Below, one piece after another: positions 1-64,000 of a stretch of 64,000 bases of DNA. The number at the start of each line of letters is the position of its first letter. The first letter of the stretch is position 1. The DNA comes from Chloroflexota bacterium (GTDB lineage: Bacteria > Chloroflexota > Dehalococcoidia > Lucifugimonadales > UBA3495). Below the pieces are notes generated by a model. The model had not been told where the DNA came from and did not search any database. It saw nothing but the letters and a program-made list of their open reading frames with translations. The stretch lies in contig JAPPMU010000042.1 in assembly GCA_028873965.1 (NCBI GenBank), forward strand, positions 66,383 to 130,382. The letters run 5' to 3'. Both the position numbers and the translations under genes were made by a program.

Positions 1-519
1 CGTGAAGATGGGTTGTTGGATTCCGGTGATCCAAAAGTTGCGGTCGTCGCCGCGAGTTCAGCATGGCCTATGTTCCAGACGGTTCACGTGTATTGTTGTC
101 TTGTAAGCCTCCCTTTCCGAAGCACCGATCAATTTGATCGCATGGCATTCTATGCGAATGGTGAAATCAAACACCTGGTTCCGAAAGTCATTGATGTGGT
201 TGAGTCGATTAACCTTACCCGGAAAGAGGAAATCGCTGCCCTTGATTCATCCGCGAAGGAACTCGCTGAGAAACTGTTTCGGGAAATGGGAAGCACTCCT
301 GAGTGGCACCAATGGTTTGGCGGCGACCGTAAGGTCATGTTCTTAAGCGCGCCTAACGATAGTGAGACCATCGACCTGAAAAAATCTATAGTCAATGATA
401 AGAAAAGTGATAGCGGCAAAACGGTGCCGTTCACGTATGGGAAACCGAGGTATGTAAGCTTGGCTTCGCTACAGAAAGCGTGCACGACTACAGAACTGGA
501 GCAGTTGGAGAAGGGATAG
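1..519 (+). CDS. hypothetical protein, 5' end open at window edge
   Basis: ORF 13..519 stays open in frame to base 1; no recognised motif. Confidence 0.4.
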   Translation, partial: REDGLLDSGDPKVAVVAASSAWPMFQTVHVYCCLVSLPFRSTDQFDRMAFYANGEIKHLVPKVIDVVESINLTRKEEIAALDSSAKELAEKLFREMGSTPEWHQWFGGDRKVMFLSAPNDSETIDLKKSIVNDKKSDSGKTVPFTYGKPRYVSLASLQKACTTTELEQLEKG

Positions 520-536
520 ACACTGTTCACAACTCA

Positions 537-1103
537 ATGGCAATCAGCCACACGGTCAGGCAAATGACGTATCACGAAAAATCTGAAAATCCGCCCCGGC
601 CCATCGAGATGTGCTACTGGGTGGTTCCCGGCAAACTGCTGGCCGGCGAATATCCCGGACATTGGGAAGAGAACAAGGCCAAGGAGAAGCTCGCCCGTCT
701 CACCGACGCCGGCGTTTCGGTTTTCATCGACCTGACCAACCCGGATACGACCGACGGGCATCTGAAACCCTACTCGTACTTGCTCGAAGGGCCAACCCAC
801 GAGCCGTTTCCTATCGACGACCAGGACGTGCCGGTCTCTGTGGAGTTGACCAAAGCAGCCCTGGACGCCATTGATGCCCATATCGCGGCCGGCGAGACGG
901 TGTACGTGCATTGCTGGGGCGGCGTTGGACGCACCGGCACCATCGTCGGCTGCTGGCTGGCGCGACACTATGAGACCGGTCAGGCGGCGCTGGACCGGCT
1001 CATGGAACTATGGAAAGAAAATCCCAAGTCGATCAGTCGCCGTTCGCCGGAAACGGCCGAACAAGCACGTTACGTGCTCGATTGGAAGGAAGATGTCGCC
1101 TAG
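537..1103 (+). CDS. dual-specificity / tyrosine phosphatase family protein
   Basis: [22 protein letters not shown] matches the HCxxGxGRT P-loop; internal start MAISHT or MTYHEK likely. Confidence 0.85.
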
Positions 1104-2029
1104 CCTCCGCGCTTCCACAGCCCATCCGCCAATTGGATGATTAGCTCGGCCATCGCAACGCGCTCCCGCCATTCTGCCGGAATGCCGTCTATGCCGTAGT
1201 GCGCGCCGGCGATTTGGCCGTAGATGGCGGCGGTGGTATCTGCATCGTCGCCCAGGTTCACCGCCAGCAGGCAGCCGTCGCGGAAATCGGTTGAGTAGTA
1301 AAAGGCCCACAACGCCGCTTCCAGCGACTTCACCACGTAGCCGCTGCCGACAATTTCCGGCGGTTCTTTGCCTTTGAAGGAACCGCCGGCGATCTCGTCA
1401 ATCTCGGCGCACAGCGGCTCCCGCTCCCACAAACCACTCACCGGCGCATAGCGCGGTGACAGCAGCGTTGCCTTGTCCACGCTCTGCACTGCGCCTACCA
1501 GCAGCCCGCCGAAGTAACGGCAGGCGTCGATGCAGGTGGCCGCCCCGTGGGTAGTGCGGGAGCTTTCGCCGCTCATACGGATTGCGCGCCCTGGGTCGGA
1601 GGCAAAGAACAGCGGCGCCGGCGCCAGTCGCATCAGGCAGCCGTTGCCGGCGGAGTACGGGTCGGTGGAACCGGCGAAGGGTTCGCCCGTGCGCCGGTAA
1701 TGGCTCAAGGCATCGGACACCGTGATACCAATGTCAAAGCATTCCCCGTTGCTGCTCAGGTAGCCCTCTCTCCACCAGCGGACGTAGCGATCCATCTGGT
1801 CGGCAGCGTCGAAACCACCGGAGGCAACCAGACTGTCCGCCAGGCAAAGGGCCATTGAGGTGTCATCTGTCCATTCCCCCGGATTCAGCCGGAACGGCCC
1901 GCCGCCCGTCATATCCTCAACGGGAGGAAAACTGCCTCGACTTTTGAACTCCACTGTGGTGCCTACGGCGTCACCGGCAGCGAGGCCCATAAGGCAGCCT
2001 TGATAACGCTGCTGTGTTGAAATCATCAC
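1100..2029 (-). CDS. ADP-ribosylglycohydrolase (DraG/ARH) family protein
   Basis: [49 protein letters not shown] motifs. Confidence 0.92.
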
Positions 2030-2047
2030 GGCGCTCCTCTGCTGCTT

Positions 2048-2914
2048 CTAGCCCATGGCTTCCTTGAAACGCCGGATCGCGTCAATATGCTGGTCGGGTC
2101 CCTTAAGGCCGGCGCGCATGGTGTTGACCGAGAAGTGGGTCGCGCCGGCGTCGCTCCAGTCGGAGGCGAGCTTGTTCCAGTCGTCGGGGTTGTTGCTGTC
2201 CGCCAGCGAGGCGCGGCCCTCGACGCCGATGGCGGATGGGTCGCGGCCGTAGCCGCGGGCCAGCTCGCGCATCTCCTCCAGCCGCTCCCGACCGGCGCCG
2301 TCGGGCTGGAACTGGGGGAACCAGCCGTCGCCCATCCGGGCGATGCGCCGCACCACCTGGGGGGCGCCCCCTCCGAACCAGACCGGAATGGGCCGCTGCA
2401 CCGGCAGGGGGTTGATGCCGGCGTGGGTGATCTTGTGGTAGCGGCCCTCGTAGTTCACCACTTCCTGGGTCCAGAGCATGCGCATGACCTCGACCTGCTC
2501 GGCGGAGCGGCGGCCGCGGTTTTCCCAGTTCTCGCCCAGGGCCTCGAACTCGACCTCGTTCCAGCCGACGCCAATGCCCAGACGCAGGCGGCCATTGGTG
2601 AGCACGTCGACTTCCGCCGTCTGCTTGGCGACCAGGGCGGTCTGCCGCTGGGGCAGGATGATGATGCCGGTGCAGAACTCGATCTTCTCGGTCAGCGCGG
2701 CCAGATAGCCGAACATCACGAAGGGTTCGTGGAACATGTCGTCCTTGTTGTAGGGACGGTTCCACTCCGCGCGCTGGGTGTGGTCGGCTCCCAGGACGTG
2801 GTCGAAGACCAGCAGGTGCTCATATCCCAGGGCTTCGGCGGCCTGGGCGAAGTCCTTGACGGCGATGGGGTCGGCGCCGATTTCGGTCTGGGGGAAGATG
2901 GCTCCGAGTTGCAT
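2048..2914 (-). CDS. LLM class flavin/F420-dependent oxidoreductase
   Basis: luciferase-like: LLVFDHVLGAD..., GIGVGWNEVEFEALG, PVWFGGGAPQVVRRIARMGDGWFP. Confidence 0.92.
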   Translation of the reverse strand: MQLGAIFPQTEIGADPIAVKDFAQAAEALGYEHLLVFDHVLGADHTQRAEWNRPYNKDDMFHEPFVMFGYLAALTEKIEFCTGIIILPQRQTALVAKQTAEVDVLTNGRLRLGIGVGWNEVEFEALGENWENRGRRSAEQVEVMRMLWTQEVVNYEGRYHKITHAGINPLPVQRPIPVWFGGGAPQVVRRIARMGDGWFPQFQPDGAGRERLEEMRELARGYGRDPSAIGVEGRASLADSNNPDDWNKLASDWSDAGATHFSVNTMRAGLKGPDQHIDAIRRFKEAMG

Positions 2915-3152
2915 GGTGGTTGCTCCTTAATGATGGCGGTTGGCGATGGGTTTGGAGGTTTTGGCCGGCGTTGGCGGCTGGTCTGGCATAGTTTCGAAAT
3001 CTCCAGTCCGCAATTTTGTCCGACTGGGCAACGGTTGCGGCTGCAAGTATCCGTCGCTACACGAAAGGCGTCAATCCTGACGGCATAAGCCGGTTGATTG
3101 GCATTTTGTGTGCTTGTGAATCGGCGCAAGGGCTGGCAGAATCGCCTAGCAT

Positions 3153-3347
3153 ATGCCAAAAATCCGTGAATTGGTTGCTGATTTGGTTCGGTCCGGGTTT
3201 GTTAACCGGGGAGGCCGGGGAAGCCACCGGAACTTCGTACATCCCAACGTTGCAAAGCCTGTTACCATATCGGGCAATCTGGGCGATGACGCTAAAATCT
3301 ACCAAGTTCGTGCCGTGAGAACAGCAATTGAGGAATCCAGGCAATGA
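3153..3347 (+). CDS. hicA: HicA family toxin
   Basis: 64 aa, LVRSGFVNRGGRGSHRNFVHPN; overlaps the HicB-like ORF by 4 nt. Confidence 0.85.
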   Translation: MPKIRELVADLVRSGFVNRGGRGSHRNFVHPNVAKPVTISGNLGDDAKIYQVRAVRTAIEESRQ

Positions 3348-3583
3348 AGGACAGCGCCCGTTACGTCAAGATCGTCGAGTGGTCCGAGGAGGACCAGTGT
3401 TACGTGGGGAGCGCGCCGGGTCTGATCTACGGAGGATGCCACGGCGCCGACGAACTTCAGGTATTCGAGGAACTTTGTCAGGTCGTTGATGAGGCGATTG
3501 AGCTATATCGGTCAGATGGCAAACCACTGCCATCGCCTACGTCCGGGCGTGACTTGGTCAACAAGCTGGGGGCCATAGTATAG
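3344..3583 (+). CDS. hicB: HicB family antitoxin
   Basis: YVKIVEWSEEDQCYVGSAPGL...GCHGADELQVFEELCQVVDEAIELY. Confidence 0.8.
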   Translation: MKDSARYVKIVEWSEEDQCYVGSAPGLIYGGCHGADELQVFEELCQVVDEAIELYRSDGKPLPSPTSGRDLVNKLGAIV

Positions 3584-3797
3584 CCCGCCCGCCGTACCGT
3601 AATCCCCGCCCCTGGAATTTTCCGGCGGCCCGCAGTTGCCGCCGCACCCTGTCAACGCCGCCGACTCTCCGGCGAAACAGGCCCGGCACGTTCTCCTACG
3701 CGGATCGGATGATGCGGACGCGGCAGGCGGGGTCGGCGTGGACGACCTGTAGTTGATGCTGCCGCCGCGCCCGGTCCGAGCTCAGTAGGATTGCTCT

Positions 3798-4730
3798 CTA
3801 CACCTGCCGCTGTTTCGGATCCAGCCGGTCGCGCAGCCAGTCGCCCAGCAGGTTCATGCTCAGCACCACCAGCATGATGGCCAGGCCGGGGAAGAGCGAA
3901 ACCCACCACCCCTGGGCCGATGCGATGAGCACCCGGCCGTCGGCCACCATCAGGCCCCAGGCCGGCTGTGGCGGCGGGATGCCAGCGCCCAGGAAGCTCA
4001 GTGTTGCCTCCAGGATGATGACGAACCCGACGTTCAGGGTTGCCAGGACGATGATGCTGTTGAAAACGTTGGGTAAGACGTGACGGATCATGATCCGTCG
4101 GTGCGAGGCGCCGGACACGCGGGCGCGCGCGATGAAATCCTGAACGCGGACGGCCAGGGTCTCGCCGCGGACCAGGCGGGCGTATCGGGACCACATGAGC
4201 AGCACCAGCACGGTGATCACCGTGGCCATGCTGGGCTTGGTCGCCGCTACGATGACCAGCGCCAGCAGGATGATGGGGATGGACAGTGATATGTCCACCA
4301 GGCGCATCACCACGGCGTCAACCCAACCTCCCCAGTATCCGGCGGCGATGCCCAGCGTGGTCCCCAGGACGCCGGCGATGCAGATGGCGATGGCGGCGAT
4401 GACCACGGACACCCGCGCGCCGTGCATAATGCGGGACAGGATGTCGCGGCCAACGCGGTCGGTTCCCAGCAGATGCTCCGTGGAGCCTCCTTCCATCCAG
4501 GCCGGCGGCTGCAACTTGGAGGACAGGCTGCCCAGCTTGGCATCATGCGGGGCGATCCAGTCGGCGCCAATGGCCGGGATCACCATGACGATCAGCAGCA
4601 GGGCGATGGGGAACAGGGGATAGCGCCGGGCTTCGCGCCAGATGCGGCTCAAACGCCCGGGTTGGGCGACGGCGCCGTCCGCGAACGCGTCGGCCACCGC
4701 CGGGCTGGCGATGGGATTTTCGGCAGCCAT
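3798..4730 (-). CDS. oligopeptide/dipeptide-type ABC transporter permease (DppC-like)
   Basis: [49 protein letters not shown]. Confidence 0.92.
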
Positions 4731-4742
4731 ACGGGATTTCTC

Positions 4743-5666
4743 CTAGCTAAAGCGGATCCTGGGGTCAACGTAGGCGTAGGCGATGTCCACCAGCAGGTTG
4801 GCGACTATGTACACCATGCAGAAGGTGATCACCACGGCCTGCACCACCGGGAAGTCCTTGGTCACCGCGGCGTCAACGGCCAAACGGCCCACGCCGGGCC
4901 AGGCGAAGACGAACTCGATCGACACGGAACCGACCATCAGGGAACCAATGATCAGGGCGAAATAGGTGAAGGGAGCAATCGCGGCATTCCGCAGGCAGTG
5001 CTTCCAAATCACTTTCCACTCTACGACGCCCTTGATGCGCGCCAACTTGACGTATTCAGTGTCCAGCACGTCCAGCATTGACGAACGCACCAGGCGCATC
5101 AGCGCTGCGACCTGGAACCAGCCGATAGCCACGGCGGGCAGGATGTAGGACAGAGCTCCCTGTTCCTTGCCGGACACCGGGAACCAGCCCAACTGGGCGG
5201 CAAATACCCACATCAGCATGAGGCCCAGCCAGAATGCCGGCAATGATTGCCCGAACAGGGCGATCACCTTGCCCACGTAGTCGAAGGGCGTGTCCTTCTT
5301 GACCGCTGATAGCACCCCGATGGGTACAGCGATCACGATAGCCACGATGATGGCGACGCCGGCCAGCGCCGCCGTGTTGGGGAGCCGCTCCAAAACGAGG
5401 CTCATGGCAGTACGCCCGCGCACCCGCAGGGAGTCTCCAAAATCGCCGGTAAGGGCGTTCCCCAGGAAAGTGAAGTACTGGATGTGCACCGGCCGGTCCA
5501 GACCCCAGGCGGCGCGCAGCCGCTCGGCGTCCTCGTTGGTGGCTTCCAGGGGAAGCAGCACGTCCAGCGGGTCGCCGGACAGCCGGGCCAGCGAGAACAC
5601 GATGACGGTCAACACCAGCAGGGTGAGGATCGACTGGCCGATACGGAACAGAATATAACGCTGCAC
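4743..5666 (-). CDS. oligopeptide/dipeptide-type ABC transporter permease (DppB-like)
   Basis: MQRYILFRIGQSILTLLVLTVIVFSL, GLDRPVHIQYFTFLGNALTGDFGDSL, EFVFAWPGVGRLAVDA. Confidence 0.92.
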   Translation of the reverse strand: MQRYILFRIGQSILTLLVLTVIVFSLARLSGDPLDVLLPLEATNEDAERLRAAWGLDRPVHIQYFTFLGNALTGDFGDSLRVRGRTAMSLVLERLPNTAALAGVAIIVAIVIAVPIGVLSAVKKDTPFDYVGKVIALFGQSLPAFWLGLMLMWVFAAQLGWFPVSGKEQGALSYILPAVAIGWFQVAALMRLVRSSMLDVLDTEYVKLARIKGVVEWKVIWKHCLRNAAIAPFTYFALIIGSLMVGSVSIEFVFAWPGVGRLAVDAAVTKDFPVVQAVVITFCMVYIVANLLVDIAYAYVDPRIRFS

Positions 5667-5690
5667 GGTCGGATACCTTGTTACCGGGCG

Positions 5691-5716
5691 TAGGGGCTAC
5701 CGGCGAGCAGCCCCTA
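5691..5716. terminator. intercistronic inverted repeat between binding-protein and permease genes
   Basis: TAGGGGCT-accggcgagc-AGCCCCTA; no clear U-tract, so attenuator/stabiliser rather than full terminator. Confidence 0.5.
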
Positions 5717-5743
5717 CGAATTGTACCAGCAGTTGCGAATGGC

Positions 5744-7603
5744 CTAGTTGGAGGCCGGAGTGATGTACTCGGTGTGCGTGAAGCTGGCGTTGATGTTGCC
5801 GGGCCAGACCATCTCGCCGATTGCGGCCGGGTCGATCACGATCTGCGCAGGCAGCCATACGATTGGCACTTCGGAGTAGAGGTCGAACTTGAGGTCGCCA
5901 AGGTCGCGCAGAGCCTGGGCCTTGACCTCGGGATCGACGCTCTGGGTGGCCTTGTCGTACAGGGCATCGGTCATGGGATCCACGGAGGTCCGCCAGAAGC
6001 CGGCGTTGCCGCTGCGGTTGTAGAACCGCAGGGTGATGTCAGCGGGGCGGTAGGTGCCGCGCGTGGCGGCGATGGTGCCGTGGGTCTTGCCCGGGCGATA
6101 GTACTTGGCGCGGTAGTCGGACCACTTGATGGCCTCGGTCTCCACGTCGATGCCGATCTGGGTGAGGTAGGTGAAGGCCGCCTCTCCCATGGGGATCATT
6201 TCCGGAACGCCGGGGAGCTCGGTGAGCAGCAGCGTCAGCTTGTATCCCTTGTGGCCGGACTCCTCGAGGAGCTGGGCGGCCAGATCGGGATCATAGCCGT
6301 ACTTGTCATCGAACTCTTCGGTCCAGCGCTGATTGTAGCCGGGCAGAGCCGGGTGGTATCCCCACACCGTGTGCTGTCGCCCAATGCCGCCGAACAGCTG
6401 GGTGTTGATTTCTTCGCGGTTGATGGAGCGGTTGATGGCTTCCCTGACCTTGGGGTCGAGGTGGGGCTCATCAGCCTGATAGAAGCAGTTTTCGAACCCT
6501 TCCGCCAGGCAGGGGCCGGCTTCTTCGGGGTTGTAAACGCCACCGATGATGAAGGCGACCTGGATCGAAGGCAACTCGCTCTGGAGGACGGTCAAACCGG
6601 AATTCTGCGCGTCAACGTGCAGCTCGCGGCTGATCTCGCCGATCTGTACCTGTCCGGTCTGGAGCTGGGCCAGGCGGGTGGTTTCCTCGGGGATCAGGAC
6701 GTACTCCATCTCCTCGAAGAAGGGCGCGCGACGGTAGTGGTCGGCATTGCGAGAGTAGAGGATATTGACGTCGACGGTGCGCTCCTCGAACATCCAGGGG
6801 CCTACCCCGGCGGGATCCTGTTGCAGTTGCTCGATGCCCTCGGCCTCGTACTGCGCCTTGGAGTAGATGAACAGGTTGCCCTGCTGGGCACCGGCGAAGA
6901 AGTCCATCAGGGAGTTGGGAGTCTTGAGGTTGAACTGGATGGTGTTGTCGTCCAGCGCCACGATGTTGGTCGCCAGTTCTTCTTCGGTGTCACCGAAAAG
7001 CCCGCGGAACAGGCCGGTGTCGGTGGCGATGGCGTCCTCGCGGACGATGAACTGGGCGCTGAGCGGAACGTCGTGCGCGGTGAATGCGCCCCAGTCGCCG
7101 TGGAAATTCACGTCGTCGCGCAGTTGGAAAGTCCACTGCGTGCCATCCTCGTTGGCTTCCCAACTGGTGGCCAACCCCGGAACCAGGGACCCATCGAAGC
7201 GGTCGGTGTGAACCAGCGGGTCGGTGAAGGGACGAACCTGGGTGTTGGCCGAGGTCGTCGTGCCCAGCCAACTGCCGGTCAGTTGCTGTACCGGCGGGAT
7301 GGTGGCGATACGCAGGCGACCGCCGAGGGCCGTGGTCTCCTGGGCCGCCGTGGGCGTGTTGGTCGGGCTGGGGGTCGCGGTTGCCACCACCGTGGGTATG
7401 GCTGTCGGCGGCTCGGACGCAGTGGGTTCAGAGGCGGCCGGAGCCTGCTGCTGCTGACCCTGCTGCGGCTGTTGCTGTTCGGATGACGGCTGCGATGCCG
7501 GAGCCGCGGGAGACGCCGGCGCTTCACTGGCGCCGCCACAAGCGATGCCGATCACCAACAGCATTGCCGAGGCGAGGGCAAAAACGATCGTAGGTCTAAC
7601 CAA
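5744..7603 (-). CDS. ABC transporter substrate-binding lipoprotein (SBP_bac_5 family)
   Basis: TTG start at 7603 inferred: GGGAGGGAACAAA-TTG-GTTAGACCTACG, then VRPTIVFALASAMLLVIGIACGG lipobox, aligning with the N-terminus of the paralogue at 11853. Confidence 0.88.
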   Translation of the reverse strand: MVRPTIVFALASAMLLVIGIACGGASEAPASPAAPASQPSSEQQQPQQGQQQQAPAASEPTASEPPTAIPTVVATATPSPTNTPTAAQETTALGGRLRIATIPPVQQLTGSWLGTTTSANTQVRPFTDPLVHTDRFDGSLVPGLATSWEANEDGTQWTFQLRDDVNFHGDWGAFTAHDVPLSAQFIVREDAIATDTGLFRGLFGDTEEELATNIVALDDNTIQFNLKTPNSLMDFFAGAQQGNLFIYSKAQYEAEGIEQLQQDPAGVGPWMFEERTVDVNILYSRNADHYRRAPFFEEMEYVLIPEETTRLAQLQTGQVQIGEISRELHVDAQNSGLTVLQSELPSIQVAFIIGGVYNPEEAGPCLAEGFENCFYQADEPHLDPKVREAINRSINREEINTQLFGGIGRQHTVWGYHPALPGYNQRWTEEFDDKYGYDPDLAAQLLEESGHKGYKLTLLLTELPGVPEMIPMGEAAFTYLTQIGIDVETEAIKWSDYRAKYYRPGKTHGTIAATRGTYRPADITLRFYNRSGNAGFWRTSVDPMTDALYDKATQSVDPEVKAQALRDLGDLKFDLYSEVPIVWLPAQIVIDPAAIGEMVWPGNINASFTHTEYITPASN

Positions 7604-7945
7604 TTTGTTCCCTCCCAGAAACGATGACTTTATGGCCGTTGCATCCGCGGCAACAGCGACGGGCAGCGCAGTATAATGATCGAATACCGTATGGTCAAAA
7701 GTATGATAAACAGTGATATTACTGTAATCCAGCACGCAATTCGCAACCTTTAGGCACTGGCAATTACGTTAATCGTGCTATAACCGCATGGATTTCGGCG
7801 ATCCCTTGTCACGGAAACATCGACCGAATGTCCGGCAATAGTGATCCAACTCTGCGATCCGAGCGGCACAGCAACGTTTCGCTGCGCTCCGAACGCTTCG
7901 GTGCCGGTATCACGTCGTTAGAAGGGGCATGGAGCCGACGGACAC

Positions 7946-7979
7946 ATAAAACGCCCGGGCGCGATGAAGCGCCCGGGCG
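7946..7979 (-). terminator. Rho-independent terminator downstream of the second ABC operon
   Basis: minus strand CGCCCGGGCGC-loop-GCGCCCGGGCG followed by TTTTATG. Confidence 0.75.
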
Positions 7980-8011
7980 ATAATTGTTCGCTTGGCCGGG
8001 GTGGCCGGAGA

Positions 8012-8950
8012 CTACACCTGGCGTTGCTTGGGATCCAGCCGGTCGCGGAGCCAATCACCCAGGAGGTTCATGCTGAGCACCACCAGCATGATCGCGAGGC
8101 CGGGCAGCAGGGAGACCCACCAGCCCTTTTCGGAGGCCACCAGCTCACGGCCGTCGGCGACCATGAGGCCCCACGCCGGATTGGGGCGAGGCACTCCGGC
8201 TCCCAGGAAGCTAAGGGTGCTTTCCAGGATGATCACGAACCCTACCTGCAACGTCGCCAGCACCACCAGGCTGTTGAACACGTTGGGCAAGATGTGCTTG
8301 AACATGATCCGCACGTGGCTGGAACCGGCCACCTGGGCTCGCGAAATGAAGTCCTGCACCCGCACCGCCAGCGTTTCGCCCCGGGCCAATCGGGCATAGC
8401 GAGACCACAGGAGCACCACGATGACGCCGATGACCGTGCTGGTGCGTGGCCCCAGCGCGGCCACCAGCACCAACCCCAGCAGAATGATCGGAATGGATAA
8501 GGAGATGTCCACCAGGCGCATGATGAGGGCGTCCACCCACCCGCCCCAGTAGCCGGCAGTGATGCCCAGGGCGGTCCCAATGATTCCGCTAACCACAATG
8601 GCGATCATCGCGATGATCACGGAAATGCGGCTTCCGTAGAGGATGCGGCTCAGGATGTCGCGACCGACTTTGTCGGTTCCGAGAATGTGCTCGGCGCTGC
8701 CGCCTTCCTGCCAGACCGGCGGCGCCAGACGATTGCCGAGGCTACCCCGAGTGGGATCGTGCGGGGCGATCTGGTTGGCGAATATGGCCGGAATAACCAG
8801 CACTACCAGAAGGATGGCCGTGGGCAGCAACGGGAGGCGTCGCGCTTCCGAAAAATAGCGGGCGAGGCGGGAACGCCCTTCGCCAGCCTGCGCCACCGCA
8901 TTCTCGTCAGAGGCGGCCGGGATCGGACTTGCACGGTCTTCAGCTGCCAT
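8012..8950 (-). CDS. oligopeptide/dipeptide-type ABC transporter permease (DppC-like), paralogue of 3798..4730
   Basis: close protein similarity to 3798..4730, same C-terminus [17 protein letters not shown]. Confidence 0.92.
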
Positions 8951-9009
8951 ATCGGAACGGTCTCCTCAGATTGAGCCAGTAGTCAGCAGGCCAGCGCGTG
9001 ATTGACGTC

Positions 9010-9930
9010 CTAGCTGTAGCGGATGCGCGGGTCGACGTAGGCGTAGGCGATGTCGACCAGCAGGTTCGCCGTGATGTAAACCAGGCAGAAGACGATGACC
9101 ACCGCCTGGATGACCGGGAAATCCCGGGCGATGGTGCTGTCCACCGCCAGCAACCCGACGCCGGGCCACGCAAACACGAACTCGATGCTGACGCTGCCCA
9201 CCATAAGCGAGCCCAGGATCAGCGCGAAATAGGTGAACGGCGCAATGGCGGCGTTGCGCAGGCAGTGCTTCCAAACCACCTTGCGCTCGGACACTCCCTT
9301 GATGCGGGCCAACTTGACGTATTCGGTGTCCAGGACGTCCAGCATGGACGAACGCACCAGGCGCATCAGGGCGGCAACCTGGAACCAACCGATGGCGATG
9401 GCCGGCAAGATGAACGACCGGATGCCGGACTTGCCCGACGTGGGCACCAGTTCCAGGTTGACGGCGAAGATCCACATCAGGACCAATCCTAACCAGAAAG
9501 CCGGTAGCGACTGGCCGGTAAGGGCCAGAACCTTGCCGGCGTAGTCGAAGACGGTGTCCTTTTTGACCGCCGACAAAACACCCACGGGGACGGCGATCAG
9601 CGTGGCCACCAACAGCGCCAAGCCGGCCAGTTGGGCCGTAGCCGGTAGCCGGTCGAACACCAGGTTGATCGCCTGCTGATCCCGGTGCTTGATGGATTCG
9701 CCAAAGTCACCCGTCAACGCGTTGCCCAGGAACTTGAAGTACTGCACGTAGATCGGCTGGTCGAGCCCCCAGGCGGCGCGGACGCGCTCGGCGTCTTCCA
9801 CCGTGGCTTCCAAGGGAAGCAGGACGTCCAGCGGGTCGCCGGCGATCCGAGCCAGGCTGAACACGATCACGGTCAGCACCAGCAGGGCGAGGATGGACTG
9901 GACGATACGAATGAGGATGTAGCGTTGCAC
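9010..9930 (-). CDS. oligopeptide/dipeptide-type ABC transporter permease (DppB-like), paralogue of 4743..5666
   Basis: MQRYILIRIVQSILALLVLTVIVFSLARIAGDPLDVLLPLEAT; close similarity to 4743..5666. Confidence 0.92.
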   Translation of the reverse strand: MQRYILIRIVQSILALLVLTVIVFSLARIAGDPLDVLLPLEATVEDAERVRAAWGLDQPIYVQYFKFLGNALTGDFGESIKHRDQQAINLVFDRLPATAQLAGLALLVATLIAVPVGVLSAVKKDTVFDYAGKVLALTGQSLPAFWLGLVLMWIFAVNLELVPTSGKSGIRSFILPAIAIGWFQVAALMRLVRSSMLDVLDTEYVKLARIKGVSERKVVWKHCLRNAAIAPFTYFALILGSLMVGSVSIEFVFAWPGVGLLAVDSTIARDFPVIQAVVIVFCLVYITANLLVDIAYAYVDPRIRYS

Positions 9931-9953
9931 GATCAGTTGCCTTATTGGTGGTC

Positions 9954-9977
9954 AGGGGCGAATGAACATTCGCCCCT
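9954..9977. repeat. palindromic element AGGGGCGAATGAACATTCGCCCCT in the SBP-permease gap
   Basis: near-perfect 24 bp palindrome; related copies at 37788 and 56494. Confidence 0.7.
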
Positions 9978-10005
9978 GCGGATACACTGGGAGAATGGCG
10001 GTATC

Positions 10006-11853
10006 CTACTGCGCGGTGGTGATGTACTCCATGTGGGTGATGGCGGTGTTGATGTTGCCGGGCCAGATGAACTCGCCGACCTCGTTGGGGTTGATGGCGA
10101 TCTGGCTGGGGAGCCAGACGATGGGCACCTCGGCGTACTGATCGAACTTGATGTCACCGGCGGCGCGGAGGGCGTTCGCCTTCACGTCCGGGCTGACGGC
10201 GGTGATGGCTTCCACGTAGAGCTCGTCGAGCTTGGGGTCAGGAACGATGCGCTGGAACCCCTCGGGTCCGCTGCGGTTGTAGAAGCGCAGGGTCACCTCG
10301 GCGGGACGCATGGTGCCACGAATCGGCGCAATCGTGCCGTGGGTCTTGCCGGGCCGGTAGAAGTCGGCGCGGAAGCGGGCCCACTCCATCTCCTCGGCAT
10401 GGACGTCGATGCCAATGTCCGACAGATAAGTGAAAGCAGCCTCGGCCATGGGGATCATTTCGGGCACGCCGGAGAGCTGGGTGATGATGAGCTTGAGGGG
10501 ATAGCCCTCGTGACCGGATTCCTTGATCAACTCGCGGGCGCGGTCAGGATCGAAACTGTATTTTTCGTCAAACTCCCGGGACCAGCGATCATTCCAGCCG
10601 GGCAGGCTGGGGTGGAAGCCCCACACCGGGTGCGGCGAACCGAACCCGCTGAACAGTGTTTCGTTGATTTCTTCCCGGTTGATGGCGCGATTGATCGCCT
10701 CCCGCACCCGAATGTCCAAGTGAGGATCGCTCGGGTCGTGGAAAGGACTCAGGGGCGAGAAGATGCCACCCATGACGAAGGCTACCTGGATGGAGGGCAG
10801 CTCGCTCTCCACGATAATCATCCCGCCGTCCTTCGCCTCGGGGTGGAGGTCGCGGTTGACCTCAGCGATCTGCACCTGGGCGGTGAGCAGGTTGGCCAGG
10901 CGAGTGGCCGGCTCGGGGGTATTGATCTGCTCCAACTCGCTCCAGAACGGGGTCTGGCGCCAGTGGTCTTCGACGCGCGAGTAGAGGATGTTGCCGCCGA
11001 CACCGAGCTGGCGGCTCTCGAACTGCCACGGACCGTTTCCGGCCGGCTTGTCGATGTATCCCTGCTCGCCCTCGGCGTCCCACTGATCTTTGCTGTACAT
11101 GAAGTAGTTGCCCTGCTGCGCGGAGACTACGAAGTCCATGGCGGCCTCGGGGCGCAGCAGGTTGAATTCCACCGTGTGGTCATCGACCACGCGGATATTC
11201 TCGAACAGCTCGTCCGCCGTCTGGCCGAACAGGCCGCGGAACAGGCCGGTGTCGGTGGCGATGGCCTCTTCGCCGATGATCAGGGCCGCGGAATGGGGAA
11301 CGTCGTTGGCAGTGAACTCGCCCCAATCGCCGTGGAACGGGATGCCCTCGCGGAGGCGGAACACCCACTGGGTGCCGTCAGCCTTGGAGATTTCCCACTC
11401 GGTGGCCAGGCCGGGCTGCAGGGACCCGTCAAAACGGTCCGTGTGAACCAGCGGTTCGGCGAACGGGCGAACCTGCGCGTTGGCGGAGGTAGTGGTGCCC
11501 AGCCAACCGCGCACCAGTTCCTGCACCGGCGGAGTCACGGCGATCCGCAGCCGTCCGCCGACGACCTCGGATTGCTGGGCAACCGAAGGCGTGTTGGTCG
11601 GCCGCGGCGTGGCGGTGGCTACGATGGTGGGAACGGCGGTCGCCGCCGGCGCCTGCTGTTGGGGCTGGGCCGCCGGCGCCGTGGTAGCGGCAGGAGCGGA
11701 CCCACCGCCGGACTGCTGGGCCGCCGGCGCCGCAGTTGGCTGCGCGGCTGCCGGCGCGGCGGGCGCGGGCTCCTCAGCAGCGCCGCCACAGGCAATGCCC
11801 ACGATCAGGAGAAGCGAAGCGGCGATGGTGAGCGCAATCGTTGGTTTCAGCAC
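10006..11853 (-). CDS. ABC transporter substrate-binding lipoprotein (SBP_bac_5 family), paralogue of 5744..7603
   Basis: MLKPTIALTIAASLLLIVGIACGG lipobox, Pro/Ala/Gln-rich linker, SBP_bac_5-like body. Confidence 0.92.
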   Translation of the reverse strand: MLKPTIALTIAASLLLIVGIACGGAAEEPAPAAPAAAQPTAAPAAQQSGGGSAPAATTAPAAQPQQQAPAATAVPTIVATATPRPTNTPSVAQQSEVVGGRLRIAVTPPVQELVRGWLGTTTSANAQVRPFAEPLVHTDRFDGSLQPGLATEWEISKADGTQWVFRLREGIPFHGDWGEFTANDVPHSAALIIGEEAIATDTGLFRGLFGQTADELFENIRVVDDHTVEFNLLRPEAAMDFVVSAQQGNYFMYSKDQWDAEGEQGYIDKPAGNGPWQFESRQLGVGGNILYSRVEDHWRQTPFWSELEQINTPEPATRLANLLTAQVQIAEVNRDLHPEAKDGGMIIVESELPSIQVAFVMGGIFSPLSPFHDPSDPHLDIRVREAINRAINREEINETLFSGFGSPHPVWGFHPSLPGWNDRWSREFDEKYSFDPDRARELIKESGHEGYPLKLIITQLSGVPEMIPMAEAAFTYLSDIGIDVHAEEMEWARFRADFYRPGKTHGTIAPIRGTMRPAEVTLRFYNRSGPEGFQRIVPDPKLDELYVEAITAVSPDVKANALRAAGDIKFDQYAEVPIVWLPSQIAINPNEVGEFIWPGNINTAITHMEYITTAQ

Positions 11854-12168
11854 GATAATTCCTCCTGACGAATACCGTGCGCCATCCAGCGCATCATCTA
11901 TGGCGGTATCCGAAAATATGTCGCGTCGATATGCAGGGACGCATTATATGCGAAAGAATTCACAATTGCACTATTATCACTGCGAATTACACCATACTTT
12001 GTCCGTTGCTACGAGAATGATACTATTCTCATAATATTATCGCGTTTTTCGTTATTGATGATTTCGGATCAACGGATCCAATTATGGTACGGACATGCGC
12101 AAGCCCCCGCCGGATGGCGCAACCTCACTGGGAAAAGGCCAAGCGAAACGTCGCCCGGCGGGAAGCCG

Positions 12169-14724
12169 TTAGCCGCGTTCCAACCGGGCCAGGGTCACCA
12201 GCAGCCGCTTCAAGCCGGCGCCGGGGAAGTTGACGGTGGCCTGTTCCGTTTCGCCGCTGCCCTCCACCTCCTGTACGACTCCTTCGCCGAAGGTGGGATG
12301 GCGGACGATTTCCCCCACCGCCAGGGGAACCCGCTCCGGCTCCGGCTCGGATGGCGGACGACGGCTTGACGTCCATTCCGTAAGACGCTCGTCGATGTTG
12401 CCGCGCAGCCGACCCCGGGTCGCCTCGCCGCCGGTTCCGGAGCCGTCCCCAAGCCGGGTGCGGGAGGCGCGGCGATCCTGGGCATAGGAACCGCCGATGA
12501 CCACGTCGGAATTGCGGGATGACCGGGACGGGTTCAGACCGTAGCTGTCGGCGCGAGAGCCCGGTGGCCGGTCCAGCGCGGGAGAGGCCAGAACCTCATC
12601 GGGAAGCTCTTCGAGAAAGCGGGAGGGCAGGGATACGCCGCCGGAAGACGGGTAACGCCGTCGAAAGGCGCGGAGGAGATAGAGACGCTCCTTGGCCCGG
12701 GTCATGCCGACGTAGCAAAGACGGCGCTCCTCTTCGATCTCCGCCAGCGTGTCCATGGACCGGCTGTGGGGCAGCAGACCCTCCTCCATGCCGGCCATCA
12801 TCACCACGGGAAATTCCAGCCCCTTGGCCTGGTGCAGGGTGATGAGGGTCAGGGAGTCTTCGGACTGCTCGTAGGAATCGACGTCGGAGACCAGGGACAC
12901 GCGCTCGAGGAATGCGCCGAGGCTGTCCGGGGTATCGTTGCCGGAGGGGCCGTAGTCTTCGGCGAGGCCGCGGAGCTCCAGGATGTTCTCCCAGCGCTCG
13001 TCGCCGTCGTCCTGCGCGTTGACGTGCTTGGCGAGGCCCGACATGTCCAGGGTGCGGTCCAACAGGTCGGCCACGCCCAGCTCGCGGGAAGCTTCCGTGA
13101 GTCGGTCCAGGGTGACGGAGAGATCGGCCATGGAACGGGCGGCCCGGGCGGTGACGTCGATGGGACACGGCAGTTTCTCCGCTCTGGCAGCGGCTACCTC
13201 CCGCATGGCCTGGCGGCCGGTGAGCCCCCGTTGGGCGGCGAAGGCGGTGAGCTGCTGGACCGACTTGGCGCCCAGCCCCCGGGGTGGCACGTTGATGACG
13301 CGCTGCAGGCTGACCTCGTCGTCCGGATTGAAGATGACGCGCAGGTAGCAGACCGCGTCTTTGATCTCCTTGCGGTGGTAGAAGCGCACGCCGCCCACGA
13401 GACGGTAGGGAACGCCCTGACGCATGCACTGATCCTCGAAGGCGCGGCTCTGGGCGTTGATGCGGTACATGATGGCGCAGTCGCCGTTGCGGAACCGGCC
13501 GGCGCGAGTGAGCCGCGACACCTCGTCCACGGCCCAAAGAGCCTCGTCCTCCTCGCTGAATGCCTCGTGAAGGGTGACGGGATCGCCGGTGGGATTGCTG
13601 GTGAACAGTTCCCGTTCGATCCGCTCGGCGTTGTTGGCGATTACGCCGTCCGCGGCCCGCAGGATGTTCTTGGTGGAGCGATAGTTTTCGCCCAGGCTGA
13701 TCACCGTGGCGCCGGGAAAGTCGCTCTGGAAGCTCAGAATGTTGCCGATGTCGGCGTTGCGCCAGGCGTAGATGCTCTGGTCAGGGTCGCCCACGACGCA
13801 AAGGTTCCGGTGCGGACCGGTGAGCAACTGAGCCAGGCGATATTGCGCTACGTTGGTATCCTGGAACTCGTCAATGAGGAGATAGCGGTAGCGCCGGTGA
13901 TACTGTTCCTGAACCTCCGGGTCCCGCTCCAGCAGGTGGGTGGTGCGCACCAGCAGGTCGTCGAAGTCCAGGGCATTCTGCCGTAACAACGCCTCCTCGT
14001 AGTAACGATAGACACGGGCGCAGGTGTCGATCCAGTGCGCGCCGTACTCGTCGTCGCTGTCGTAAGCGGCCCGCGCCATGGCATGGGAGTCCTGGAGCAC
14101 GCTCTTGGCCGCAGAGATGCGGGACAACACGGCGCGGGGGTTGTACCGCTTGGTGTCCACGTCGGCCAGTTGCATGGCGGATTTCAGGGCGTCGATCTGG
14201 TCGTCCTGGTCGTAGATGGTGAAATTGCGGTCCAGACCCACACGCTCGCCGTGCCGCCTCAGAATGCGGGCGCACACGGCATGAAACGTGCCCATGGTGA
14301 CGTCCTGGCTGCGGCTCAGGAGCAGCCGGTCAAGGCGTTCGCGCATCTCGCGGGCAGCCTTGTTGGTGAAAGTAACGGCGAGGATCTGCCAGGGGTTGAC
14401 GCCGCACTCGCCGACCAGATAGGCGATGCGGTGAGTGATGACCCGGGTCTTGCCGGAGCCGGGGCCGGCGACGATCAGCAGCGGGCCGTCGGTGGTGATG
14501 ACAGCCTGCTGCTGGGGTTCGTTGAGTCCCTGGAGGATGGCCGGAGCGCCGCCGGTCGTCGGTTCAGGTTGAGTTATTCCAACGTCCAGTTCGGCGAGCT
14601 CAGGGGCATCCCAGTAGGGAGACGACGCCGGTTCCTCCCAGTAAGGCGACGACGCCGGCCCGTCGTTGCGGGCCGGCGCGGTTTGCTGGGAAGGGGATTG
14701 CGGGAAACGGGACTGGAGCGACAT
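12169..14724 (-). CDS. pcrA: UvrD/PcrA-type ATP-dependent DNA helicase
   Basis: LNEPQQQAVITTDGPLLIVAGPGSGKTRVITHRIAYL, LIDEFQDTN, GDPDQSIYAWRNA, ENYRSTKNILRAA, TLHQAKGLEFPVV. Confidence 0.95.
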   Translation of the reverse strand: MSLQSRFPQSPSQQTAPARNDGPASSPYWEEPASSPYWDAPELAELDVGITQPEPTTGGAPAILQGLNEPQQQAVITTDGPLLIVAGPGSGKTRVITHRIAYLVGECGVNPWQILAVTFTNKAAREMRERLDRLLLSRSQDVTMGTFHAVCARILRRHGERVGLDRNFTIYDQDDQIDALKSAMQLADVDTKRYNPRAVLSRISAAKSVLQDSHAMARAAYDSDDEYGAHWIDTCARVYRYYEEALLRQNALDFDDLLVRTTHLLERDPEVQEQYHRRYRYLLIDEFQDTNVAQYRLAQLLTGPHRNLCVVGDPDQSIYAWRNADIGNILSFQSDFPGATVISLGENYRSTKNILRAADGVIANNAERIERELFTSNPTGDPVTLHEAFSEEDEALWAVDEVSRLTRAGRFRNGDCAIMYRINAQSRAFEDQCMRQGVPYRLVGGVRFYHRKEIKDAVCYLRVIFNPDDEVSLQRVINVPPRGLGAKSVQQLTAFAAQRGLTGRQAMREVAAARAEKLPCPIDVTARAARSMADLSVTLDRLTEASRELGVADLLDRTLDMSGLAKHVNAQDDGDERWENILELRGLAEDYGPSGNDTPDSLGAFLERVSLVSDVDSYEQSEDSLTLITLHQAKGLEFPVVMMAGMEEGLLPHSRSMDTLAEIEEERRLCYVGMTRAKERLYLLRAFRRRYPSSGGVSLPSRFLEELPDEVLASPALDRPPGSRADSYGLNPSRSSRNSDVVIGGSYAQDRRASRTRLGDGSGTGGEATRGRLRGNIDERLTEWTSSRRPPSEPEPERVPLAVGEIVRHPTFGEGVVQEVEGSGETEQATVNFPGAGLKRLLVTLARLERG

Positions 14725-14730
14725 GGACGA

Positions 14731-15168
14731 TCAGTAGTGGCGCAGTTCGACGACGTTGTCGTCGGGGTCGTAGATGTAGAGGGAGATGCCATCCCCGTGG
14801 GAGCCCCACCGCTTGCCGGGACCGGCCTGGATGTCGATGCCGGCGTCCTCGAAGCGGGCCTTGAGGGCCTCCATGTCGGTTTGATCGATGACCATGCAGA
14901 AGTGGTCCTGGTTGCGGACATCGTCACGGCCGTTGGGGATCTCGTCCGAGGCGAAAAAGTCGATGATGGTGTCGGCGTTGATTCGGGCCGAAGGGAAACG
15001 GACTTCGCCGGCGCGCCACTGCTCGACCCGCTCGGCCTGGAGACCCAGGACCTCGGTGTAGAAGCGGAGGGACTCTTCAACGTCCCGGGTGCGCAGGACG
15101 ATGTGGTCCATTTCGGTGATCTTGACCAGGGGCTGGGTGATTCGCTCGAACCTGGTTGCGGTTGCCAT
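14731..15168 (-). CDS. VOC family protein (glyoxalase/dioxygenase superfamily)
   Basis: MATATRFERITQPLVKITEMDHIVLRTRDVEESLRFYTEVLGL...YIYDPDDNVVELRHY; AGGAGG upstream of ATG at 15168. Confidence 0.9.
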   Translation of the reverse strand: MATATRFERITQPLVKITEMDHIVLRTRDVEESLRFYTEVLGLQAERVEQWRAGEVRFPSARINADTIIDFFASDEIPNGRDDVRNQDHFCMVIDQTDMEALKARFEDAGIDIQAGPGKRWGSHGDGISLYIYDPDDNVVELRHY

Positions 15169-15273
15169 GGTGGGCCTCCTGACGGGTGGCGGTTTCACTA
15201 ACGACGTGGCTGCATTATATGGGGCGCCCGGAAGAAAGTCATCCGAACGCATAACGATGAGATCGCCAGGTGC

Positions 15274-15430
15274 CTTGCGCGTATCCAGCCTGTCATCGCA
15301 AGGAGCGCAGCCGCTCATGGAGATCTCGTCGAACCACGTGGCGATCTCGTTGCCGGACGAGACGCCGTTACCTCGACGAGATTGCCGCGCTGCGCTCGCA
15401 ATGACAACACGGGCGAAACCGGGCACGCAT
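15274..15430. repeat. dispersed inverted-repeat element (VIASxARQS-type)
   Basis: GTCATCGCAAGGAGCGCAG...CGAGATTGCCGCGCTGCGCTCGCAATGAC; related copies near 52856 and 60230. Confidence 0.6.
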
Positions 15431-15536
15431 GAGCGCCATGGGCGGCGCGAGAGTGATGTCTGATACAATGAATGAGCGTCAACCAACGCTGCTGTTCGGG
15501 CTCGCTGACCCGGTTTCCGGAGGGCCCATGCGATAC

Positions 15537-15627
15537 GGAGAGGTGGCCGAGTGGTTGAAGGCGCCGGTCTCGAAAACCGGTATACCCCTCTGGGGTATCG
15601 CGGGTTCGAATCCCGCCCTCTCCGCCA
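15537..15627 (+). tRNA. tRNA-Ser(CGA), CCA encoded
   Basis: acceptor GGAGAGG/CCTCTCC, anticodon loop CT-CGA-AA on stem CCGGT/ACCGG, long variable arm TACCCCTCTGGGGTA, T-loop GGGTTCGAATCCC, 3' CCA. Confidence 0.97.
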
Positions 15628-15658
15628 TTTTACATCGTACAATCCCCGGCACGATCGC

Positions 15659-15697
15659 CCGTTTCCTACTTGATTTGAGCAGGAAACGGCCATTTTT
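15659..15697 (+). terminator. Rho-independent terminator after tRNA-Ser
   Basis: CCGTTTCCT-acttgatttgagc-AGGAAACGG CCATTTTT. Confidence 0.75.
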
Positions 15698-15727
15698 GTA
15701 TCCGGCAACGTCCGGTGCAATCCGGCC

Positions 15728-16040
15728 CAACCGGTTCAGCAACGACCCGGAGCAGAGCATCGAGTGCGTGCTGGATCACTACGACTACATGGTCAACCTG
15801 GTGGGCGTCGACCACGTGGCCATCGGCACCGACACCAGCATCGGCGACTCGGTGGGCGTCGGAGAGGTGGTGATGGGTCGTCCCGGCCCCACGCCGGCAC
15901 GCTACATGGATGGCCTGGAATCCCCCGCCGACGGCAAGAACATCATCCGCGGGCTGATCACGCAGGGGTATTCGGACGAGGACGTGCGCAAGATCGCGGG
16001 CGGGAACGCGCTGGCGCTGTTCCGGCGGGTGATGGGGTGA
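15728..16040 (+). pseudogene. C-terminal remnant of a membrane dipeptidase (peptidase M19) gene
   Basis: RFSNDPEQSIECVLDHYDYMVNLVGVDHVAIGTDTSIGDS...GLITQGYSDEDVRKIAGGNALALFRRVMG with no N-terminal half or start upstream. Confidence 0.7.
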
Positions 16041-16202
16041 GGAGGACGCTGTTTCCGGCCAGCGGCTAGGCGTCGGAAGTGATCCCGATGGCGTGGCGGC
16101 TGGAGCGAGACTGAAGCATCGGACATAATGCAAGGTCCGTGACAAGATAGGACCGCCTGCACACCATCACACGCATACCATTGAACCCGCGCTTGCCAAT
16201 CA

Positions 16203-16628
16203 TCATTTGCCGGGAATGTACGCTGGACCTCGCCTGTTTGCGGCAGCCATCAGTTCCTTGCCAGCAGCACGCCTTTGCCTGCTGCTCATCGGCTTTTCGT
16301 ACAGCGCATCGACATGCGCGTACGTAACCTCGTCCGGTGAATCCACTATCTTGAGTACGCCAGTGGCTGCCAACTCATGCGCACTAACTTCGAGGACTGC
16401 TGCCGACGTGTTCTCGCTATTATGCGTGTATTCCCGATGGCAACGAGCTGCCGTTGTCCGAGCGCCATCGTTCAAGGACAACCCGTAATGACAACCGGTA
16501 TCGTTCAGAATGAAGCACCCAGGTAGTGCTTGACCGTCTTGGAATTTATTCGGATGTACCTGGCGGAAGTATGGCCCATCGGTAGTTATAACCGGCCTGT
16601 CGTGAGGGCAATCCGTAGGCGTTCCCAC
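16203..16628 (-). CDS. hypothetical protein (RQVHPNxFxDG type)
   Basis: 141 aa; overlaps upstream gene by 43 nt. Confidence 0.6.
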   Translation of the reverse strand: MGTPTDCPHDRPVITTDGPYFRQVHPNKFQDGQALPGCFILNDTGCHYGLSLNDGARTTAARCHREYTHNSENTSAAVLEVSAHELAATGVLKIVDSPDEVTYAHVDALYEKPMSSRQRRAAGKELMAAANRRGPAYIPGK

Positions 16629-17401
16629 GCTTCCTCCGTGTCTAGGTCAATGTCCCCAGGCATTGGATTATCGCTCTCACTAGCAGGCCAAGGGTCATAC
16701 CAGCCTATGTGCTCCTTGGCATCTATGGTCAACGTATTGCATTCGCTATCAGATTGCCAAGACGCAACGAACAAGCCATCGTCCAAGTCGAACCCTATGA
16801 ACGGCTGTGGCAGAGGAATCCCCCAATAAGACGACATCACCTGCTTCAACCACTCAGCCTGCTGGCGACGATCCAATAGGACGTCCTCTTGGCCTTGTTC
16901 TTCCAAGATCAGCTCGTCAATACGCTCCACCGCAGGAGTCAGAGGCGCAAGGTACCTACTATGAGGGCTATGAGGGCCTGCAACAGCAGATCGCCCTTTA
17001 TTGGGAACCACTATGACGCCGATCAGCGTCGATATAGCCTCTTCCGCCTCCATAGGGGTGAGAAGACGCGTCTCGTTCGCGAGGGAGTCGCTCGCTGTAG
17101 CTACAAATTCAGGTAGTTGCAACGCTGCATTTGACTGCTTTTGCACAAGCATTGAATCCACAGCACACAAGCGTACGTCCTCCCCCCCAGCAGCAGTCCA
17201 CGGCGCACGCCATTCACCGAAACCGTACCGCAACGTTGTGCCCGATGGTTCAACATACCAAAGACACCCGGAGGATACCGAGTGAGATACCTCTCCGCGC
17301 AAGGATACTATCGGCCTCGCTTGGCGGGCTTCATTCCCGATGGCGAGCCTTGTGCTGCCATGTCTAACAGTAGGGATGCAAAGGTCTGGCATAATGCTCA
17401 C
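16586..17401 (-). CDS. hypothetical protein
   Basis: 271 aa; C-terminal DDGLFVASWQSDSECNTLTIDAKEHIGWY; overlaps 17398..18069 by 4 nt. Confidence 0.6.
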   Translation of the reverse strand: MSIMPDLCIPTVRHGSTRLAIGNEARQARPIVSLRGEVSHSVSSGCLWYVEPSGTTLRYGFGEWRAPWTAAGGEDVRLCAVDSMLVQKQSNAALQLPEFVATASDSLANETRLLTPMEAEEAISTLIGVIVVPNKGRSAVAGPHSPHSRYLAPLTPAVERIDELILEEQGQEDVLLDRRQQAEWLKQVMSSYWGIPLPQPFIGFDLDDGLFVASWQSDSECNTLTIDAKEHIGWYDPWPASESDNPMPGDIDLDTEEAWERLRIALTTGRL

Positions 17402-18069
17402 GCTGCGAGTCGACCCATCAAGTCCCGGACACCACCAACGAGCTGAACGACCGCGTCGGCCACTGCCGTACCTTGCGGCAGTGGCCGCTGCTCGTTGTGC
17501 AGGTTGACGTTGACAAAAACCCTAGGGGTCTGCGGATCATTGAACCGGGGTTCCAGATTATACGTCCATTGACCCAGTTCATCCCGAATAATCATCCGGC
17601 ATGCGCCGCCGAGAAATTGGCGGTTGGGCGGTGCCACTCTTTCTTTCCTAAGCAGTCGCTCTCCGAGGAATTCAAACGCTGTCGGGTTGGAATCTTGGTC
17701 GAACACCATCTCAGCGTTGTAGCCAAAGTCATATAGTGCGCCCCCAAGGTCATTCCCGGCTAACAGCGCAGAATTGACAATCTGAGCGAAACGCGCAGCT
17801 TCTGCCGCGAGACCATCGACGGCCGGAAACTCTTTGGTTACGCTCGACCGGGCCGGGGAAAGGTTCAAGTTGACGCGGTCGCGGTCAAGGTGGAGTATCC
17901 GAGCTTGCTGAGTTTGTCCCGTGGCGGCGTCAATAGATACGCCACCGCCGTGTCGAATATCAGCATCGACCGCGCTCTGAAAACCTTGGAACGATCCTTC
18001 CGAGGCCAGTAACTCTAAATTGACTATCACCAAGCTGAAGTTGATGATTTCGCGCAGATTGGATGCCAT
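17398..18069 (-). CDS. hypothetical protein, possibly TIGR04255-like
   Basis: start MASNLREIINFSLVIVNLELL; first gene of a three-gene overlapping cassette. Confidence 0.6.
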   Translation of the reverse strand: MASNLREIINFSLVIVNLELLASEGSFQGFQSAVDADIRHGGGVSIDAATGQTQQARILHLDRDRVNLNLSPARSSVTKEFPAVDGLAAEAARFAQIVNSALLAGNDLGGALYDFGYNAEMVFDQDSNPTAFEFLGERLLRKERVAPPNRQFLGGACRMIIRDELGQWTYNLEPRFNDPQTPRVFVNVNLHNEQRPLPQGTAVADAVVQLVGGVRDLMGRLAA

Positions 18070-18198
18070 CTCTTGTCGTCTCGCAAGACCGGGCCATGTC
18101 TTCACTGGCCTCAGCGACGGATAACCTAGTTTACCATTGCTTGCCTGTCAACCATGTTTACGCCGCCCAAGGCAATCGCGTCTTGTCCTGAATGGCCT

Positions 18199-19413
18199 TC
18201 ACACGTTCAGCTCCAAAATGTACAGCCCGCCCTGGAGGCGGTCCACCACGTACATGATGCCGTTTTCGTCCACGTGGACGTCGTTGATGCCATTGGCGTC
18301 GGCGCCCTCGGGAATCTGCGGGACGTAGTAGGCAACCTCCTGGGGCTGGAAGGGATTGGTCGTGTCGAACACGCGGATGCCGCCGTTGAAGAAGGTGGCG
18401 TACACCAGGGTGTCCGATTGTAGGGACAGGGCACCCGGGCGGTTCTCGTGGATATTGTGCGCCCCGTAGCGGCCCGGCCGGTTGAAGAAGTCGTCGGTGT
18501 CCTGCATAGGCAGCGTGCTGATGATCACCGGGTTGGTCTCCAGCCGGTTGTCCATGAGCCACACCAGCTTGGGGTAGTCCGCGCCGCCCAGGGCGGTGGC
18601 CTCCTGGGTCACCACCAGCAGGTCGCGGCTGAACAGCGGCAGCACGGTGTGGGTGAACCCGGGGAACGGCGGCGCGTAGTTCAGCTGGGCGACCATGGAC
18701 GGGCGGGACACGTCGGATATGTCCAGCGTGATGACGCCCGAGTCCTTCCAACCGCAGTAGGCCCGGTCCGGCCGGTTGGGATAGACGTTGGTGTTGTGGA
18801 CGCTGTGGCCCACGTCCAGGTAGGGATGCCGGTCCGGCGGCGGCGCGTCGTCTTCCTCCTGGGTGCCGGGCAGCCACCAGCGGCCGGCCTCGCGGGGATT
18901 TGACGGGTTGCTCACGTCCATGATTACGTAGAACTGGTCGTCCTTGGGATCGGTGGGCCGGGAGTCGGGCGTGCCGGTGGCGAGATGCGCGTAGTCGCCG
19001 TCCACCCACCACAGGCAGTGGCAGCCCCGGGAGCCGGGCCCCTGGGCATCCCAGAAGGCGATGCGCCGTGGCGATTCGGGGTCGCTGATGTCGAAGACGC
19101 CCATGCCGGTGCCGGGCTGGCCGTGCTCGAGGGACTGGTAGGCCACCAGCATCGTGTCGCCGAAGATGGACAGGGAGTTGGAGCGCAGGTGGCCGTGGTC
19201 CAGATCGGTCTGAGTCACCACTCTCGGGTTGGCCAGGTCGGTGACGTCGACGCTGGTGAAGTCCTTGGGCGCAGACTCGTGGGCCATGTAGAGGATGCGC
19301 CGGCCGTTGGCGGTCTGGTGCAGGTCCACGCCCTCGCCGATGTTGTTGTGCCCCTTGAGATCGACGTGGGCAATCAGCTTCATGTTCTTCGTTTCAGCGG
19401 TTCGCGTTGTCAT
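18199..19413 (-). CDS. LVIVD-repeat / beta-propeller-like protein
   Basis: repeated DVTDLANPRVV, DISDPESPRRI, DVSNPSNPREAG, DISDVSRPSMVA units. Confidence 0.8.
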   Translation of the reverse strand: MTTRTAETKNMKLIAHVDLKGHNNIGEGVDLHQTANGRRILYMAHESAPKDFTSVDVTDLANPRVVTQTDLDHGHLRSNSLSIFGDTMLVAYQSLEHGQPGTGMGVFDISDPESPRRIAFWDAQGPGSRGCHCLWWVDGDYAHLATGTPDSRPTDPKDDQFYVIMDVSNPSNPREAGRWWLPGTQEEDDAPPPDRHPYLDVGHSVHNTNVYPNRPDRAYCGWKDSGVITLDISDVSRPSMVAQLNYAPPFPGFTHTVLPLFSRDLLVVTQEATALGGADYPKLVWLMDNRLETNPVIISTLPMQDTDDFFNRPGRYGAHNIHENRPGALSLQSDTLVYATFFNGGIRVFDTTNPFQPQEVAYYVPQIPEGADANGINDVHVDENGIMYVVDRLQGGLYILELNV

Positions 19414-19704
19414 GAAGTCCCTCCGGCGCCGGTTGAGCGCAACCTTCAAAGTTCGCGTGGGATGCCTGAGCGCAATGTACAGGGCTTGTGCAAAGTCATT
19501 GTCAGAATCAGGATTTGCCGGATTTTGGGATTTTCAGGATGTTCATAAATCCCGAAAATCCTCTAATCTTGGTAATCCTGCTTCTGACAGTTCCCGCCGG
19601 GATGAACCTTGCACCGTCCCTGCGCAGTGTACCATCGCAGGCGTCACAGGCCCTTCAAGACCTGTACAATCCCAGCCAGTCAGCTTGAGGAGGCCGCCAC
19701 GATT

Positions 19705-20757
19705 ATGAAGTTTGCCCTGTTTTTGCTGGGTTCCTGGACGGAGCCCGAGGTCGACGCCCAGAGCCGGATCTTTGGCGAGATGTTGGAGCAGGTCGAGTAC
19801 GCCGAGGAGCTGGGGTTCGACTCGATCTGGATCGCGGAGCACCACTCCAGCCGCTACGGCATCTGCCCGTCCCTGATGCCGCTCTTGACCCACATCGCCG
19901 GCCGCACCAAGAAGATCCGCATCGGCGCCGGCGTCAGCGTGCTGCCCTTCTACAACCCCATTTTCCTGGCCGAGGAGAGCGCCATGCTGGACGTGCTCAG
20001 CAACGGCCGGCTGGATTTCGGCGTCGGGCGCGGCTCGGCGGATTACGAGTACGGCAACTTCAACATCGATATGGACACGCGGGACGTGCGCACCCAGGAG
20101 GCGCTGGACATCATCCTGGGCCTGTGGACGCAGACGGATTTCTCCTACCAGGGCGAGTTCTACCAGGTCAAGGACCTGACCATCGCTCCCTGGCCGGTGC
20201 AAAAGCCCCATCCGCCGGTGTATATGGCGGTGTCGCGCACGCCGGCCAGCGTGGACGTCGCCGTTGAGCGGGACCTGCCCATCCTGACCAGCTTTTCCAC
20301 GCCGGAAGCCGACAACCTGGGCCTGTTCTCCCTGTACGCCGAGCGCTGCGCCGCCGCCGGCAAGGACCTGTCCGTGGCAGATATGCCCTACTTCCGGTTC
20401 GTGTACCTGGACGAGGATGAAAAGGCGGCGCAGGAGTACCCTCGGCAATCGCTCACCTGGGTGCGCGATCTGGCCACCTACCGGCGGACGCTGACCCGCG
20501 GCGACGAGATCAACGTGGACCTGGACCACTGGCGAACCATCCGCCCGACCGAGCCGGCCAGCTACGAGTCGGAGCTGGAGGGCACCGTCTATTTCGGCAC
20601 GCCGGACGACTGCGTGCAGCGAATCGCCCGGCTGCGGGACGAACACGGCATCGGATACTTCGGCGCCAGCATGTCCTTCGGCCACATGGAACACTCGAAG
20701 GTGATGCGTTCGATGGAGCTATTCGCAAGGGAAGTTATGCCGAAGTTCCGGGAGTAG
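19705..20757 (+). CDS. LLM class flavin-dependent oxidoreductase
   Basis: ATG at 19705 after TTGAGGAGG; luciferase-like IWIAEHHSSRYGICPSLMPLLTHIAGRT, RLDFGVGRGS. Confidence 0.92.
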   Translation: MKFALFLLGSWTEPEVDAQSRIFGEMLEQVEYAEELGFDSIWIAEHHSSRYGICPSLMPLLTHIAGRTKKIRIGAGVSVLPFYNPIFLAEESAMLDVLSNGRLDFGVGRGSADYEYGNFNIDMDTRDVRTQEALDIILGLWTQTDFSYQGEFYQVKDLTIAPWPVQKPHPPVYMAVSRTPASVDVAVERDLPILTSFSTPEADNLGLFSLYAERCAAAGKDLSVADMPYFRFVYLDEDEKAAQEYPRQSLTWVRDLATYRRTLTRGDEINVDLDHWRTIRPTEPASYESELEGTVYFGTPDDCVQRIARLRDEHGIGYFGASMSFGHMEHSKVMRSMELFAREVMPKFRE

Positions 20758-20814
20758 GACGTCCGCAATGTCTTGGAGGGGGCATTGCGGCACTGACGTG
20801 ATCAGAGTAGGACC

Positions 20815-21291
20815 ATGAAGCACTTAGAGTTCAACTTAAGGATGCCCGGTTTTCTTGCGCTGGAAACAGCCACGAGACAGGCGATAATGGATCAGGAAAG
20901 CGTAGAGCAAATGCCGGCCGACCAGGCGGCGAAGATGCTGGAGCGGGTAGGCTGGGCGCAGCAATATATCGTGATGGCCAAGTTTCAAGAAGCCGGAGTT
21001 TTCATCACTGCGGAATGGTCAGTTCTGATCATGGGGCAGAGCCACCTCCATTGCGTTTCAGTTCTGTGCGGACTGCTCAAGTTAATCGAGGAGGTACTCG
21101 ATACGCACGTGTCCATCACGTTGGTGACCGTGCTTGATAAACCCGCGTCCCCGCTGTACGGTTATCTGGTCCAACAAGCCCGGCTGCTTACCCTTAGACA
21201 GTGGGCCATTGGCGCGGCGTTGATTTTGATAGGCGCTTTCGCTGGCGCGGCGGTCAACAACTGGATCTGGCCGCTGCTCCCGGGAGGATGA
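20815..21291 (+). CDS. hypothetical protein with C-terminal transmembrane segment
   Basis: LRQWAIGAALILIGAFAGAAVNNWIWPLLPGG tail; ATGA overlap with next gene. Confidence 0.6.
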   Translation: MKHLEFNLRMPGFLALETATRQAIMDQESVEQMPADQAAKMLERVGWAQQYIVMAKFQEAGVFITAEWSVLIMGQSHLHCVSVLCGLLKLIEEVLDTHVSITLVTVLDKPASPLYGYLVQQARLLTLRQWAIGAALILIGAFAGAAVNNWIWPLLPGG

Positions 21292-21734
21292 TTCCTATGG
21301 ATAAAATTACAGAGCGTGAGATGGCGGACTCGGTTCAGAGTGTCGCCCGAGGTCTTGGCTACGAAGTGGAAATTGAACCGTCAACCAGACGTTGGCGATG
21401 GCCGAGTCGAAACTACCTGGTCCCCGTAGCTTTTGGAGGGGTACTGCGCCCGGACCTGGTCGTGAGGCATAAGGACCACTCTGCCGTTGTAGAGCTCAAG
21501 AACAGGGGCGTATTGTTCGGGGGCGTGGAGCAGGTGATCCAATATGCAGAAGAGTTCAAAGCTGCCGGAGTTCTCTGCATGCCGGATGATGCGATCCGCG
21601 AAACTCCCGCCAGTGTTGCAGCCTACGCGGATGCTGAAAATATTGTGATATGTCCAATCTCCCAGATTGGCGAAGTCCTGACGGACATACTGGGCCGGCC
21701 AGAATACGAGGCTTTACGGGAAGTGAATGCCTGA
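21288..21734 (+). CDS. putative PD-(D/E)XK-fold nuclease-like protein
   Basis: LRPDLVVRHKDHSAVVELKNRG resembles PD...(E)xK core; start at 21288 or 21297. Confidence 0.55.
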   Translation: MIPMDKITEREMADSVQSVARGLGYEVEIEPSTRRWRWPSRNYLVPVAFGGVLRPDLVVRHKDHSAVVELKNRGVLFGGVEQVIQYAEEFKAAGVLCMPDDAIRETPASVAAYADAENIVICPISQIGEVLTDILGRPEYEALREVNA

Positions 21735-21767
21735 AGGGGCAATCAACTTCGCCCGAGGAGTTATCTC

Positions 21768-22661
21768 ATGGCACAACGCGATTTGATCGGCTACGGCCTC
21801 AACCCGCCGGCGGTGGAATGGCCCAACGGGGCACGGATCGCCGTGTCCTTTGTCGTCAACTACGAGGAGGGGTCCGAGAACTCCATCCTGGACGGCGATC
21901 CCCACGGCGAGACGGTGGGCGAGTCCCCGTCGCCGGTGGCCCGGGGCGAACGGGACCTGGCCAACGAGTCGTTCTTCGAGTACGGCAGTCGCGTCGGCGT
22001 CTGGCGCATCCTGGATATGTTCGACGAGTACGGAGTGGACGCCACCATATTCGCCTGCGCTTTGGCTTTGGAGCGCAACCCGGAGGTCGGTCGGGAGATC
22101 GTGCGCCGGGGCCACGAGGTCATGGGCCACGGCAACCGCTGGGAAGAGTACTACAAGATGGACCGGGACGAGGAACGGCGGGCCATCCACGAGGCGGTGG
22201 CCTCCATCGAGCGTTCCTGTGGAGAGCGTCCGCTGGGCTGGTACACTCGCTACGGCCCCAGCGTGAACACCCGGGATCTGGTGGTGGAGGAAGGCGGTTT
22301 CGTCTACGACTGCAACGCCTACAACGACGACCTGCCCTACTACACGCAGGTGCACGGCAACCCGTGGCTGGTGGTGCCCTACTCGCTGGAGGTCAACGAC
22401 TACGGGTTCTGGCGCGGCCAGCTGTCAACGCCCATGGACTTCTTCGAGTCGGCCCGCCACTGCTTCGACACGCTCTACCGTGAGGGAGCAACGCACCCCA
22501 AGATGATGTCCGTGGGGCTCCACTGCCGCATCATCGGCAAGCCGGCGCGGGCGGCTGCGCTGCGGCGGTTCATCGAGTACGTGAAAAGCAAGCCGGGTGT
22601 GTGGATGGCCCGCCGCATCGACATCGCCAAGTGGTGGCTGGAAAACTACCCGGCGCAGTAG
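21768..22661 (+). CDS. polysaccharide deacetylase family protein (PuuE/allantoinase-like)
   Basis: PNGARIAVSFVVNYEEGSE, LERNPEVGREIVRRGHEVMGHGNRW, MSVGLHCRIIGKPAR. Confidence 0.88.
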   Translation: MAQRDLIGYGLNPPAVEWPNGARIAVSFVVNYEEGSENSILDGDPHGETVGESPSPVARGERDLANESFFEYGSRVGVWRILDMFDEYGVDATIFACALALERNPEVGREIVRRGHEVMGHGNRWEEYYKMDRDEERRAIHEAVASIERSCGERPLGWYTRYGPSVNTRDLVVEEGGFVYDCNAYNDDLPYYTQVHGNPWLVVPYSLEVNDYGFWRGQLSTPMDFFESARHCFDTLYREGATHPKMMSVGLHCRIIGKPARAAALRRFIEYVKSKPGVWMARRIDIAKWWLENYPAQ

Positions 22662-22664
22662 CGG

Positions 22665-23858
22665 CTATTCGTCCACTGCCTGGGCGGCGACCAGGAAGTC
22701 AGCGTCGTCAAACTCCGCGAACCGGTCTGGCAGAAACTCGCTCATGTCGGAAACGACCTCGGTTGCGCCGCGGCAGATATAGTCGGCGATGATCCGGCCA
22801 GTTACCGGCCCCAGGTGGATTCCCTTGGTGGTGTGGCCGGTGGCCAGGAAGATGCCTTCCCAGCCCGGCACCGGGCCGATGATGGGCTTGCTGTCGGGGC
22901 TCAGCGGGCGGGAACCGGCAAGCTGCTGCACCAGCTCGGCCCGCTCCAGGTCGGGAAACACGTCAATGGCCCGTTGCAGGAGTTCCAGCCTGGCGCCTTC
23001 GGTGGGTTGACGGTCGAACTCCTCGCCCGCAAAAAGCTCTCGCTGGTCATAGTCCCGGCCGCCGGTGCTGCCCACGCTGGTGAGGCCGTCCAGACGGCTG
23101 ATCATGTGGCCGCGCTTGGGAGAGCTGATCAGCACTGGCAGGGGTTCACCGGGGTAGTTGAGCAGGAGGCGTTCGCCCTTCATCGGCCGCACCGGAACCG
23201 GGAAGCCCAGCCAGGGCGTGAAGGTTTGGCTCCAACTGCCGGCGGCTACCACCACCGCATTGCAGTGCATGTCCCCGGACGCAGTTTTGACGCCGGTGAC
23301 CGTCAAGCCATCGGCGATGATGCCGGTTACGTCTCGGCTAAAAATTTCGGCGCCTTTGCGTTCGGCGCTCCCAGCCAGAGCCAGGTTGAAACGGTAGCTG
23401 TCCAGTTGGGCGGACTCGTCCTCGTACACCGCACCAATGATGGCAGGAGAGAGGCGCGGCTCAATGGATTGAATCTCCCGGGCGTCAATCCAGCGCATCT
23501 TGACGTGCGGTTCCTGCCAGACCATCAACTCCCGGATCAGGCCGGCTTCGTCGTCATCCAGCGCCAACCGGAGAGACGGGCGTCGCTGGTACAGCAGGTT
23601 CATGCCGGTGGCGGCTTCCAGTTCGGGAACGATTAGCGGGAACTCGGCATACGAGGCCCGGGCGAGTTCGAACGAAGCGCCGGGTGAGAACTCCGCTCCC
23701 AGCAGGCTCAGCGATCCGGTGGCGTGGGCCGAGGCTCCGCTCCCGATGGCTTCGCGCTCCAGCAGTGTCACCTTGACGCCTTCCCGGGCCAGGTAATAGG
23801 CAACCGAGCAGCCGACCACACCGGCGCCAATGACGATTACGTCCGCGGTTTCGGGCAA
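22665..23858 (-). CDS. FAD-dependent oxidoreductase (DAO family)
   Basis: DVIVIGAGVVGCSVAYYLAREGVKVTLLE; TTG start at 23858 inferred from ACAGGAGGACGAAGAC-TTG-CCCGAAACC. Confidence 0.88.
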   Translation of the reverse strand: MPETADVIVIGAGVVGCSVAYYLAREGVKVTLLEREAIGSGASAHATGSLSLLGAEFSPGASFELARASYAEFPLIVPELEAATGMNLLYQRRPSLRLALDDDEAGLIRELMVWQEPHVKMRWIDAREIQSIEPRLSPAIIGAVYEDESAQLDSYRFNLALAGSAERKGAEIFSRDVTGIIADGLTVTGVKTASGDMHCNAVVVAAGSWSQTFTPWLGFPVPVRPMKGERLLLNYPGEPLPVLISSPKRGHMISRLDGLTSVGSTGGRDYDQRELFAGEEFDRQPTEGARLELLQRAIDVFPDLERAELVQQLAGSRPLSPDSKPIIGPVPGWEGIFLATGHTTKGIHLGPVTGRIIADYICRGATEVVSDMSEFLPDRFAEFDDADFLVAAQAVDE

Positions 23859-23883
23859 GTCTTCGTCCTCCTGTATGAGATTA

Positions 23884-24027
23884 GAACCTGTCGACAAATG
23901 CCGTCATTCCGGCGAAAGCCGGAATCCAGCAAGCGTGAAATCTGCCGAACGTTCCTGTCGCAGAGGCTCTTCTGGGTTCCTGCTTTCGCAGGAACGACGG
24001 TGTGATATTCAGTTTGTCAACAGGCTC
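23884..24027. mobile_element. MITE-like element with terminal inverted repeats
   Basis: GAACCTGTCGACAAA ... TTTGTCAACAGGCTC (13/15 inverted match) plus internal ATTCCGGCGAAAGCCGGAAT and GTTCCTGCTTTCGCAGGAAC hairpins. Confidence 0.65.
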
Positions 24028-24043
24028 TGGCGCAGCGGAAACG

Positions 24044-24805
24044 TCAGACCGCGGCACCCACCTGCGAGTGGGTCTTCATGAAGCGCCGGGCGTGGTCCAC
24101 CGCCTCGTCGATGTGCTCCTGGGAGTCCTTCCAGGGATAGATGGACACCTCAGAGTTGGGCGCGAGTTCGGCCACCTCCATCGCGACGGCGTAGGGGTGG
24201 GCTGGCACGTCTTCGGGCGCGATCAGTATTGGCGTCTGCAGGTTGCGCACGAAGTCGCGGGTCACGGTGAAAACGAAGTCCGCCCGGTTGGTGTACATGT
24301 TCGTTAAGAAGTCATGCACCATGTCCATGGTTATATCCGGTCGCTTCTCGCAGAGCGGCGGCCCCCAACCCGTAATGTTGTTCTGGTAGAAGAGGTCCGG
24401 CAACTCGGGACGGAACCCGCTGGGCTGCATGAAGCAGGCCGCGACGATGCGGTCCGACGCCAGCCGGAGCAGGTTGTGCATCATCGGCCCGCCGATGCAG
24501 AAGCCCATGACCAGGAACTTGTCAATGCCGAGGTAGTCCATCAGGCCCAGCTGGTCTTCCGAGTAGGCGTCCCAGGGACGGTCGATGTCCAGCGGCCCGC
24601 TGGACTGGCCCGGCGGCGAATTGCGCAGGTCGGCCGCGATGACGCGGAAGTCGTTCCCGTAGGCTGCCATGGGGTTGAAAGGATGCGACGTCCTTAGCCC
24701 CTCAACGGTGGAGTTGAGCCCACCGCCCGGAATTATCAGCAGGGGAAATCCCGAACCGACCTCTTCGTAGTAAATGCGGGTCTCGCCTCTTTCGTAGAAC
24801 GGCAT
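24044..24805 (-). CDS. alpha/beta hydrolase
   Basis: MPFYERGETRIYYEEVGSGFPLLIIPGGG, VMGFCIGGPMMHNLL. Confidence 0.85.
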   Translation of the reverse strand: MPFYERGETRIYYEEVGSGFPLLIIPGGGLNSTVEGLRTSHPFNPMAAYGNDFRVIAADLRNSPPGQSSGPLDIDRPWDAYSEDQLGLMDYLGIDKFLVMGFCIGGPMMHNLLRLASDRIVAACFMQPSGFRPELPDLFYQNNITGWGPPLCEKRPDITMDMVHDFLTNMYTNRADFVFTVTRDFVRNLQTPILIAPEDVPAHPYAVAMEVAELAPNSEVSIYPWKDSQEHIDEAVDHARRFMKTHSQVGAAV

Positions 24806-24989
24806 GGTTGTTTCCTCCATCAACGAGTCGCGGGGTTGCTGTATCTCCGGTTCGCGGGTTGAATCTAAGCGACGAGGGTTCGAGCGGTCAACAATTGGGA
24901 TTGTGCGTCGATTTTACCAATTTGACACCTGAAACGGCGGCTGATAGGATTTTTGCGCTTCCCGAAACCACTTTGGAGCAGTTGCAGCA

Positions 24990-25199
24990 GTGCCCGCACG
25001 TAACGAAAACAGTCAATCAGGACCTTCACGCCGCCGTTTCTTGGGAGTGCTTGGCGTCGGCATCGCGGGCGCCGCGGTGGTAACGTCGATGCTGCCGTTC
25101 GGGCGACGCAACAACGAGGCCGAGGCGGCGAGTGAATTCCCCGGGCCTGGGTCGATGTTCCATCCAGCTCAGGATCCCAGGACCGACCCGCGTCGCTAG
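24990..25199 (+). CDS. very small twin-arginine signal protein
   Basis: GTG start, SRRRFLGVLGVGIAGAAVV Tat-like signal, AEAAS possible cleavage, about 20-residue remainder; followed by a terminator. Confidence 0.55.
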   Translation: MPARNENSQSGPSRRRFLGVLGVGIAGAAVVTSMLPFGRRNNEAEAASEFPGPGSMFHPAQDPRTDPRR

Positions 25200-25230
25200 C
25201 CAAGGCGCCGACAAACCGCTACCGTAATGG

Positions 25231-25259
25231 GGCAGCTTTGCGGGCTGCCTCTTTATTTT
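25231..25259 (+). terminator. Rho-independent terminator
   Basis: GGCAGC-tttgcgg-GCTGCC TCTTTATTTT. Confidence 0.75.
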
Positions 25260-25268
25260 GTCCCAGGT

Positions 25269-27005
25269 TCAGCGCCGGCCGAATTCGCGTTCCAGCTGGT
25301 ACTCGGAAAAATGAACCACTGTGGGGCGCCCGTGGGGGCAGTTGTGCGGATTTTCAGTGGATTGCAGTTGGCGGAGCAGCGCGTCCATCTCTTCCTGCGC
25401 CAACGTCATCCCCGCGCGCACGGAACCGTGACACGCAACGGTGGCAGCCAGCGCGTCCTCCCGATCCATCACCACCTGCTCCACCGCCACGGCATCCAGC
25501 AAATCGCACAGGGCGGCGGCGGGGTCAGGGCTGGCGCGAGCGGCCAGGCCGGCAGGGAGGGCGCGGACCAACCAGGCGCGATCCCCGAAGGGTTCCAATG
25601 CAAAGCCATAGCCCGCCAGCAGGTCAGCGTAGCTTTCCAGGGTAACCGCCTGGGCCGCGGATAGTTCAGCTGTCATGGGGGCAAGCAGTGGTTGCGAAGG
25701 TCGCTCGTCCCCTTGCCGGCGCTGTCGGATCTGATCGAATACCACCCGTTCGTGAGCGGCGTGCTGGTCGATCAGATACATGCCGGATCCACCCTCCGCC
25801 ACGATGTAGGTCTGGCGGATCTGACCGACGACACGCAGGTCTGCCAACACGTCGCGGAGCGACCCCTCAGCCGGCGCCAGCGCCGTGGTGGACAGCGCGA
25901 CGCCATCGGCTCGCGGCGCTGCTCCGCCGGTGGACGGCAGGCGCGGAGATTCCGGGGATGACGGTGGCCGCGGACCCGCATCGACGGGGGTGAATGATCG
26001 CGTCGCTGTCCGCACTGGAGCGTGCGCGATCAGGGCCTCCCGCACCGCACGCTGCACCAGGGAAAACAACCGGTCGCCATTCCGGAATCGCACCTCCCGC
26101 TTGGTGGGATGGAAATTGACGTCCACCTGTTCGGGGGGCACGGAAATGTTGATGACAGCGAACGGAAAGCGGCGGTCGGGGAGGGTTCCCTGGTACGCCT
26201 GCTCGATGGCATAGTAGATGGAGCGGTCGTAAACCCATCGGCGGTTCACCAGAAGGGTCGTGTAGGAACGGTTGCGCCGGTTGAGCTCCGGGGCGCTGGT
26301 GTAGCCATCGACGGCAACGTCGCCGTCGGCAAGGGAAACGGGCAGCATTCGACCCGCCGCTTCCGACCCGTAGATGGACAGGATAACGTCCTGCAGCCGG
26401 CCGGAGCCCGGGGTGCTGATCACCTCTCGTCCATCCACCGAGAAGGTGAAACGCACCTCCGGGTGGGCCAGGGCATAACGGGTTACCACTTCCTGGATAC
26501 GGGCAGCCTCGGCCGGCGCAGAGCGCAGGAACTTGCGTCGAGCAGGCAGATCACCGAACAGATCAGCCACCTGGACCGATGTGCCCGGGGGGCGTCCGTC
26601 GTGGCGTTGTCCCACGCAAGCGCCGTGTCGAAACTCAATACGGGCTCCCGCTTCCGAATCGGGCGGGCGCGTCGTGCACACGACACGGGCGACCGCCGCA
26701 ACGCTAGGCAGCGCTTCGCCGCGGAACCCCAGGGTGGAAACCGTGTTCAGATCCTCAACCGTGGAAAGCTTGCTCGTGGCGTGATGGCGAAACGCCAGGC
26801 CCAACTCATCGGGAGGGATGCCATTACCGTCATCCGTGACTCGGATCTCGGCGACGCCGCCTTCTCGGATCGAGATGGTGATACTCTTCGCGCCAGCGTC
26901 CAGGGAGTTCTCGACCAGCTCCTTGACCACCGATGCCGGGCGTTCGATGACCTCGCCGGCCGCGATTTGGGCGGCGACGTGAGGCGGGAGTTGCTGGATG
27001 GGCAT
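25269..27005 (-). CDS. mutL: DNA mismatch repair protein MutL
   Basis: IQQLPPHVAAQIAAGEVIERPASVVKELVENSLDAGA, GFRGEALPSVAAVA, C-terminal DQHAAHERV. Confidence 0.97.
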   Translation of the reverse strand: MPIQQLPPHVAAQIAAGEVIERPASVVKELVENSLDAGAKSITISIREGGVAEIRVTDDGNGIPPDELGLAFRHHATSKLSTVEDLNTVSTLGFRGEALPSVAAVARVVCTTRPPDSEAGARIEFRHGACVGQRHDGRPPGTSVQVADLFGDLPARRKFLRSAPAEAARIQEVVTRYALAHPEVRFTFSVDGREVISTPGSGRLQDVILSIYGSEAAGRMLPVSLADGDVAVDGYTSAPELNRRNRSYTTLLVNRRWVYDRSIYYAIEQAYQGTLPDRRFPFAVINISVPPEQVDVNFHPTKREVRFRNGDRLFSLVQRAVREALIAHAPVRTATRSFTPVDAGPRPPSSPESPRLPSTGGAAPRADGVALSTTALAPAEGSLRDVLADLRVVGQIRQTYIVAEGGSGMYLIDQHAAHERVVFDQIRQRRQGDERPSQPLLAPMTAELSAAQAVTLESYADLLAGYGFALEPFGDRAWLVRALPAGLAARASPDPAAALCDLLDAVAVEQVVMDREDALAATVACHGSVRAGMTLAQEEMDALLRQLQSTENPHNCPHGRPTVVHFSEYQLEREFGRR

Positions 27006-27011
27006 GGTTGG

Positions 27012-27269
27012 TCAGTTGCAGATTAGACCAAGGCGTAAGAGATCGGCTTCCGTCCATTGGGCCTGCACCTCAATGATGCGGCGCAATGTAGCAAGTCGGA
27101 AAGTTCGGCCGCTACCGTGCCAGGACACCGTAACTTTACGTTCGGAGGCTTCGTGGTAATAACGGCGGTGACTGCCCGTCGAACGGGACAGCACGAACCC
27201 ATCTCTGAACAACGCCGCTTCTATTTCCCTAGCCGTAATGTTTCTAATCTGTTGATAATTTATGGGCAT
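27012..27269 (-). CDS. HicA-like toxin
   Basis: ALFRDGFVLSRSTGSHRRYYHEASERKVTVSWHGSGRTFRLATLRRII. Confidence 0.75.
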   Translation of the reverse strand: MPINYQQIRNITAREIEAALFRDGFVLSRSTGSHRRYYHEASERKVTVSWHGSGRTFRLATLRRIIEVQAQWTEADLLRLGLICN

Positions 27270-27321
27270 TGGCGGCGGCCAACTCCGATTGGATCATCAT
27301 ATCCTTGCAATCTGGGTGAAA

Positions 27322-27882
27322 TTATTCGCGTACAGGGGGGCTCTGCCGTTGCCTAGCACGTTCCAAACGGATTTGGGCACCACGACTTACGTATCCGTAC
27401 TGCGACTCGGGATTGTACCTAACCGGCAAGGCAAACACCGTAGATACGTACCCTCCAGTGCGAGTTTCGCTCAGAGTGTCGCGCTCGTAAATTGACGCCA
27501 GGACGTCGTCTATGGCGACGTAAATCAGGCGGTACACGCTGTCATGGACGATACCAGGTTGCAAATCCTTTATCGACAGACCGCCGTGGGAAGCGATAGC
27601 GTCCGGGTGCTCTGGAGCGCACTTGATCTGAACGAGGTCAGGTTCGTCCTGGATACTCGGCTTGCTGAACTCCCAATCCGGGGCCCAAGGCTCGATGGGC
27701 CACTCAATCATGCCTTCTTCGATCTCCCCGACAATCATTTCGAGGACTTCCTTGATGTTGACAGCTGCCTCTTCTTGAGTTTCGCCGCAGGTTGCCGCCC
27801 CCAAGTGTTCCCACGCGGTATAGTATGACTGCCAAACGTCCTCGTCCGGCTCAATCACAACTTTGAATGCCAGTAGGTCCAT
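27322..27882 (-). CDS. HicB-like antitoxin with C-terminal extension
   Basis: N-terminal FKVVIEPDEDVWQSYYTAWEHLGAATCGETQEEAAVNIKEVLEMIVGE; about 100-residue extension unassigned. Confidence 0.65.
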   Translation of the reverse strand: MDLLAFKVVIEPDEDVWQSYYTAWEHLGAATCGETQEEAAVNIKEVLEMIVGEIEEGMIEWPIEPWAPDWEFSKPSIQDEPDLVQIKCAPEHPDAIASHGGLSIKDLQPGIVHDSVYRLIYVAIDDVLASIYERDTLSETRTGGYVSTVFALPVRYNPESQYGYVSRGAQIRLERARQRQSPPVRE

Positions 27883-27937
27883 GTCGTTACCTCCCGCGCT
27901 TCCAGTCTACCACCGCCGCGTCGCTTGAGCGCGGCGG

Positions 27938-28375
27938 TCAGAACAGCGGTATCTTGGTGCCCTTGGCGCGGTACTGGCGGTCTTCCGAGTCGCCGGTTTC
28001 CTGGAAATCGCAGATGATCCGGTAAATGCGATCCATCTCGTGGTCAACGCTGCGGGAGAAGAAATAGGGCGGCACCCACACCCCGCCGAACTCGGCGACG
28101 ATTTCCGGGTAGTCGTCAATGACGAACTCCGGCTCCACCGGGATTTTCAGCTCGGCAAGGCGTTCCTGATAGTGATGCGTGGGCTTCTCGTACACTCCGG
28201 AAACGAACCGATGCAAGTCGTGCTTCTCGATCACCTCCCAGCGCTCGCCCATGCCGGACCAGATGTAAATTTCATGGCCATCATCAAGGAGCTTCTGGAA
28301 GGTGTCCACGGTGCCGGGGCGAAGGGTGTCGTCCAGGCCCAGGATGGTGTAGTCGACGTCGAAAAATATTTTCAT
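27938..28375 (-). CDS. HAD-like phosphatase superfamily protein
   Basis: MKIFFDVDYTILGLDDTLRPG, IYIWSGMGERWEVIEKHDL, VIDDYPE. Confidence 0.75.
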   Translation of the reverse strand: MKIFFDVDYTILGLDDTLRPGTVDTFQKLLDDGHEIYIWSGMGERWEVIEKHDLHRFVSGVYEKPTHHYQERLAELKIPVEPEFVIDDYPEIVAEFGGVWVPPYFFSRSVDHEMDRIYRIICDFQETGDSEDRQYRAKGTKIPLF

Positions 28376-28424
28376 AATCGGTCCGGTATCCTGGCGGCGG
28401 TTGCAGGTTTCGGCTCGGGTCGGA

Positions 28425-28787
28425 TCAGGAACTCAACGCTTCGGTCATGGTCTTGATGCTGGCTCCTACGATCAAGCGGTCGCCCAATCGCACGATGGGA
28501 CGACGAACCAAACGCGGCTCTTCGAGCATCAACGCCAGCTTCCGTTCATCCGAAAGATCGGCTGCGTTCAGCCCCATCTTTTTCAGGGAGGGGCTGCGCG
28601 CGGCGAACATGCCGGTCACGCCCGGCTCGCCCAGTTCAGCGACGAGCTGACGCAGCTCCGTTTCAGTGAACGGTTCTTTGAAATAATCGCGTTCCTCAAC
28701 CGTGTATCCATTTTGCACGAGCAACTCTCGCACCTTGCGACAGCTGCTTCAACGTGGCCACCAGTACATCGTTGCTGTAGCGCCCAT
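28425..28787 (-). CDS. candidate selenoprotein: ArsC/Spx-like thioredoxin-fold protein, TGA at 28749..28751 read as Sec
   Basis: minus strand TTGGGAGGATACC-ATG: MGATATMYWWPR-[TGA]-SSCRKVRELLVQNGYTVEERDYFKEPFTETELRQL...; TGA sits at the catalytic Cys of (C/U)xxC; track ORF 28425..28733 is the same frame after the TGA. Confidence 0.75.
28720..28748 (-). promoter_or_regulatory. putative bacterial SECIS-like hairpin directly after the TGA
   Basis: AGCAGCU-G-UCGC-AAGGU-GCGA-G-AGUUGCU: 7 bp + G.G mismatch + 4 bp, 5 nt loop. Confidence 0.6.
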
Positions 28788-28972
28788 GGTATCCTCCCAA
28801 CGAATCCGGCAAACATTGCTGCGGCGGTCACTACATTATAACGATCCGGGGCTTCGACATAAGCGGGGCGCACGTAAATTTTGTGTAATGTCCTTCATGG
28901 CGCGATCAGCGCGGAACGCCCCGGTTTCCGCTGTGCTATAATCTGCGGCACCAATGGAACAGGGACAGAACC

Positions 28973-29185
28973 ATGCAGTGCCAGATATGCAACAAATCCG
29001 GCATGACCGGAAACAACGTCAGCCACTCCAACCGCAAGACCAAGACGCGGTGGAAGGCCAACGTTCATAAACAGACGCTGGCCATCGACGGCAAGCCCAC
29101 CCGCGTGAAGATTTGCTCGCGGTGCCTCCGGACGATGTACAAGCCGCCCCGGGGCAAGAAAGCCCGGGCGCGAGCGGCCGCGTAG
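28973..29185 (+). CDS. rpmB: 50S ribosomal protein L28 (zinc-binding type)
   Basis: MQCQICNKSGMTGNNVSHSNRKTKTRWKANVHKQ...VKICSRCLRTMYK. Confidence 0.97.
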   Translation: MQCQICNKSGMTGNNVSHSNRKTKTRWKANVHKQTLAIDGKPTRVKICSRCLRTMYKPPRGKKARARAAA

Positions 29186-29198
29186 CACCTGACAAACG

Positions 29199-29221
29199 CT
29201 GACCCGCCTCCGGCGGGTCAG
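29199..29221 (+). terminator. hairpin after rpmB
   Basis: CTGACCCGCC-tcc-GGCGGGTCAG, no strong U-tract. Confidence 0.5.
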
Positions 29222-29257
29222 TGCAACTGGGAACTCACCGGATAGGGTGAGGGCAAC

Positions 29258-29773
29258 ATGACCACCGTCCCCGATTTGCCGTCGCCCGGCGTTCAAAGCG
29301 ACGAAGACCGTCGCCGGATCAGCCGGATTTTTATCGCCCACGCCCGCGAAGAGCTGGCGCAAGGCAGCCGGATGCAGGCTGGCGAAAAGGCGTGGGGCGC
29401 CGTGGTGCAGCCGCTCAAAGTCATCGCAGAGCAGCGAGGCTGGCCGCATGAGTCCCACCAGGACATCCACTCCGTCGCCAGCCAAATCGCGCTCGAATTC
29501 GGCTTTGACCACGACCAAAGCCTAGCGTTGATCGACGCCTACCGCATCGGCCACCAGAACTTTTACGAAAATTATCACCACGTAGAAACATTGGCCGATA
29601 TGATTGACCGGGTGGAGGGTTTGATGCCGTACCTGCTTCAACTCACGGCCACGCCGCCGCGTCCGTTCACCATCACCAGCAACACGCAACTGCGACGGCT
29701 GCGCCGACTCACCGGCAACGACAGCCTGGAAATCGGCGATACGTCCCCGGCAGGTTTCTCCCAAAACCACTAA
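29258..29773 (+). CDS. hypothetical protein, PaREP1/HEPN-like helical family
   Basis: RMQAGEKAWGAVVQPLKVIAEQRGWPHESH...IGHQNFYENYH; resembles 61935..62297. Confidence 0.55.
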   Translation: MTTVPDLPSPGVQSDEDRRRISRIFIAHAREELAQGSRMQAGEKAWGAVVQPLKVIAEQRGWPHESHQDIHSVASQIALEFGFDHDQSLALIDAYRIGHQNFYENYHHVETLADMIDRVEGLMPYLLQLTATPPRPFTITSNTQLRRLRRLTGNDSLEIGDTSPAGFSQNH

Positions 29774-30477
29774 CCGGCCGGCACATCGCCGGCCGTCAAT
29801 CCCGCCACGCTCTCCCGGAGCGCGGCCATCGCCTCCGCCACCGACTGATCGCGGTTGAATATCGCGGTGCCGGCGACCAGAATGCCGGCGCCGGCGGCCA
29901 CGGAATCGCGAGCGGTGTCGTCGGCTTTCACGCCGCCGTCCACCTCCAATTGCACCGTGTAACCGTTTTCGGCAATCGTCCGATACAGCCGGCGCAATTT
30001 CCCCAGCGCAGAAGGTATAAAGGATTGACCGCCGAACCCCGGGTTGACGGTCATCACCAGCACAATATCCAGGTCGGGAAGCACCTCCTCCACCGCGGCT
30101 ATCGGTGTTGCCGGATTGATGGCGACACCCACCTGGCAGCCCTGTTCTTTGATGTAACCGACGGTGCGGTGCAGGTGCGCGCACGCCTCGGCATGCACCA
30201 GCACCTGGTCATTGATGTTCTTGACCAGACCCGGCAGCAGCCGGTCCGGCTCGTGCACCATGAGGTGGAGATTCAGCGGCAGCGACGTGGCGCCGCGAAT
30301 GGCGTCCACCACCACCTCGCCGAAGGAGATGTTGGGAACGAAGCGGCCGTCCATGACGTCCACGTGAATCAGGTCGGCGCCGGCCGCCTCGGCGTCCGCC
30401 ACCTGTTGAGCCAGGCGGCCAAAGTCGGCGGCCAGGACCGACGGCGCGATCTGGACGTGCGCGGCGGTGGAGGTCAT
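29770..30477 (-). CDS. rpe: ribulose-phosphate 3-epimerase
   Basis: IAPSVLAADFGRLAQQV, HVDVMDGRFVPNISFG, HLMVHEPDR, VMTVNPGFGGQSFI, EVDGGV; ATGA overlap with argH. Confidence 0.96.
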   Translation of the reverse strand: MTSTAAHVQIAPSVLAADFGRLAQQVADAEAAGADLIHVDVMDGRFVPNISFGEVVVDAIRGATSLPLNLHLMVHEPDRLLPGLVKNINDQVLVHAEACAHLHRTVGYIKEQGCQVGVAINPATPIAAVEEVLPDLDIVLVMTVNPGFGGQSFIPSALGKLRRLYRTIAENGYTVQLEVDGGVKADDTARDSVAAGAGILVAGTAIFNRDQSVAEAMAALRESVAGLTAGDVPAG

Positions 30478-31820
30478 GGCGTCTCCGCGTCCAGGAGGAT
30501 TTGCCTGGCGCGGGCGATGCCTTCGGCCACCCGGTTGGGAGCCGTGCCGCCCGGGTTGTCGCGCGCGGCCACCGACGCCGCGGCGGTGATGGCGTACACA
30601 TCCTCGTCGAATTGGGATGCAAAACGCCGGTACTCGGCTATGGGCAAGTCCGAGAGGGACACGCCCTCGATTTCGCAGTATTGGCACAGGCGCCGCATGA
30701 CGCCGTGGGCATCGCGGAAGGGCACTCCTTTGCCCACCAGGTAGTCGGCCAGGTCAGTGGCCAGCATGTAGCTCTCGCCGGCCAGGGATTCGACACGCTC
30801 GGTGTTCAGCGTCATCCCCGGCAGCATGTCAGCAAAGACGGACAGGGTGGACAGCAGCGTATCGACGGTGTCGAAGAAACCCTCCTTGTCCTCCTGCAGG
30901 TCCCGGTTGTAGGTCAGCGGCAGTCCCTTGAGTACGGTCAAAATGCCCATCAGGCTGCCATAAACCCGACCGGTTTTGCCCCGGGCAATTTCGGCGAAAT
31001 CGGGGTTGCGCTTCTGGGGCATGATGCTGCTGCCGGTGGTGAATTCGTCGGCCAGGCGCACAAAGTCGAACTCGCGGGTGGACCAGATGACGATCTCCTC
31101 GGACAGCCGAGAAATGTGCATCATGGCAATCGCGGCGTCGGCGTGGAACTCGGCCAGAAAATCCCGGTCCGCCACGGCGTCCATGCTGTTCGGGCTGATC
31201 TCTGAAAACTCCAGGGCCGCGGCAACGGCATTGCGATCCGTTGGGTAAGGCACCCCGGCCAGCGCCCCGCTCCCCAGAGGAAGCACGTCCATGCGGGCAG
31301 CGCAGTCGGTGAACCGGCCGGCGTCGCGCTGCAGCATCTCAAAATAGGCCAGCATATGGTGGGCGAAGAGCACGGGTTGAGCGCGCTGGAGGTGGGTATA
31401 GCCCGGCATCACCACGTCGACGTATCGCTCCGCGAGGGCAACGAGGGCGCGCTGGACCGAACGCAAGCCCGCCACCGTGTCGGCAATGGCGGCGCGAGTG
31501 TAGAGGCGCATGTCCAGGGCAATCTGGTCGTTGCGCGAGCGCCCGGTGTGCAGCCGCGCTCCGGCGGGACCGATGAGGTCAGTCAGCCGGCGCTCGATGT
31601 TCATGTGCAGGTCTTCAAGGGCAGGATCCCAGGGGAAATCGCCCCGCTCGATTTCGTCCTGCACCGCGGAAAGGCCGTCGATTATCGCTTCGGCGTCTTC
31701 CCCGGCGATGATACCCTGCTTGGCCAGCATGGCGGCGTGGGCCTTGGAGCCGGCAATATCCTGCCGGTAAAGCCTGCGGTCATAGTGTATGGAGACGGTG
31801 TAGTCGCTGTGATCCTGCAT
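30474..31820 (-). CDS. argH: argininosuccinate lyase (short N-terminus)
   Basis: RLYRQDIAGSKAHAAML, LHTGRSRNDQIALDMRLYTR, GSSIMPQKRNPDFAE. Confidence 0.93.
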   Translation of the reverse strand: MQDHSDYTVSIHYDRRLYRQDIAGSKAHAAMLAKQGIIAGEDAEAIIDGLSAVQDEIERGDFPWDPALEDLHMNIERRLTDLIGPAGARLHTGRSRNDQIALDMRLYTRAAIADTVAGLRSVQRALVALAERYVDVVMPGYTHLQRAQPVLFAHHMLAYFEMLQRDAGRFTDCAARMDVLPLGSGALAGVPYPTDRNAVAAALEFSEISPNSMDAVADRDFLAEFHADAAIAMMHISRLSEEIVIWSTREFDFVRLADEFTTGSSIMPQKRNPDFAEIARGKTGRVYGSLMGILTVLKGLPLTYNRDLQEDKEGFFDTVDTLLSTLSVFADMLPGMTLNTERVESLAGESYMLATDLADYLVGKGVPFRDAHGVMRRLCQYCEIEGVSLSDLPIAEYRRFASQFDEDVYAITAAASVAARDNPGGTAPNRVAEGIARARQILLDAETP

Positions 31821-31862
31821 GTGCGTACAAACCGTCTACACAACGACGGCAGGGTGATCGTT

Positions 31863-32678
31863 TCAGGCGTCCAGGTAGGCGAAGCTTGCGGCGAGATTCT
31901 CGAAAACGTCGTCATGCGGCGGGATTTCCATGATCGCCGGCCCGTCATACGCCTTGCCGTGCAGGATGCGGCGCATGGCGCGACAGTCAAGATCGCCGTC
32001 GTCCACGCTGCCTATGGCGACGCCGTCGCGAGCCTGCTTGAAATGCACGATCTTTATGTAGTCGGCGGGCAGATTGGCCAATTCGTCCAGCGGGCTGCTA
32101 TCCGGATGGCGGCGCAACTGGTTGGTCGGGTCGGGGCACAAGCCCAAGTATTGCCCTTCTTCCTCGGTCAGTTGGGCCCGCGCCTCGCTGACCAACAGGG
32201 CCATGGAGCGCAACGGCTGTCCCGAGTTCTCCATGGAGAAGATAACACCCTGGCGGGCCGCCTCCCGCACCAGGGGAACAAGCCGGCCCGCTACCTCGGC
32301 CACGTCATCGGCCGTCTCCCATGGCGTATCCGACGCCCCAGGATCCACGGTACGCAGGTGGGGCGAACCGCCGCCCACCAGGCGCGCCGCTTCCAGTTGC
32401 GATTGGTACAGGCCGCCCTGGGGGTCGATCTCGGTGGTGATGCACGGCAGCGCCACGGCCAGGTCGAAAGTGAGTTCAGGGAACCGAACCACCACGTCGG
32501 CAAGCGCAGTCAGGTCCGGCCGCCAGTCCTGGCCTTCGCCGGATTCGGCAAGGCCGAGACAGGTTTGCCGCAGTTCGACGTGGCGCGCGCCGTGGTCCTG
32601 CGCGATGGCGATGAGATCGGCTAGGTCGGCGTCGTCCAGTTGGTTCCGCCAGGAATTGGTAATTGCGCCGTAGATCAT
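31863..32678 (-). CDS. sugar phosphate isomerase/epimerase (TIM barrel, AP-endonuclease-2-like)
   Basis: MIYGAITNSWRNQ...GARHVELRQTCLG, YIKIVHFKQARDG. Confidence 0.75.
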   Translation of the reverse strand: MIYGAITNSWRNQLDDADLADLIAIAQDHGARHVELRQTCLGLAESGEGQDWRPDLTALADVVVRFPELTFDLAVALPCITTEIDPQGGLYQSQLEAARLVGGGSPHLRTVDPGASDTPWETADDVAEVAGRLVPLVREAARQGVIFSMENSGQPLRSMALLVSEARAQLTEEEGQYLGLCPDPTNQLRRHPDSSPLDELANLPADYIKIVHFKQARDGVAIGSVDDGDLDCRAMRRILHGKAYDGPAIMEIPPHDDVFENLAASFAYLDA

Positions 32679-32893
32679 GGTGCTTGGCCCCTCTCGCACG
32701 GTTGCCACGATTCGCGGTGGCTGGTGGGTGACCGATGCCCGTCGGCCGGTACATCGTTAGCAGAAACTATACCGCAGCGGAGGTTTGCGCTCAACCGCAG
32801 CTGCGACGACACCGGCATCGTTGGGCGGAAGAACCCCTATGCTAGAATTGCGGCACGAACCAACGCCCATTGATAAAAGCAGGAGGCTGACCG

Positions 32894-33253
32894 ATGGCCG
32901 AATTGTACAGCGAACGATGCACGGCCTGCCGCCGCGATTCTCCCCACGTCACGGAAACCGAAATCGCAGAGCTGCACCCGGCGGTGAACGATTGGGCACT
33001 GATCGACGAATCTGGCATCCCGAAGTTGGACCGGCAGTTCCGGTTTCAGAACTTCGTGCAGGCGCTGGAATTCACCAACGCCCTGGGCGAGATGGCCGAA
33101 TCCGAAGGCCATCATCCCCGGCTGACCACCGAATGGGGTCGGGTCAGCGTGACGTGGTGGACGCACAAGATCCGCAACCTCCATCGCAACGATTTCATCA
33201 TGGCCGCGAAAACGGACCAGCTCTACGCTGAGCGCGCGCCGGCAGGCGAGTAA
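32894..33253 (+). CDS. 4a-hydroxytetrahydrobiopterin dehydratase (pterin-4a-carbinolamine dehydratase)
   Basis: FRFQNFVQALEFTNALGEMAESEGHHPRLTTEWGRVSVTWWTHKIRNLHRNDFIMAAKTD. Confidence 0.92.
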   Translation: MAELYSERCTACRRDSPHVTETEIAELHPAVNDWALIDESGIPKLDRQFRFQNFVQALEFTNALGEMAESEGHHPRLTTEWGRVSVTWWTHKIRNLHRNDFIMAAKTDQLYAERAPAGE

Positions 33254-33279
33254 ATGCCACGCAACCGGAGAAAGCGACC

Positions 33280-33693
33280 ATGACCGAGGAAGTGCGTTGG
33301 CATTATCGGTTCCGCAATTTCTCGCGTGCCTATGCTTTGCTCGGTGAGGCATTGGATCAGGAAGTCGCCGAACTGAATGAGTTGGAGCGAGAGGGCGCCG
33401 TCCAGCGGTTCGAATATACTTTCCAATTGGCTTGGCTGACGCTCAAGGACCGGCTGGAGTACGGCGGTATCGTCTTCACGGAAGTGACGCCACGCAATGT
33501 TATCCAGCAGGCGTTTGCCGCCAAATTGATTGACGACGCGGAAGTTTGGATCGACATGCTCGTTGACCGCAACCTGATGTCACACACCTATGATTTCGCC
33601 AGATTTGAAGAGGTTTTAGGAAATGTCCGCAACCGTTATTTGGCAGTCTTAGGCGACCTTTACGAGCGATTCGGCTTGGAGACGCTGGGATGA
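33280..33693 (+). CDS. HepT-like HEPN toxin / nucleotidyltransferase substrate-binding protein
   Basis: HI0074-like; RNLMSHTYD matches R-x4-H-x-Y; 4 nt overlap with next gene. Confidence 0.85.
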   Translation: MTEEVRWHYRFRNFSRAYALLGEALDQEVAELNELEREGAVQRFEYTFQLAWLTLKDRLEYGGIVFTEVTPRNVIQQAFAAKLIDDAEVWIDMLVDRNLMSHTYDFARFEEVLGNVRNRYLAVLGDLYERFGLETLG

Positions 33694-34022
33694 CGCGCAC
33701 TCCCGACATACCCGACGCAACACGGGAGAAGATGAACCGGGTTTTCGCTGCCTACCCCGAGCTGACGGCAGTGACTCTGTTCGGCTCCCGCGCCACTGGC
33801 AGGGCGACCCCTCGCTCCGATTTCGACCTCGCCACCCATGGCATTGAGGATCGCTACCGCCTCGGTAGATTGGCCCTGGACCTCAAAGACCTGGACATTC
33901 CGCAGTCGTGCGACGTGCAAGCTTACGAGGAGATCAAGTACGCGCCGTTGCAGCGGCATATCGATACGCTCGGGGTGACCATTTACCGTCGCCCGCACCG
34001 ATCCGACATCACCGAGGAGTGA
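33690..34022 (+). CDS. MntA-like minimal nucleotidyltransferase antitoxin
   Basis: VTLFGSRATGRATPRSDFDLA. Confidence 0.88.
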   Translation: MTRTPDIPDATREKMNRVFAAYPELTAVTLFGSRATGRATPRSDFDLATHGIEDRYRLGRLALDLKDLDIPQSCDVQAYEEIKYAPLQRHIDTLGVTIYRRPHRSDITEE

Positions 34023-34027
34023 CCCGT

Positions 34028-35050
34028 ATGCGAGTTGTTTATTCCCTGAGATCCCGAGACCTGAACGCCGTGGCCGCCGAAGCGGCTTGGGCGGAGTCCA
34101 TGGGATACGACGGCGTTTCCACCAACGAGACGGCCCACGACCCATTCCTGCCGCTGGCTGTGGCGGCGACGTCGACCAGTCGTGTAACCCTGGAAACCCA
34201 CGTCGCCATCGCCTTCCCCCGTTCGCCCATGGTCGTCGCCTACACCGCCCGCGATTTGCAGGACAATAGCGGCGGCCGGTTCCGCCTTGGTCTGGGAACC
34301 CAGGTGAAAGGCCACAACGAGCGCAGGTTCTCCACCCGGTGGACCGGATCCGCGGGCCCTCGCCTGCGGGAGTACGTGCAGTCGTTGCACGCTATCTGGA
34401 ACTGCTGGGACACGGGCAGCAACCTGGAATACGTGGGCGACCACTACCAATTCTCGCTGATGACGCCGTTTTTCAGTCCCGGACCCAGCGAGTACGCGCA
34501 TCCCGAGGTGTACACTGCGGCCGTCAACGGATACAACTGCCTCGTGGCGGGAGAGTGCAGCGACGGCCTGATGCTGCATAGCCTGGTCTCCCCGGAGTAC
34601 GTGCGTCAGGTCGTGCAACCCAACGTCGCTGAAGGCGCGCGCCGCGCCGGCCGGAATGCCGAGGACGTGTCCGTGGTCGGCGGAGGGTTCATCGTCACTG
34701 GGCCCAACCGGGCCGCCATCGCCGAGGCCGCCGAGGAAACCAAGCGCCGCATCGCCTTCTATTCGTCCACGCGAACCTACTTCCCGGTGCTGGAATGCCA
34801 CGGCTTCGAGGACATTGGCAAGCAGTTGCACGTCATGTCCCGCGAGGGCAAATGGACGGAAATGGGCGACCTGGTAACCGACGAGATGCTCAACGCCTTT
34901 GCCATCATCGGCGAGTACGACGAAATCCCCGGCATGTTCAAGGAGCGATACGGCGGGCTGGTCAACGAGATGCACTTCTCCATTCAGACGGCCAACGACG
35001 CGGAGCAGGGACAGTTGCGCCGCATCGTCCGGGAGTTGCAGGAGCAGTAG
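34028..35050 (+). CDS. LLM class flavin-dependent oxidoreductase
   Basis: MRVVYSLRSRDLNAVAAEAAWAESMGYDGVSTNETAHDPFLPL, GRFRLGLGTQVKGH. Confidence 0.9.
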   Translation: MRVVYSLRSRDLNAVAAEAAWAESMGYDGVSTNETAHDPFLPLAVAATSTSRVTLETHVAIAFPRSPMVVAYTARDLQDNSGGRFRLGLGTQVKGHNERRFSTRWTGSAGPRLREYVQSLHAIWNCWDTGSNLEYVGDHYQFSLMTPFFSPGPSEYAHPEVYTAAVNGYNCLVAGECSDGLMLHSLVSPEYVRQVVQPNVAEGARRAGRNAEDVSVVGGGFIVTGPNRAAIAEAAEETKRRIAFYSSTRTYFPVLECHGFEDIGKQLHVMSREGKWTEMGDLVTDEMLNAFAIIGEYDEIPGMFKERYGGLVNEMHFSIQTANDAEQGQLRRIVRELQEQ

Positions 35051-35170
35051 AGCGCGTCGTGCTTTGGGGCGGCAGGATGGGTTTTTGACGCAGAGACGCG
35101 GGGGTTTCCGAGTCCGTGCCTAGTGTCAAGCACGGGGCCGGCTGTTCTTCTTGCGGGAATGACAGTTGAT

Positions 35171-36139
35171 CTATGACCCAGGCGGCCGTCCGCTGGCGTC
35201 TTTCCACGAGTATTTTAGACTGGCTCCGCGACCCAAGCACACGCCAGCCGCCGTCGAAGGGGCAGAAAACGTATGATCTTGAGAAAATTCGAGAACAGTT
35301 CCTGCGTCCACCAGAATTCCCAGAGACCGCAGGTGCTTGCGTTGATTGTGGATGTGCCTGTGCTGGGAAATCGACGGGCTTTCAGTCTTGGAAACTTTCG
35401 AACCAGCCAGCACGACGAATTCCTTACCCCGACCTGCCGAATACCCTTTGGCATCCACAGCATGAGGACCCCTCAGACGAAACTGTGCATCCGTAACCGA
35501 GCGACGCTGCACCTTTCGGGGGGGTAGGGTTGATTTCCGAGATGGAAGGGTGTTGCGCCCATCACCGTTAGCCCACTGTACCCGTGGAAGCGAAGGGGCT
35601 CCCTTGAAGAAATCTAAACCAATGTGCGGCAGACAAGATTGCAAACTTCTCATAAGCATGTGGGCGTCAGAGCCAGGGCTGGCTTCCTTACCAATAGGAC
35701 GCTTGTTATGCGTCTCGCACAAATGCTTCTTTTCTGCTTGCCTCACCATATATGTGAGCGCGCTCTCAATTTGGTGCCGAAGTTGCTTCGCTCCCTTTTT
35801 TCTACCGGGCCTCCCTTTTCGGGACATCGACACGGCGGTGAAGACGGCGGTATATTCCCAAAACTTGAAGCTAGGATCTTTGGAATGGCGAGCAAAATTG
35901 CTCTTGAAGTCGCCGCATCCTACGTAGATTCGAGGATCGCCAGATTCGGCAATACCCCAAATCATGTAGACACCGTGATGTCCTCCCACAGTGGCGGCAA
36001 TCTTGCCAATCTTGGACTGAAGGACCCTGTACTGATCCTCGCGCGGACTAACGGCGCATCTGACGCTATCAGTGTGGATGATTTTCGCATTCCGCATCAC
36101 AGGATGCTGTCGAACGGCAACTTCTCTGTCGACCATCAT
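35171..36139 (-). CDS. GIY-YIG-like nuclease domain fused to DUF4357-like domain
   Basis: GVYMIWGIAESGDPRIYVGCGD...; C-terminal DAKGYSAGRGKEFVVLAGSKVSKTE...YSWKDASG. Confidence 0.6.
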   Translation of the reverse strand: MMVDREVAVRQHPVMRNAKIIHTDSVRCAVSPREDQYRVLQSKIGKIAATVGGHHGVYMIWGIAESGDPRIYVGCGDFKSNFARHSKDPSFKFWEYTAVFTAVSMSRKGRPGRKKGAKQLRHQIESALTYMVRQAEKKHLCETHNKRPIGKEASPGSDAHMLMRSLQSCLPHIGLDFFKGAPSLPRVQWANGDGRNTLPSRKSTLPPRKVQRRSVTDAQFRLRGPHAVDAKGYSAGRGKEFVVLAGSKVSKTESPSISQHRHIHNQRKHLRSLGILVDAGTVLEFSQDHTFSAPSTAAGVCLGRGASLKYSWKDASGRPPGS

Positions 36140-36358
36140 TTTGCCCCGTGCCGTCTGTTTTCAAATCTAGGTTTCCGGTGGTGATTATGTAACGTCAAAG
36201 TATCATCCGTCAACTTTCAGCCGATGGCGCTTCGCGGTCGTCCAGCACTTACCAACGAACCTGCTCTCTGTTGATAACGGCACGGATTCGGTCGTCGCTA
36301 CGAATGCTCGCGATTGTGAAGTGAACAGACGGCCGGTTAACCGAACCAGCAACCTGGC

Positions 36359-36910
36359 TCAATAGCCGCCTAGCCTCCGCTCATAACGTTTGTCAGCCAT
36401 CGCCCTCTCTATATTGCGCTCGTTCAGTTGGTACAAATAAATCTGTTCGCAGCCCGGAGTGCCCAGCAGAATGGGATATTCGCCATTCAGGACAGATTGC
36501 GACAAGCCGCGGTAGTCCCTGCCAACGGCGATGACGGCACTGGCGGGGCAGCCGGTGAAGCGCTCCAACAGCCGGGCATTAGCGATGGCGCGGTCTATCC
36601 CCTTTGGTTCGGCGTAGAAGGAGATTTCAACAGCGAGATAGCGGGTGGCACCGTTTTCGTCGGCAACTTCAAGCGCCAAATCCATGCGCCAGAACCGACG
36701 CAACTCCTCACGAGATAAGTTACTGGTATCAACACTGTGGGTCATCTCGAACAGTTCACCGTAAGAGAGGGCGCGACCCGTATCGTAGCCTGTGTCAAAA
36801 GCGACACCGCCGGCGTCAGCGCGCAGCTCATCTTGAGCGTGGCAATAGCGAAAATAAGTTATCGGGTGCCGTCCTCCTTCGAGTATGTCATCGTCAGGAA
36901 TCATTTCCAT
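36359..36910 (-). CDS. hypothetical protein, possible PD-(D/E)XK-like fold
   Basis: MDLALEVADENGATRYLAVEISFYAEPKGIDRAIANARLLERFTG. Confidence 0.45.
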   Translation of the reverse strand: MEMIPDDDILEGGRHPITYFRYCHAQDELRADAGGVAFDTGYDTGRALSYGELFEMTHSVDTSNLSREELRRFWRMDLALEVADENGATRYLAVEISFYAEPKGIDRAIANARLLERFTGCPASAVIAVGRDYRGLSQSVLNGEYPILLGTPGCEQIYLYQLNERNIERAMADKRYERRLGGY

Positions 36911-36946
36911 CTCCCCACTACCTCCATAGCGCGACCCAAGCGCGGT

Positions 36947-37759
36947 CTAGCGGTTTAGCAGCCACCATTCGTCGCTTCCGAGGTTGAAGTCGATGCGCCG
37001 GAACCCTTCGGCGAAGGGCACTCCGCAGCGCTCTCCCTGCAGGCGGCAGCCTTCCGTCATGCGGTCCAGGCGCTGGGAACGGGTGCGGGCGCTGATCTGT
37101 GACGCATGTTGGCTCAGGGCTTCGGCCTTGCGGAGTATGTGCTCCTCGGTGATGGATATGAAGGTGTCCGGCCGCTCCGACCCCCACAGCAGAGCCTCCC
37201 GGACCCGGTGCGGCTCCAGCCCTTCATCCTCGATCTGCTCCGGAAAATCCTGCCAGCTCCACGCATACGAGAACGCTGCGTCCAATGCGGCCTGACCGCT
37301 ATGGCGGTGGTCGCGGTGGGTGTGGGAAGTAACCCGGTAGGGGTCGATGCCGAAAATCACCTCGGGCTTGTGGCGTCGGATCTCACGCACGACCTGCCCA
37401 CGATAGGTATGGGTGTCCTCAAGTTCACCATCGCCGTAGCGGAGGAACACGACCTCCGCGACACCAAGCACGTTGGCGGCATTTTGCTGCTCAATCTCGC
37501 GTGTCGCCGCCAGCGATTCCGGCGTAAACGAGCGGTCGCCGGTGCCCTTGTTGCCGTTGGTGCACATCAGGATCACCACCTTGGTGCCCGACTCGGCGAT
37601 CCATTTGGCCATAGTTGCGCCGCAGCCGCCTTCGGCGTCGTCGGGGTGCGGCGTGACCACCAGGGCGCTGCCCGGCGCTTCGGTCATTACCCGGGGCTCT
37701 GGGGCGTATTCCTGGTTCGGGTATCCCCAACCGTCAATGCCATGAGGTCTGCTGGTCAT
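36947..37759 (-). CDS. PIG-L/LmbE family deacetylase
   Basis: ALVVTPHPDDAEGGCGATMAKWI, HTHRDHRHSGQAALDA. Confidence 0.92.
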   Translation of the reverse strand: MTSRPHGIDGWGYPNQEYAPEPRVMTEAPGSALVVTPHPDDAEGGCGATMAKWIAESGTKVVILMCTNGNKGTGDRSFTPESLAATREIEQQNAANVLGVAEVVFLRYGDGELEDTHTYRGQVVREIRRHKPEVIFGIDPYRVTSHTHRDHRHSGQAALDAAFSYAWSWQDFPEQIEDEGLEPHRVREALLWGSERPDTFISITEEHILRKAEALSQHASQISARTRSQRLDRMTEGCRLQGERCGVPFAEGFRRIDFNLGSDEWWLLNR

Positions 37760-37787
37760 GTCGTCGCTCCGTATTCCTGGAATGGGT

Positions 37788-37811
37788 AGGGGCGAATGAT
37801 CATTCGCCCCT
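37788..37811. repeat. palindromic element AGGGGCGAATGATCATTCGCCCCT
   Basis: perfect 24 bp palindrome; copies at 9954 and 56494. Confidence 0.75.
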
Positions 37812-37852
37812 TGATGGTCTGGCCTGGGTCTCCCCGCGCGGATGCGCTCAGT

Positions 37853-39271
37853 CTAACCGCCGAGGTGGAACACGACCATCTTTAGTTCGGTCATCTCCTC
37901 GATGGCGTAGGCGGGGCCTTCCTTGCCCATACCGCTGTCCTTGAGGCCGCCGTAAGGCATGACGTCGGCCCGCCACTGCGGCGAGGAATTGATGTGCAGG
38001 TTGCCGGAGTGGACTTCCTGGGCGAATTTCATCGCCCAGTCCACGTTCTGCGTGAAGATGCCCGCCGACAGGCCGAAGCGCGTGTCATTGGCCTTGGCAA
38101 TAGCATCGTCGATGTCATCAAAGGCGCTGACGGCCACGGCAGGACCGAAGAGTTCCTCACGGGAAATGAGCATCTCGGGGCGCGCGTCCGCCACCACGGT
38201 AGCGGAGTGGAGGGTCCCCTCGCGATCACCGCCCGCGATGACGCGCGCGCCCTGACCCACGGCCTCGGCGATCCAACTCTCGACCCGCACGGCGTCGGTT
38301 TCGCGGATCATCGGCCCCATCTTGACGTCCTCGTCGAAGGGGTTGCCGACGCTGAACTCCTGCGTGGGCTTGACCAACGCGTCGAGCAGGTCCGCGTAGA
38401 TGGTGCGGGCGGCAAAGACGCGCTGCGTGGAAATGCACACCTGGCCGGCGTTGGCAAACCCGCTGGAGACGGTGGCTGCGGCGACTTTCTCGATGTCGGC
38501 GTCGGACATGATTATCAGGGGGCTGTTGGACCCCAGCTCCATCGTGACCTTCTTGATGCCGGCGTTGCGGCAAATCTGGTCTCCCACCTCCATGCTGCCG
38601 GTGAAGGTGATCTTGCGGACGTCCGACGAGCCGGTAATGGCGTCGCCAATCTCAGCGCCGGAGCCGGTGATGGTCTGTATGGCCTCCTCAGGCAAACCGG
38701 CTTCCAGCAGGATCTCAGTGAGCTTCAGTGCAGACAGCGGAGTGTCGCCGGCAGGCTTGAGAATAACTGCATTGCCGCCGGCCAGGGCCGGTCCCACCTT
38801 GTGGCACACCAGGTTGAGCGGGAAGTTGAACGGCGCGATGGCGGCCACCACCCCTACGGGCACGCGGATCGTAAAGCCAAACTGGTTGACCACGCCGGGC
38901 GCAGAATCCAACGGAACGGTTTCCCCGTGCAGGCGCTTGGCTTCCTCGGCGGACAGGGTGATGGTCTGGACGGCGCGCTGGACCTCGGCGCGGCCTTCGG
39001 CGATTACCTTTCCCTCTTCGCGGGTTATGGTCTCCGCCAGGTCGTCGGCCCGCTCTTCCATGAGGTCGGCGGCCCGCTTGAGGATGGTATAGCGACGGTG
39101 GGCCGGCAGCTTGGCCATGACCGCGGCGCCGCGGACGGCGCTGGCGATGGCGGCCTGCACGTCTGCGGCGGAACCGCGCGGGACGGTGTCGAACGCCGAC
39201 TGGTCAAAGGGATTGATGACGGGCATCTTTTCATCGCGGTCGACCCATTCGCCGCAGATGTACATGCGCAT
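37853..39271 (-). CDS. aldehyde dehydrogenase family protein
   Basis: INPFDQSAFDTVPRGSAADVQAAIASA, FNFPLNLVCHKVGPALAGGN, FTGSMEVG, ELGSNSPLII, NAGQVCIST. Confidence 0.95.
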   Translation of the reverse strand: MRMYICGEWVDRDEKMPVINPFDQSAFDTVPRGSAADVQAAIASAVRGAAVMAKLPAHRRYTILKRAADLMEERADDLAETITREEGKVIAEGRAEVQRAVQTITLSAEEAKRLHGETVPLDSAPGVVNQFGFTIRVPVGVVAAIAPFNFPLNLVCHKVGPALAGGNAVILKPAGDTPLSALKLTEILLEAGLPEEAIQTITGSGAEIGDAITGSSDVRKITFTGSMEVGDQICRNAGIKKVTMELGSNSPLIIMSDADIEKVAAATVSSGFANAGQVCISTQRVFAARTIYADLLDALVKPTQEFSVGNPFDEDVKMGPMIRETDAVRVESWIAEAVGQGARVIAGGDREGTLHSATVVADARPEMLISREELFGPAVAVSAFDDIDDAIAKANDTRFGLSAGIFTQNVDWAMKFAQEVHSGNLHINSSPQWRADVMPYGGLKDSGMGKEGPAYAIEEMTELKMVVFHLGG

Positions 39272-39358
39272 GGTGAAACTCCTAAACGCGAACCGGGACA
39301 TGCACGCCGACGCAGGACGCGCGGCGGCCAACATTGTACTACACGAGCCCGGAACCGA

Positions 39359-40063
39359 TTATTCGGCTTCAGCCTTGACCTCGCTCTCGCCGAGGACGAT
39401 GCTGCGCCCGGTATTGGTCACCTTGTAGTGGCCGGACAGGCCGGGTATGCGCTCCAACCAACGGAACTTGGTGCGGGCGGCGTTGCGCAGCGTCTGCACG
39501 AAGCTGTGCGGGATCGGCCAACCGGCCAGGGTGAACAGGTGAGCCAGGCTGTCGGGATCGACGCTGGCTACGTTCAGATAGCGATGAGCGGCTTCAGCGG
39601 CGACCACAACCCGCCGCATGTCGCCCAGCGGGTTGACGCGCTGGCAGAAGGCGATGTACTCGTGTTCCGAAGGGGACATATCCGATGGAGACATCGTTTC
39701 AGCGACGGCCACTGGAGCCGGTGCGGGTTCATCGCTCAGCGCGGTGGCGGCTGCCGGTGGGGCCGGAGTAATTTGCACGACGGTCGCAGCAGGTGTGATC
39801 GGGGGCGCGCCGTTGATTTCCGCGGCAACAACGGCAGCGCGTTGCGGCTCGGCCACATGCTGGGTTGAGCCATTGGCCGCGGAATGCCCGTTGGAATGCG
39901 CTGGAGGGTCGGCCAACTTCGCAATGGGTGCGTCCGCTGATGCCCCATTGGCCCCGGTGAGCTGCGGCATGAATGAATAAAGGACTTCACGAACAAGTCC
40001 CGCATCGTCAGACTCAATGCAGATCTGACCGCCGGCTGGCAATGTGATGCTGAGCTTATTCAT
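39359..40063 (-). CDS. hypothetical protein with Ala/Pro-rich linker
   Basis: MNKLSITLPAGGQICIES..., low-complexity centre, C-terminal GLSGHYKVTNTGRSIVLG. Confidence 0.55.
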   Translation of the reverse strand: MNKLSITLPAGGQICIESDDAGLVREVLYSFMPQLTGANGASADAPIAKLADPPAHSNGHSAANGSTQHVAEPQRAAVVAAEINGAPPITPAATVVQITPAPPAAATALSDEPAPAPVAVAETMSPSDMSPSEHEYIAFCQRVNPLGDMRRVVVAAEAAHRYLNVASVDPDSLAHLFTLAGWPIPHSFVQTLRNAARTKFRWLERIPGLSGHYKVTNTGRSIVLGESEVKAEAE

Positions 40064-40158
40064 CCTGGCACAACCGGTAACGCACCGCTGCATTGTACGG
40101 CAATGGTAATGTAACGCCGGGTTTTATGGCAAGGCGAGACGGCGGTAGGTTTGCCCAA

Positions 40159-40602
40159 TCACGGCCTTCGCACGGCTACCCGCCCATCGTCCCTGTACCT
40201 AATTAACTTCAAACCCGGTATGCAATCGAAATCACCGTCATGGGCAAGCAGCGTGCAATTCAGTAAAATCGCTGTGGCTGCAATCCAACCGTCAGGGGAT
40301 TTTAGCTCACGCCCACTACGACGACTATCAGCCCGCAGGCGGGCGGAAATCCGTACCAACTCCAAGTCGTAATTGATTATATCGTAGGCCGTGGACACGT
40401 ACTCAAGGAGTTCGTCGACACTTTGCTGTCCCCAATTGCTGATCAAGGCACCGAACAGTAGTTCCTCATAGGTTTGAAAGGATATAACTGCCCGATGCCC
40501 AGTAAGATGATTCAAATACGGTTGGGCACGATTCTCGTTACGATAAATATATGATACCACGTTGGTATCTACTACCATGGGGTTTTGTCCTTCGTAAGTC
40601 AT
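40159..40602 (-). CDS. PIN domain protein (VapC-like)
   Basis: MVVDTNVVSYIYRNE...ISFQTYEELLFG...DGWIAATAILLNCTLLAHDGDFDCIPGLKLI. Confidence 0.85.
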   Translation of the reverse strand: MTYEGQNPMVVDTNVVSYIYRNENRAQPYLNHLTGHRAVISFQTYEELLFGALISNWGQQSVDELLEYVSTAYDIINYDLELVRISARLRADSRRSGRELKSPDGWIAATAILLNCTLLAHDGDFDCIPGLKLIRYRDDGRVAVRRP

Positions 40603-41444
40603 TGGTCACGTGCCTCATATATGATCCGAATGAATTCTTCAATGTCAACAGGGTCATCATCATTGTGCTGATAAAAGCTGGTTGCCTTTTCTGGATCGAA
40701 GATTTTCGGCTCTCGACTATAGAAATCGTCCAGTACTGACCGTTCGGCTTCAATCTCCCGTACAGCAATTGTTTCCCATTCATCTCTGGAGTCGGAGCGT
40801 CCAATACCTCTGACGGAAACGTACCGGGTTGCTAGTTGGCGCATCGCTTCATTAAGGCTGGCCGCAAACCTCAAATCAACCGGGCGTTCACCGTAGTTGT
40901 GCAGTTGCGCCGTACCGTTTTTCCAATCGACTTCCAGCAACCGCCCGTAGAGCAAGATTTCCACTTCAGGCCTTGGTCGACGGCGAGCACGCTGTCGCTC
41001 TCGCTGCGTTCGGTTGATCACCACCTGTCGGCCGTTCTGCAAATCGTCCAACCGGACTCGGTGCACATCGGCAGATAAGCCGGTGCCGATTGCGGTCAGA
41101 CTGGCAATGACTTCTGCTGGCAACGCCCCGTCATCTTCGCCAGACCATTCGAAGATAGCTTCCAGAGCATCTATTCCGAAATCGTTTCCGCCGTGCCGGG
41201 TGCGCCCAGGCGACAGGGCTAACGTGGTCCCAAATGACCCGGGGAATACAGTCAGTAACCGCAGCGAAATCTGATCTCTCAGCCATTCGGGGGGGCGGCC
41301 TCGGGTTTCAACGCCGGCCAGATGCGATGCCATCTGGCGCACTGCATCCTGAACGCGTCTGAAGGTCGAGTTCAAGTCGTGGAGGGATACCCCATCGGCT
41401 GTATTCGGCCCCTCAAAAACGACGTTTATTTCAGCAGTAGCCAC
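40599..41444 (-). CDS. hypothetical protein partnered with PIN domain protein
   Basis: 281 aa; 4 nt overlap with the PIN gene. Confidence 0.6.
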   Translation of the reverse strand: MATAEINVVFEGPNTADGVSLHDLNSTFRRVQDAVRQMASHLAGVETRGRPPEWLRDQISLRLLTVFPGSFGTTLALSPGRTRHGGNDFGIDALEAIFEWSGEDDGALPAEVIASLTAIGTGLSADVHRVRLDDLQNGRQVVINRTQRERQRARRRPRPEVEILLYGRLLEVDWKNGTAQLHNYGERPVDLRFAASLNEAMRQLATRYVSVRGIGRSDSRDEWETIAVREIEAERSVLDDFYSREPKIFDPEKATSFYQHNDDDPVDIEEFIRIIYEARDQ

Positions 41445-41464
41445 GAAATGATCCTCAAAGCATC

Positions 41465-43321
41465 TCAGATAGTCTGTTTCAGTCGGACCGCCAGCGATCT
41501 GGTCAGGCCGGGAACGGCGGCAATCTCATCGACGCTGGCGTCCTTGATCCCCTGGAGAGAGCCGAACCGGCGGAGCAACATGCGCTTCCGCTTGGGGCCA
41601 ATGCCGGTAACCATGTCGATGGGCGATTTCAGGCTGCTCTTGGAGCGCAGGTTGCGGTGGAAGCTGATGGCGAACCGGTGGGCTTCGTCCCTGATGCGCT
41701 GCATGAGGTAGAGTGCCTGGGAATCCCGGGGCAGGACGATGGGCTCCGGGGTATGGGGAACGAATATCTCCTCATTCTCCTTGGCCAGGGAGCACAACGG
41801 GATCTGCTCCAGCCCCAGGTGGAGCATCACTTCCCGGGCGGCTGACAGGTGACCTTTGCCGCCATCAATCACCACCAGGTCAGGCACCACGCCCCAGTTG
41901 TCCACCTTGCCGTCGGGATCGGGGTTGGCGATGGCCTGGCTCAGCCGTTTGAAGCGACGGGTCAGCATCTCCTTCATGCTGGCGTAGTCGTCCACGCCGT
42001 CCACGGCCTTGATCTTGAACCGGCGGTAATCGCGAGTGCGGGGTTTGCCGTCATCGAAGACGACCATGCTGCCCACCAGGTTACTTCCCTGGATGTGGGA
42101 GATGTCGTAACACTCCATGCGTCGCGGAGCCGTGGGCAGGCTGAGTTCTTCCTCCAGCTCAGACAACGCGCCCTGGATGGCATCGGAACGGTTCAGCCAC
42201 TTGACGCGATGCTGGGCGAGGCCCTCCGAGGCGTTGGCGGCAACCACGTCCATCAACTTTCGGTTCTCGCCGCGCTGCGGGCGATACAGGCGAACCGCTC
42301 CCTCTCGACGGCTCCGCAAATAGTTCTGAAGGAGTTGGGCATCCTCGGCGGGCGGATCGTGCTGCACCAGGACGATGGGAGGAACTTCGAGAGCGGTGGC
42401 GTAGAACTGCTGGACGAACTGGGCGATGATCTCGCCGGGTTCGCCGTCCTGGGGACCCTCCATGAAGAAGTGATCCCGCCCGATCAGCTTGCCGCGACGG
42501 ATGAAGAACACCTCGACCCAGGTCTCGTTGGCGGCAACAGAGACCGCGATGGCGTCAAGATCGGTCTGACGGCCGGAATCCACCTTGACGGTGCGCTCCT
42601 CCTCGAACTTCTGGATGGCGGCCATCTGGTCGCGGAGCGCGGCGGCGCGCTCGAATTCCAGATCCTCCGCGGCCGCCTCCATCTTGTCGCGAAGCTGACC
42701 GGTGACGGTTTCGGTGTTCCCCTCCAGGAACAGGATCACCTGTTTCACAACCTCGGCGTACTCGTCCTGGCTGGCCAGGCCGGCGCAGGGTCCGACGCAA
42801 CGGTGAATGTAATATTCCAAGCAGGGCCGTGGATCGGTTCCCGTGATCCTCTTGGTGCAGGAGCGGTAGGGGAACAGCTTTTTGACCAGGTCCATGGACT
42901 GGCGGACGCTGCCCGCGCTGGCGAATGGGCCGAAGTAGCGGGCGCCGTCCTTGTGGACGCCCCGGGTGATGTACACCCGGGGAAAGTCCTCGGACAGGTC
43001 CACTTTCAGATAGGGGTAGGTCTTGTCGTCCTTGAGACGGACGTTGAAATAGGGCCGATGGCGCTTGATCAGCGTGTTCTCAAGGATGAGGGCCTCGGCC
43101 TCGGTGTCGGTGACAATGTACTCGAAGTCGGCCAGCTCGCTGACCATGCGCCGGGTCTTGCGATCCAGGCCGGCCGGGGAGCCGAAGTAGGAACGGAGCC
43201 GGTTGCGCAGTACCGCTGCCTTGCCGACGTAGATCACCGCCCCGCCGGCGTTCTTCATCAGGTAAACGCCGGGACGTTCCGGCGTCACCAGCACGCGGTG
43301 GTCGAATTCCTGCCGAACCAC
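41465..43321 (-). CDS. uvrC: UvrABC system protein C
   Basis: PGVYLMKNAGGAVIYVGKAAVLRNRLRSYF, CDISHIQGSNLVGSMVVF, DLVVIDGGKGHLSAA, C-terminal HhH. Confidence 0.97.
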   Translation of the reverse strand: MVRQEFDHRVLVTPERPGVYLMKNAGGAVIYVGKAAVLRNRLRSYFGSPAGLDRKTRRMVSELADFEYIVTDTEAEALILENTLIKRHRPYFNVRLKDDKTYPYLKVDLSEDFPRVYITRGVHKDGARYFGPFASAGSVRQSMDLVKKLFPYRSCTKRITGTDPRPCLEYYIHRCVGPCAGLASQDEYAEVVKQVILFLEGNTETVTGQLRDKMEAAAEDLEFERAAALRDQMAAIQKFEEERTVKVDSGRQTDLDAIAVSVAANETWVEVFFIRRGKLIGRDHFFMEGPQDGEPGEIIAQFVQQFYATALEVPPIVLVQHDPPAEDAQLLQNYLRSRREGAVRLYRPQRGENRKLMDVVAANASEGLAQHRVKWLNRSDAIQGALSELEEELSLPTAPRRMECYDISHIQGSNLVGSMVVFDDGKPRTRDYRRFKIKAVDGVDDYASMKEMLTRRFKRLSQAIANPDPDGKVDNWGVVPDLVVIDGGKGHLSAAREVMLHLGLEQIPLCSLAKENEEIFVPHTPEPIVLPRDSQALYLMQRIRDEAHRFAISFHRNLRSKSSLKSPIDMVTGIGPKRKRMLLRRFGSLQGIKDASVDEIAAVPGLTRSLAVRLKQTI

Positions 43322-43349
43322 GGTTCGATCCCTACCTCATACGCAGGAC

Positions 43350-43703
43350 CTAAAGAACAAAGGAAACAGCCACCAGCACAACCACCAAAACGCTGGAAAA
43401 GATGCCGATGCGCCTGAGCTCGGAACCCACGTAGTTGTACGCGGCCGGGCGATCAAACCGTCGCCCGCGCGCCCCGGAAGCGGGCCTGCCGGTTGGGGTC
43501 GCGGCCCGCGACTGGGTTGGGGCCGGCGCGGTGGCGGTAGCAGCCGCGGCGGCAGCTGACCGCTCGGGTTCGGTCTCAGCCACCGCTGCCGCAACTGGGG
43601 AAGCGGCGGCAGGATTTCGCGCGGGGGCCGCGCGATTCGCGCCGCCACGACGGCGACGCAGGTTGTTCTGTCGGGAGGCCACCCGTTTGCCCTTGCTCGG
43701 CAT
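43350..43703 (-). CDS. small basic membrane-anchored protein
   Basis: Arg-rich N-term, Ala-rich linker, C-terminal IGIFSSVLVVVLVAVSFVL. Confidence 0.5.
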   Translation of the reverse strand: MPSKGKRVASRQNNLRRRRGGANRAAPARNPAAASPVAAAVAETEPERSAAAAAATATAPAPTQSRAATPTGRPASGARGRRFDRPAAYNYVGSELRRIGIFSSVLVVVLVAVSFVL

Positions 43704-43896
43704 CACCCACCTCCTGGCGCCACGGCCCGCCTATAGGCGTCGTCGGCGCACCATTGATCTTGATGTTATTCGACCCAACCGTGGCGGGTCGGATCAATCC
43801 TGAATCCATGATACCAGCATGGACTCGGCGCACGATCCTTCACGGGCCGCGACTTATGTCAATTATCCGTCGGTCGCCAGGGCTCCGCGGAATACG

Positions 43897-44496
43897 TCAC
43901 CCGACCGAGATACCCAGCTCGGCCTGCATGTCGGCGACGGCCTGGTTGCGGGTCTTCCGCTGCCACTGGGGACGAGCATTGATGGGTTCGTTGATGATTT
44001 CCGGATCGATTTTCAGCGCGACGAACACCGGGCCCGGCTGGCCAAGGATCTCTTCGATCTGGCTGGCGAAATCCTCCAGGTTGTCGATGGCATAGGTGGC
44101 CGGGTAGCCGCAACCCTGGGCAACCACCTCGTACTCCATCCGCTCGGCGTTGGGAACCGGCTGGCCGCCGGTGGTGGCGTACACCCCGTTGTCCAGCATG
44201 AAGTGGTAGAGGTTGGACGGCGCCTTTTCCGCGATTGTGGGCAGGGCGCCCATGCCCATGAGCACGTCGCCTTCGGAGTCGAACAGCACCACGCGCTCGT
44301 CCGGGATAGCCAGGGCCAGGCCGAGAGCAAAGGAGGCGTGGCCGCCCATGGCCGGATCGCCCAGGGGCAGGTCGCGATCGGGCTGATCGCTCATTTCGAC
44401 CCAGAACCGGCCGCCGCGGCCGGGTATCACCACCGCGTCGCCGCGGTGCTTGTTGAAGATTTCCAGCATTTCCGCCGTTTTCATCATGATGGTCAC
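43897..44496 (-). CDS. TPP-dependent 2-oxoacid decarboxylase, beta subunit (sulfopyruvate/phosphonopyruvate decarboxylase-like)
   Basis: MGGHASFALGLALAIPDERVVLFDSEGDVLMGMGALPTIAEKAPSNLYHFMLDNGVYATTGGQPV. Confidence 0.8.
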   Translation of the reverse strand: MTIMMKTAEMLEIFNKHRGDAVVIPGRGGRFWVEMSDQPDRDLPLGDPAMGGHASFALGLALAIPDERVVLFDSEGDVLMGMGALPTIAEKAPSNLYHFMLDNGVYATTGGQPVPNAERMEYEVVAQGCGYPATYAIDNLEDFASQIEEILGQPGPVFVALKIDPEIINEPINARPQWQRKTRNQAVADMQAELGISVG

Positions 44497-44514
44497 ATCC
44501 GTTATTCGCTGTGG

Positions 44515-45024
44515 TCAGCGGCTGACGTTGAAGCCGTGGTATTCGTCGCCGACGAGAACGGCGACGGGACGCTTGTTCCTTTGCGCCTCGTCAAAGGCGA
44601 TGGATATGCGGTCGGCGTCCTCATCGGACTCCACCAGGTAATAGTTGATGTTGAACGCGTGGAGGAAGCGTTCGGTATAAAAGGCCGCGGTGTCGTTGAT
44701 GACGCCGTGCCGCGTCCAGCCCCGGTATCCGACCATCATCACCACCGGCACGTTCATGCCCAGACCCCAACCGCGCAGCGAGTCGCCGGACTCCATCATC
44801 CCGGTATTCTGGATCAGGATGACCGGCTTCTTGCCGCCGGCGGCCAGGCCGGCCGCAGTGGAGAAGGCGTGCCCTTCGCGGCTTACCGGAACCAGGTCCA
44901 GGGTGGGTTCCTCGCTCATCAACACGTAGAGGAAGTTGGTCTCGCTGTCGGGGAGCCATACCACGTGGGTAGCGCCGTTCTTCTTCAACTCCGCCAGGAT
45001 GCGGGCGGGACTCAATTCGGCCAT
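44515..45024 (-). CDS. TPP-dependent 2-oxoacid decarboxylase, alpha subunit (sulfopyruvate/phosphonopyruvate decarboxylase-like)
   Basis: VPVSREGHAFSTAAGLAAGGKKPVILIQNTGMMESGDSLRGWGLGMNVPVVMMVGYRG. Confidence 0.8.
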   Translation of the reverse strand: MAELSPARILAELKKNGATHVVWLPDSETNFLYVLMSEEPTLDLVPVSREGHAFSTAAGLAAGGKKPVILIQNTGMMESGDSLRGWGLGMNVPVVMMVGYRGWTRHGVINDTAAFYTERFLHAFNINYYLVESDEDADRISIAFDEAQRNKRPVAVLVGDEYHGFNVSR

Positions 45025-45190
45025 AGGTGATACCTGCCTCGAAAGGTTTGGGGCAAACGGGAGCGCCGGGTTGCCGCAGTCAGGTATACCCGGCGCGCTT
45101 TTTGGCGTCAACCGGGGGTGACCGGCGACGCTCGGGAGTGGAATGTTCAGCGTTTGGTCGGGATTGGAGTCGGTTGCGCACACGCTGCCA

Positions 45191-46114
45191 TCAGTCGTCG
45201 GCTGCAACGGCCGGTTCGGCCAGGCGGTTGTCGATCAGGTCGGCACTGCACGCGGCGCCGTCGAGCAGACCCCAACGCACCATCCAGTGGTAGGTGTCTT
45301 CGACGATCTCGTCGGTGTAGGGCGTGTTGTAGGAGTAGCGCAGACGCGGGAGGTGAAAGTCCTCGGGCGTGATGCCGCCGAAACGGGCCACCACCGCGGC
45401 GAACCGCGGCTCGTCGATGAGATAGCGGAGGTACCGGCGCTTGTCCGTGTTGATCCGGTCCACCGCACTGGCGACGGCACGGTTGATCGCGGCGAAAGTG
45501 TCCTCATCCATGTTGTCGCTGGCGTTCTCGGCGCCGAGGTAATGGCCCTCGCAGACGGGCCGGCAACCCAGCTTTTCCGCCAGGGTAATCCAGGGTTCCA
45601 TGAGGGCGGCGGCCGCGACCTCCCCGTTCATGAGGGCTTCAAACCGGAACTGCGGGGAACCGTAATGGACCAGCTTGATTTTTTCTTCCGGCAAGTAACC
45701 TGACAGCAAGCGCAGCGCAACGTAGTGGGAACCGGCGTGGAACTGCACGGCTACCGGCTTGTTGCCCAAAGTGCCGGGGTAATAGTGGGGCGAGTCCGGG
45801 TGCACCAGGATGGCCTGAGTGGCGACTGCGGAACGGAGGGCGATGATGCGGGCGCCCTGTTTGCTTTCATAGGCCCGACGGACCTGACCTTCCTCTCAAG
45901 CGCGGTAGATCGACACCTGGGCATCCTCGAAAGCCACGTGGCCGAGGATCGGGTTCACGTCTTCCGGATTCTCGGTGGGCGTCACCTTGCCGCTGTTCAG
46001 GGCGGTGACGAATTCCATGTCAATGCCCTCGGCCTCGAAAAGGCCCTCATCCCGGGCAACCAGCCAGGGCAGGCTGAATACCACGCCGCTGATTTCGCTG
46101 ACTACTTTCTTCAT
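45191..46114 (-). CDS. candidate selenoprotein: NMT1/THI5-like binding protein, TGA at 45896..45898 read as Sec
   Basis: MKKVVSEISGVVFSLPWLVARDEGLFEAEGIDMEFV...HVAFEDAQVSIYRA-[TGA]-EEGQVRRAYESKQGARIIALRSAVATQAILVHPDSPHYYPGTLGNKPVAVQFHAGSHYVALRLLSGYLP...; both halves are one frame and one fold; track splits it into 45896..46162 and 45191..45805. Confidence 0.65.
45871..45885 (-). promoter_or_regulatory. putative bacterial SECIS-like hairpin
   Basis: TGA-GAGGAAGGUC-[AGGUCC-GUC-GGGCCU]: 6 bp stem with G-initial loop 17 nt after TGA. Confidence 0.5.
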
Positions 46115-46286
46115 TGCGGTTTCTCCTGAGCATGCTTCCAATCGCGCGGGCAAGTTTAGCAAAGTCGCATCGCAGCGTCCATTTGAGCGGCCGCAAGGGG
46201 TTACCCCATACGCCCTATGCTATACTCGCGCCAAACTGGACAGCCCGAAAATTGGGGCCGGAACCGGCCCTCTAGAGGTGTTAGCT

Positions 46287-47477
46287 ATGCATTGGGCTTC
46301 TGCGCTATCCCAACAGAACAGCCTGCGCGCCGCCCTTTCCGAATGCGCGGCGTCCATCCGCTCCAGCATGGGCGACACGGCGGCCGACCTGGCGGTAGTC
46401 TTCGCGTCGTCGGAGTATTCCTCGGATTATGCCAACCTTCCCGAACTGGTGGCCGAGCTGCTGGGGCATCAGGCGCTGGTGCTCGGCTGCTCCGGCGGCG
46501 GGATCATTGGCGGAGGCAACGAGGTTGAGCAGGAACCCGCGGTGTCCGTAACCGCCGCCAGCCTGCCCGGGGTCAACATTCACCCCATCCGGCTGGAAAG
46601 CGATAACCTTCCCAGCCTGGATGCGTCGCCGGACGAATGGCACACCGCCTTGGGCGTGGACCCGGGAGACCAGCCGCAGTTCGTGCTGCTGGCAGATCCA
46701 ATGTCGTTCCCCGCGCAGAACCTTTTGCTGGGAATGGATTACGCCTACCCCGCCGCCGCCAAGATCGGCGGGTTGGCCAGCGCGGCGCAGGGCGCCCGTC
46801 AAAACGGCCTGTTCCTGGGGAGGGACTATCACGATTCCGGTGCCGTCGGCGTGGCGTTGACGGGCAACATCGTCGTTGAAACGGTGGTGGCCCAGGGGTG
46901 CCGTCCCATTGGGTCGCCAATGCACATCACCCGCAGCGACCGCAACTTCCTCGTTGAGCTGGACGGGCAACCGCCGCTGAACGTGCTGCGCAACCTGTTC
47001 CAGGGCGCCGGCCAACGCGACCGCGACCTGATGCAGCACTCCCTGTTCCTGGGCGTGGTCATGGATGCGCTCATCGACGAGCCCCAGCAGGGCGATTTCC
47101 TGATACGCAACGTGATGGGAATGGACCAACGGAGCGGCGTGCTCGCCATCGGCGAAATGCTGAAGGAAGGTCAATTGGTCCAATTCCACCTGCGGGACGC
47201 GGAGACTTCGGCCGACGACCTGTCCGCGGTGTTGGAACGCTACGCGGTGGACAATCGGGAGAACCCGGCTCACGGGGCGCTGCTCTTTTCGTGCCTGGGC
47301 CGGGGCAAGTACCTGTACGGCCGGTCCAACCATGACACCGAGGTGTTCCACGAAAAGGTTGGCGCTGCGGTGCCGCTGGGCGGTTTCTTCTGCAACGGAG
47401 AAATCGGGCCGGTGAGCGGAACCACGTTCCTCCACGGATACACCAGCAGTTTCGGCATTTTCCGCCCACGCGCATAG
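46287..47477 (+). CDS. FIST N/C domain signal-transduction protein
   Basis: ADLAVVFASSEY...ALVLGCSGGGIIGGGNEVE...RNVMGMDQRSGVLAIGEMLKEGQLVQFHLRDAETSADDL...GALLFSCLGRGKYLYG. Confidence 0.85.
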   Translation: MHWASALSQQNSLRAALSECAASIRSSMGDTAADLAVVFASSEYSSDYANLPELVAELLGHQALVLGCSGGGIIGGGNEVEQEPAVSVTAASLPGVNIHPIRLESDNLPSLDASPDEWHTALGVDPGDQPQFVLLADPMSFPAQNLLLGMDYAYPAAAKIGGLASAAQGARQNGLFLGRDYHDSGAVGVALTGNIVVETVVAQGCRPIGSPMHITRSDRNFLVELDGQPPLNVLRNLFQGAGQRDRDLMQHSLFLGVVMDALIDEPQQGDFLIRNVMGMDQRSGVLAIGEMLKEGQLVQFHLRDAETSADDLSAVLERYAVDNRENPAHGALLFSCLGRGKYLYGRSNHDTEVFHEKVGAAVPLGGFFCNGEIGPVSGTTFLHGYTSSFGIFRPRA

Positions 47478-47489
47478 GAGATCAGGTCG

Positions 47490-48629
47490 ATGGCGGCAAC
47501 CGTCAAAGCCGGCATATCAGCTTCGCTGACCGGCCAGTTCGCTACGCAAGGACAGCAGGCGCTGGCCGGCCTGTCCGCGTGGGTCGATTACGTCAACGAT
47601 CAGGGCGGCCTCACCGTGGCCGGGGAAAAACGTCCGGTTACTCTGGTTAGCTATGACGATGGCAGCACGGCGGACGCGACGCGCCGAGCCACGGAACGGC
47701 TCATCACCGACGACAAGGTTGACCTGCTGTTCGGGCCGTATTCCGCGGGTCTCACTACGGCGGCCGCGGAAGTCGCCGAGACCCACGGCAGGGTGGTGTG
47801 GAACCACGGCGGCGCCGGCGACGCGCACTACGCCCGCGGGTTTCGCAAGGTGATCAGCGTCCTGACGCCGGCCGACCAATACTTGGTCGGGGCACCGCAG
47901 TTGGTCCGGCACGCCAACCCCGAGGCAAGCCGGCTGGTGATACTTCGCATCGACACGGGCGCGTTTGCCCGGCTGGTGGCGCGGGGAGCCGAAACGGCGG
48001 CTCACGAATTGGGTTTCACCACGGCGCTGGATCTGCGCTACCGGCCGACGCAGGTGAGTTTCACTGAAATTGCCCGCCACGTGGCTGAGCAGGAGCCGGA
48101 CCTCGTGGTAAGCGTCGGCCGCATTCGTCACGACCTGGGTACGGCCCGGGCGTTGGCCAGGCTGCCGAACCGGAACAACATCGGGCTGGCCGTGGTGATA
48201 GCCGCTCCCATAGGTGGATTTGAGGAGGCGCTGGGCGGTAGCGCGGACGGATTCGTCGGTCCCAGCCAATGGGAACCGGCCTTCAGCATCCCGACGCCGG
48301 ACGTGGGGCCGGATGCCGCCGAGGCACTGCGGATGCTGAACGATGCGGCCGAGAACGCAGGCGTGCCCATCGACTATCCGATGGCGCAAGCCATGGCGGC
48401 TGGTCTGGTCGCCGAGCGGTGCGTTGCCGTGGCAGGCGATCTGGACGACGACGCGCTCCTGGGCGTGGCGGTGGACGCAGACTTCACGACGTTCTACGGG
48501 CGCTTCAAGATTGACGAGTCCGGCCGCCAAATCGGCAGGTCGGTTGCGTTGATTCAGCGTCAGAACGGCCGCAAAGTGGTGGTATGGCCGCAGGAGTTGG
48601 CCGAAGGGGAGTTGCAATACCCGTTCTGA
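47490..48629 (+). CDS. LivJ/LivK-like periplasmic-binding-fold protein lacking signal peptide
   Basis: MAATVKAGISASLTGQFATQGQQALAGLSAWVDYVNDQGGL..., LLFGPYSAGLTTAAAEVAE; starts directly at the mature fold. Confidence 0.82.
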   Translation: MAATVKAGISASLTGQFATQGQQALAGLSAWVDYVNDQGGLTVAGEKRPVTLVSYDDGSTADATRRATERLITDDKVDLLFGPYSAGLTTAAAEVAETHGRVVWNHGGAGDAHYARGFRKVISVLTPADQYLVGAPQLVRHANPEASRLVILRIDTGAFARLVARGAETAAHELGFTTALDLRYRPTQVSFTEIARHVAEQEPDLVVSVGRIRHDLGTARALARLPNRNNIGLAVVIAAPIGGFEEALGGSADGFVGPSQWEPAFSIPTPDVGPDAAEALRMLNDAAENAGVPIDYPMAQAMAAGLVAERCVAVAGDLDDDALLGVAVDADFTTFYGRFKIDESGRQIGRSVALIQRQNGRKVVVWPQELAEGELQYPF

Positions 48630-48635
48630 GTTAAC

Positions 48636-48668
48636 CAAGCCGACGGAAGGCGTCCTCCCGTCGGCTTG
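48636..48668. terminator. hairpin between convergent genes
   Basis: CAAGCCGACGG...CCGTCGGCTTG. Confidence 0.65.
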
Positions 48669-48691
48669 TTGCGTTAGAAGGGTCTGTCGGG

Positions 48692-49081
48692 TTAGTCAGG
48701 GCGCTGGATGATTTCCAGGCTGACCTTGTCAGGCGCCTCCACGAACATCACCTGGGACCCGGACGGCATGGTCCACGGTTCGCAGATAATGTTGGCCCCA
48801 TTGGACTTGAACCGCTCGAAAGCCCCCTGGATATCGTCGGTCTGGAAGCCGAAATGGTCCAGGCCAAAGCGCGGGTGGGTGGACCCGGGCACGGCGTTTT
48901 CGCCCTCGGCTTCGCCCGAAACGGTGAGCAAAGGCTGGCCGTTCAGTTCCAGGGTGTGGGAAATCGTGTTGGACAGCGGCCTGGTGGAAACGATTTCCGC
49001 GCCGAAGTTGTCAACGTAGAACTTGGCGGCGTTGTCCGGATCTTCGCTCCGCAGGTGCAGGTGGTTACAAACAAAAGCCAT
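48692..49081 (-). CDS. VOC family protein
   Basis: MAFVCNHLHLRSEDPDNAAKFYVDNFGAEIV...FGLDHFGFQTDDI. Confidence 0.88.
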   Translation of the reverse strand: MAFVCNHLHLRSEDPDNAAKFYVDNFGAEIVSTRPLSNTISHTLELNGQPLLTVSGEAEGENAVPGSTHPRFGLDHFGFQTDDIQGAFERFKSNGANIICEPWTMPSGSQVMFVEAPDKVSLEIIQRPD

Positions 49082-49132
49082 AATCGCTTTCCTCCTTGAA
49101 TTGTTGTGGCTGAGAGAATCTGGTCCGGTTGA

Positions 49133-49987
49133 TTACCCGAGATAATCGGCAATCTGCTGGTCGTAGTCGTCCTTTCGGGTGACCTGGGCGATCAGATCGG
49201 CCGAGGCGCACTGGTCGCGCAGGTCGCCCGGGGCCACGCCGTCGCGCAGAGCCTTCATGACATCGTACACGGCCTTGATGGACGCCTGGAACGAAAGGTG
49301 GCCCTGCAAGGCCACGCGGACGCCGTTCTGGCCCAGCCATGCCTTGTCCGACAACTCGCCGCCGGCTCCGCCGAGGAGCAGCGGAATGTTCAGCTCGGCG
49401 TTCACCGCTTCCACCTGCTCCCTGGTGCTGGCGCCGGCCAGGAAGATCGCGTCCACGCCGGCGGCCTCGTATGCCTTGACCCGGCGCAGGCACTCGTCGA
49501 GCCCTTCGCTCAGGCTGCTGGTGCGGCCGGCAACCACCGTGTTGGGATCGTTGCGGCCGGAGAGGGCGGCCTTCATCTTGCCCACGCCTTCTTCCAGCGA
49601 AATGTAGCGCGGGCCGTCACCGAACTGCATCGGCAGCACGGTATCCTCGATGGTGAGGGCCGCCACTCCGGATGCCTCCAGCTCTTCGACCGTGCGCTTG
49701 ACGCTCAGGGCGTTGCCGTAGCCGTGGTCGGCGTCGACCATCAGCGGCAGCGTGCCGGCGCGGCAGATGCGGTAGATCTGCTGGGCAAACTCGCTGAGGG
49801 TGAGCACGACGTAGTCGGGGGCGCCGAGCACCGTGCCGCTGGCGATGGAGCCGGCGAACATGCCGACCTCGAAGCCCAGGTCCTCGGCGACACGGGCCGA
49901 AATCGGGTCAAACACGGAGCCGGGATGCACGCAAACATCGCCGGCCAGAACGGCTCGATACCGCTCCCGTCGCTTGGTGTAATCCAT
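49133..49987 (-). CDS. isocitrate lyase/PEP mutase superfamily protein
   Basis: VHPGSVFDPISARVAEDLGFEVGMFAGS, PLMVDADHGYGNALSVKRTVEELEASGVAALTIEDTVLP. Confidence 0.88.
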   Translation of the reverse strand: MDYTKRRERYRAVLAGDVCVHPGSVFDPISARVAEDLGFEVGMFAGSIASGTVLGAPDYVVLTLSEFAQQIYRICRAGTLPLMVDADHGYGNALSVKRTVEELEASGVAALTIEDTVLPMQFGDGPRYISLEEGVGKMKAALSGRNDPNTVVAGRTSSLSEGLDECLRRVKAYEAAGVDAIFLAGASTREQVEAVNAELNIPLLLGGAGGELSDKAWLGQNGVRVALQGHLSFQASIKAVYDVMKALRDGVAPGDLRDQCASADLIAQVTRKDDYDQQIADYLG

Positions 49988-50148
49988 AAACTCTTGGCTC
50001 CTTTGATGGGGCGATTGAGGGTGACCGGTGACGGTGTGCTAACATCCGCCGCGTGTATTCTAACCAATTCGTGCGGGGGCGCAACATGCGGGTCGGGCTC
50101 CGGGGAGCCGTCGGCAACGGCCGGCGATAGCGCGGCGCCAGCGATGAG

Positions 50149-51018
50149 ATGACCACGATAATCGGCGTCGACTTCAGCGGCCACCGGGACGACCGCAACA
50201 CCTGGATGGCATCGGGGAAGCTCACTGGCGATGACGCGCTGCTTTTGGACAGCGTGCAACCGGTGCGGCGCGAAGATCTCTACGACTTCCTGGGCGATAT
50301 TCCGACTCCGGCGGTGGCAGCGTTGGACTTCCCGTTTGGCGTGCCCCGGGCGTTTGCCGAGTTCCTGTCGGGCGGGGCGCCTCCTCGGGACATGGCCGAT
50401 ATCTGGCAGATGGTTTCCAGCCTGACGTCGGCCGAATTCGTCACCAGGCGGGACCAATTCGTGGGACAACGGCCTGATCTGCCGCTCTCCCAACGTGAAC
50501 CCAAGCGCGCCGGCGACCTGGCGTATCACCGGGAAAGCTATTCACCACTGCATACCGTCAACCCCAACATGCTGCCAATGACCTACGAGGGTATAAGAAT
50601 GCTGCAGCGGTGGCGTCAAGAGCGCCCCGACCGCTGGCATGTGCCGCCAATGGAACCCACAGGTTCCGCAACGGACCGGGTGACGCTCCTGGAACTGATG
50701 CCGGGGGCGCTGCTCAAATCCATCGGGTTGCCGTACAAGGGCTACAAGAAGGGACGTTCCGCGCTGGAACGGCGCGACCAAATCCTGGGGCGCCTGGCCG
50801 AGGCATCCGGCGTTGACTTGCCCAATCTGGACCGCGGCCGCATGGCGTGCCGCGCCAACGACGACTGCCTGGATGCGGTGGTTGCGGCAGTCGGGGCAGC
50901 GGCGTGGGCCAGGAACGCATCCCGATTTCACCACCCCAACAGCGATGAACTGGCGGACGCCGAACTGGAAGGATGGATTTACGTACCGAGAACCGCTCAG
51001 GTAGGCGGCTCAGCCTGA
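50149..51018 (+). CDS. DUF429-like RNase-H-fold protein
   Basis: TTIIGVDFSGHRDDRNTWMA..., AALDFPFGVPRAFAEFL, NDDCLDAVVAAVGAAAWA. Confidence 0.6.
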   Translation: MTTIIGVDFSGHRDDRNTWMASGKLTGDDALLLDSVQPVRREDLYDFLGDIPTPAVAALDFPFGVPRAFAEFLSGGAPPRDMADIWQMVSSLTSAEFVTRRDQFVGQRPDLPLSQREPKRAGDLAYHRESYSPLHTVNPNMLPMTYEGIRMLQRWRQERPDRWHVPPMEPTGSATDRVTLLELMPGALLKSIGLPYKGYKKGRSALERRDQILGRLAEASGVDLPNLDRGRMACRANDDCLDAVVAAVGAAAWARNASRFHHPNSDELADAELEGWIYVPRTAQVGGSA

Positions 51019-51711
51019 CCGGCGGCCGCGCAGTAACATCACCAACCCAATGGCCAGGCCGGCTCCGACCAATTGCATGACGATGAAAACCGGCGCCGAG
51101 GCCGGATGGATCCCGGCGAAGGTGTCCGAAAACATGCGGGCTACCGTCACTGCGGGGTTGGCGAAACTGGTGGAGGAGGTGAAGAAGTACGCCGCGCCGA
51201 TGTAAGCGCCGACCGCCACTGGTATGACCGCCGCTCGATGCCTGGGGATGAGAAAGATTACAAACAGCAGTCCCAGGGTGGCGATAACTTCCGCGAGCCA
51301 CAGGTCGGGGCCAGTGCGCGCCTTGGTCGACCAGGTCACCGGAGGCAACGCGAACATCAGGTTGGCCAGGACGGCGCCCGCGATCCCGCCGACGACCTGG
51401 GCTCCCACGTAGGCGATGCCTTCCCGAATCGGCCGTCGGTGCAGGACGACGTCGGCTAGCGTCACCGCCGGGTTGAAGTGCGCACCGGACACCGGTCCGA
51501 AGGCCCAGATGAGCGCCATCAGGGCGAACGCGGTGGCGACGGCGTTTTCAAAAAGCTGCAGGCCAACGTCGCCGGGACTGAGTCGTTGTGCAGCGATGCC
51601 GCTGCCGATCACCGCCATCAGCAGAAAAGCGGTCCCCACTGCCTCCGCAAGGAGCCGCCGACCTAGCGCGGGCAAGGATAATCTCCTTGAGAACGGCGGT
51701 CCGACAGGCAT
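51010..51711 (-). CDS. MIP/aquaporin family protein
   Basis: FGPVSGAHFNPAVTLAD and SSTSFANPAVTVARMFSDTFAGI dual NPA motifs. Confidence 0.93.
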   Translation of the reverse strand: MPVGPPFSRRLSLPALGRRLLAEAVGTAFLLMAVIGSGIAAQRLSPGDVGLQLFENAVATAFALMALIWAFGPVSGAHFNPAVTLADVVLHRRPIREGIAYVGAQVVGGIAGAVLANLMFALPPVTWSTKARTGPDLWLAEVIATLGLLFVIFLIPRHRAAVIPVAVGAYIGAAYFFTSSTSFANPAVTVARMFSDTFAGIHPASAPVFIVMQLVGAGLAIGLVMLLRGRRSG

Positions 51712-51713
51712 AG

Positions 51714-51738
51714 AAAAAGGGCGGAAAATCCGCCCCTC
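51714..51738 (-). terminator. Rho-independent terminator-like hairpin
   Basis: minus strand GGGGCGGA-TTT-TCCGCCC TTTTTCT. Confidence 0.6.
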
Positions 51739-51894
51739 AGATCGGCCCGGGCCAGCGCCATGTCACCATAGTAGATCATGGGGAAAGAGTCTAACTGCGG
51801 GTCGCGCGATGGTCAACCGCGCGCGTTGACGCTCCGGGCCGGCGCTTACTATAATCCGGGACATCAACAGCCAAGTGAAGAGGTACCCGCAGCA

Positions 51895-52197
51895 ATGAAC
51901 CTGAAGACTGGACAACGTTACGTGGGCCCCGGCGGCGCTGAGATGATAGTCAGCAAGGCCAGCGGAGAGGGCGACCTGACCGATGGGGACGTTCCCCTGC
52001 AAATCAAGGGGGCCAGCGTCGATTTCGGAAGCGCGTCCACCGCCGAGGACGCGCCCGAGGTGACCATGGGCAAGCGGCTGACGTCGCCGGACGGGAGCGT
52101 GTCCGTGTTGATTACCAAGGCGGGCAAATGCGACCTGCGGTTGAACGGCGAGCCGATGGAGTTGCAGGAGGCCAAGCAGCTGCCATCGTCTGACTAA
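51895..52197 (+). CDS. small hypothetical protein
   Basis: MNLKTGQRYVGPGGAEMIVSKASGEGDLTDGDVPLQI...; followed by strong terminator. Confidence 0.6.
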   Translation: MNLKTGQRYVGPGGAEMIVSKASGEGDLTDGDVPLQIKGASVDFGSASTAEDAPEVTMGKRLTSPDGSVSVLITKAGKCDLRLNGEPMELQEAKQLPSSD

Positions 52198-52222
52198 CCC
52201 CCGTTCACGACCCTGAAAGCGA

Positions 52223-52247
52223 AAGGGCGGGTGTGCGACCCGCCCTT
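52223..52247 (+). terminator. terminator hairpin
   Basis: AAGGGCGGGT-gtgcg-ACCCGCCCTT CATTGTTT. Confidence 0.7.
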
Positions 52248-52398
52248 CATTGTTTCGCTGCGAATATCTCCGCCAACCAAAGGATATTCCGGCGGGCAGG
52301 CGTAATCTGCGAGCTCACGAGAGTAGTCGCAGGGGTCTTTGGCGATAGCCCGATCCTTTGTCGTTCCCACCATCCCAACAACGGTGTCGGCTACCGGA

Positions 52399-52821
52399 TT
52401 ATTCCGTTGGGTCGGGGTTGGGCGGGTGATTGCCGTTGCGTTCGCGCAGGAGTTGGATGAGGGCTTCGGTGGTTCTTTCGTAGCTTTCGCGGAAGCGCTC
52501 CAGCTCAGCGAGGTAGCGGTCGGCCCGTTCCCGTTCCTGCTGAATTACGACTTCGGCGGCTGCCGCTTTGGCCGTGGCGACCGCGGCCTCGGCTATGGCG
52601 TTGTCAGCGCGTTTGCGCTCCTGGTCGAGGCGGTTGTCTTTGAGGAAGCCGATTACCATGATGATGGTCCCTATGGTTACGCCGGACAGGTTGGCGGCAA
52701 GCGCACCCAGCGGATGGCCTATCGGAAGGTAGGCTTGCAGCAATTGCAGCGCGGTTGAGGTTGAGGCGCCGATCAGGATAACAGCCAACGCCAGCGCGTA
52801 GTATTTGATATTCTGCCACAT
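52399..52821 (-). CDS. hypothetical membrane protein with coiled coil
   Basis: MWQNIKYYALALAVILIGASTSTALQLL..., second TM, then ERKRADNAIAEAAVATAKAAAAE coiled coil. Confidence 0.5.
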   Translation of the reverse strand: MWQNIKYYALALAVILIGASTSTALQLLQAYLPIGHPLGALAANLSGVTIGTIIMVIGFLKDNRLDQERKRADNAIAEAAVATAKAAAAEVVIQQERERADRYLAELERFRESYERTTEALIQLLRERNGNHPPNPDPTE

Positions 52822-52855
52822 CCGAGCGGCACGAAGGAAGGATGATTTCGCCCTC

Positions 52856-52986
52856 ACGCGTACCCAGTTTGTCATCGCGAGGAGCGCAGCGACGTGGCGA
52901 TCTCGTTGCTGAAAGGGACCCCGTGACTCGCACGAGATTGCCGCGCTACGCTCGCAATGACGGTTCGAGTGAAACTGGGTACACGT
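52856..52986. mobile_element. MITE-like element with TIRs (VIASVARQS-type repeat)
   Basis: ACGCGTACCCAGTTT...AAACTGGGTACACGT TIRs around GTCATCGCGAGGAGCGCAGCG...CGCTACGCTCGCAATGAC. Confidence 0.7.
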
Positions 52987-53050
52987 GAGTGATTTCGCCC
53001 CGCCGTTCTCTGCGATTGAACGGCGGAGCGGTGTTCAGGCTTTTGCCGGC

Positions 53051-54121
53051 CTACAGGAAGTGCGGGATGACGTACTTCCCGAAGAGGCGGATGCTGTTCA
53101 TGATATTGCTGTGGGGCAGGTTGCCCATCTGCATGAAGCAGAGGATCTGGTCCACGCCGGCCTCCCGGTACTTCTCCAGGGTTTTGATGACCGTTTCGGG
53201 AGACCCCATGGCGAAGGCGCCCGACTCGATGTGGTCGTCGGCAGTCTTGTCGACGCGCTCTTCCTGGACGGCGTTGACTGCGAAGCGATAGCTCTCCGGC
53301 ACGTCGCGGCCGGCCCAGGGCGCATAGAGCTCCTCGGCCTTGCCGACGAACCACTCGCCTTCCCGGGCGGCGGCCGCGTAGGCTTCCTCGTCGGTGTCGG
53401 CCACGTGGACCATGCACAGAGCCGCGATGTTGTCGTTGACCTTGCGGCCGATGGGATTGGCGCTCTTTGCCGCGTCGCGGTAAATCTGCACTCGTTCAAC
53501 CAGCTGCTCGTGTCCGCCCAGGTTGAAGCAGAGCACGCCCACGCCCATAGATCCCGCCTCGCCGAAGGACGCCGGCTGGCTGCATGCCATCCACAGCGGC
53601 GGGTGCGGGTCCTGGACCGGCTTGGGTATCACTGACCGCGGCGGGATGTTATAGAACTCGCCGGAGTGGGTGAACGGGTCCTCGGTCCACATGCGCGGGA
53701 TCATTTCTATGGCCTCGCGCCACTGGGCCTTGGTGGTCTCCGGGTCGACCTCGAAGCCGTCCATCTCAATGAGCGTGGTGGAGCGGCCGGTTCCCAGGTC
53801 CATGCGGCCGTCGCTGACGATGTCCAGCACTGCCGCGCGCTCGGCGACGCGCACCGGGTGGTTGTACGCCCCGGGCAGCAGGGCGACGGCGTGACCGATG
53901 CGGATGCGCTTGGTGCGCTGGGAGATGGCGCCGTACAGCACCTCGGGCGCGGAGCAGTGGGAGAACTCCCGCAGGAAGTGGTGCTCCACCGTCCAGAAAT
54001 AGTCGAAGCCCACGTCGTCGGCCAGCTCAACCTGGGCCATGACCTGCTTGTACCGCTCGGCCTCAATGCCCGGGTAATGGGGCTCGGGAACCTGGATTTC
54101 GTACATCAATCCGAATTTCAT
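53051..54121 (-). CDS. LLM class flavin-dependent oxidoreductase
   Basis: MKFGLMYEIQVPEPHYPGIEAERYKQVMAQVELADDVGFDYFWTVEHHFLREFSHCSAPEVLYGAISQRT, GRMDLGTGRSTT. Confidence 0.93.
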   Translation of the reverse strand: MKFGLMYEIQVPEPHYPGIEAERYKQVMAQVELADDVGFDYFWTVEHHFLREFSHCSAPEVLYGAISQRTKRIRIGHAVALLPGAYNHPVRVAERAAVLDIVSDGRMDLGTGRSTTLIEMDGFEVDPETTKAQWREAIEMIPRMWTEDPFTHSGEFYNIPPRSVIPKPVQDPHPPLWMACSQPASFGEAGSMGVGVLCFNLGGHEQLVERVQIYRDAAKSANPIGRKVNDNIAALCMVHVADTDEEAYAAAAREGEWFVGKAEELYAPWAGRDVPESYRFAVNAVQEERVDKTADDHIESGAFAMGSPETVIKTLEKYREAGVDQILCFMQMGNLPHSNIMNSIRLFGKYVIPHFL

Positions 54122-54311
54122 AAAGCGCGCTCCTCTGACCACAAGCTCAGATTGCCGAGGCTATGGTCGGGTGGGTGTGTGCCGCGAATGTTACCACAGG
54201 GGGCAATTTCACCGGCGCCAGGGCAAAATCGGCTGCATTGCCCGCCGATATGCCTTCGTGTAGTATGATCTCACGTATATATAATATAGATACGCGATGG
54301 AGGATTTCTCG

Positions 54312-54551
54312 ATGCCAGCTAAAACCCGCGTCGCGACGTGGGGCTCCAGCCTCGCGATACGCATCCCTAAACCGATCGCCGAGCAATGGGGTGTCCAGGA
54401 GGGGTCGGCAATTGAAATCGTACCGGACGGCGACACCCTGATGCTCAGAAAACAGGTTTACGACCTGACTTCGCTCCTCGATCAGGTCACGCCGGATAAC
54501 CTCCATGAAGAGATGAACACTGGGACACCACAAGGGAAAGAGGAGTGGTAG
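54312..54551 (+). CDS. mazE: MazE/AbrB family antitoxin
   Basis: TRVATWGSSLAIRIPKPIAEQWGVQEGSAIEIVPDGDTLMLRK. Confidence 0.9.
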   Translation: MPAKTRVATWGSSLAIRIPKPIAEQWGVQEGSAIEIVPDGDTLMLRKQVYDLTSLLDQVTPDNLHEEMNTGTPQGKEEW

Positions 54552-54886
54552 CCGACGAATACGTCCCGGACCGGGGCGACATAGTCTGGATGAGTTTCAC
54601 TCCCCAAGCGGGGCACGAACAAGCCGGGCACAGACCGGCGCTGGTAGTCAGCCCACAGCAATACAATGCAGTCACCAGCCTCGCGCTGTGCTGTCCCATT
54701 ACATCACAAGTCAAAGGCTATCCATTTGAGGTTTCTTTGCCCCCGGCAAGCCCGATCACGGGCGTGGTGCTGGCGGACCAAATCAAGAGCTTGGACTGGC
54801 GAGCCAGGGGCGCACGGTTCGAGTGCCGTTGCAGCAGCGCAGTGATTAGCGAGGTGATCGGAAAGGTGGGGACGCTGCTGGCTTGA
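54545..54886 (+). CDS. mazF: MazF family endoribonuclease toxin
   Basis: YVPDRGDIVWMSFTPQAGHEQAGHRPALVVSPQQYN, CPITSQVKGYPFEV, ADQIKSLDWRAR. Confidence 0.93.
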   Translation: MVADEYVPDRGDIVWMSFTPQAGHEQAGHRPALVVSPQQYNAVTSLALCCPITSQVKGYPFEVSLPPASPITGVVLADQIKSLDWRARGARFECRCSSAVISEVIGKVGTLLA

Positions 54887-54924
54887 CGTGCCTCTGCTGA
54901 CCCATGTGATTGTCGGCTGGTTTG

Positions 54925-55269
54925 CTAGTCGGTAATCTTGTTGCCTCCAGCCCAAACGGGAATATCGTCAAGGGTAATGCGGGGAGTGATTTGGGCGGCG
55001 ATGGTTGCGCCGTGCTTGCGTTCCGCGGTCCACACGTCGTGAGCATCCTGCATATCCATCCAGAAACGCGGCGTAGTGCCGAAGTAGCGGCCCAGACGCA
55101 AGGCAAGTTCCGCCGTCACGCCGCTGCGCTGTGCCAGAAGCTCTTCCGCAGCGCCGGCAGGCAAAGCCAGCGCGGCGTCAAACTCGGTGGGAGACAATGC
55201 CAGTTCTGCCAGTTCTACAGACAGGATCGCGCCCGGATGAGAGGGCGGAGTTTCATTTTCGCTGCTCAT
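54925..55269 (-). CDS. higA: HigA family antitoxin
   Basis: PPSHPGAILSVELAELALSPTEFDAALALPAGAAEELLAQRSGVTAELALRLGRYFGTTPRFWMDMQDAHDV. Confidence 0.9.
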   Translation of the reverse strand: MSSENETPPSHPGAILSVELAELALSPTEFDAALALPAGAAEELLAQRSGVTAELALRLGRYFGTTPRFWMDMQDAHDVWTAERKHGATIAAQITPRITLDDIPVWAGGNKITD

Positions 55270-55279
55270 GCCGTCTCCG

Positions 55280-55558
55280 TCAGTGATAATCCACTATTTC
55301 GACATCGTAAGCATCGCCATCATACCAGCGAAAGCAGATGCGCCATTGACGGTTGATGCGGATGCTATGTTGACCAGCTCGGTTGCCGGAAAGGGCTTCC
55401 AGGCGATTGCCGCGCCGCGAGTTCAGCTGTCGTAACGATCTGGCGGCATCCAGCTCGACGAGTTTATCGTACGCCCGCTCAGCAAACCCATGGTAGGCCA
55501 GCACTCGCTCGCCGTGGAACAGCCGATCAGTGTCCCGGTCGTGGAAGCTCCGGATCAT
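55280..55558 (-). CDS. higB: HigB family toxin
   Basis: MIRSFHDRDTDRLFHGERV...AARSLRQLNSRRGNRLEALSGNRAGQHSIRINRQWRICFRW. Confidence 0.93.
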   Translation of the reverse strand: MIRSFHDRDTDRLFHGERVLAYHGFAERAYDKLVELDAARSLRQLNSRRGNRLEALSGNRAGQHSIRINRQWRICFRWYDGDAYDVEIVDYH

Positions 55559-55929
55559 TGGCCGGCGACTTTTCTATCGCCATAGTCAGACTTCTTATAA
55601 GGATTTTCGCTGGCTCCGGGAAGCGGAATGATCTGATCAATGATGGTAGTGCCATGTTTGCGCTCGGCGATTTTCAGGTCGTATTGCCCTTGGATACCCA
55701 GCCAGGACCCAGCGTCGCCGCACATATAGTGCGACAGGCGCAGGGCCAACTCCGGGGTCATGCTGGCCTGTTCCGCCACCAGTGCAGCGGTAGTCCCGGC
55801 CGGCACGGCCAGGGCGGCGTCCAATTCGGCAGGAGACATCCCCCATTCCTCCAGGTCCTCGGCAATATACACGCCAGGATGGATGGGAGGCATACCATCC
55901 TTGAAGGGCGGATTTTTCTCGATAATCAT
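55555..55929 (-). CDS. second HigA-like antitoxin, upstream of higB
   Basis: PPIHPGVYIAEDLEEWGMSPAELDAALAVPAGTTAALVAEQASMTPELALRLSHYMCGDAGSWLGIQGQYDL; 4 nt overlap with higB. Confidence 0.85.
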   Translation of the reverse strand: MIIEKNPPFKDGMPPIHPGVYIAEDLEEWGMSPAELDAALAVPAGTTAALVAEQASMTPELALRLSHYMCGDAGSWLGIQGQYDLKIAERKHGTTIIDQIIPLPGASENPYKKSDYGDRKVAGQ

Positions 55930-55958
55930 ATCTCAACTTCCCCGCCTATGTGATGTCA

Positions 55959-56474
55959 TCACTTGCTTTTCCGCACACGATCGGTGTCACTACTTGCTTG
56001 GAGTGTTGTGAAATCCAATTGAAGAGCGACGTTCTTGAAAGCCAGTGCCATCTCTTTGATGACATCGCTATTCTGCTCATTCACTCCCTTCAACTCAGCC
56101 TCAATTCTTGTGGCCTCTTCTCTGGTCGCTGCTTCGCAGAACCACACCAGTCTCGGATGCTTGCCATGGGTACGAGGATCTTGATTGGACAGATGAGTGC
56201 GCACCCTACCGTGCGGGCCTGTCATCGACAGTATATACACCCAAAACTGGCTGCTCCAAAGTGCTTTGGGCCAATTAGGATTGTGCTCCTGACAAATTCT
56301 TCTGCCACCTCGGCCCGGGTATGTGAACGTTGCTACAGGTTCTTTCAGGTTCAGCGCAGAAAAACAGTCTGTGCAATGCTTGGGGTATATTATCTGATGA
56401 CCGTGGAGGTTGTGTCGGGCAACTTCGTAAGAAAAATCGAACTCGTTGCCGCAGCGACGACATTTAAGCCTCAT
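55959..56474 (-). CDS. zinc-ribbon protein with possible GIY-YIG-like domain
   Basis: MRLKCRRCGNEF...KHCTDC; FWVYILSMTGPHGRVRTHL...RLVWFCEAATREEATRIEAELK. Confidence 0.5.
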   Translation of the reverse strand: MRLKCRRCGNEFDFSYEVARHNLHGHQIIYPKHCTDCFSALNLKEPVATFTYPGRGGRRICQEHNPNWPKALWSSQFWVYILSMTGPHGRVRTHLSNQDPRTHGKHPRLVWFCEAATREEATRIEAELKGVNEQNSDVIKEMALAFKNVALQLDFTTLQASSDTDRVRKSK

Positions 56475-56493
56475 TGCTCCTCTTTTGATCGCC

Positions 56494-56525
56494 GGGGAGG
56501 GGCCAATAATCATTCGCCCCTCCCG
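56494..56525. repeat. degenerate palindromic element GGGAGGGGCCAATAATCATTCGCCCCTCCC
   Basis: related to 9954 and 37788 palindromes, stem extended by flanking GGGA/TCCC. Confidence 0.55.
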
Positions 56526-56582
56526 TCAGTATAGATCCTTTTTATTTCCAATCATGGGAAGCGGACGGCCCTGTCCTGCGGG

Positions 56583-57689
56583 TTACGGCACCAGCATCGC
56601 CCGCGTGATCTCCGTTTGCCGCTGGCTCCACTCGGCGGCGACGAATGCCTCGTTGACATCGGCCAGCGGGAAGGTGTGCGACACCAGCTTGTTGAAGGGC
56701 AGCCGGTCCTGGTTGCGGACCAGGAAGTCCAGCAATTCGGGCAGCAGCGATGGACGGTACATCAGACTGCCGACGATGTTCTTGCCCTGCAACAGCTTGG
56801 ACGGGTCGATGGAAGTTTCCTGCCCGCGCACGATGTCGCCGATTTCCACGAAGGTGCCGCCGTTGGAGAGCATATCGATGCCTTCCCGCAGAAGATCGGC
56901 CCGGCCCACCAATTCCATCACCACGTCGGCGCCGCGGCCACGGGTCAACTCACGGACCCGGCGCACGCGGGTTTCAGGCGTGTTGAACTCCTCAATGTTG
57001 ATGGTCTCATCTGCGCCGAACTCCTCGGCGAGAGCGAGGCGGTTCTCCAACCGGTCCAACACGATTACCCTGTCGGCGCCGCGCTCCTTGGCCATGGCGG
57101 TGGCGTGGATGCCAAGACCGCCAGCGCCCATGATGACCACGGACTGGCCGTGGCTCATGCCGGCCCGCTCCAGGCCCGTGGTCACGGTGCCCATGGCGCA
57201 GTTGACCGGTCCGAGCAGGTTGTCGGGCAATTCGTCGGGGACGCGGAAAAAGGGGTGTCGCGGCGGGAGATACAGAAAATCGCCGTAGGTGCCGGTGAAA
57301 TAGGGCCAGTTGCCGGCGGCTGGGTACTGGCGGTTGGCGCACCAGTTGGTGTTGCCGCGCAAGCACATGTGGCAGTGGTAGCACGGGAACACGGCGGCGT
57401 ACACCACGCGGTCGCCTTCCTTCACGTCGGTGCCCCAGTAGTCGGTGGTGATGCCGTCGCCCAGGTGTTCAATGACGCCGGTTCCTTCGTGGCCCATGAC
57501 GCGGCCGGTGGGAGGCAGCGGGTTGTGCTCTTGGGTTTGGTCGCCGCGCCAGGTGTGCAGGTCGGAGCCGCAGATGCCAGCCTGGGTCATGCGCAGGAGC
57601 ACGGCTCCGGGTTGGGGTTCGGGTACGTCATACTCTTCGATCTCAAAGGGCTTGCCGTATTCCTTGACGACAACGATGCGTCCTTTCAT
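56583..57689 (-). CDS. zinc-dependent alcohol dehydrogenase family protein
   Basis: ICGSDLHTWRGD, GHEGTGVIEHLGDG, FPCYHCHMCLRGNTNWC, VVIMGAGGLGIHATAMA. Confidence 0.93.
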   Translation of the reverse strand: MKGRIVVVKEYGKPFEIEEYDVPEPQPGAVLLRMTQAGICGSDLHTWRGDQTQEHNPLPPTGRVMGHEGTGVIEHLGDGITTDYWGTDVKEGDRVVYAAVFPCYHCHMCLRGNTNWCANRQYPAAGNWPYFTGTYGDFLYLPPRHPFFRVPDELPDNLLGPVNCAMGTVTTGLERAGMSHGQSVVIMGAGGLGIHATAMAKERGADRVIVLDRLENRLALAEEFGADETINIEEFNTPETRVRRVRELTRGRGADVVMELVGRADLLREGIDMLSNGGTFVEIGDIVRGQETSIDPSKLLQGKNIVGSLMYRPSLLPELLDFLVRNQDRLPFNKLVSHTFPLADVNEAFVAAEWSQRQTEITRAMLVP

Positions 57690-57858
57690 GGTGGTCCCTC
57701 CGGTTGAGCGTGATAACCGTATCGATGGCCGGTATCCTAGCACACCGTCCATTGGCAGGTAAGGCACCGTTTGCGGGCGGCGAGTCGGTTGCTAGCCTGT
57801 GTGATACACTGCGGCCATCAGGCATCAGCAGATTACGCATGGTTACGTGGGCAGTTCG

Positions 57859-58305
57859 ATGAAAATTGCTATTGGCTCCGATCACGCCGGGTTCGAATAC
57901 AAGGGCAAGCTGCTGGCGCTCCTGGCGTACCTCGGCCACGAGGCGATCGATTATGGGGCGTACTCGGAAGAGTCCAGCGACTACCCCAGATGGATCCGGC
58001 CGGTCGCGGAAGCGGTGGCTCGTGGCGAAGTGGACCGCGGGATCGTTCTGGGCGGCTCCGGCAACGGCGAGGCCATAGTCGCCAACCGGGTCCCCGGCGT
58101 GCGATGCACGCTATGCTGGAATCCAGAGTCCGCGCGCTACGGCCGGGAACACAACGACTCCAACGTCTTGTCCATGGGACAGCGATTGGTGTCCTGGGAG
58201 ACCGCTCGCGAGATCGTGGACGTGTGGCTGACCACCGAATTCGAAGGCGGGCGACACCTGCGGCGGATCAACCAGATCGACGAGGAGCCGCAACGCCTGA
58301 CTTAA
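57859..58305 (+). CDS. rpiB: ribose-5-phosphate isomerase B
   Basis: MKIAIGSDHAGFEYKGKLLALL, GIVLGGSGNGEAIVANRVPGVRCTL, REHNDSNVLSMGQRLV. Confidence 0.96.
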   Translation: MKIAIGSDHAGFEYKGKLLALLAYLGHEAIDYGAYSEESSDYPRWIRPVAEAVARGEVDRGIVLGGSGNGEAIVANRVPGVRCTLCWNPESARYGREHNDSNVLSMGQRLVSWETAREIVDVWLTTEFEGGRHLRRINQIDEEPQRLT

Positions 58306-58308
58306 ACA

Positions 58309-58337
58309 GTTCCGGCCACGCCGAGCATGGCCGGAAC
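58309..58337. terminator. hairpin after rpiB
   Basis: GTTCCGGCCA-cgccgagca-TGGCCGGAAC. Confidence 0.6.
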
Positions 58338-58364
58338 ACCCAGATCCGATGCGCTCGCGGTCAG

Positions 58365-58982
58365 CTACGGCGACAGCGCGTCCGTGACCCCAATCATGCT
58401 GTCCCGGCTCACCAGGCTAGCCAATTCCTCTTCGCTCATGCCCTCTGTGCCGGCCGGCCGGCGCGGCAGCACCAGGTAACGCATATCGGCGGTGCTATCC
58501 AACACGGTGACCTGGACGCCGTCAGCCAACTCGGTCCCGAACTCAGCCATCACTCCCCGCGGGTCGCTGACGGCACGGGCACGATAGGCCAAGCTCTTGT
58601 ACCAGTCGGGCGGACGGCCGAGGAGCATCCGCGGATAGCAGGAACACAGCGTGCAAACTACCAAGTTGTGAACGTCCTCGGTGTTCTCCACCACGGCCAG
58701 ATGCGGAGTATCGGCCGGGATCTCGATCCCCATCTCGGCCAGGGCAGACCGCGAGTCCGCCAGCAAGCGCGCCTTGAAACCCTCGTCAACCCATGCTCGG
58801 GCGACCACGCGCGCCCCGTCAGCCGGCGTGCGGCCGTCCATCAAGTTCACCTGACGCCGCACTTCGTCGGCAGTGAGTAGACCTTTTTCCTGGAGCAGGG
58901 CTTCAATTGCCAGCGAGCGCAACGCAACCTCGCTCATTGGCTCGTCGTGGATGTGGTCAACAACGTGGGTTGCGGTCATCAT
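58365..58982 (-). CDS. nitrile hydratase alpha / thiocyanate hydrolase gamma-type subunit
   Basis: VVCTLCSCYPRMLLGRPPDWYKSLAYRARAVSDPRGVMAEFG; CTLCSC metal-binding motif. Confidence 0.92.
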   Translation of the reverse strand: MMTATHVVDHIHDEPMSEVALRSLAIEALLQEKGLLTADEVRRQVNLMDGRTPADGARVVARAWVDEGFKARLLADSRSALAEMGIEIPADTPHLAVVENTEDVHNLVVCTLCSCYPRMLLGRPPDWYKSLAYRARAVSDPRGVMAEFGTELADGVQVTVLDSTADMRYLVLPRRPAGTEGMSEEELASLVSRDSMIGVTDALSP

Positions 58983-59064
58983 TCTCTCCCTAATATCCTA
59001 CCCGCACGGCTACGGGTCTGGAACCGTTCATGTCGCCAAACTATAACTCTTGGCAATGAAACCT

Positions 59065-60180
59065 CTAGTTGTGGCATCCGCGGGCTTCGATTTCCCAAAC
59101 CGTTTCCACCTTTCCGTCGCGTATGCCGATGAAACGATCCCAGCGGCTCACCATGGCGTCCTGCTGGCCGGGTAGGAGCACTACCTGGTCGCCGACCGCC
59201 AAGTCGACTCCCTCCGCGACCTGGAACACGGTGCGGTCGGTATCGATATCGACGGCTTCAACCTCGGGCCGGCCTTCCACTCGCGGCAACCCCTTCATGC
59301 TTCCCACGGCACGGGCCCCGGCGTCGCCAATCGCCGTTCCCGGACGTGGGACGCTGATGATGGAGGACAGCACCTTGCCGGCCAAATGAAAATCCTCCAT
59401 GTATTCGTATGAGGTTTCCATCACCAGGTAGGAGCCACCCTGGATTTCGGTGACCTCAGGCATATCCCCGGCGATATCGTAGCTCCACGTTTCGCCCGTC
59501 GATACGATTTCAACCGGCAACCCGTCGGCGATCATGGCTTCCCTGAGATCCAGAACCGGCTGGATGAGGCGATGCGCTTCGGTGGCCCGGTCCTCGCGGT
59601 CGGACGAGGTTTCGGCCATCATCTGGTGGCTCATCACGCCCTTCAGGGAGAGCCCGGGCAGCGAATCGATCAGTCTAGCCAGAGCGACGCCGGATTCCAC
59701 TCCCTGCTCTCCTTCTTGCACCCCGCATCGGAGCAATCCGGTTTCCTGCTCGATGACCACACCCAGGTTCACGCCTTGTGCAGCGGCAGACTGGGAAAGG
59801 TCGCGAGCATTCGCTTCGTTTTCGCAGGCCACCAGGATCTCGGCCTGATCCGCCAGGGCGCAGAGCCGGGCGATCTTTGGCCGCGCAACCACTTCGCTGG
59901 TTACGAATACGCTGAGCACTCCACCCTGCACCATCACTTCAGCTTCCGCGACTTTTGCCGCGCACACCCCGCCGATGGTACCGCCCCGCTGGATCTGCCG
60001 CAGTGCGATGGCTGGGCTCTTGTGGTTCTTGCTATGCCCACGCAGTTTGCTGTGGCGATCTGCGTAGAAGTCGGCAATCACGTCCATGTTGTGGTCCAGC
60101 GCATCCATGTCCAGGATCAGGCATGGAGTATCCAGTTCCGCGATTGGGGTGCCGGGTTGGGGTTCATTCGCTTGCGGCAT
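59065..60180 (-). CDS. alanine racemase N-terminal-fold / D-threonine aldolase (DSD1)-like protein
   Basis: ELDTPCLILDMDALDHNMDVIADF, RGHSKNHKSPAIALRQI PLP-Lys region retained. Confidence 0.82.
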   Translation of the reverse strand: MPQANEPQPGTPIAELDTPCLILDMDALDHNMDVIADFYADRHSKLRGHSKNHKSPAIALRQIQRGGTIGGVCAAKVAEAEVMVQGGVLSVFVTSEVVARPKIARLCALADQAEILVACENEANARDLSQSAAAQGVNLGVVIEQETGLLRCGVQEGEQGVESGVALARLIDSLPGLSLKGVMSHQMMAETSSDREDRATEAHRLIQPVLDLREAMIADGLPVEIVSTGETWSYDIAGDMPEVTEIQGGSYLVMETSYEYMEDFHLAGKVLSSIISVPRPGTAIGDAGARAVGSMKGLPRVEGRPEVEAVDIDTDRTVFQVAEGVDLAVGDQVVLLPGQQDAMVSRWDRFIGIRDGKVETVWEIEARGCHN

Positions 60181-60229
60181 GGACGTACCTCCGAGGTTTC
60201 TGCATATCTCATTCAGCCCTGTTCAAAAG

Positions 60230-60322
60230 TGTCATTGCGAGCGTAGCGTGGCAATCCCGTTGGGGCAAGGGCCGGCTCCACGAGAACAGGATTGCCGCGT
60301 TGCTGCGCTCCTCGCAATGACA
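60230..60322. repeat. dispersed inverted repeat (third copy of VIASVARQS-type)
   Basis: TGTCATTGCGAGCGTAGCGTGGCAATCC...GATTGCCGCGTTGCTGCGCTCCTCGCAATGACA. Confidence 0.7.
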
Positions 60323-60335
60323 GCCCCACAGGAAG

Positions 60336-61496
60336 CTACCCAAGCTGCCCCCGACCGGCAACGCGCCAGTAACCCACCAGCTTGCCATCCCGCACGGCGC
60401 GGATGTAGTCATACTGATTCACGCAAAGGGCCAGGTTGTGCGGAACCAGGCGGACTTTATCATTGGGCATCAACTGCTCGGTGGCCGGCCCCTCCAGATC
60501 CAGGATGCCGTGCTCCGCGCTGAACCGGGTCGCGACGGCGCCCTCGAACGCCTCCAGCACGGGCACGCCGAAATCGGGTCCGGTAGTCTTGTGGCCGGCG
60601 TCAACCACCGCCCGGCCCGCCACGGGATGGCTGATGACCGTAGCCAGGATCCTGGCCGCCGGCTGGAATTCCGGGCGACTTCGCAAGGTCTGCATGTCCA
60701 TCAGAGGGTACACGCCGGCCTGAACCTCGGTGATGCCCGACAACTGGGAGACCACGTCATAGTTGTAGGTGCTGCCCGCGCTCACCGCCGCAACCTCGAT
60801 ACCCGCCTGCTCCAGGGTATCTCGCGTGTCCAGAATAGGCTGCAACCTGCGGCGGGTTTCGGCCTCCAGCTCGGCGCGGTCCATCATGGGCAACGGGCCC
60901 TCATAGGTCATTATCCCCTGTAAGGATAGTCCGGATGCGTCGGTAACCGTTCGCGCCAGGTCAACCGCATCCGGCACGGAGGCCACACCGCCAAACCCGT
61001 ACCCGGCGTCCATGTCCACAAGTACGCCCAAGGTAACGCCAGCAGCCTGCGCCGCCCCGGCAAGGTCCTGGACGTTGCGTCGGTCGTCTACGGCCACGCT
61101 CAGCGTGATCTGGCCGGCCAGGGCGACCAGCCGGTTGATCTTCGCGGTAGTGACCACCCGGCCCGCTATGAGTATGTCGTCAATTGGGCGGTAAGGCGAC
61201 GCGGCCCCATCGTCGTTGGAGATGTCTCCTCCAGCCGCGGCAAATGCCTCGGCTTCCGCCAGAGAGCTGACCGCCACGCCGCCGGCACTGTTCACGGCGG
61301 AGAGCTGGAACTGGGCAATTTCAGGGCAGCCATGACAAGAAACGTGAGGGCGCACCGCAACCCGACCTGCACCAGATCCAACAGCGTCGTGCAGGACCGC
61401 GATGTTCTGCTCCATTATCCCCAGATCAACCACCAGGGCCGGCGTGTCCAGTTCGTCTGCGGGGGAGCCAACGGGCTGAAATATGGGGCGCTCCAC
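60336..61496 (-). CDS. alanine racemase N-terminal-fold / DSD1-like paralogue lacking canonical PLP lysine
   Basis: ELDTPALVVDLGIMEQNIAVL, VRPHVSCHGCPEIAQFQL in place of RPHxKTHKxPEIA. Confidence 0.78.
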   Translation of the reverse strand: MERPIFQPVGSPADELDTPALVVDLGIMEQNIAVLHDAVGSGAGRVAVRPHVSCHGCPEIAQFQLSAVNSAGGVAVSSLAEAEAFAAAGGDISNDDGAASPYRPIDDILIAGRVVTTAKINRLVALAGQITLSVAVDDRRNVQDLAGAAQAAGVTLGVLVDMDAGYGFGGVASVPDAVDLARTVTDASGLSLQGIMTYEGPLPMMDRAELEAETRRRLQPILDTRDTLEQAGIEVAAVSAGSTYNYDVVSQLSGITEVQAGVYPLMDMQTLRSRPEFQPAARILATVISHPVAGRAVVDAGHKTTGPDFGVPVLEAFEGAVATRFSAEHGILDLEGPATEQLMPNDKVRLVPHNLALCVNQYDYIRAVRDGKLVGYWRVAGRGQLG

Positions 61497-61544
61497 TGTT
61501 CAAGTACCTCTCAATTATGGCGTTTGCCGGCAAGATAGCACAAA

Positions 61545-61877
61545 TCAGGCGGGTTCCAACCAGTGCTGGTACACGTCCACCAGCAGGGTATCGGCAGGGT
61601 TGCCGGCGTAGTCGGGCCACAGGTCGGTCTGACGCAGGCGGATGCGGTAGAGAGGCTGGCGGGGCAGGCCATCGCCGCCGTGGGCCAGCGTCTCGGGGTT
61701 GAGATAGACACCGCAGAGCGCGTCCACCGTGCCCGTATGCCCCTGGATATAGGCGGGCGTGCGGAAGTGGTGCGCCGGCGACCCGACGCGGACGCGGACG
61801 GTCGTGCCGTCGGGGTAGCGGACAGGTTCGGCAGGGATGGTCATGGCTGCGCTCGTCGGTTCAGGCTTGGACATCAA
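61545..61877 (-). CDS. nitrile hydratase beta subunit C-terminal-domain protein
   Basis: VRVRVGSPAHHFRTPAYIQGHTGTVDALCGVYLNPETLAHGGDGLPRQPLYRIRLRQTDLWPDYAGNPADTLLVDVYQHWLEPA. Confidence 0.88.
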   Translation of the reverse strand: MMSKPEPTSAAMTIPAEPVRYPDGTTVRVRVGSPAHHFRTPAYIQGHTGTVDALCGVYLNPETLAHGGDGLPRQPLYRIRLRQTDLWPDYAGNPADTLLVDVYQHWLEPA

Positions 61878-61934
61878 GGCTAGCGTTGCAGTATAACGCT
61901 CAATTCGGTCGGTGTGGCCAGCGCAAAATGCCCT

Positions 61935-62297
61935 TTATTGATCTGGTAGCGATGCGATTATCCCATGCAGCGCGCGTCGGGCGGCCAAGCGTTTGCTGTT
62001 CAGTTCACCGGGGATGAGATCACGATTGTAGAAATGCCCGTGCAGTTGGTCAGCGGCGGCGATGTCGGACTGCCAGGGCAGATGCGGTTGTCGTTCCGCC
62101 AATCGCGCGGCGATTTGAAAATACCCTTTATGCCCCTGGCACGGCCATTCGTTGATCTCGGCCACCGCGAGCAGGGCTTGGGCCACCGCGCCCCACAGCA
62201 ATTCGGCGGCAATCATGGTGTTGCCGCCACGGTCGAATTCTTGGTCGGACCTTTGGGAAAACTCCAGGCTGGCATCTCGCCGTTCCTGGGGCGTCAT
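61935..62297 (-). CDS. PaREP1/HEPN-like hypothetical protein
   Basis: MIAAELLWGAVAQALLAVAEINEWPCQGHKGYF...LHGHFYNRDL; related to 29258..29773; 4 nt overlap with upstream gene. Confidence 0.55.
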   Translation of the reverse strand: MTPQERRDASLEFSQRSDQEFDRGGNTMIAAELLWGAVAQALLAVAEINEWPCQGHKGYFQIAARLAERQPHLPWQSDIAAADQLHGHFYNRDLIPGELNSKRLAARRALHGIIASLPDQ

Positions 62298-63028
62298 CGC
62301 AGCCGCCGCCCCAGTTGGTTGATTAGTTCAACGGCAGACCTGGCGAAGAGGAAAGCCTCTGCGCTCGTTCGTCCGGCGTCGTCATATGCTCCAGTGCGCA
62401 CGGCAGTCGGCTGCCCCATCGCGGCGGCGAAAGCGCTGTTGAGGTCCTGGCCCTCCTTGGATGCTGATTGCAGCAGTTGGTAGATGCTTTCATCATTGGT
62501 CGGAAGTGTCCCTCCGGTCGCGAGCCCAACCATTGCTCGGAGGTCATCATCACGATCCCGGTGCGGCCAACACAGCAGCGCGGCGGTGGCGGCTATGGAG
62601 CAGACTATCGCGCTGCACAGGCTCTCGGTTGCCTGCTCACGCTGGCCTGTGTTGAAATAATCGGCGGCTTGGCAGAAGTATTTCTCGGTAGCCTCCGCCG
62701 CGCTTTCCTGGATTGCCTGGCCCCACTGGTCGGTTATGGGCGTACTGAATTGGCCGGGGGCGTCGTCCCATCCCAAGTTCTGCATCCCACGCTGCCGTTT
62801 GCTGGCCGCGTTGGTGACAACCGCTGCGCCGTGTCCGGCATCTGCCATGACATCAAGTTCGTCCAGAAGGCCCAAAATGGGATAGCGCCCGGCGTACATA
62901 GGAATACGGGCATCCAGGTTGGCGCGCAGTCTCTCTTCATCCGCCGGGGAAAGATACCCCCTCTCATTCTGTAGAATTCGCCGGGCAGCTGCCAGGATCA
63001 GGTCTTTGATCTCATTGCGAATTTCCAT
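62294..63028 (-). CDS. hypothetical protein
   Basis: 244 aa; CQAADYFNTGQREQATESLCSAIVCSIAATAALLCWP helical segment. Confidence 0.5.
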   Translation of the reverse strand: MEIRNEIKDLILAAARRILQNERGYLSPADEERLRANLDARIPMYAGRYPILGLLDELDVMADAGHGAAVVTNAASKRQRGMQNLGWDDAPGQFSTPITDQWGQAIQESAAEATEKYFCQAADYFNTGQREQATESLCSAIVCSIAATAALLCWPHRDRDDDLRAMVGLATGGTLPTNDESIYQLLQSASKEGQDLNSAFAAAMGQPTAVRTGAYDDAGRTSAEAFLFARSAVELINQLGRRLR

Positions 63029-63271
63029 CGGGTGCCTCTCGGTTGGTTCAGGGCAATAATCTCATTCGTGCTGCTCAACTGGCTTGCCATCTGTCCACAG
63101 GATTTAGGTTTCAAGTGGCAGCATCAGCAATCGGCTCCGCCGCCCGGTTGATTACGGTTGCGGCAAAGTCGGCGTTGATGGTGGGGGAGTCGTTAGTGAT
63201 GCGTGGCATGGTGGATTATCCGGTAGTGGATATCCCGAAGTGAGCATGGTGCAAAGGCTCGTGGCAAGCCG

Positions 63272-64000
63272 CTATGACTTCCTGCGGTGGCCGGTGCAGT
63301 AGTCCCCCACGCTGGCCTGGCGGCGACAACCTGGGGTAGCGCAAGTCTTAATCATGCTGCGACCGCATGAACGCTGAGAACTTGTAGTGCCTCCCTGATT
63401 GGCCGGCACGACGGGCTCGTCAATCGCGGCCCGCAAAGCCTTGGCGATTTGGACAACACGGTACACGTCTTCTGCGACGTCAGGGGTACCGTTGCGCAAG
63501 GCGGCTTTGAGCTGCCCTATCAGCTCTTCCACCGTCCGCTCTACTTCGTTGCAGCGTTGGCGAACCGTTTGCAACCGTGTCTGATCTCGGCCGATTTCGG
63601 CTTCCTTCACTTTGATTTGTTCGATTTTCTCGGCGGCCTCTTTCTGCACCTTGCCGGCTTTCACCTGACGGAATACGCCGAAGCCGATAATCGCCGGAGC
63701 CGCGACGATGCCGCCCAATACTGCGGTTCCGCCGGCGATGCCAAGCCCGCCGGCAGCAAGCGCGCCACCACCGAACCATGCCAGGGTTGCGCTGCTGGCA
63801 GCGGCTCCACTCAGGCCGCCTATTGCCGCTCCCGTTGAGGCAGTGCCCAAGGCTCCGACCAGGCCGTAGGCCCCCAGAGCGGTTAGCGCCCCTACGCCGG
63901 CGCCGCCGACGAGGCTGGCTCCCGTGCCGCCCAAGGTTTTGAGGACATCGCCATAGGCTTGGTCAAGCCTCTCCATGTCCTCAACATTCACCTCGGCGTC
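63272..64000 (-). CDS. glycine-zipper membrane protein with coiled coil and C-terminal Cys/His finger (5' end beyond window)
   Basis: GALTALGAYGLVGALGTASTGAAIGGLSGAAASSATLAWFGGGALAAGGLGIAGGTAVLGGIV...CATPGCRRQASVGDYCTGH; frame open to window end. Confidence 0.55.
   Translation of the reverse strand, partial: DAEVNVEDMERLDQAYGDVLKTLGGTGASLVGGAGVGALTALGAYGLVGALGTASTGAAIGGLSGAAASSATLAWFGGGALAAGGLGIAGGTAVLGGIVAAPAIIGFGVFRQVKAGKVQKEAAEKIEQIKVKEAEIGRDQTRLQTVRQRCNEVERTVEELIGQLKAALRNGTPDVAEDVYRVVQIAKALRAAIDEPVVPANQGGTTSSQRSCGRSMIKTCATPGCRRQASVGDYCTGHRRKS

Follow-up and report, generated by a model that had tools for sequence, protein, structure and literature searches.

A putative selenocysteine-containing protein with a type 2 periplasmic-binding fold in deep-sea SAR202 bacteria and other Chloroflexota

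The closest PDB folds to the protein described here are those of SsuA and TauA, which are transport proteins exported by means of signal peptides. The THI5/NMT1 pyrimidine synthase shares this fold and is cytosolic, and, to our knowledge, selenocysteine (Sec) is not known in THI5. Its catalytic residues are Lys62 and His66 (PMC10848271). DszB, the 2'-hydroxybiphenyl-2-sulfinate desulfinase (PDB 2DE2, 2DE3), represents the same binding-protein fold turned into a thiol-dependent enzyme. Its active-site residues are Cys27, His60, Arg70 and Gly73 (PMC12168087). As for Sec, a 2026 review tabulates 119 prokaryotic selenoprotein families and includes SaoB and SaoX as Sec-containing ABC substrate-binding proteins (PMC13188914).

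The window (the whole stretch of DNA that was analysed, 64,000 nucleotides of contig JAPPMU010000042.1 from a Chloroflexota bacterium) contains a gene that can be compared with these systems. The family of its product is absent from the table of 119 families. The initial annotation had remarked that Sec in this fold would constitute an unusual selenoprotein family. Additionally, none of the NCBIfam selenoprotein models matches the protein, and those of SaoB and SaoX (NF040727 and NF040735) gave no match up to E = 1; the Sec motifs of the latter, CUxxT and UxP, differ from the RA-U-EEG found here. In the open literature, with subscription journals mostly outside the search, no paper was found joining SAR202 with a selenoprotein, or selenocysteine with NMT1 and a substrate-binding protein, and the text of the deep-Sep paper mentions neither Chloroflexi nor substrate-binding proteins.

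Reading frame and decoding of the internal TGA

A standard ORF caller cuts the gene in two at a TGA. The two called ORFs, 45896..46162 and 45191..45805, nevertheless form a single minus-strand frame, and the earlier claim that only a TGA separates them proved exact in its coordinates: the TGA at 45896..45898 is the sole internal stop from start to end, and no other inactivating mutation is present. The split gene almost certainly encodes one selenocysteine-containing protein, with the following features:

45191..46114, minus strand: selenoprotein gene (almost certain), 307 codons including one Sec codon, identified by its frame and translation and conserved over its full length in 22 aligned homologues
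46112-46114, minus strand: likely ATG start; the terminal TGA is at 45191-45193
45896..45898, minus strand: TGA putatively read as Sec, residue 73; also TGA in 25 close relatives that span this codon, Cys or TGA in 34 of 34 aligned members
46123..46127, minus strand: AGGAG, resembling a ribosome-binding site, 8 nt before the ATG, as seen in the sequence
45871..45885, minus strand: SECIS-like hairpin AGGUCC-GUC-GGGCCU, with a 6 bp stem and a 3 nt loop starting with G, fold -7.6 kcal/mol

When GTDB genomes were scanned with the joined protein, 27 loci were recovered, every one of them labelled as SAR202, Dehalococcoidia or Chloroflexota. One of them (L032) stops short of codon 73, and 25 of the remaining 26 carry TGA there; the lone Cys belongs to a more distant relative (L034, 44% identical), which has TGC in the context NACEWG. 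More distant members were added by profile searches covering 393 genomes from the class and 400 from the phylum. The resulting alignment of 34 sequences has a mean column identity of 44%, and six of its columns are invariant when Sec is counted as Cys (G24, C/U73, R157, G183, A213 and A217), so that the whole protein has a single invariant Cys/Sec. Besides the window clade, TGA is found in four diverged genes (L054, L055, L056 and L082), while Cys occupies column 73 in the other 22 members, and a tree built with the Sec column and its neighbouring columns left out requires at least three changes between Sec and Cys. Plasmids of Mesorhizobium, a Geminicoccaceae bacterium, Nostoc and haloarchaea encode further homologues that retain the Cys, where they are annotated as "ABC transporter substrate-binding protein" or hypothetical; WP_199202450.1 of Mesorhizobium and WGF90899.1 of Geminicoccaceae are two natural Cys homologues. 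The Cys-containing homologues expected in the initial annotation were thus recovered, in the ACEWG context that it had given.

Some further observations concern individual members of the family. Residue 75 lies in C-E-W or C-H-W in most Cys members and in U-E-E or U-E-C in Sec members, and the Trp two residues after column 73 is missing wherever Sec stands for Cys. In the genome from which the window comes, a second family member, which contains Cys and belongs to the SSACHWAV subfamily (G000:C26:166622-167296), adjoins an LLM flavin monooxygenase gene. SAR202 bin22 has two copies with Sec (L030 and L020), whose identities to the window protein are 85% and 67%, that is, a paralogue in that genome. 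An ALOHA Dehalococcoidia copy (L035:4683-5024) shows an additional in-frame TGA eight codons 5' of the Sec codon, which may reflect either an assembly error or decay of the copy. In Nostoc sp. UHCC 0302 (L087:1402-4179), the Cys homologue, located upstream of an ABC transporter, is interrupted by an IS1380 transposase gene. No phage relative of the window protein was found.

The initial annotation had also called for a search for the sel genes, and all were present: the window's genome encodes a tRNA-Sec (66 bits, anticodon TCA, i.e., UCA), SelA (542 bits), SelB (357 bits) and SelD (378 bits), the last with its own in-frame TGA in the context CAG-U-AAK. As to co-occurrence, among 14 other genomes with family members, SelB and tRNA-Sec were present in all three tested ones with distant TGA homologues (G081, G023 and G025). 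SelB was present in four of the five tested genomes of close TGA members; SelB had no match in the 1.6 Mb assembly of one TGA-bearing relative (L028). Neither SelB nor tRNA-Sec was found in a genome with three homologues, all of them containing Cys (G114).

Bacterial SECIS elements are characterized by a downstream hairpin with a small apical loop containing a G (PMC1088965), and the window hairpin has such a loop and lies directly downstream of the TGA. It begins 10 nt past the TGA and its loop G is 16 nt past the UGA, where the initial annotation had placed it at about 17 nt. An Rfam scan of the window at gathering thresholds reported no SECIS, one tRNA being the only element found. The hairpin corresponds to codons 77-81 (CAG GTC CGT CGG GCC; degeneracies 2, 4, 6, 6 and 4), which are invariant, synonymous sites included, in 25 aligned sequences and constitute the gene's only run of invariant codons. 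Over the 232 scorable codons, 41% of the pairs differ synonymously on average and only 16 codons are invariant; a five-codon invariant run appeared in 41 of 200000 shuffles, and the conservation of the hairpin exceeds chance. In one diverged gene (L054, 48% protein identity), the element reads GTT CGT CGA GCC, two synonymous changes that are compensatory, as a C-G pair becomes U-A and the stem is kept. In the other three (L055, L056 and L082), the downstream elements, judged by folding only, fold differently from that of the window.

Two readings in which codon 73 is not Sec have to be weighed against these data. TGA is a stop in the standard code and the downstream ORF (45191..45805) has a possible GTG start, so the gene could be a pseudogene, the product of a sequencing error or a gene with an ordinary stop, its downstream part being dead or a separate gene. 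Nonetheless, 25 loci from independent assemblies have TGA at the same codon, so that a sequencing error is very unlikely, and dN/dS downstream of the TGA (0.03-0.17) resembles that of the 5' part, a strong purifying selection indicating that the reading frame is not dead. As the Cys of relatives, the conserved hairpin and the complete Sec machinery also speak against it, we regard this reading as extremely improbable. TGA is reassigned in some bacteria, and the second reading is a genome-wide reassignment, for example to Trp or Gly. However, the same gene terminates with TGA, which argues against a reassigned code, the column holds Cys in relatives rather than Trp or Gly, and the genome encodes a tRNA-Sec whose anticodon is TCA, leaving reassignment with a negligible likelihood. 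The Sec-for-Cys reading of the initial annotation, by contrast, withstood the three tests to which it was put (the sel genes, the Cys column, and inactivating mutations together with TGA conservation). The locus has the features expected of a selenoprotein gene, namely an in-frame TGA that falls in a Cys column of homologues and is conserved as TGA in at least two sequences, a hairpin and the Sec machinery. From the sequence, we consider it nearly assured that UGA codon 73 would be decoded as Sec by SelB and tRNA-Sec(UCA), directed by the short downstream hairpin.

Fold and likeness to known proteins

A first structure model, obtained with 22 mostly close sequences, had a pLDDT of about 40 around Sec; because of this poor quality, the AlphaFold2 model built from the 34-sequence alignment (mean pLDDT 91.4) was used. 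Its best matches among PDB folds are SsuA, TauA, THI5 and DszB, the structural match to SsuA (3ksj, E 2e-13, TM 0.71-0.75) indicating a type 2 periplasmic-binding fold. A PDB sequence search with the single protein returned nothing, although profiles did find matches. The initial description of the protein as NMT1/THI5-like can therefore be kept only in part: the fold is clearly the same, but the Pfam models NMT1 and NMT1_2 (PF09084 and PF13379) match remotely, below their gathering thresholds (14.9 vs 20.5 and 17.8 vs 24.7 bits). Similarly, the SsuA family TIGR01728 matches residues 103-212 of the read-through frame weakly, with 22 bits vs a cut-off of 163.5, and a sulfonate-binding SsuA was rejected for this low score and for the missing signal peptide.

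The absence of a signal peptide, already pointed out in the initial annotation, is real and family-wide. In the model, strand 1 comprises residues 2-8, which leaves no room for such a peptide, and the N-terminus is the same throughout the family. Unlike SsuA and TauA, the protein shows neither the signal peptide nor the lipoprotein anchor by which ABC substrate-binding proteins are recognized, which favours an enzyme, or some other cytosolic protein, over a transporter binding protein. Judging from the model, the protein very likely resides in the cytosol, lacks a signal peptide and adopts the type 2 periplasmic-binding fold, similar to SsuA, THI5 and DszB. Residue 73 is modelled at the junction of a strand (69-73) and a helix (74-83). 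Sec73 replaces an otherwise invariant Cys at this junction and, by topology, would most likely be located in the ligand cleft.

With respect to DszB, Foldseek gives an E of about 1e-11 with an overall identity of about 15%. DszB is also the best PDB sequence for a profile of the N-terminal half (E 0.001), positions 88-125 of the profile aligning with DszB 88-125. By consensus count, Sec is near profile position 74, and an ungapped extension places it, approximately, at DszB 73-74. It would thus fall near R70-x-G-G73, which we take to be the form of the DszB active-site motif, and not at the nucleophile Cys27, which is in another loop. Lys62 and His66 of THI5 lie in roughly the same part of the chain. 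With catalytic residues of both DszB and THI5 there, catalysis in this fold has used this region before, and these comparisons make a catalytic role of the window protein plausible.

Genomic neighbourhood and possible function

Downstream of the gene, two subunit genes of a thiamine pyrophosphate (TPP) enzyme are found:

44515..45024, minus strand: TPP-enzyme N-terminal subunit, nearest to sulfopyruvate decarboxylase alpha (ComD-like), below the equivalog cut-off
43897..44496, minus strand: TPP-enzyme C-terminal subunit, nearest to phosphonopyruvate decarboxylase and sulfopyruvate decarboxylase beta (ComE-like), below the cut-offs

Adjacency of this pair to the gene is limited to the four nearest species (L009-L012). 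A conserved operon was considered as a functional clue and rejected, as those species alone retain the ComDE-like pair and the FIST, Peripla_BP_6, VOC and PEP_mutase neighbours, the surrounding genes being different in other relatives; consequently, the context names no substrate. In the window, the FIST-domain gene (46272-47477) adjoins a gene for a Peripla_BP_6 binding protein of the branched-chain amino acid/urea type (47490-48629), which begins at the fold and has no obvious signal peptide. LLM flavin monooxygenases, to which the alkanesulfonate and dibenzothiophene monooxygenases belong (PMC5395668), are encoded near several SAR202 loci of the family, a weak clue because SAR202 genomes hold many such genes. 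The haloarchaeal relative is the first in a run of three binding-fold genes without a permease. On two haloarchaeal plasmids (L086:7962-10824 and L088:7956-10806), the run consists of NMT1-type genes in tandem, all three signal-less. Cupin and VOC genes are located close by, but no permease gene, an arrangement that suggests a cytosolic enzyme set.

The most likely role of the protein is that of an enzyme whose selenolate would act as a nucleophile on a small-molecule ligand, a proposal that draws on the invariance and position of the residue and that we hold with modest confidence. With SelB and tRNA-Sec(UCA) reading UGA codon 73 as Sec under the direction of the hairpin, the Sec73 selenolate would attack a ligand, possibly imported, in the cleft, the binding fold having turned catalyst much as in DszB and THI5. 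Cleavage of a C-S bond in an organosulfur compound is one specific possibility, but it is only a lead and, in itself, rather unlikely.

The main rival to this enzyme is the same selenoprotein working as a binder or sensor, in which the selenolate would coordinate a soft metal or metalloid, or covalently trap an electrophile, so that the cytosolic protein sequesters, delivers or reports its ligand. The fold is, after all, a ligand-binding fold, and other selenoproteins of the binding-protein kind, SaoB among them, are believed to coordinate a metal through their Sec (PMC13188914). Moreover, the Cys relatives of Geminicoccaceae and Nostoc adjoin an ABC transporter, which also fits a ligand-binding helper. 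Against this, a single invariant Cys/Sec is few for a metal site, the protein has no signal peptide, and no mercury or arsenic genes were recognized among the inspected neighbours; a binder or sensor is thus possible, if on the unlikely side. Since redox functions are presumed for the majority of known selenoproteins (PMC13188914), Sec73 might instead reduce a small substrate, alone or with a partner thiol, as a redox enzyme or thiol/selenol oxidoreductase. Nevertheless, the window clade has no CxxU, UxxC or similar resolving Cys close by, C-E-W-G is found in most Cys members where close Sec members have U-E-E-G, and the fold is not thioredoxin-like, all of which renders a redox role quite improbable. 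Overall, the explanation that we favour, although without great confidence, is a cytosolic, signal-less selenoenzyme built on a binding-protein fold with Sec73 as its nucleophile.

Implications for SAR202 and the family

As the ORF caller splits the gene at the TGA, databases probably hold truncated copies of it. The gene would add an unlisted family to the known selenium-dependent proteins, since none of those listed combines a fold of this type with Sec at such a position. It also indicates that SAR202 and related bacteria use selenium. There is about an even chance that it represents a new selenoenzyme family on a binding-protein fold, in which a Sec nucleophile in the ligand cleft would carry out non-thioredoxin chemistry (e.g., cleavage of C-S or other C-heteroatom bonds) in SAR202 and related Chloroflexota. 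In addition, it offers a testable way into an uncharacterised and widely spread Cys/Sec family that, in rhizobia and haloarchaea, is annotated as "ABC transporter substrate-binding protein".
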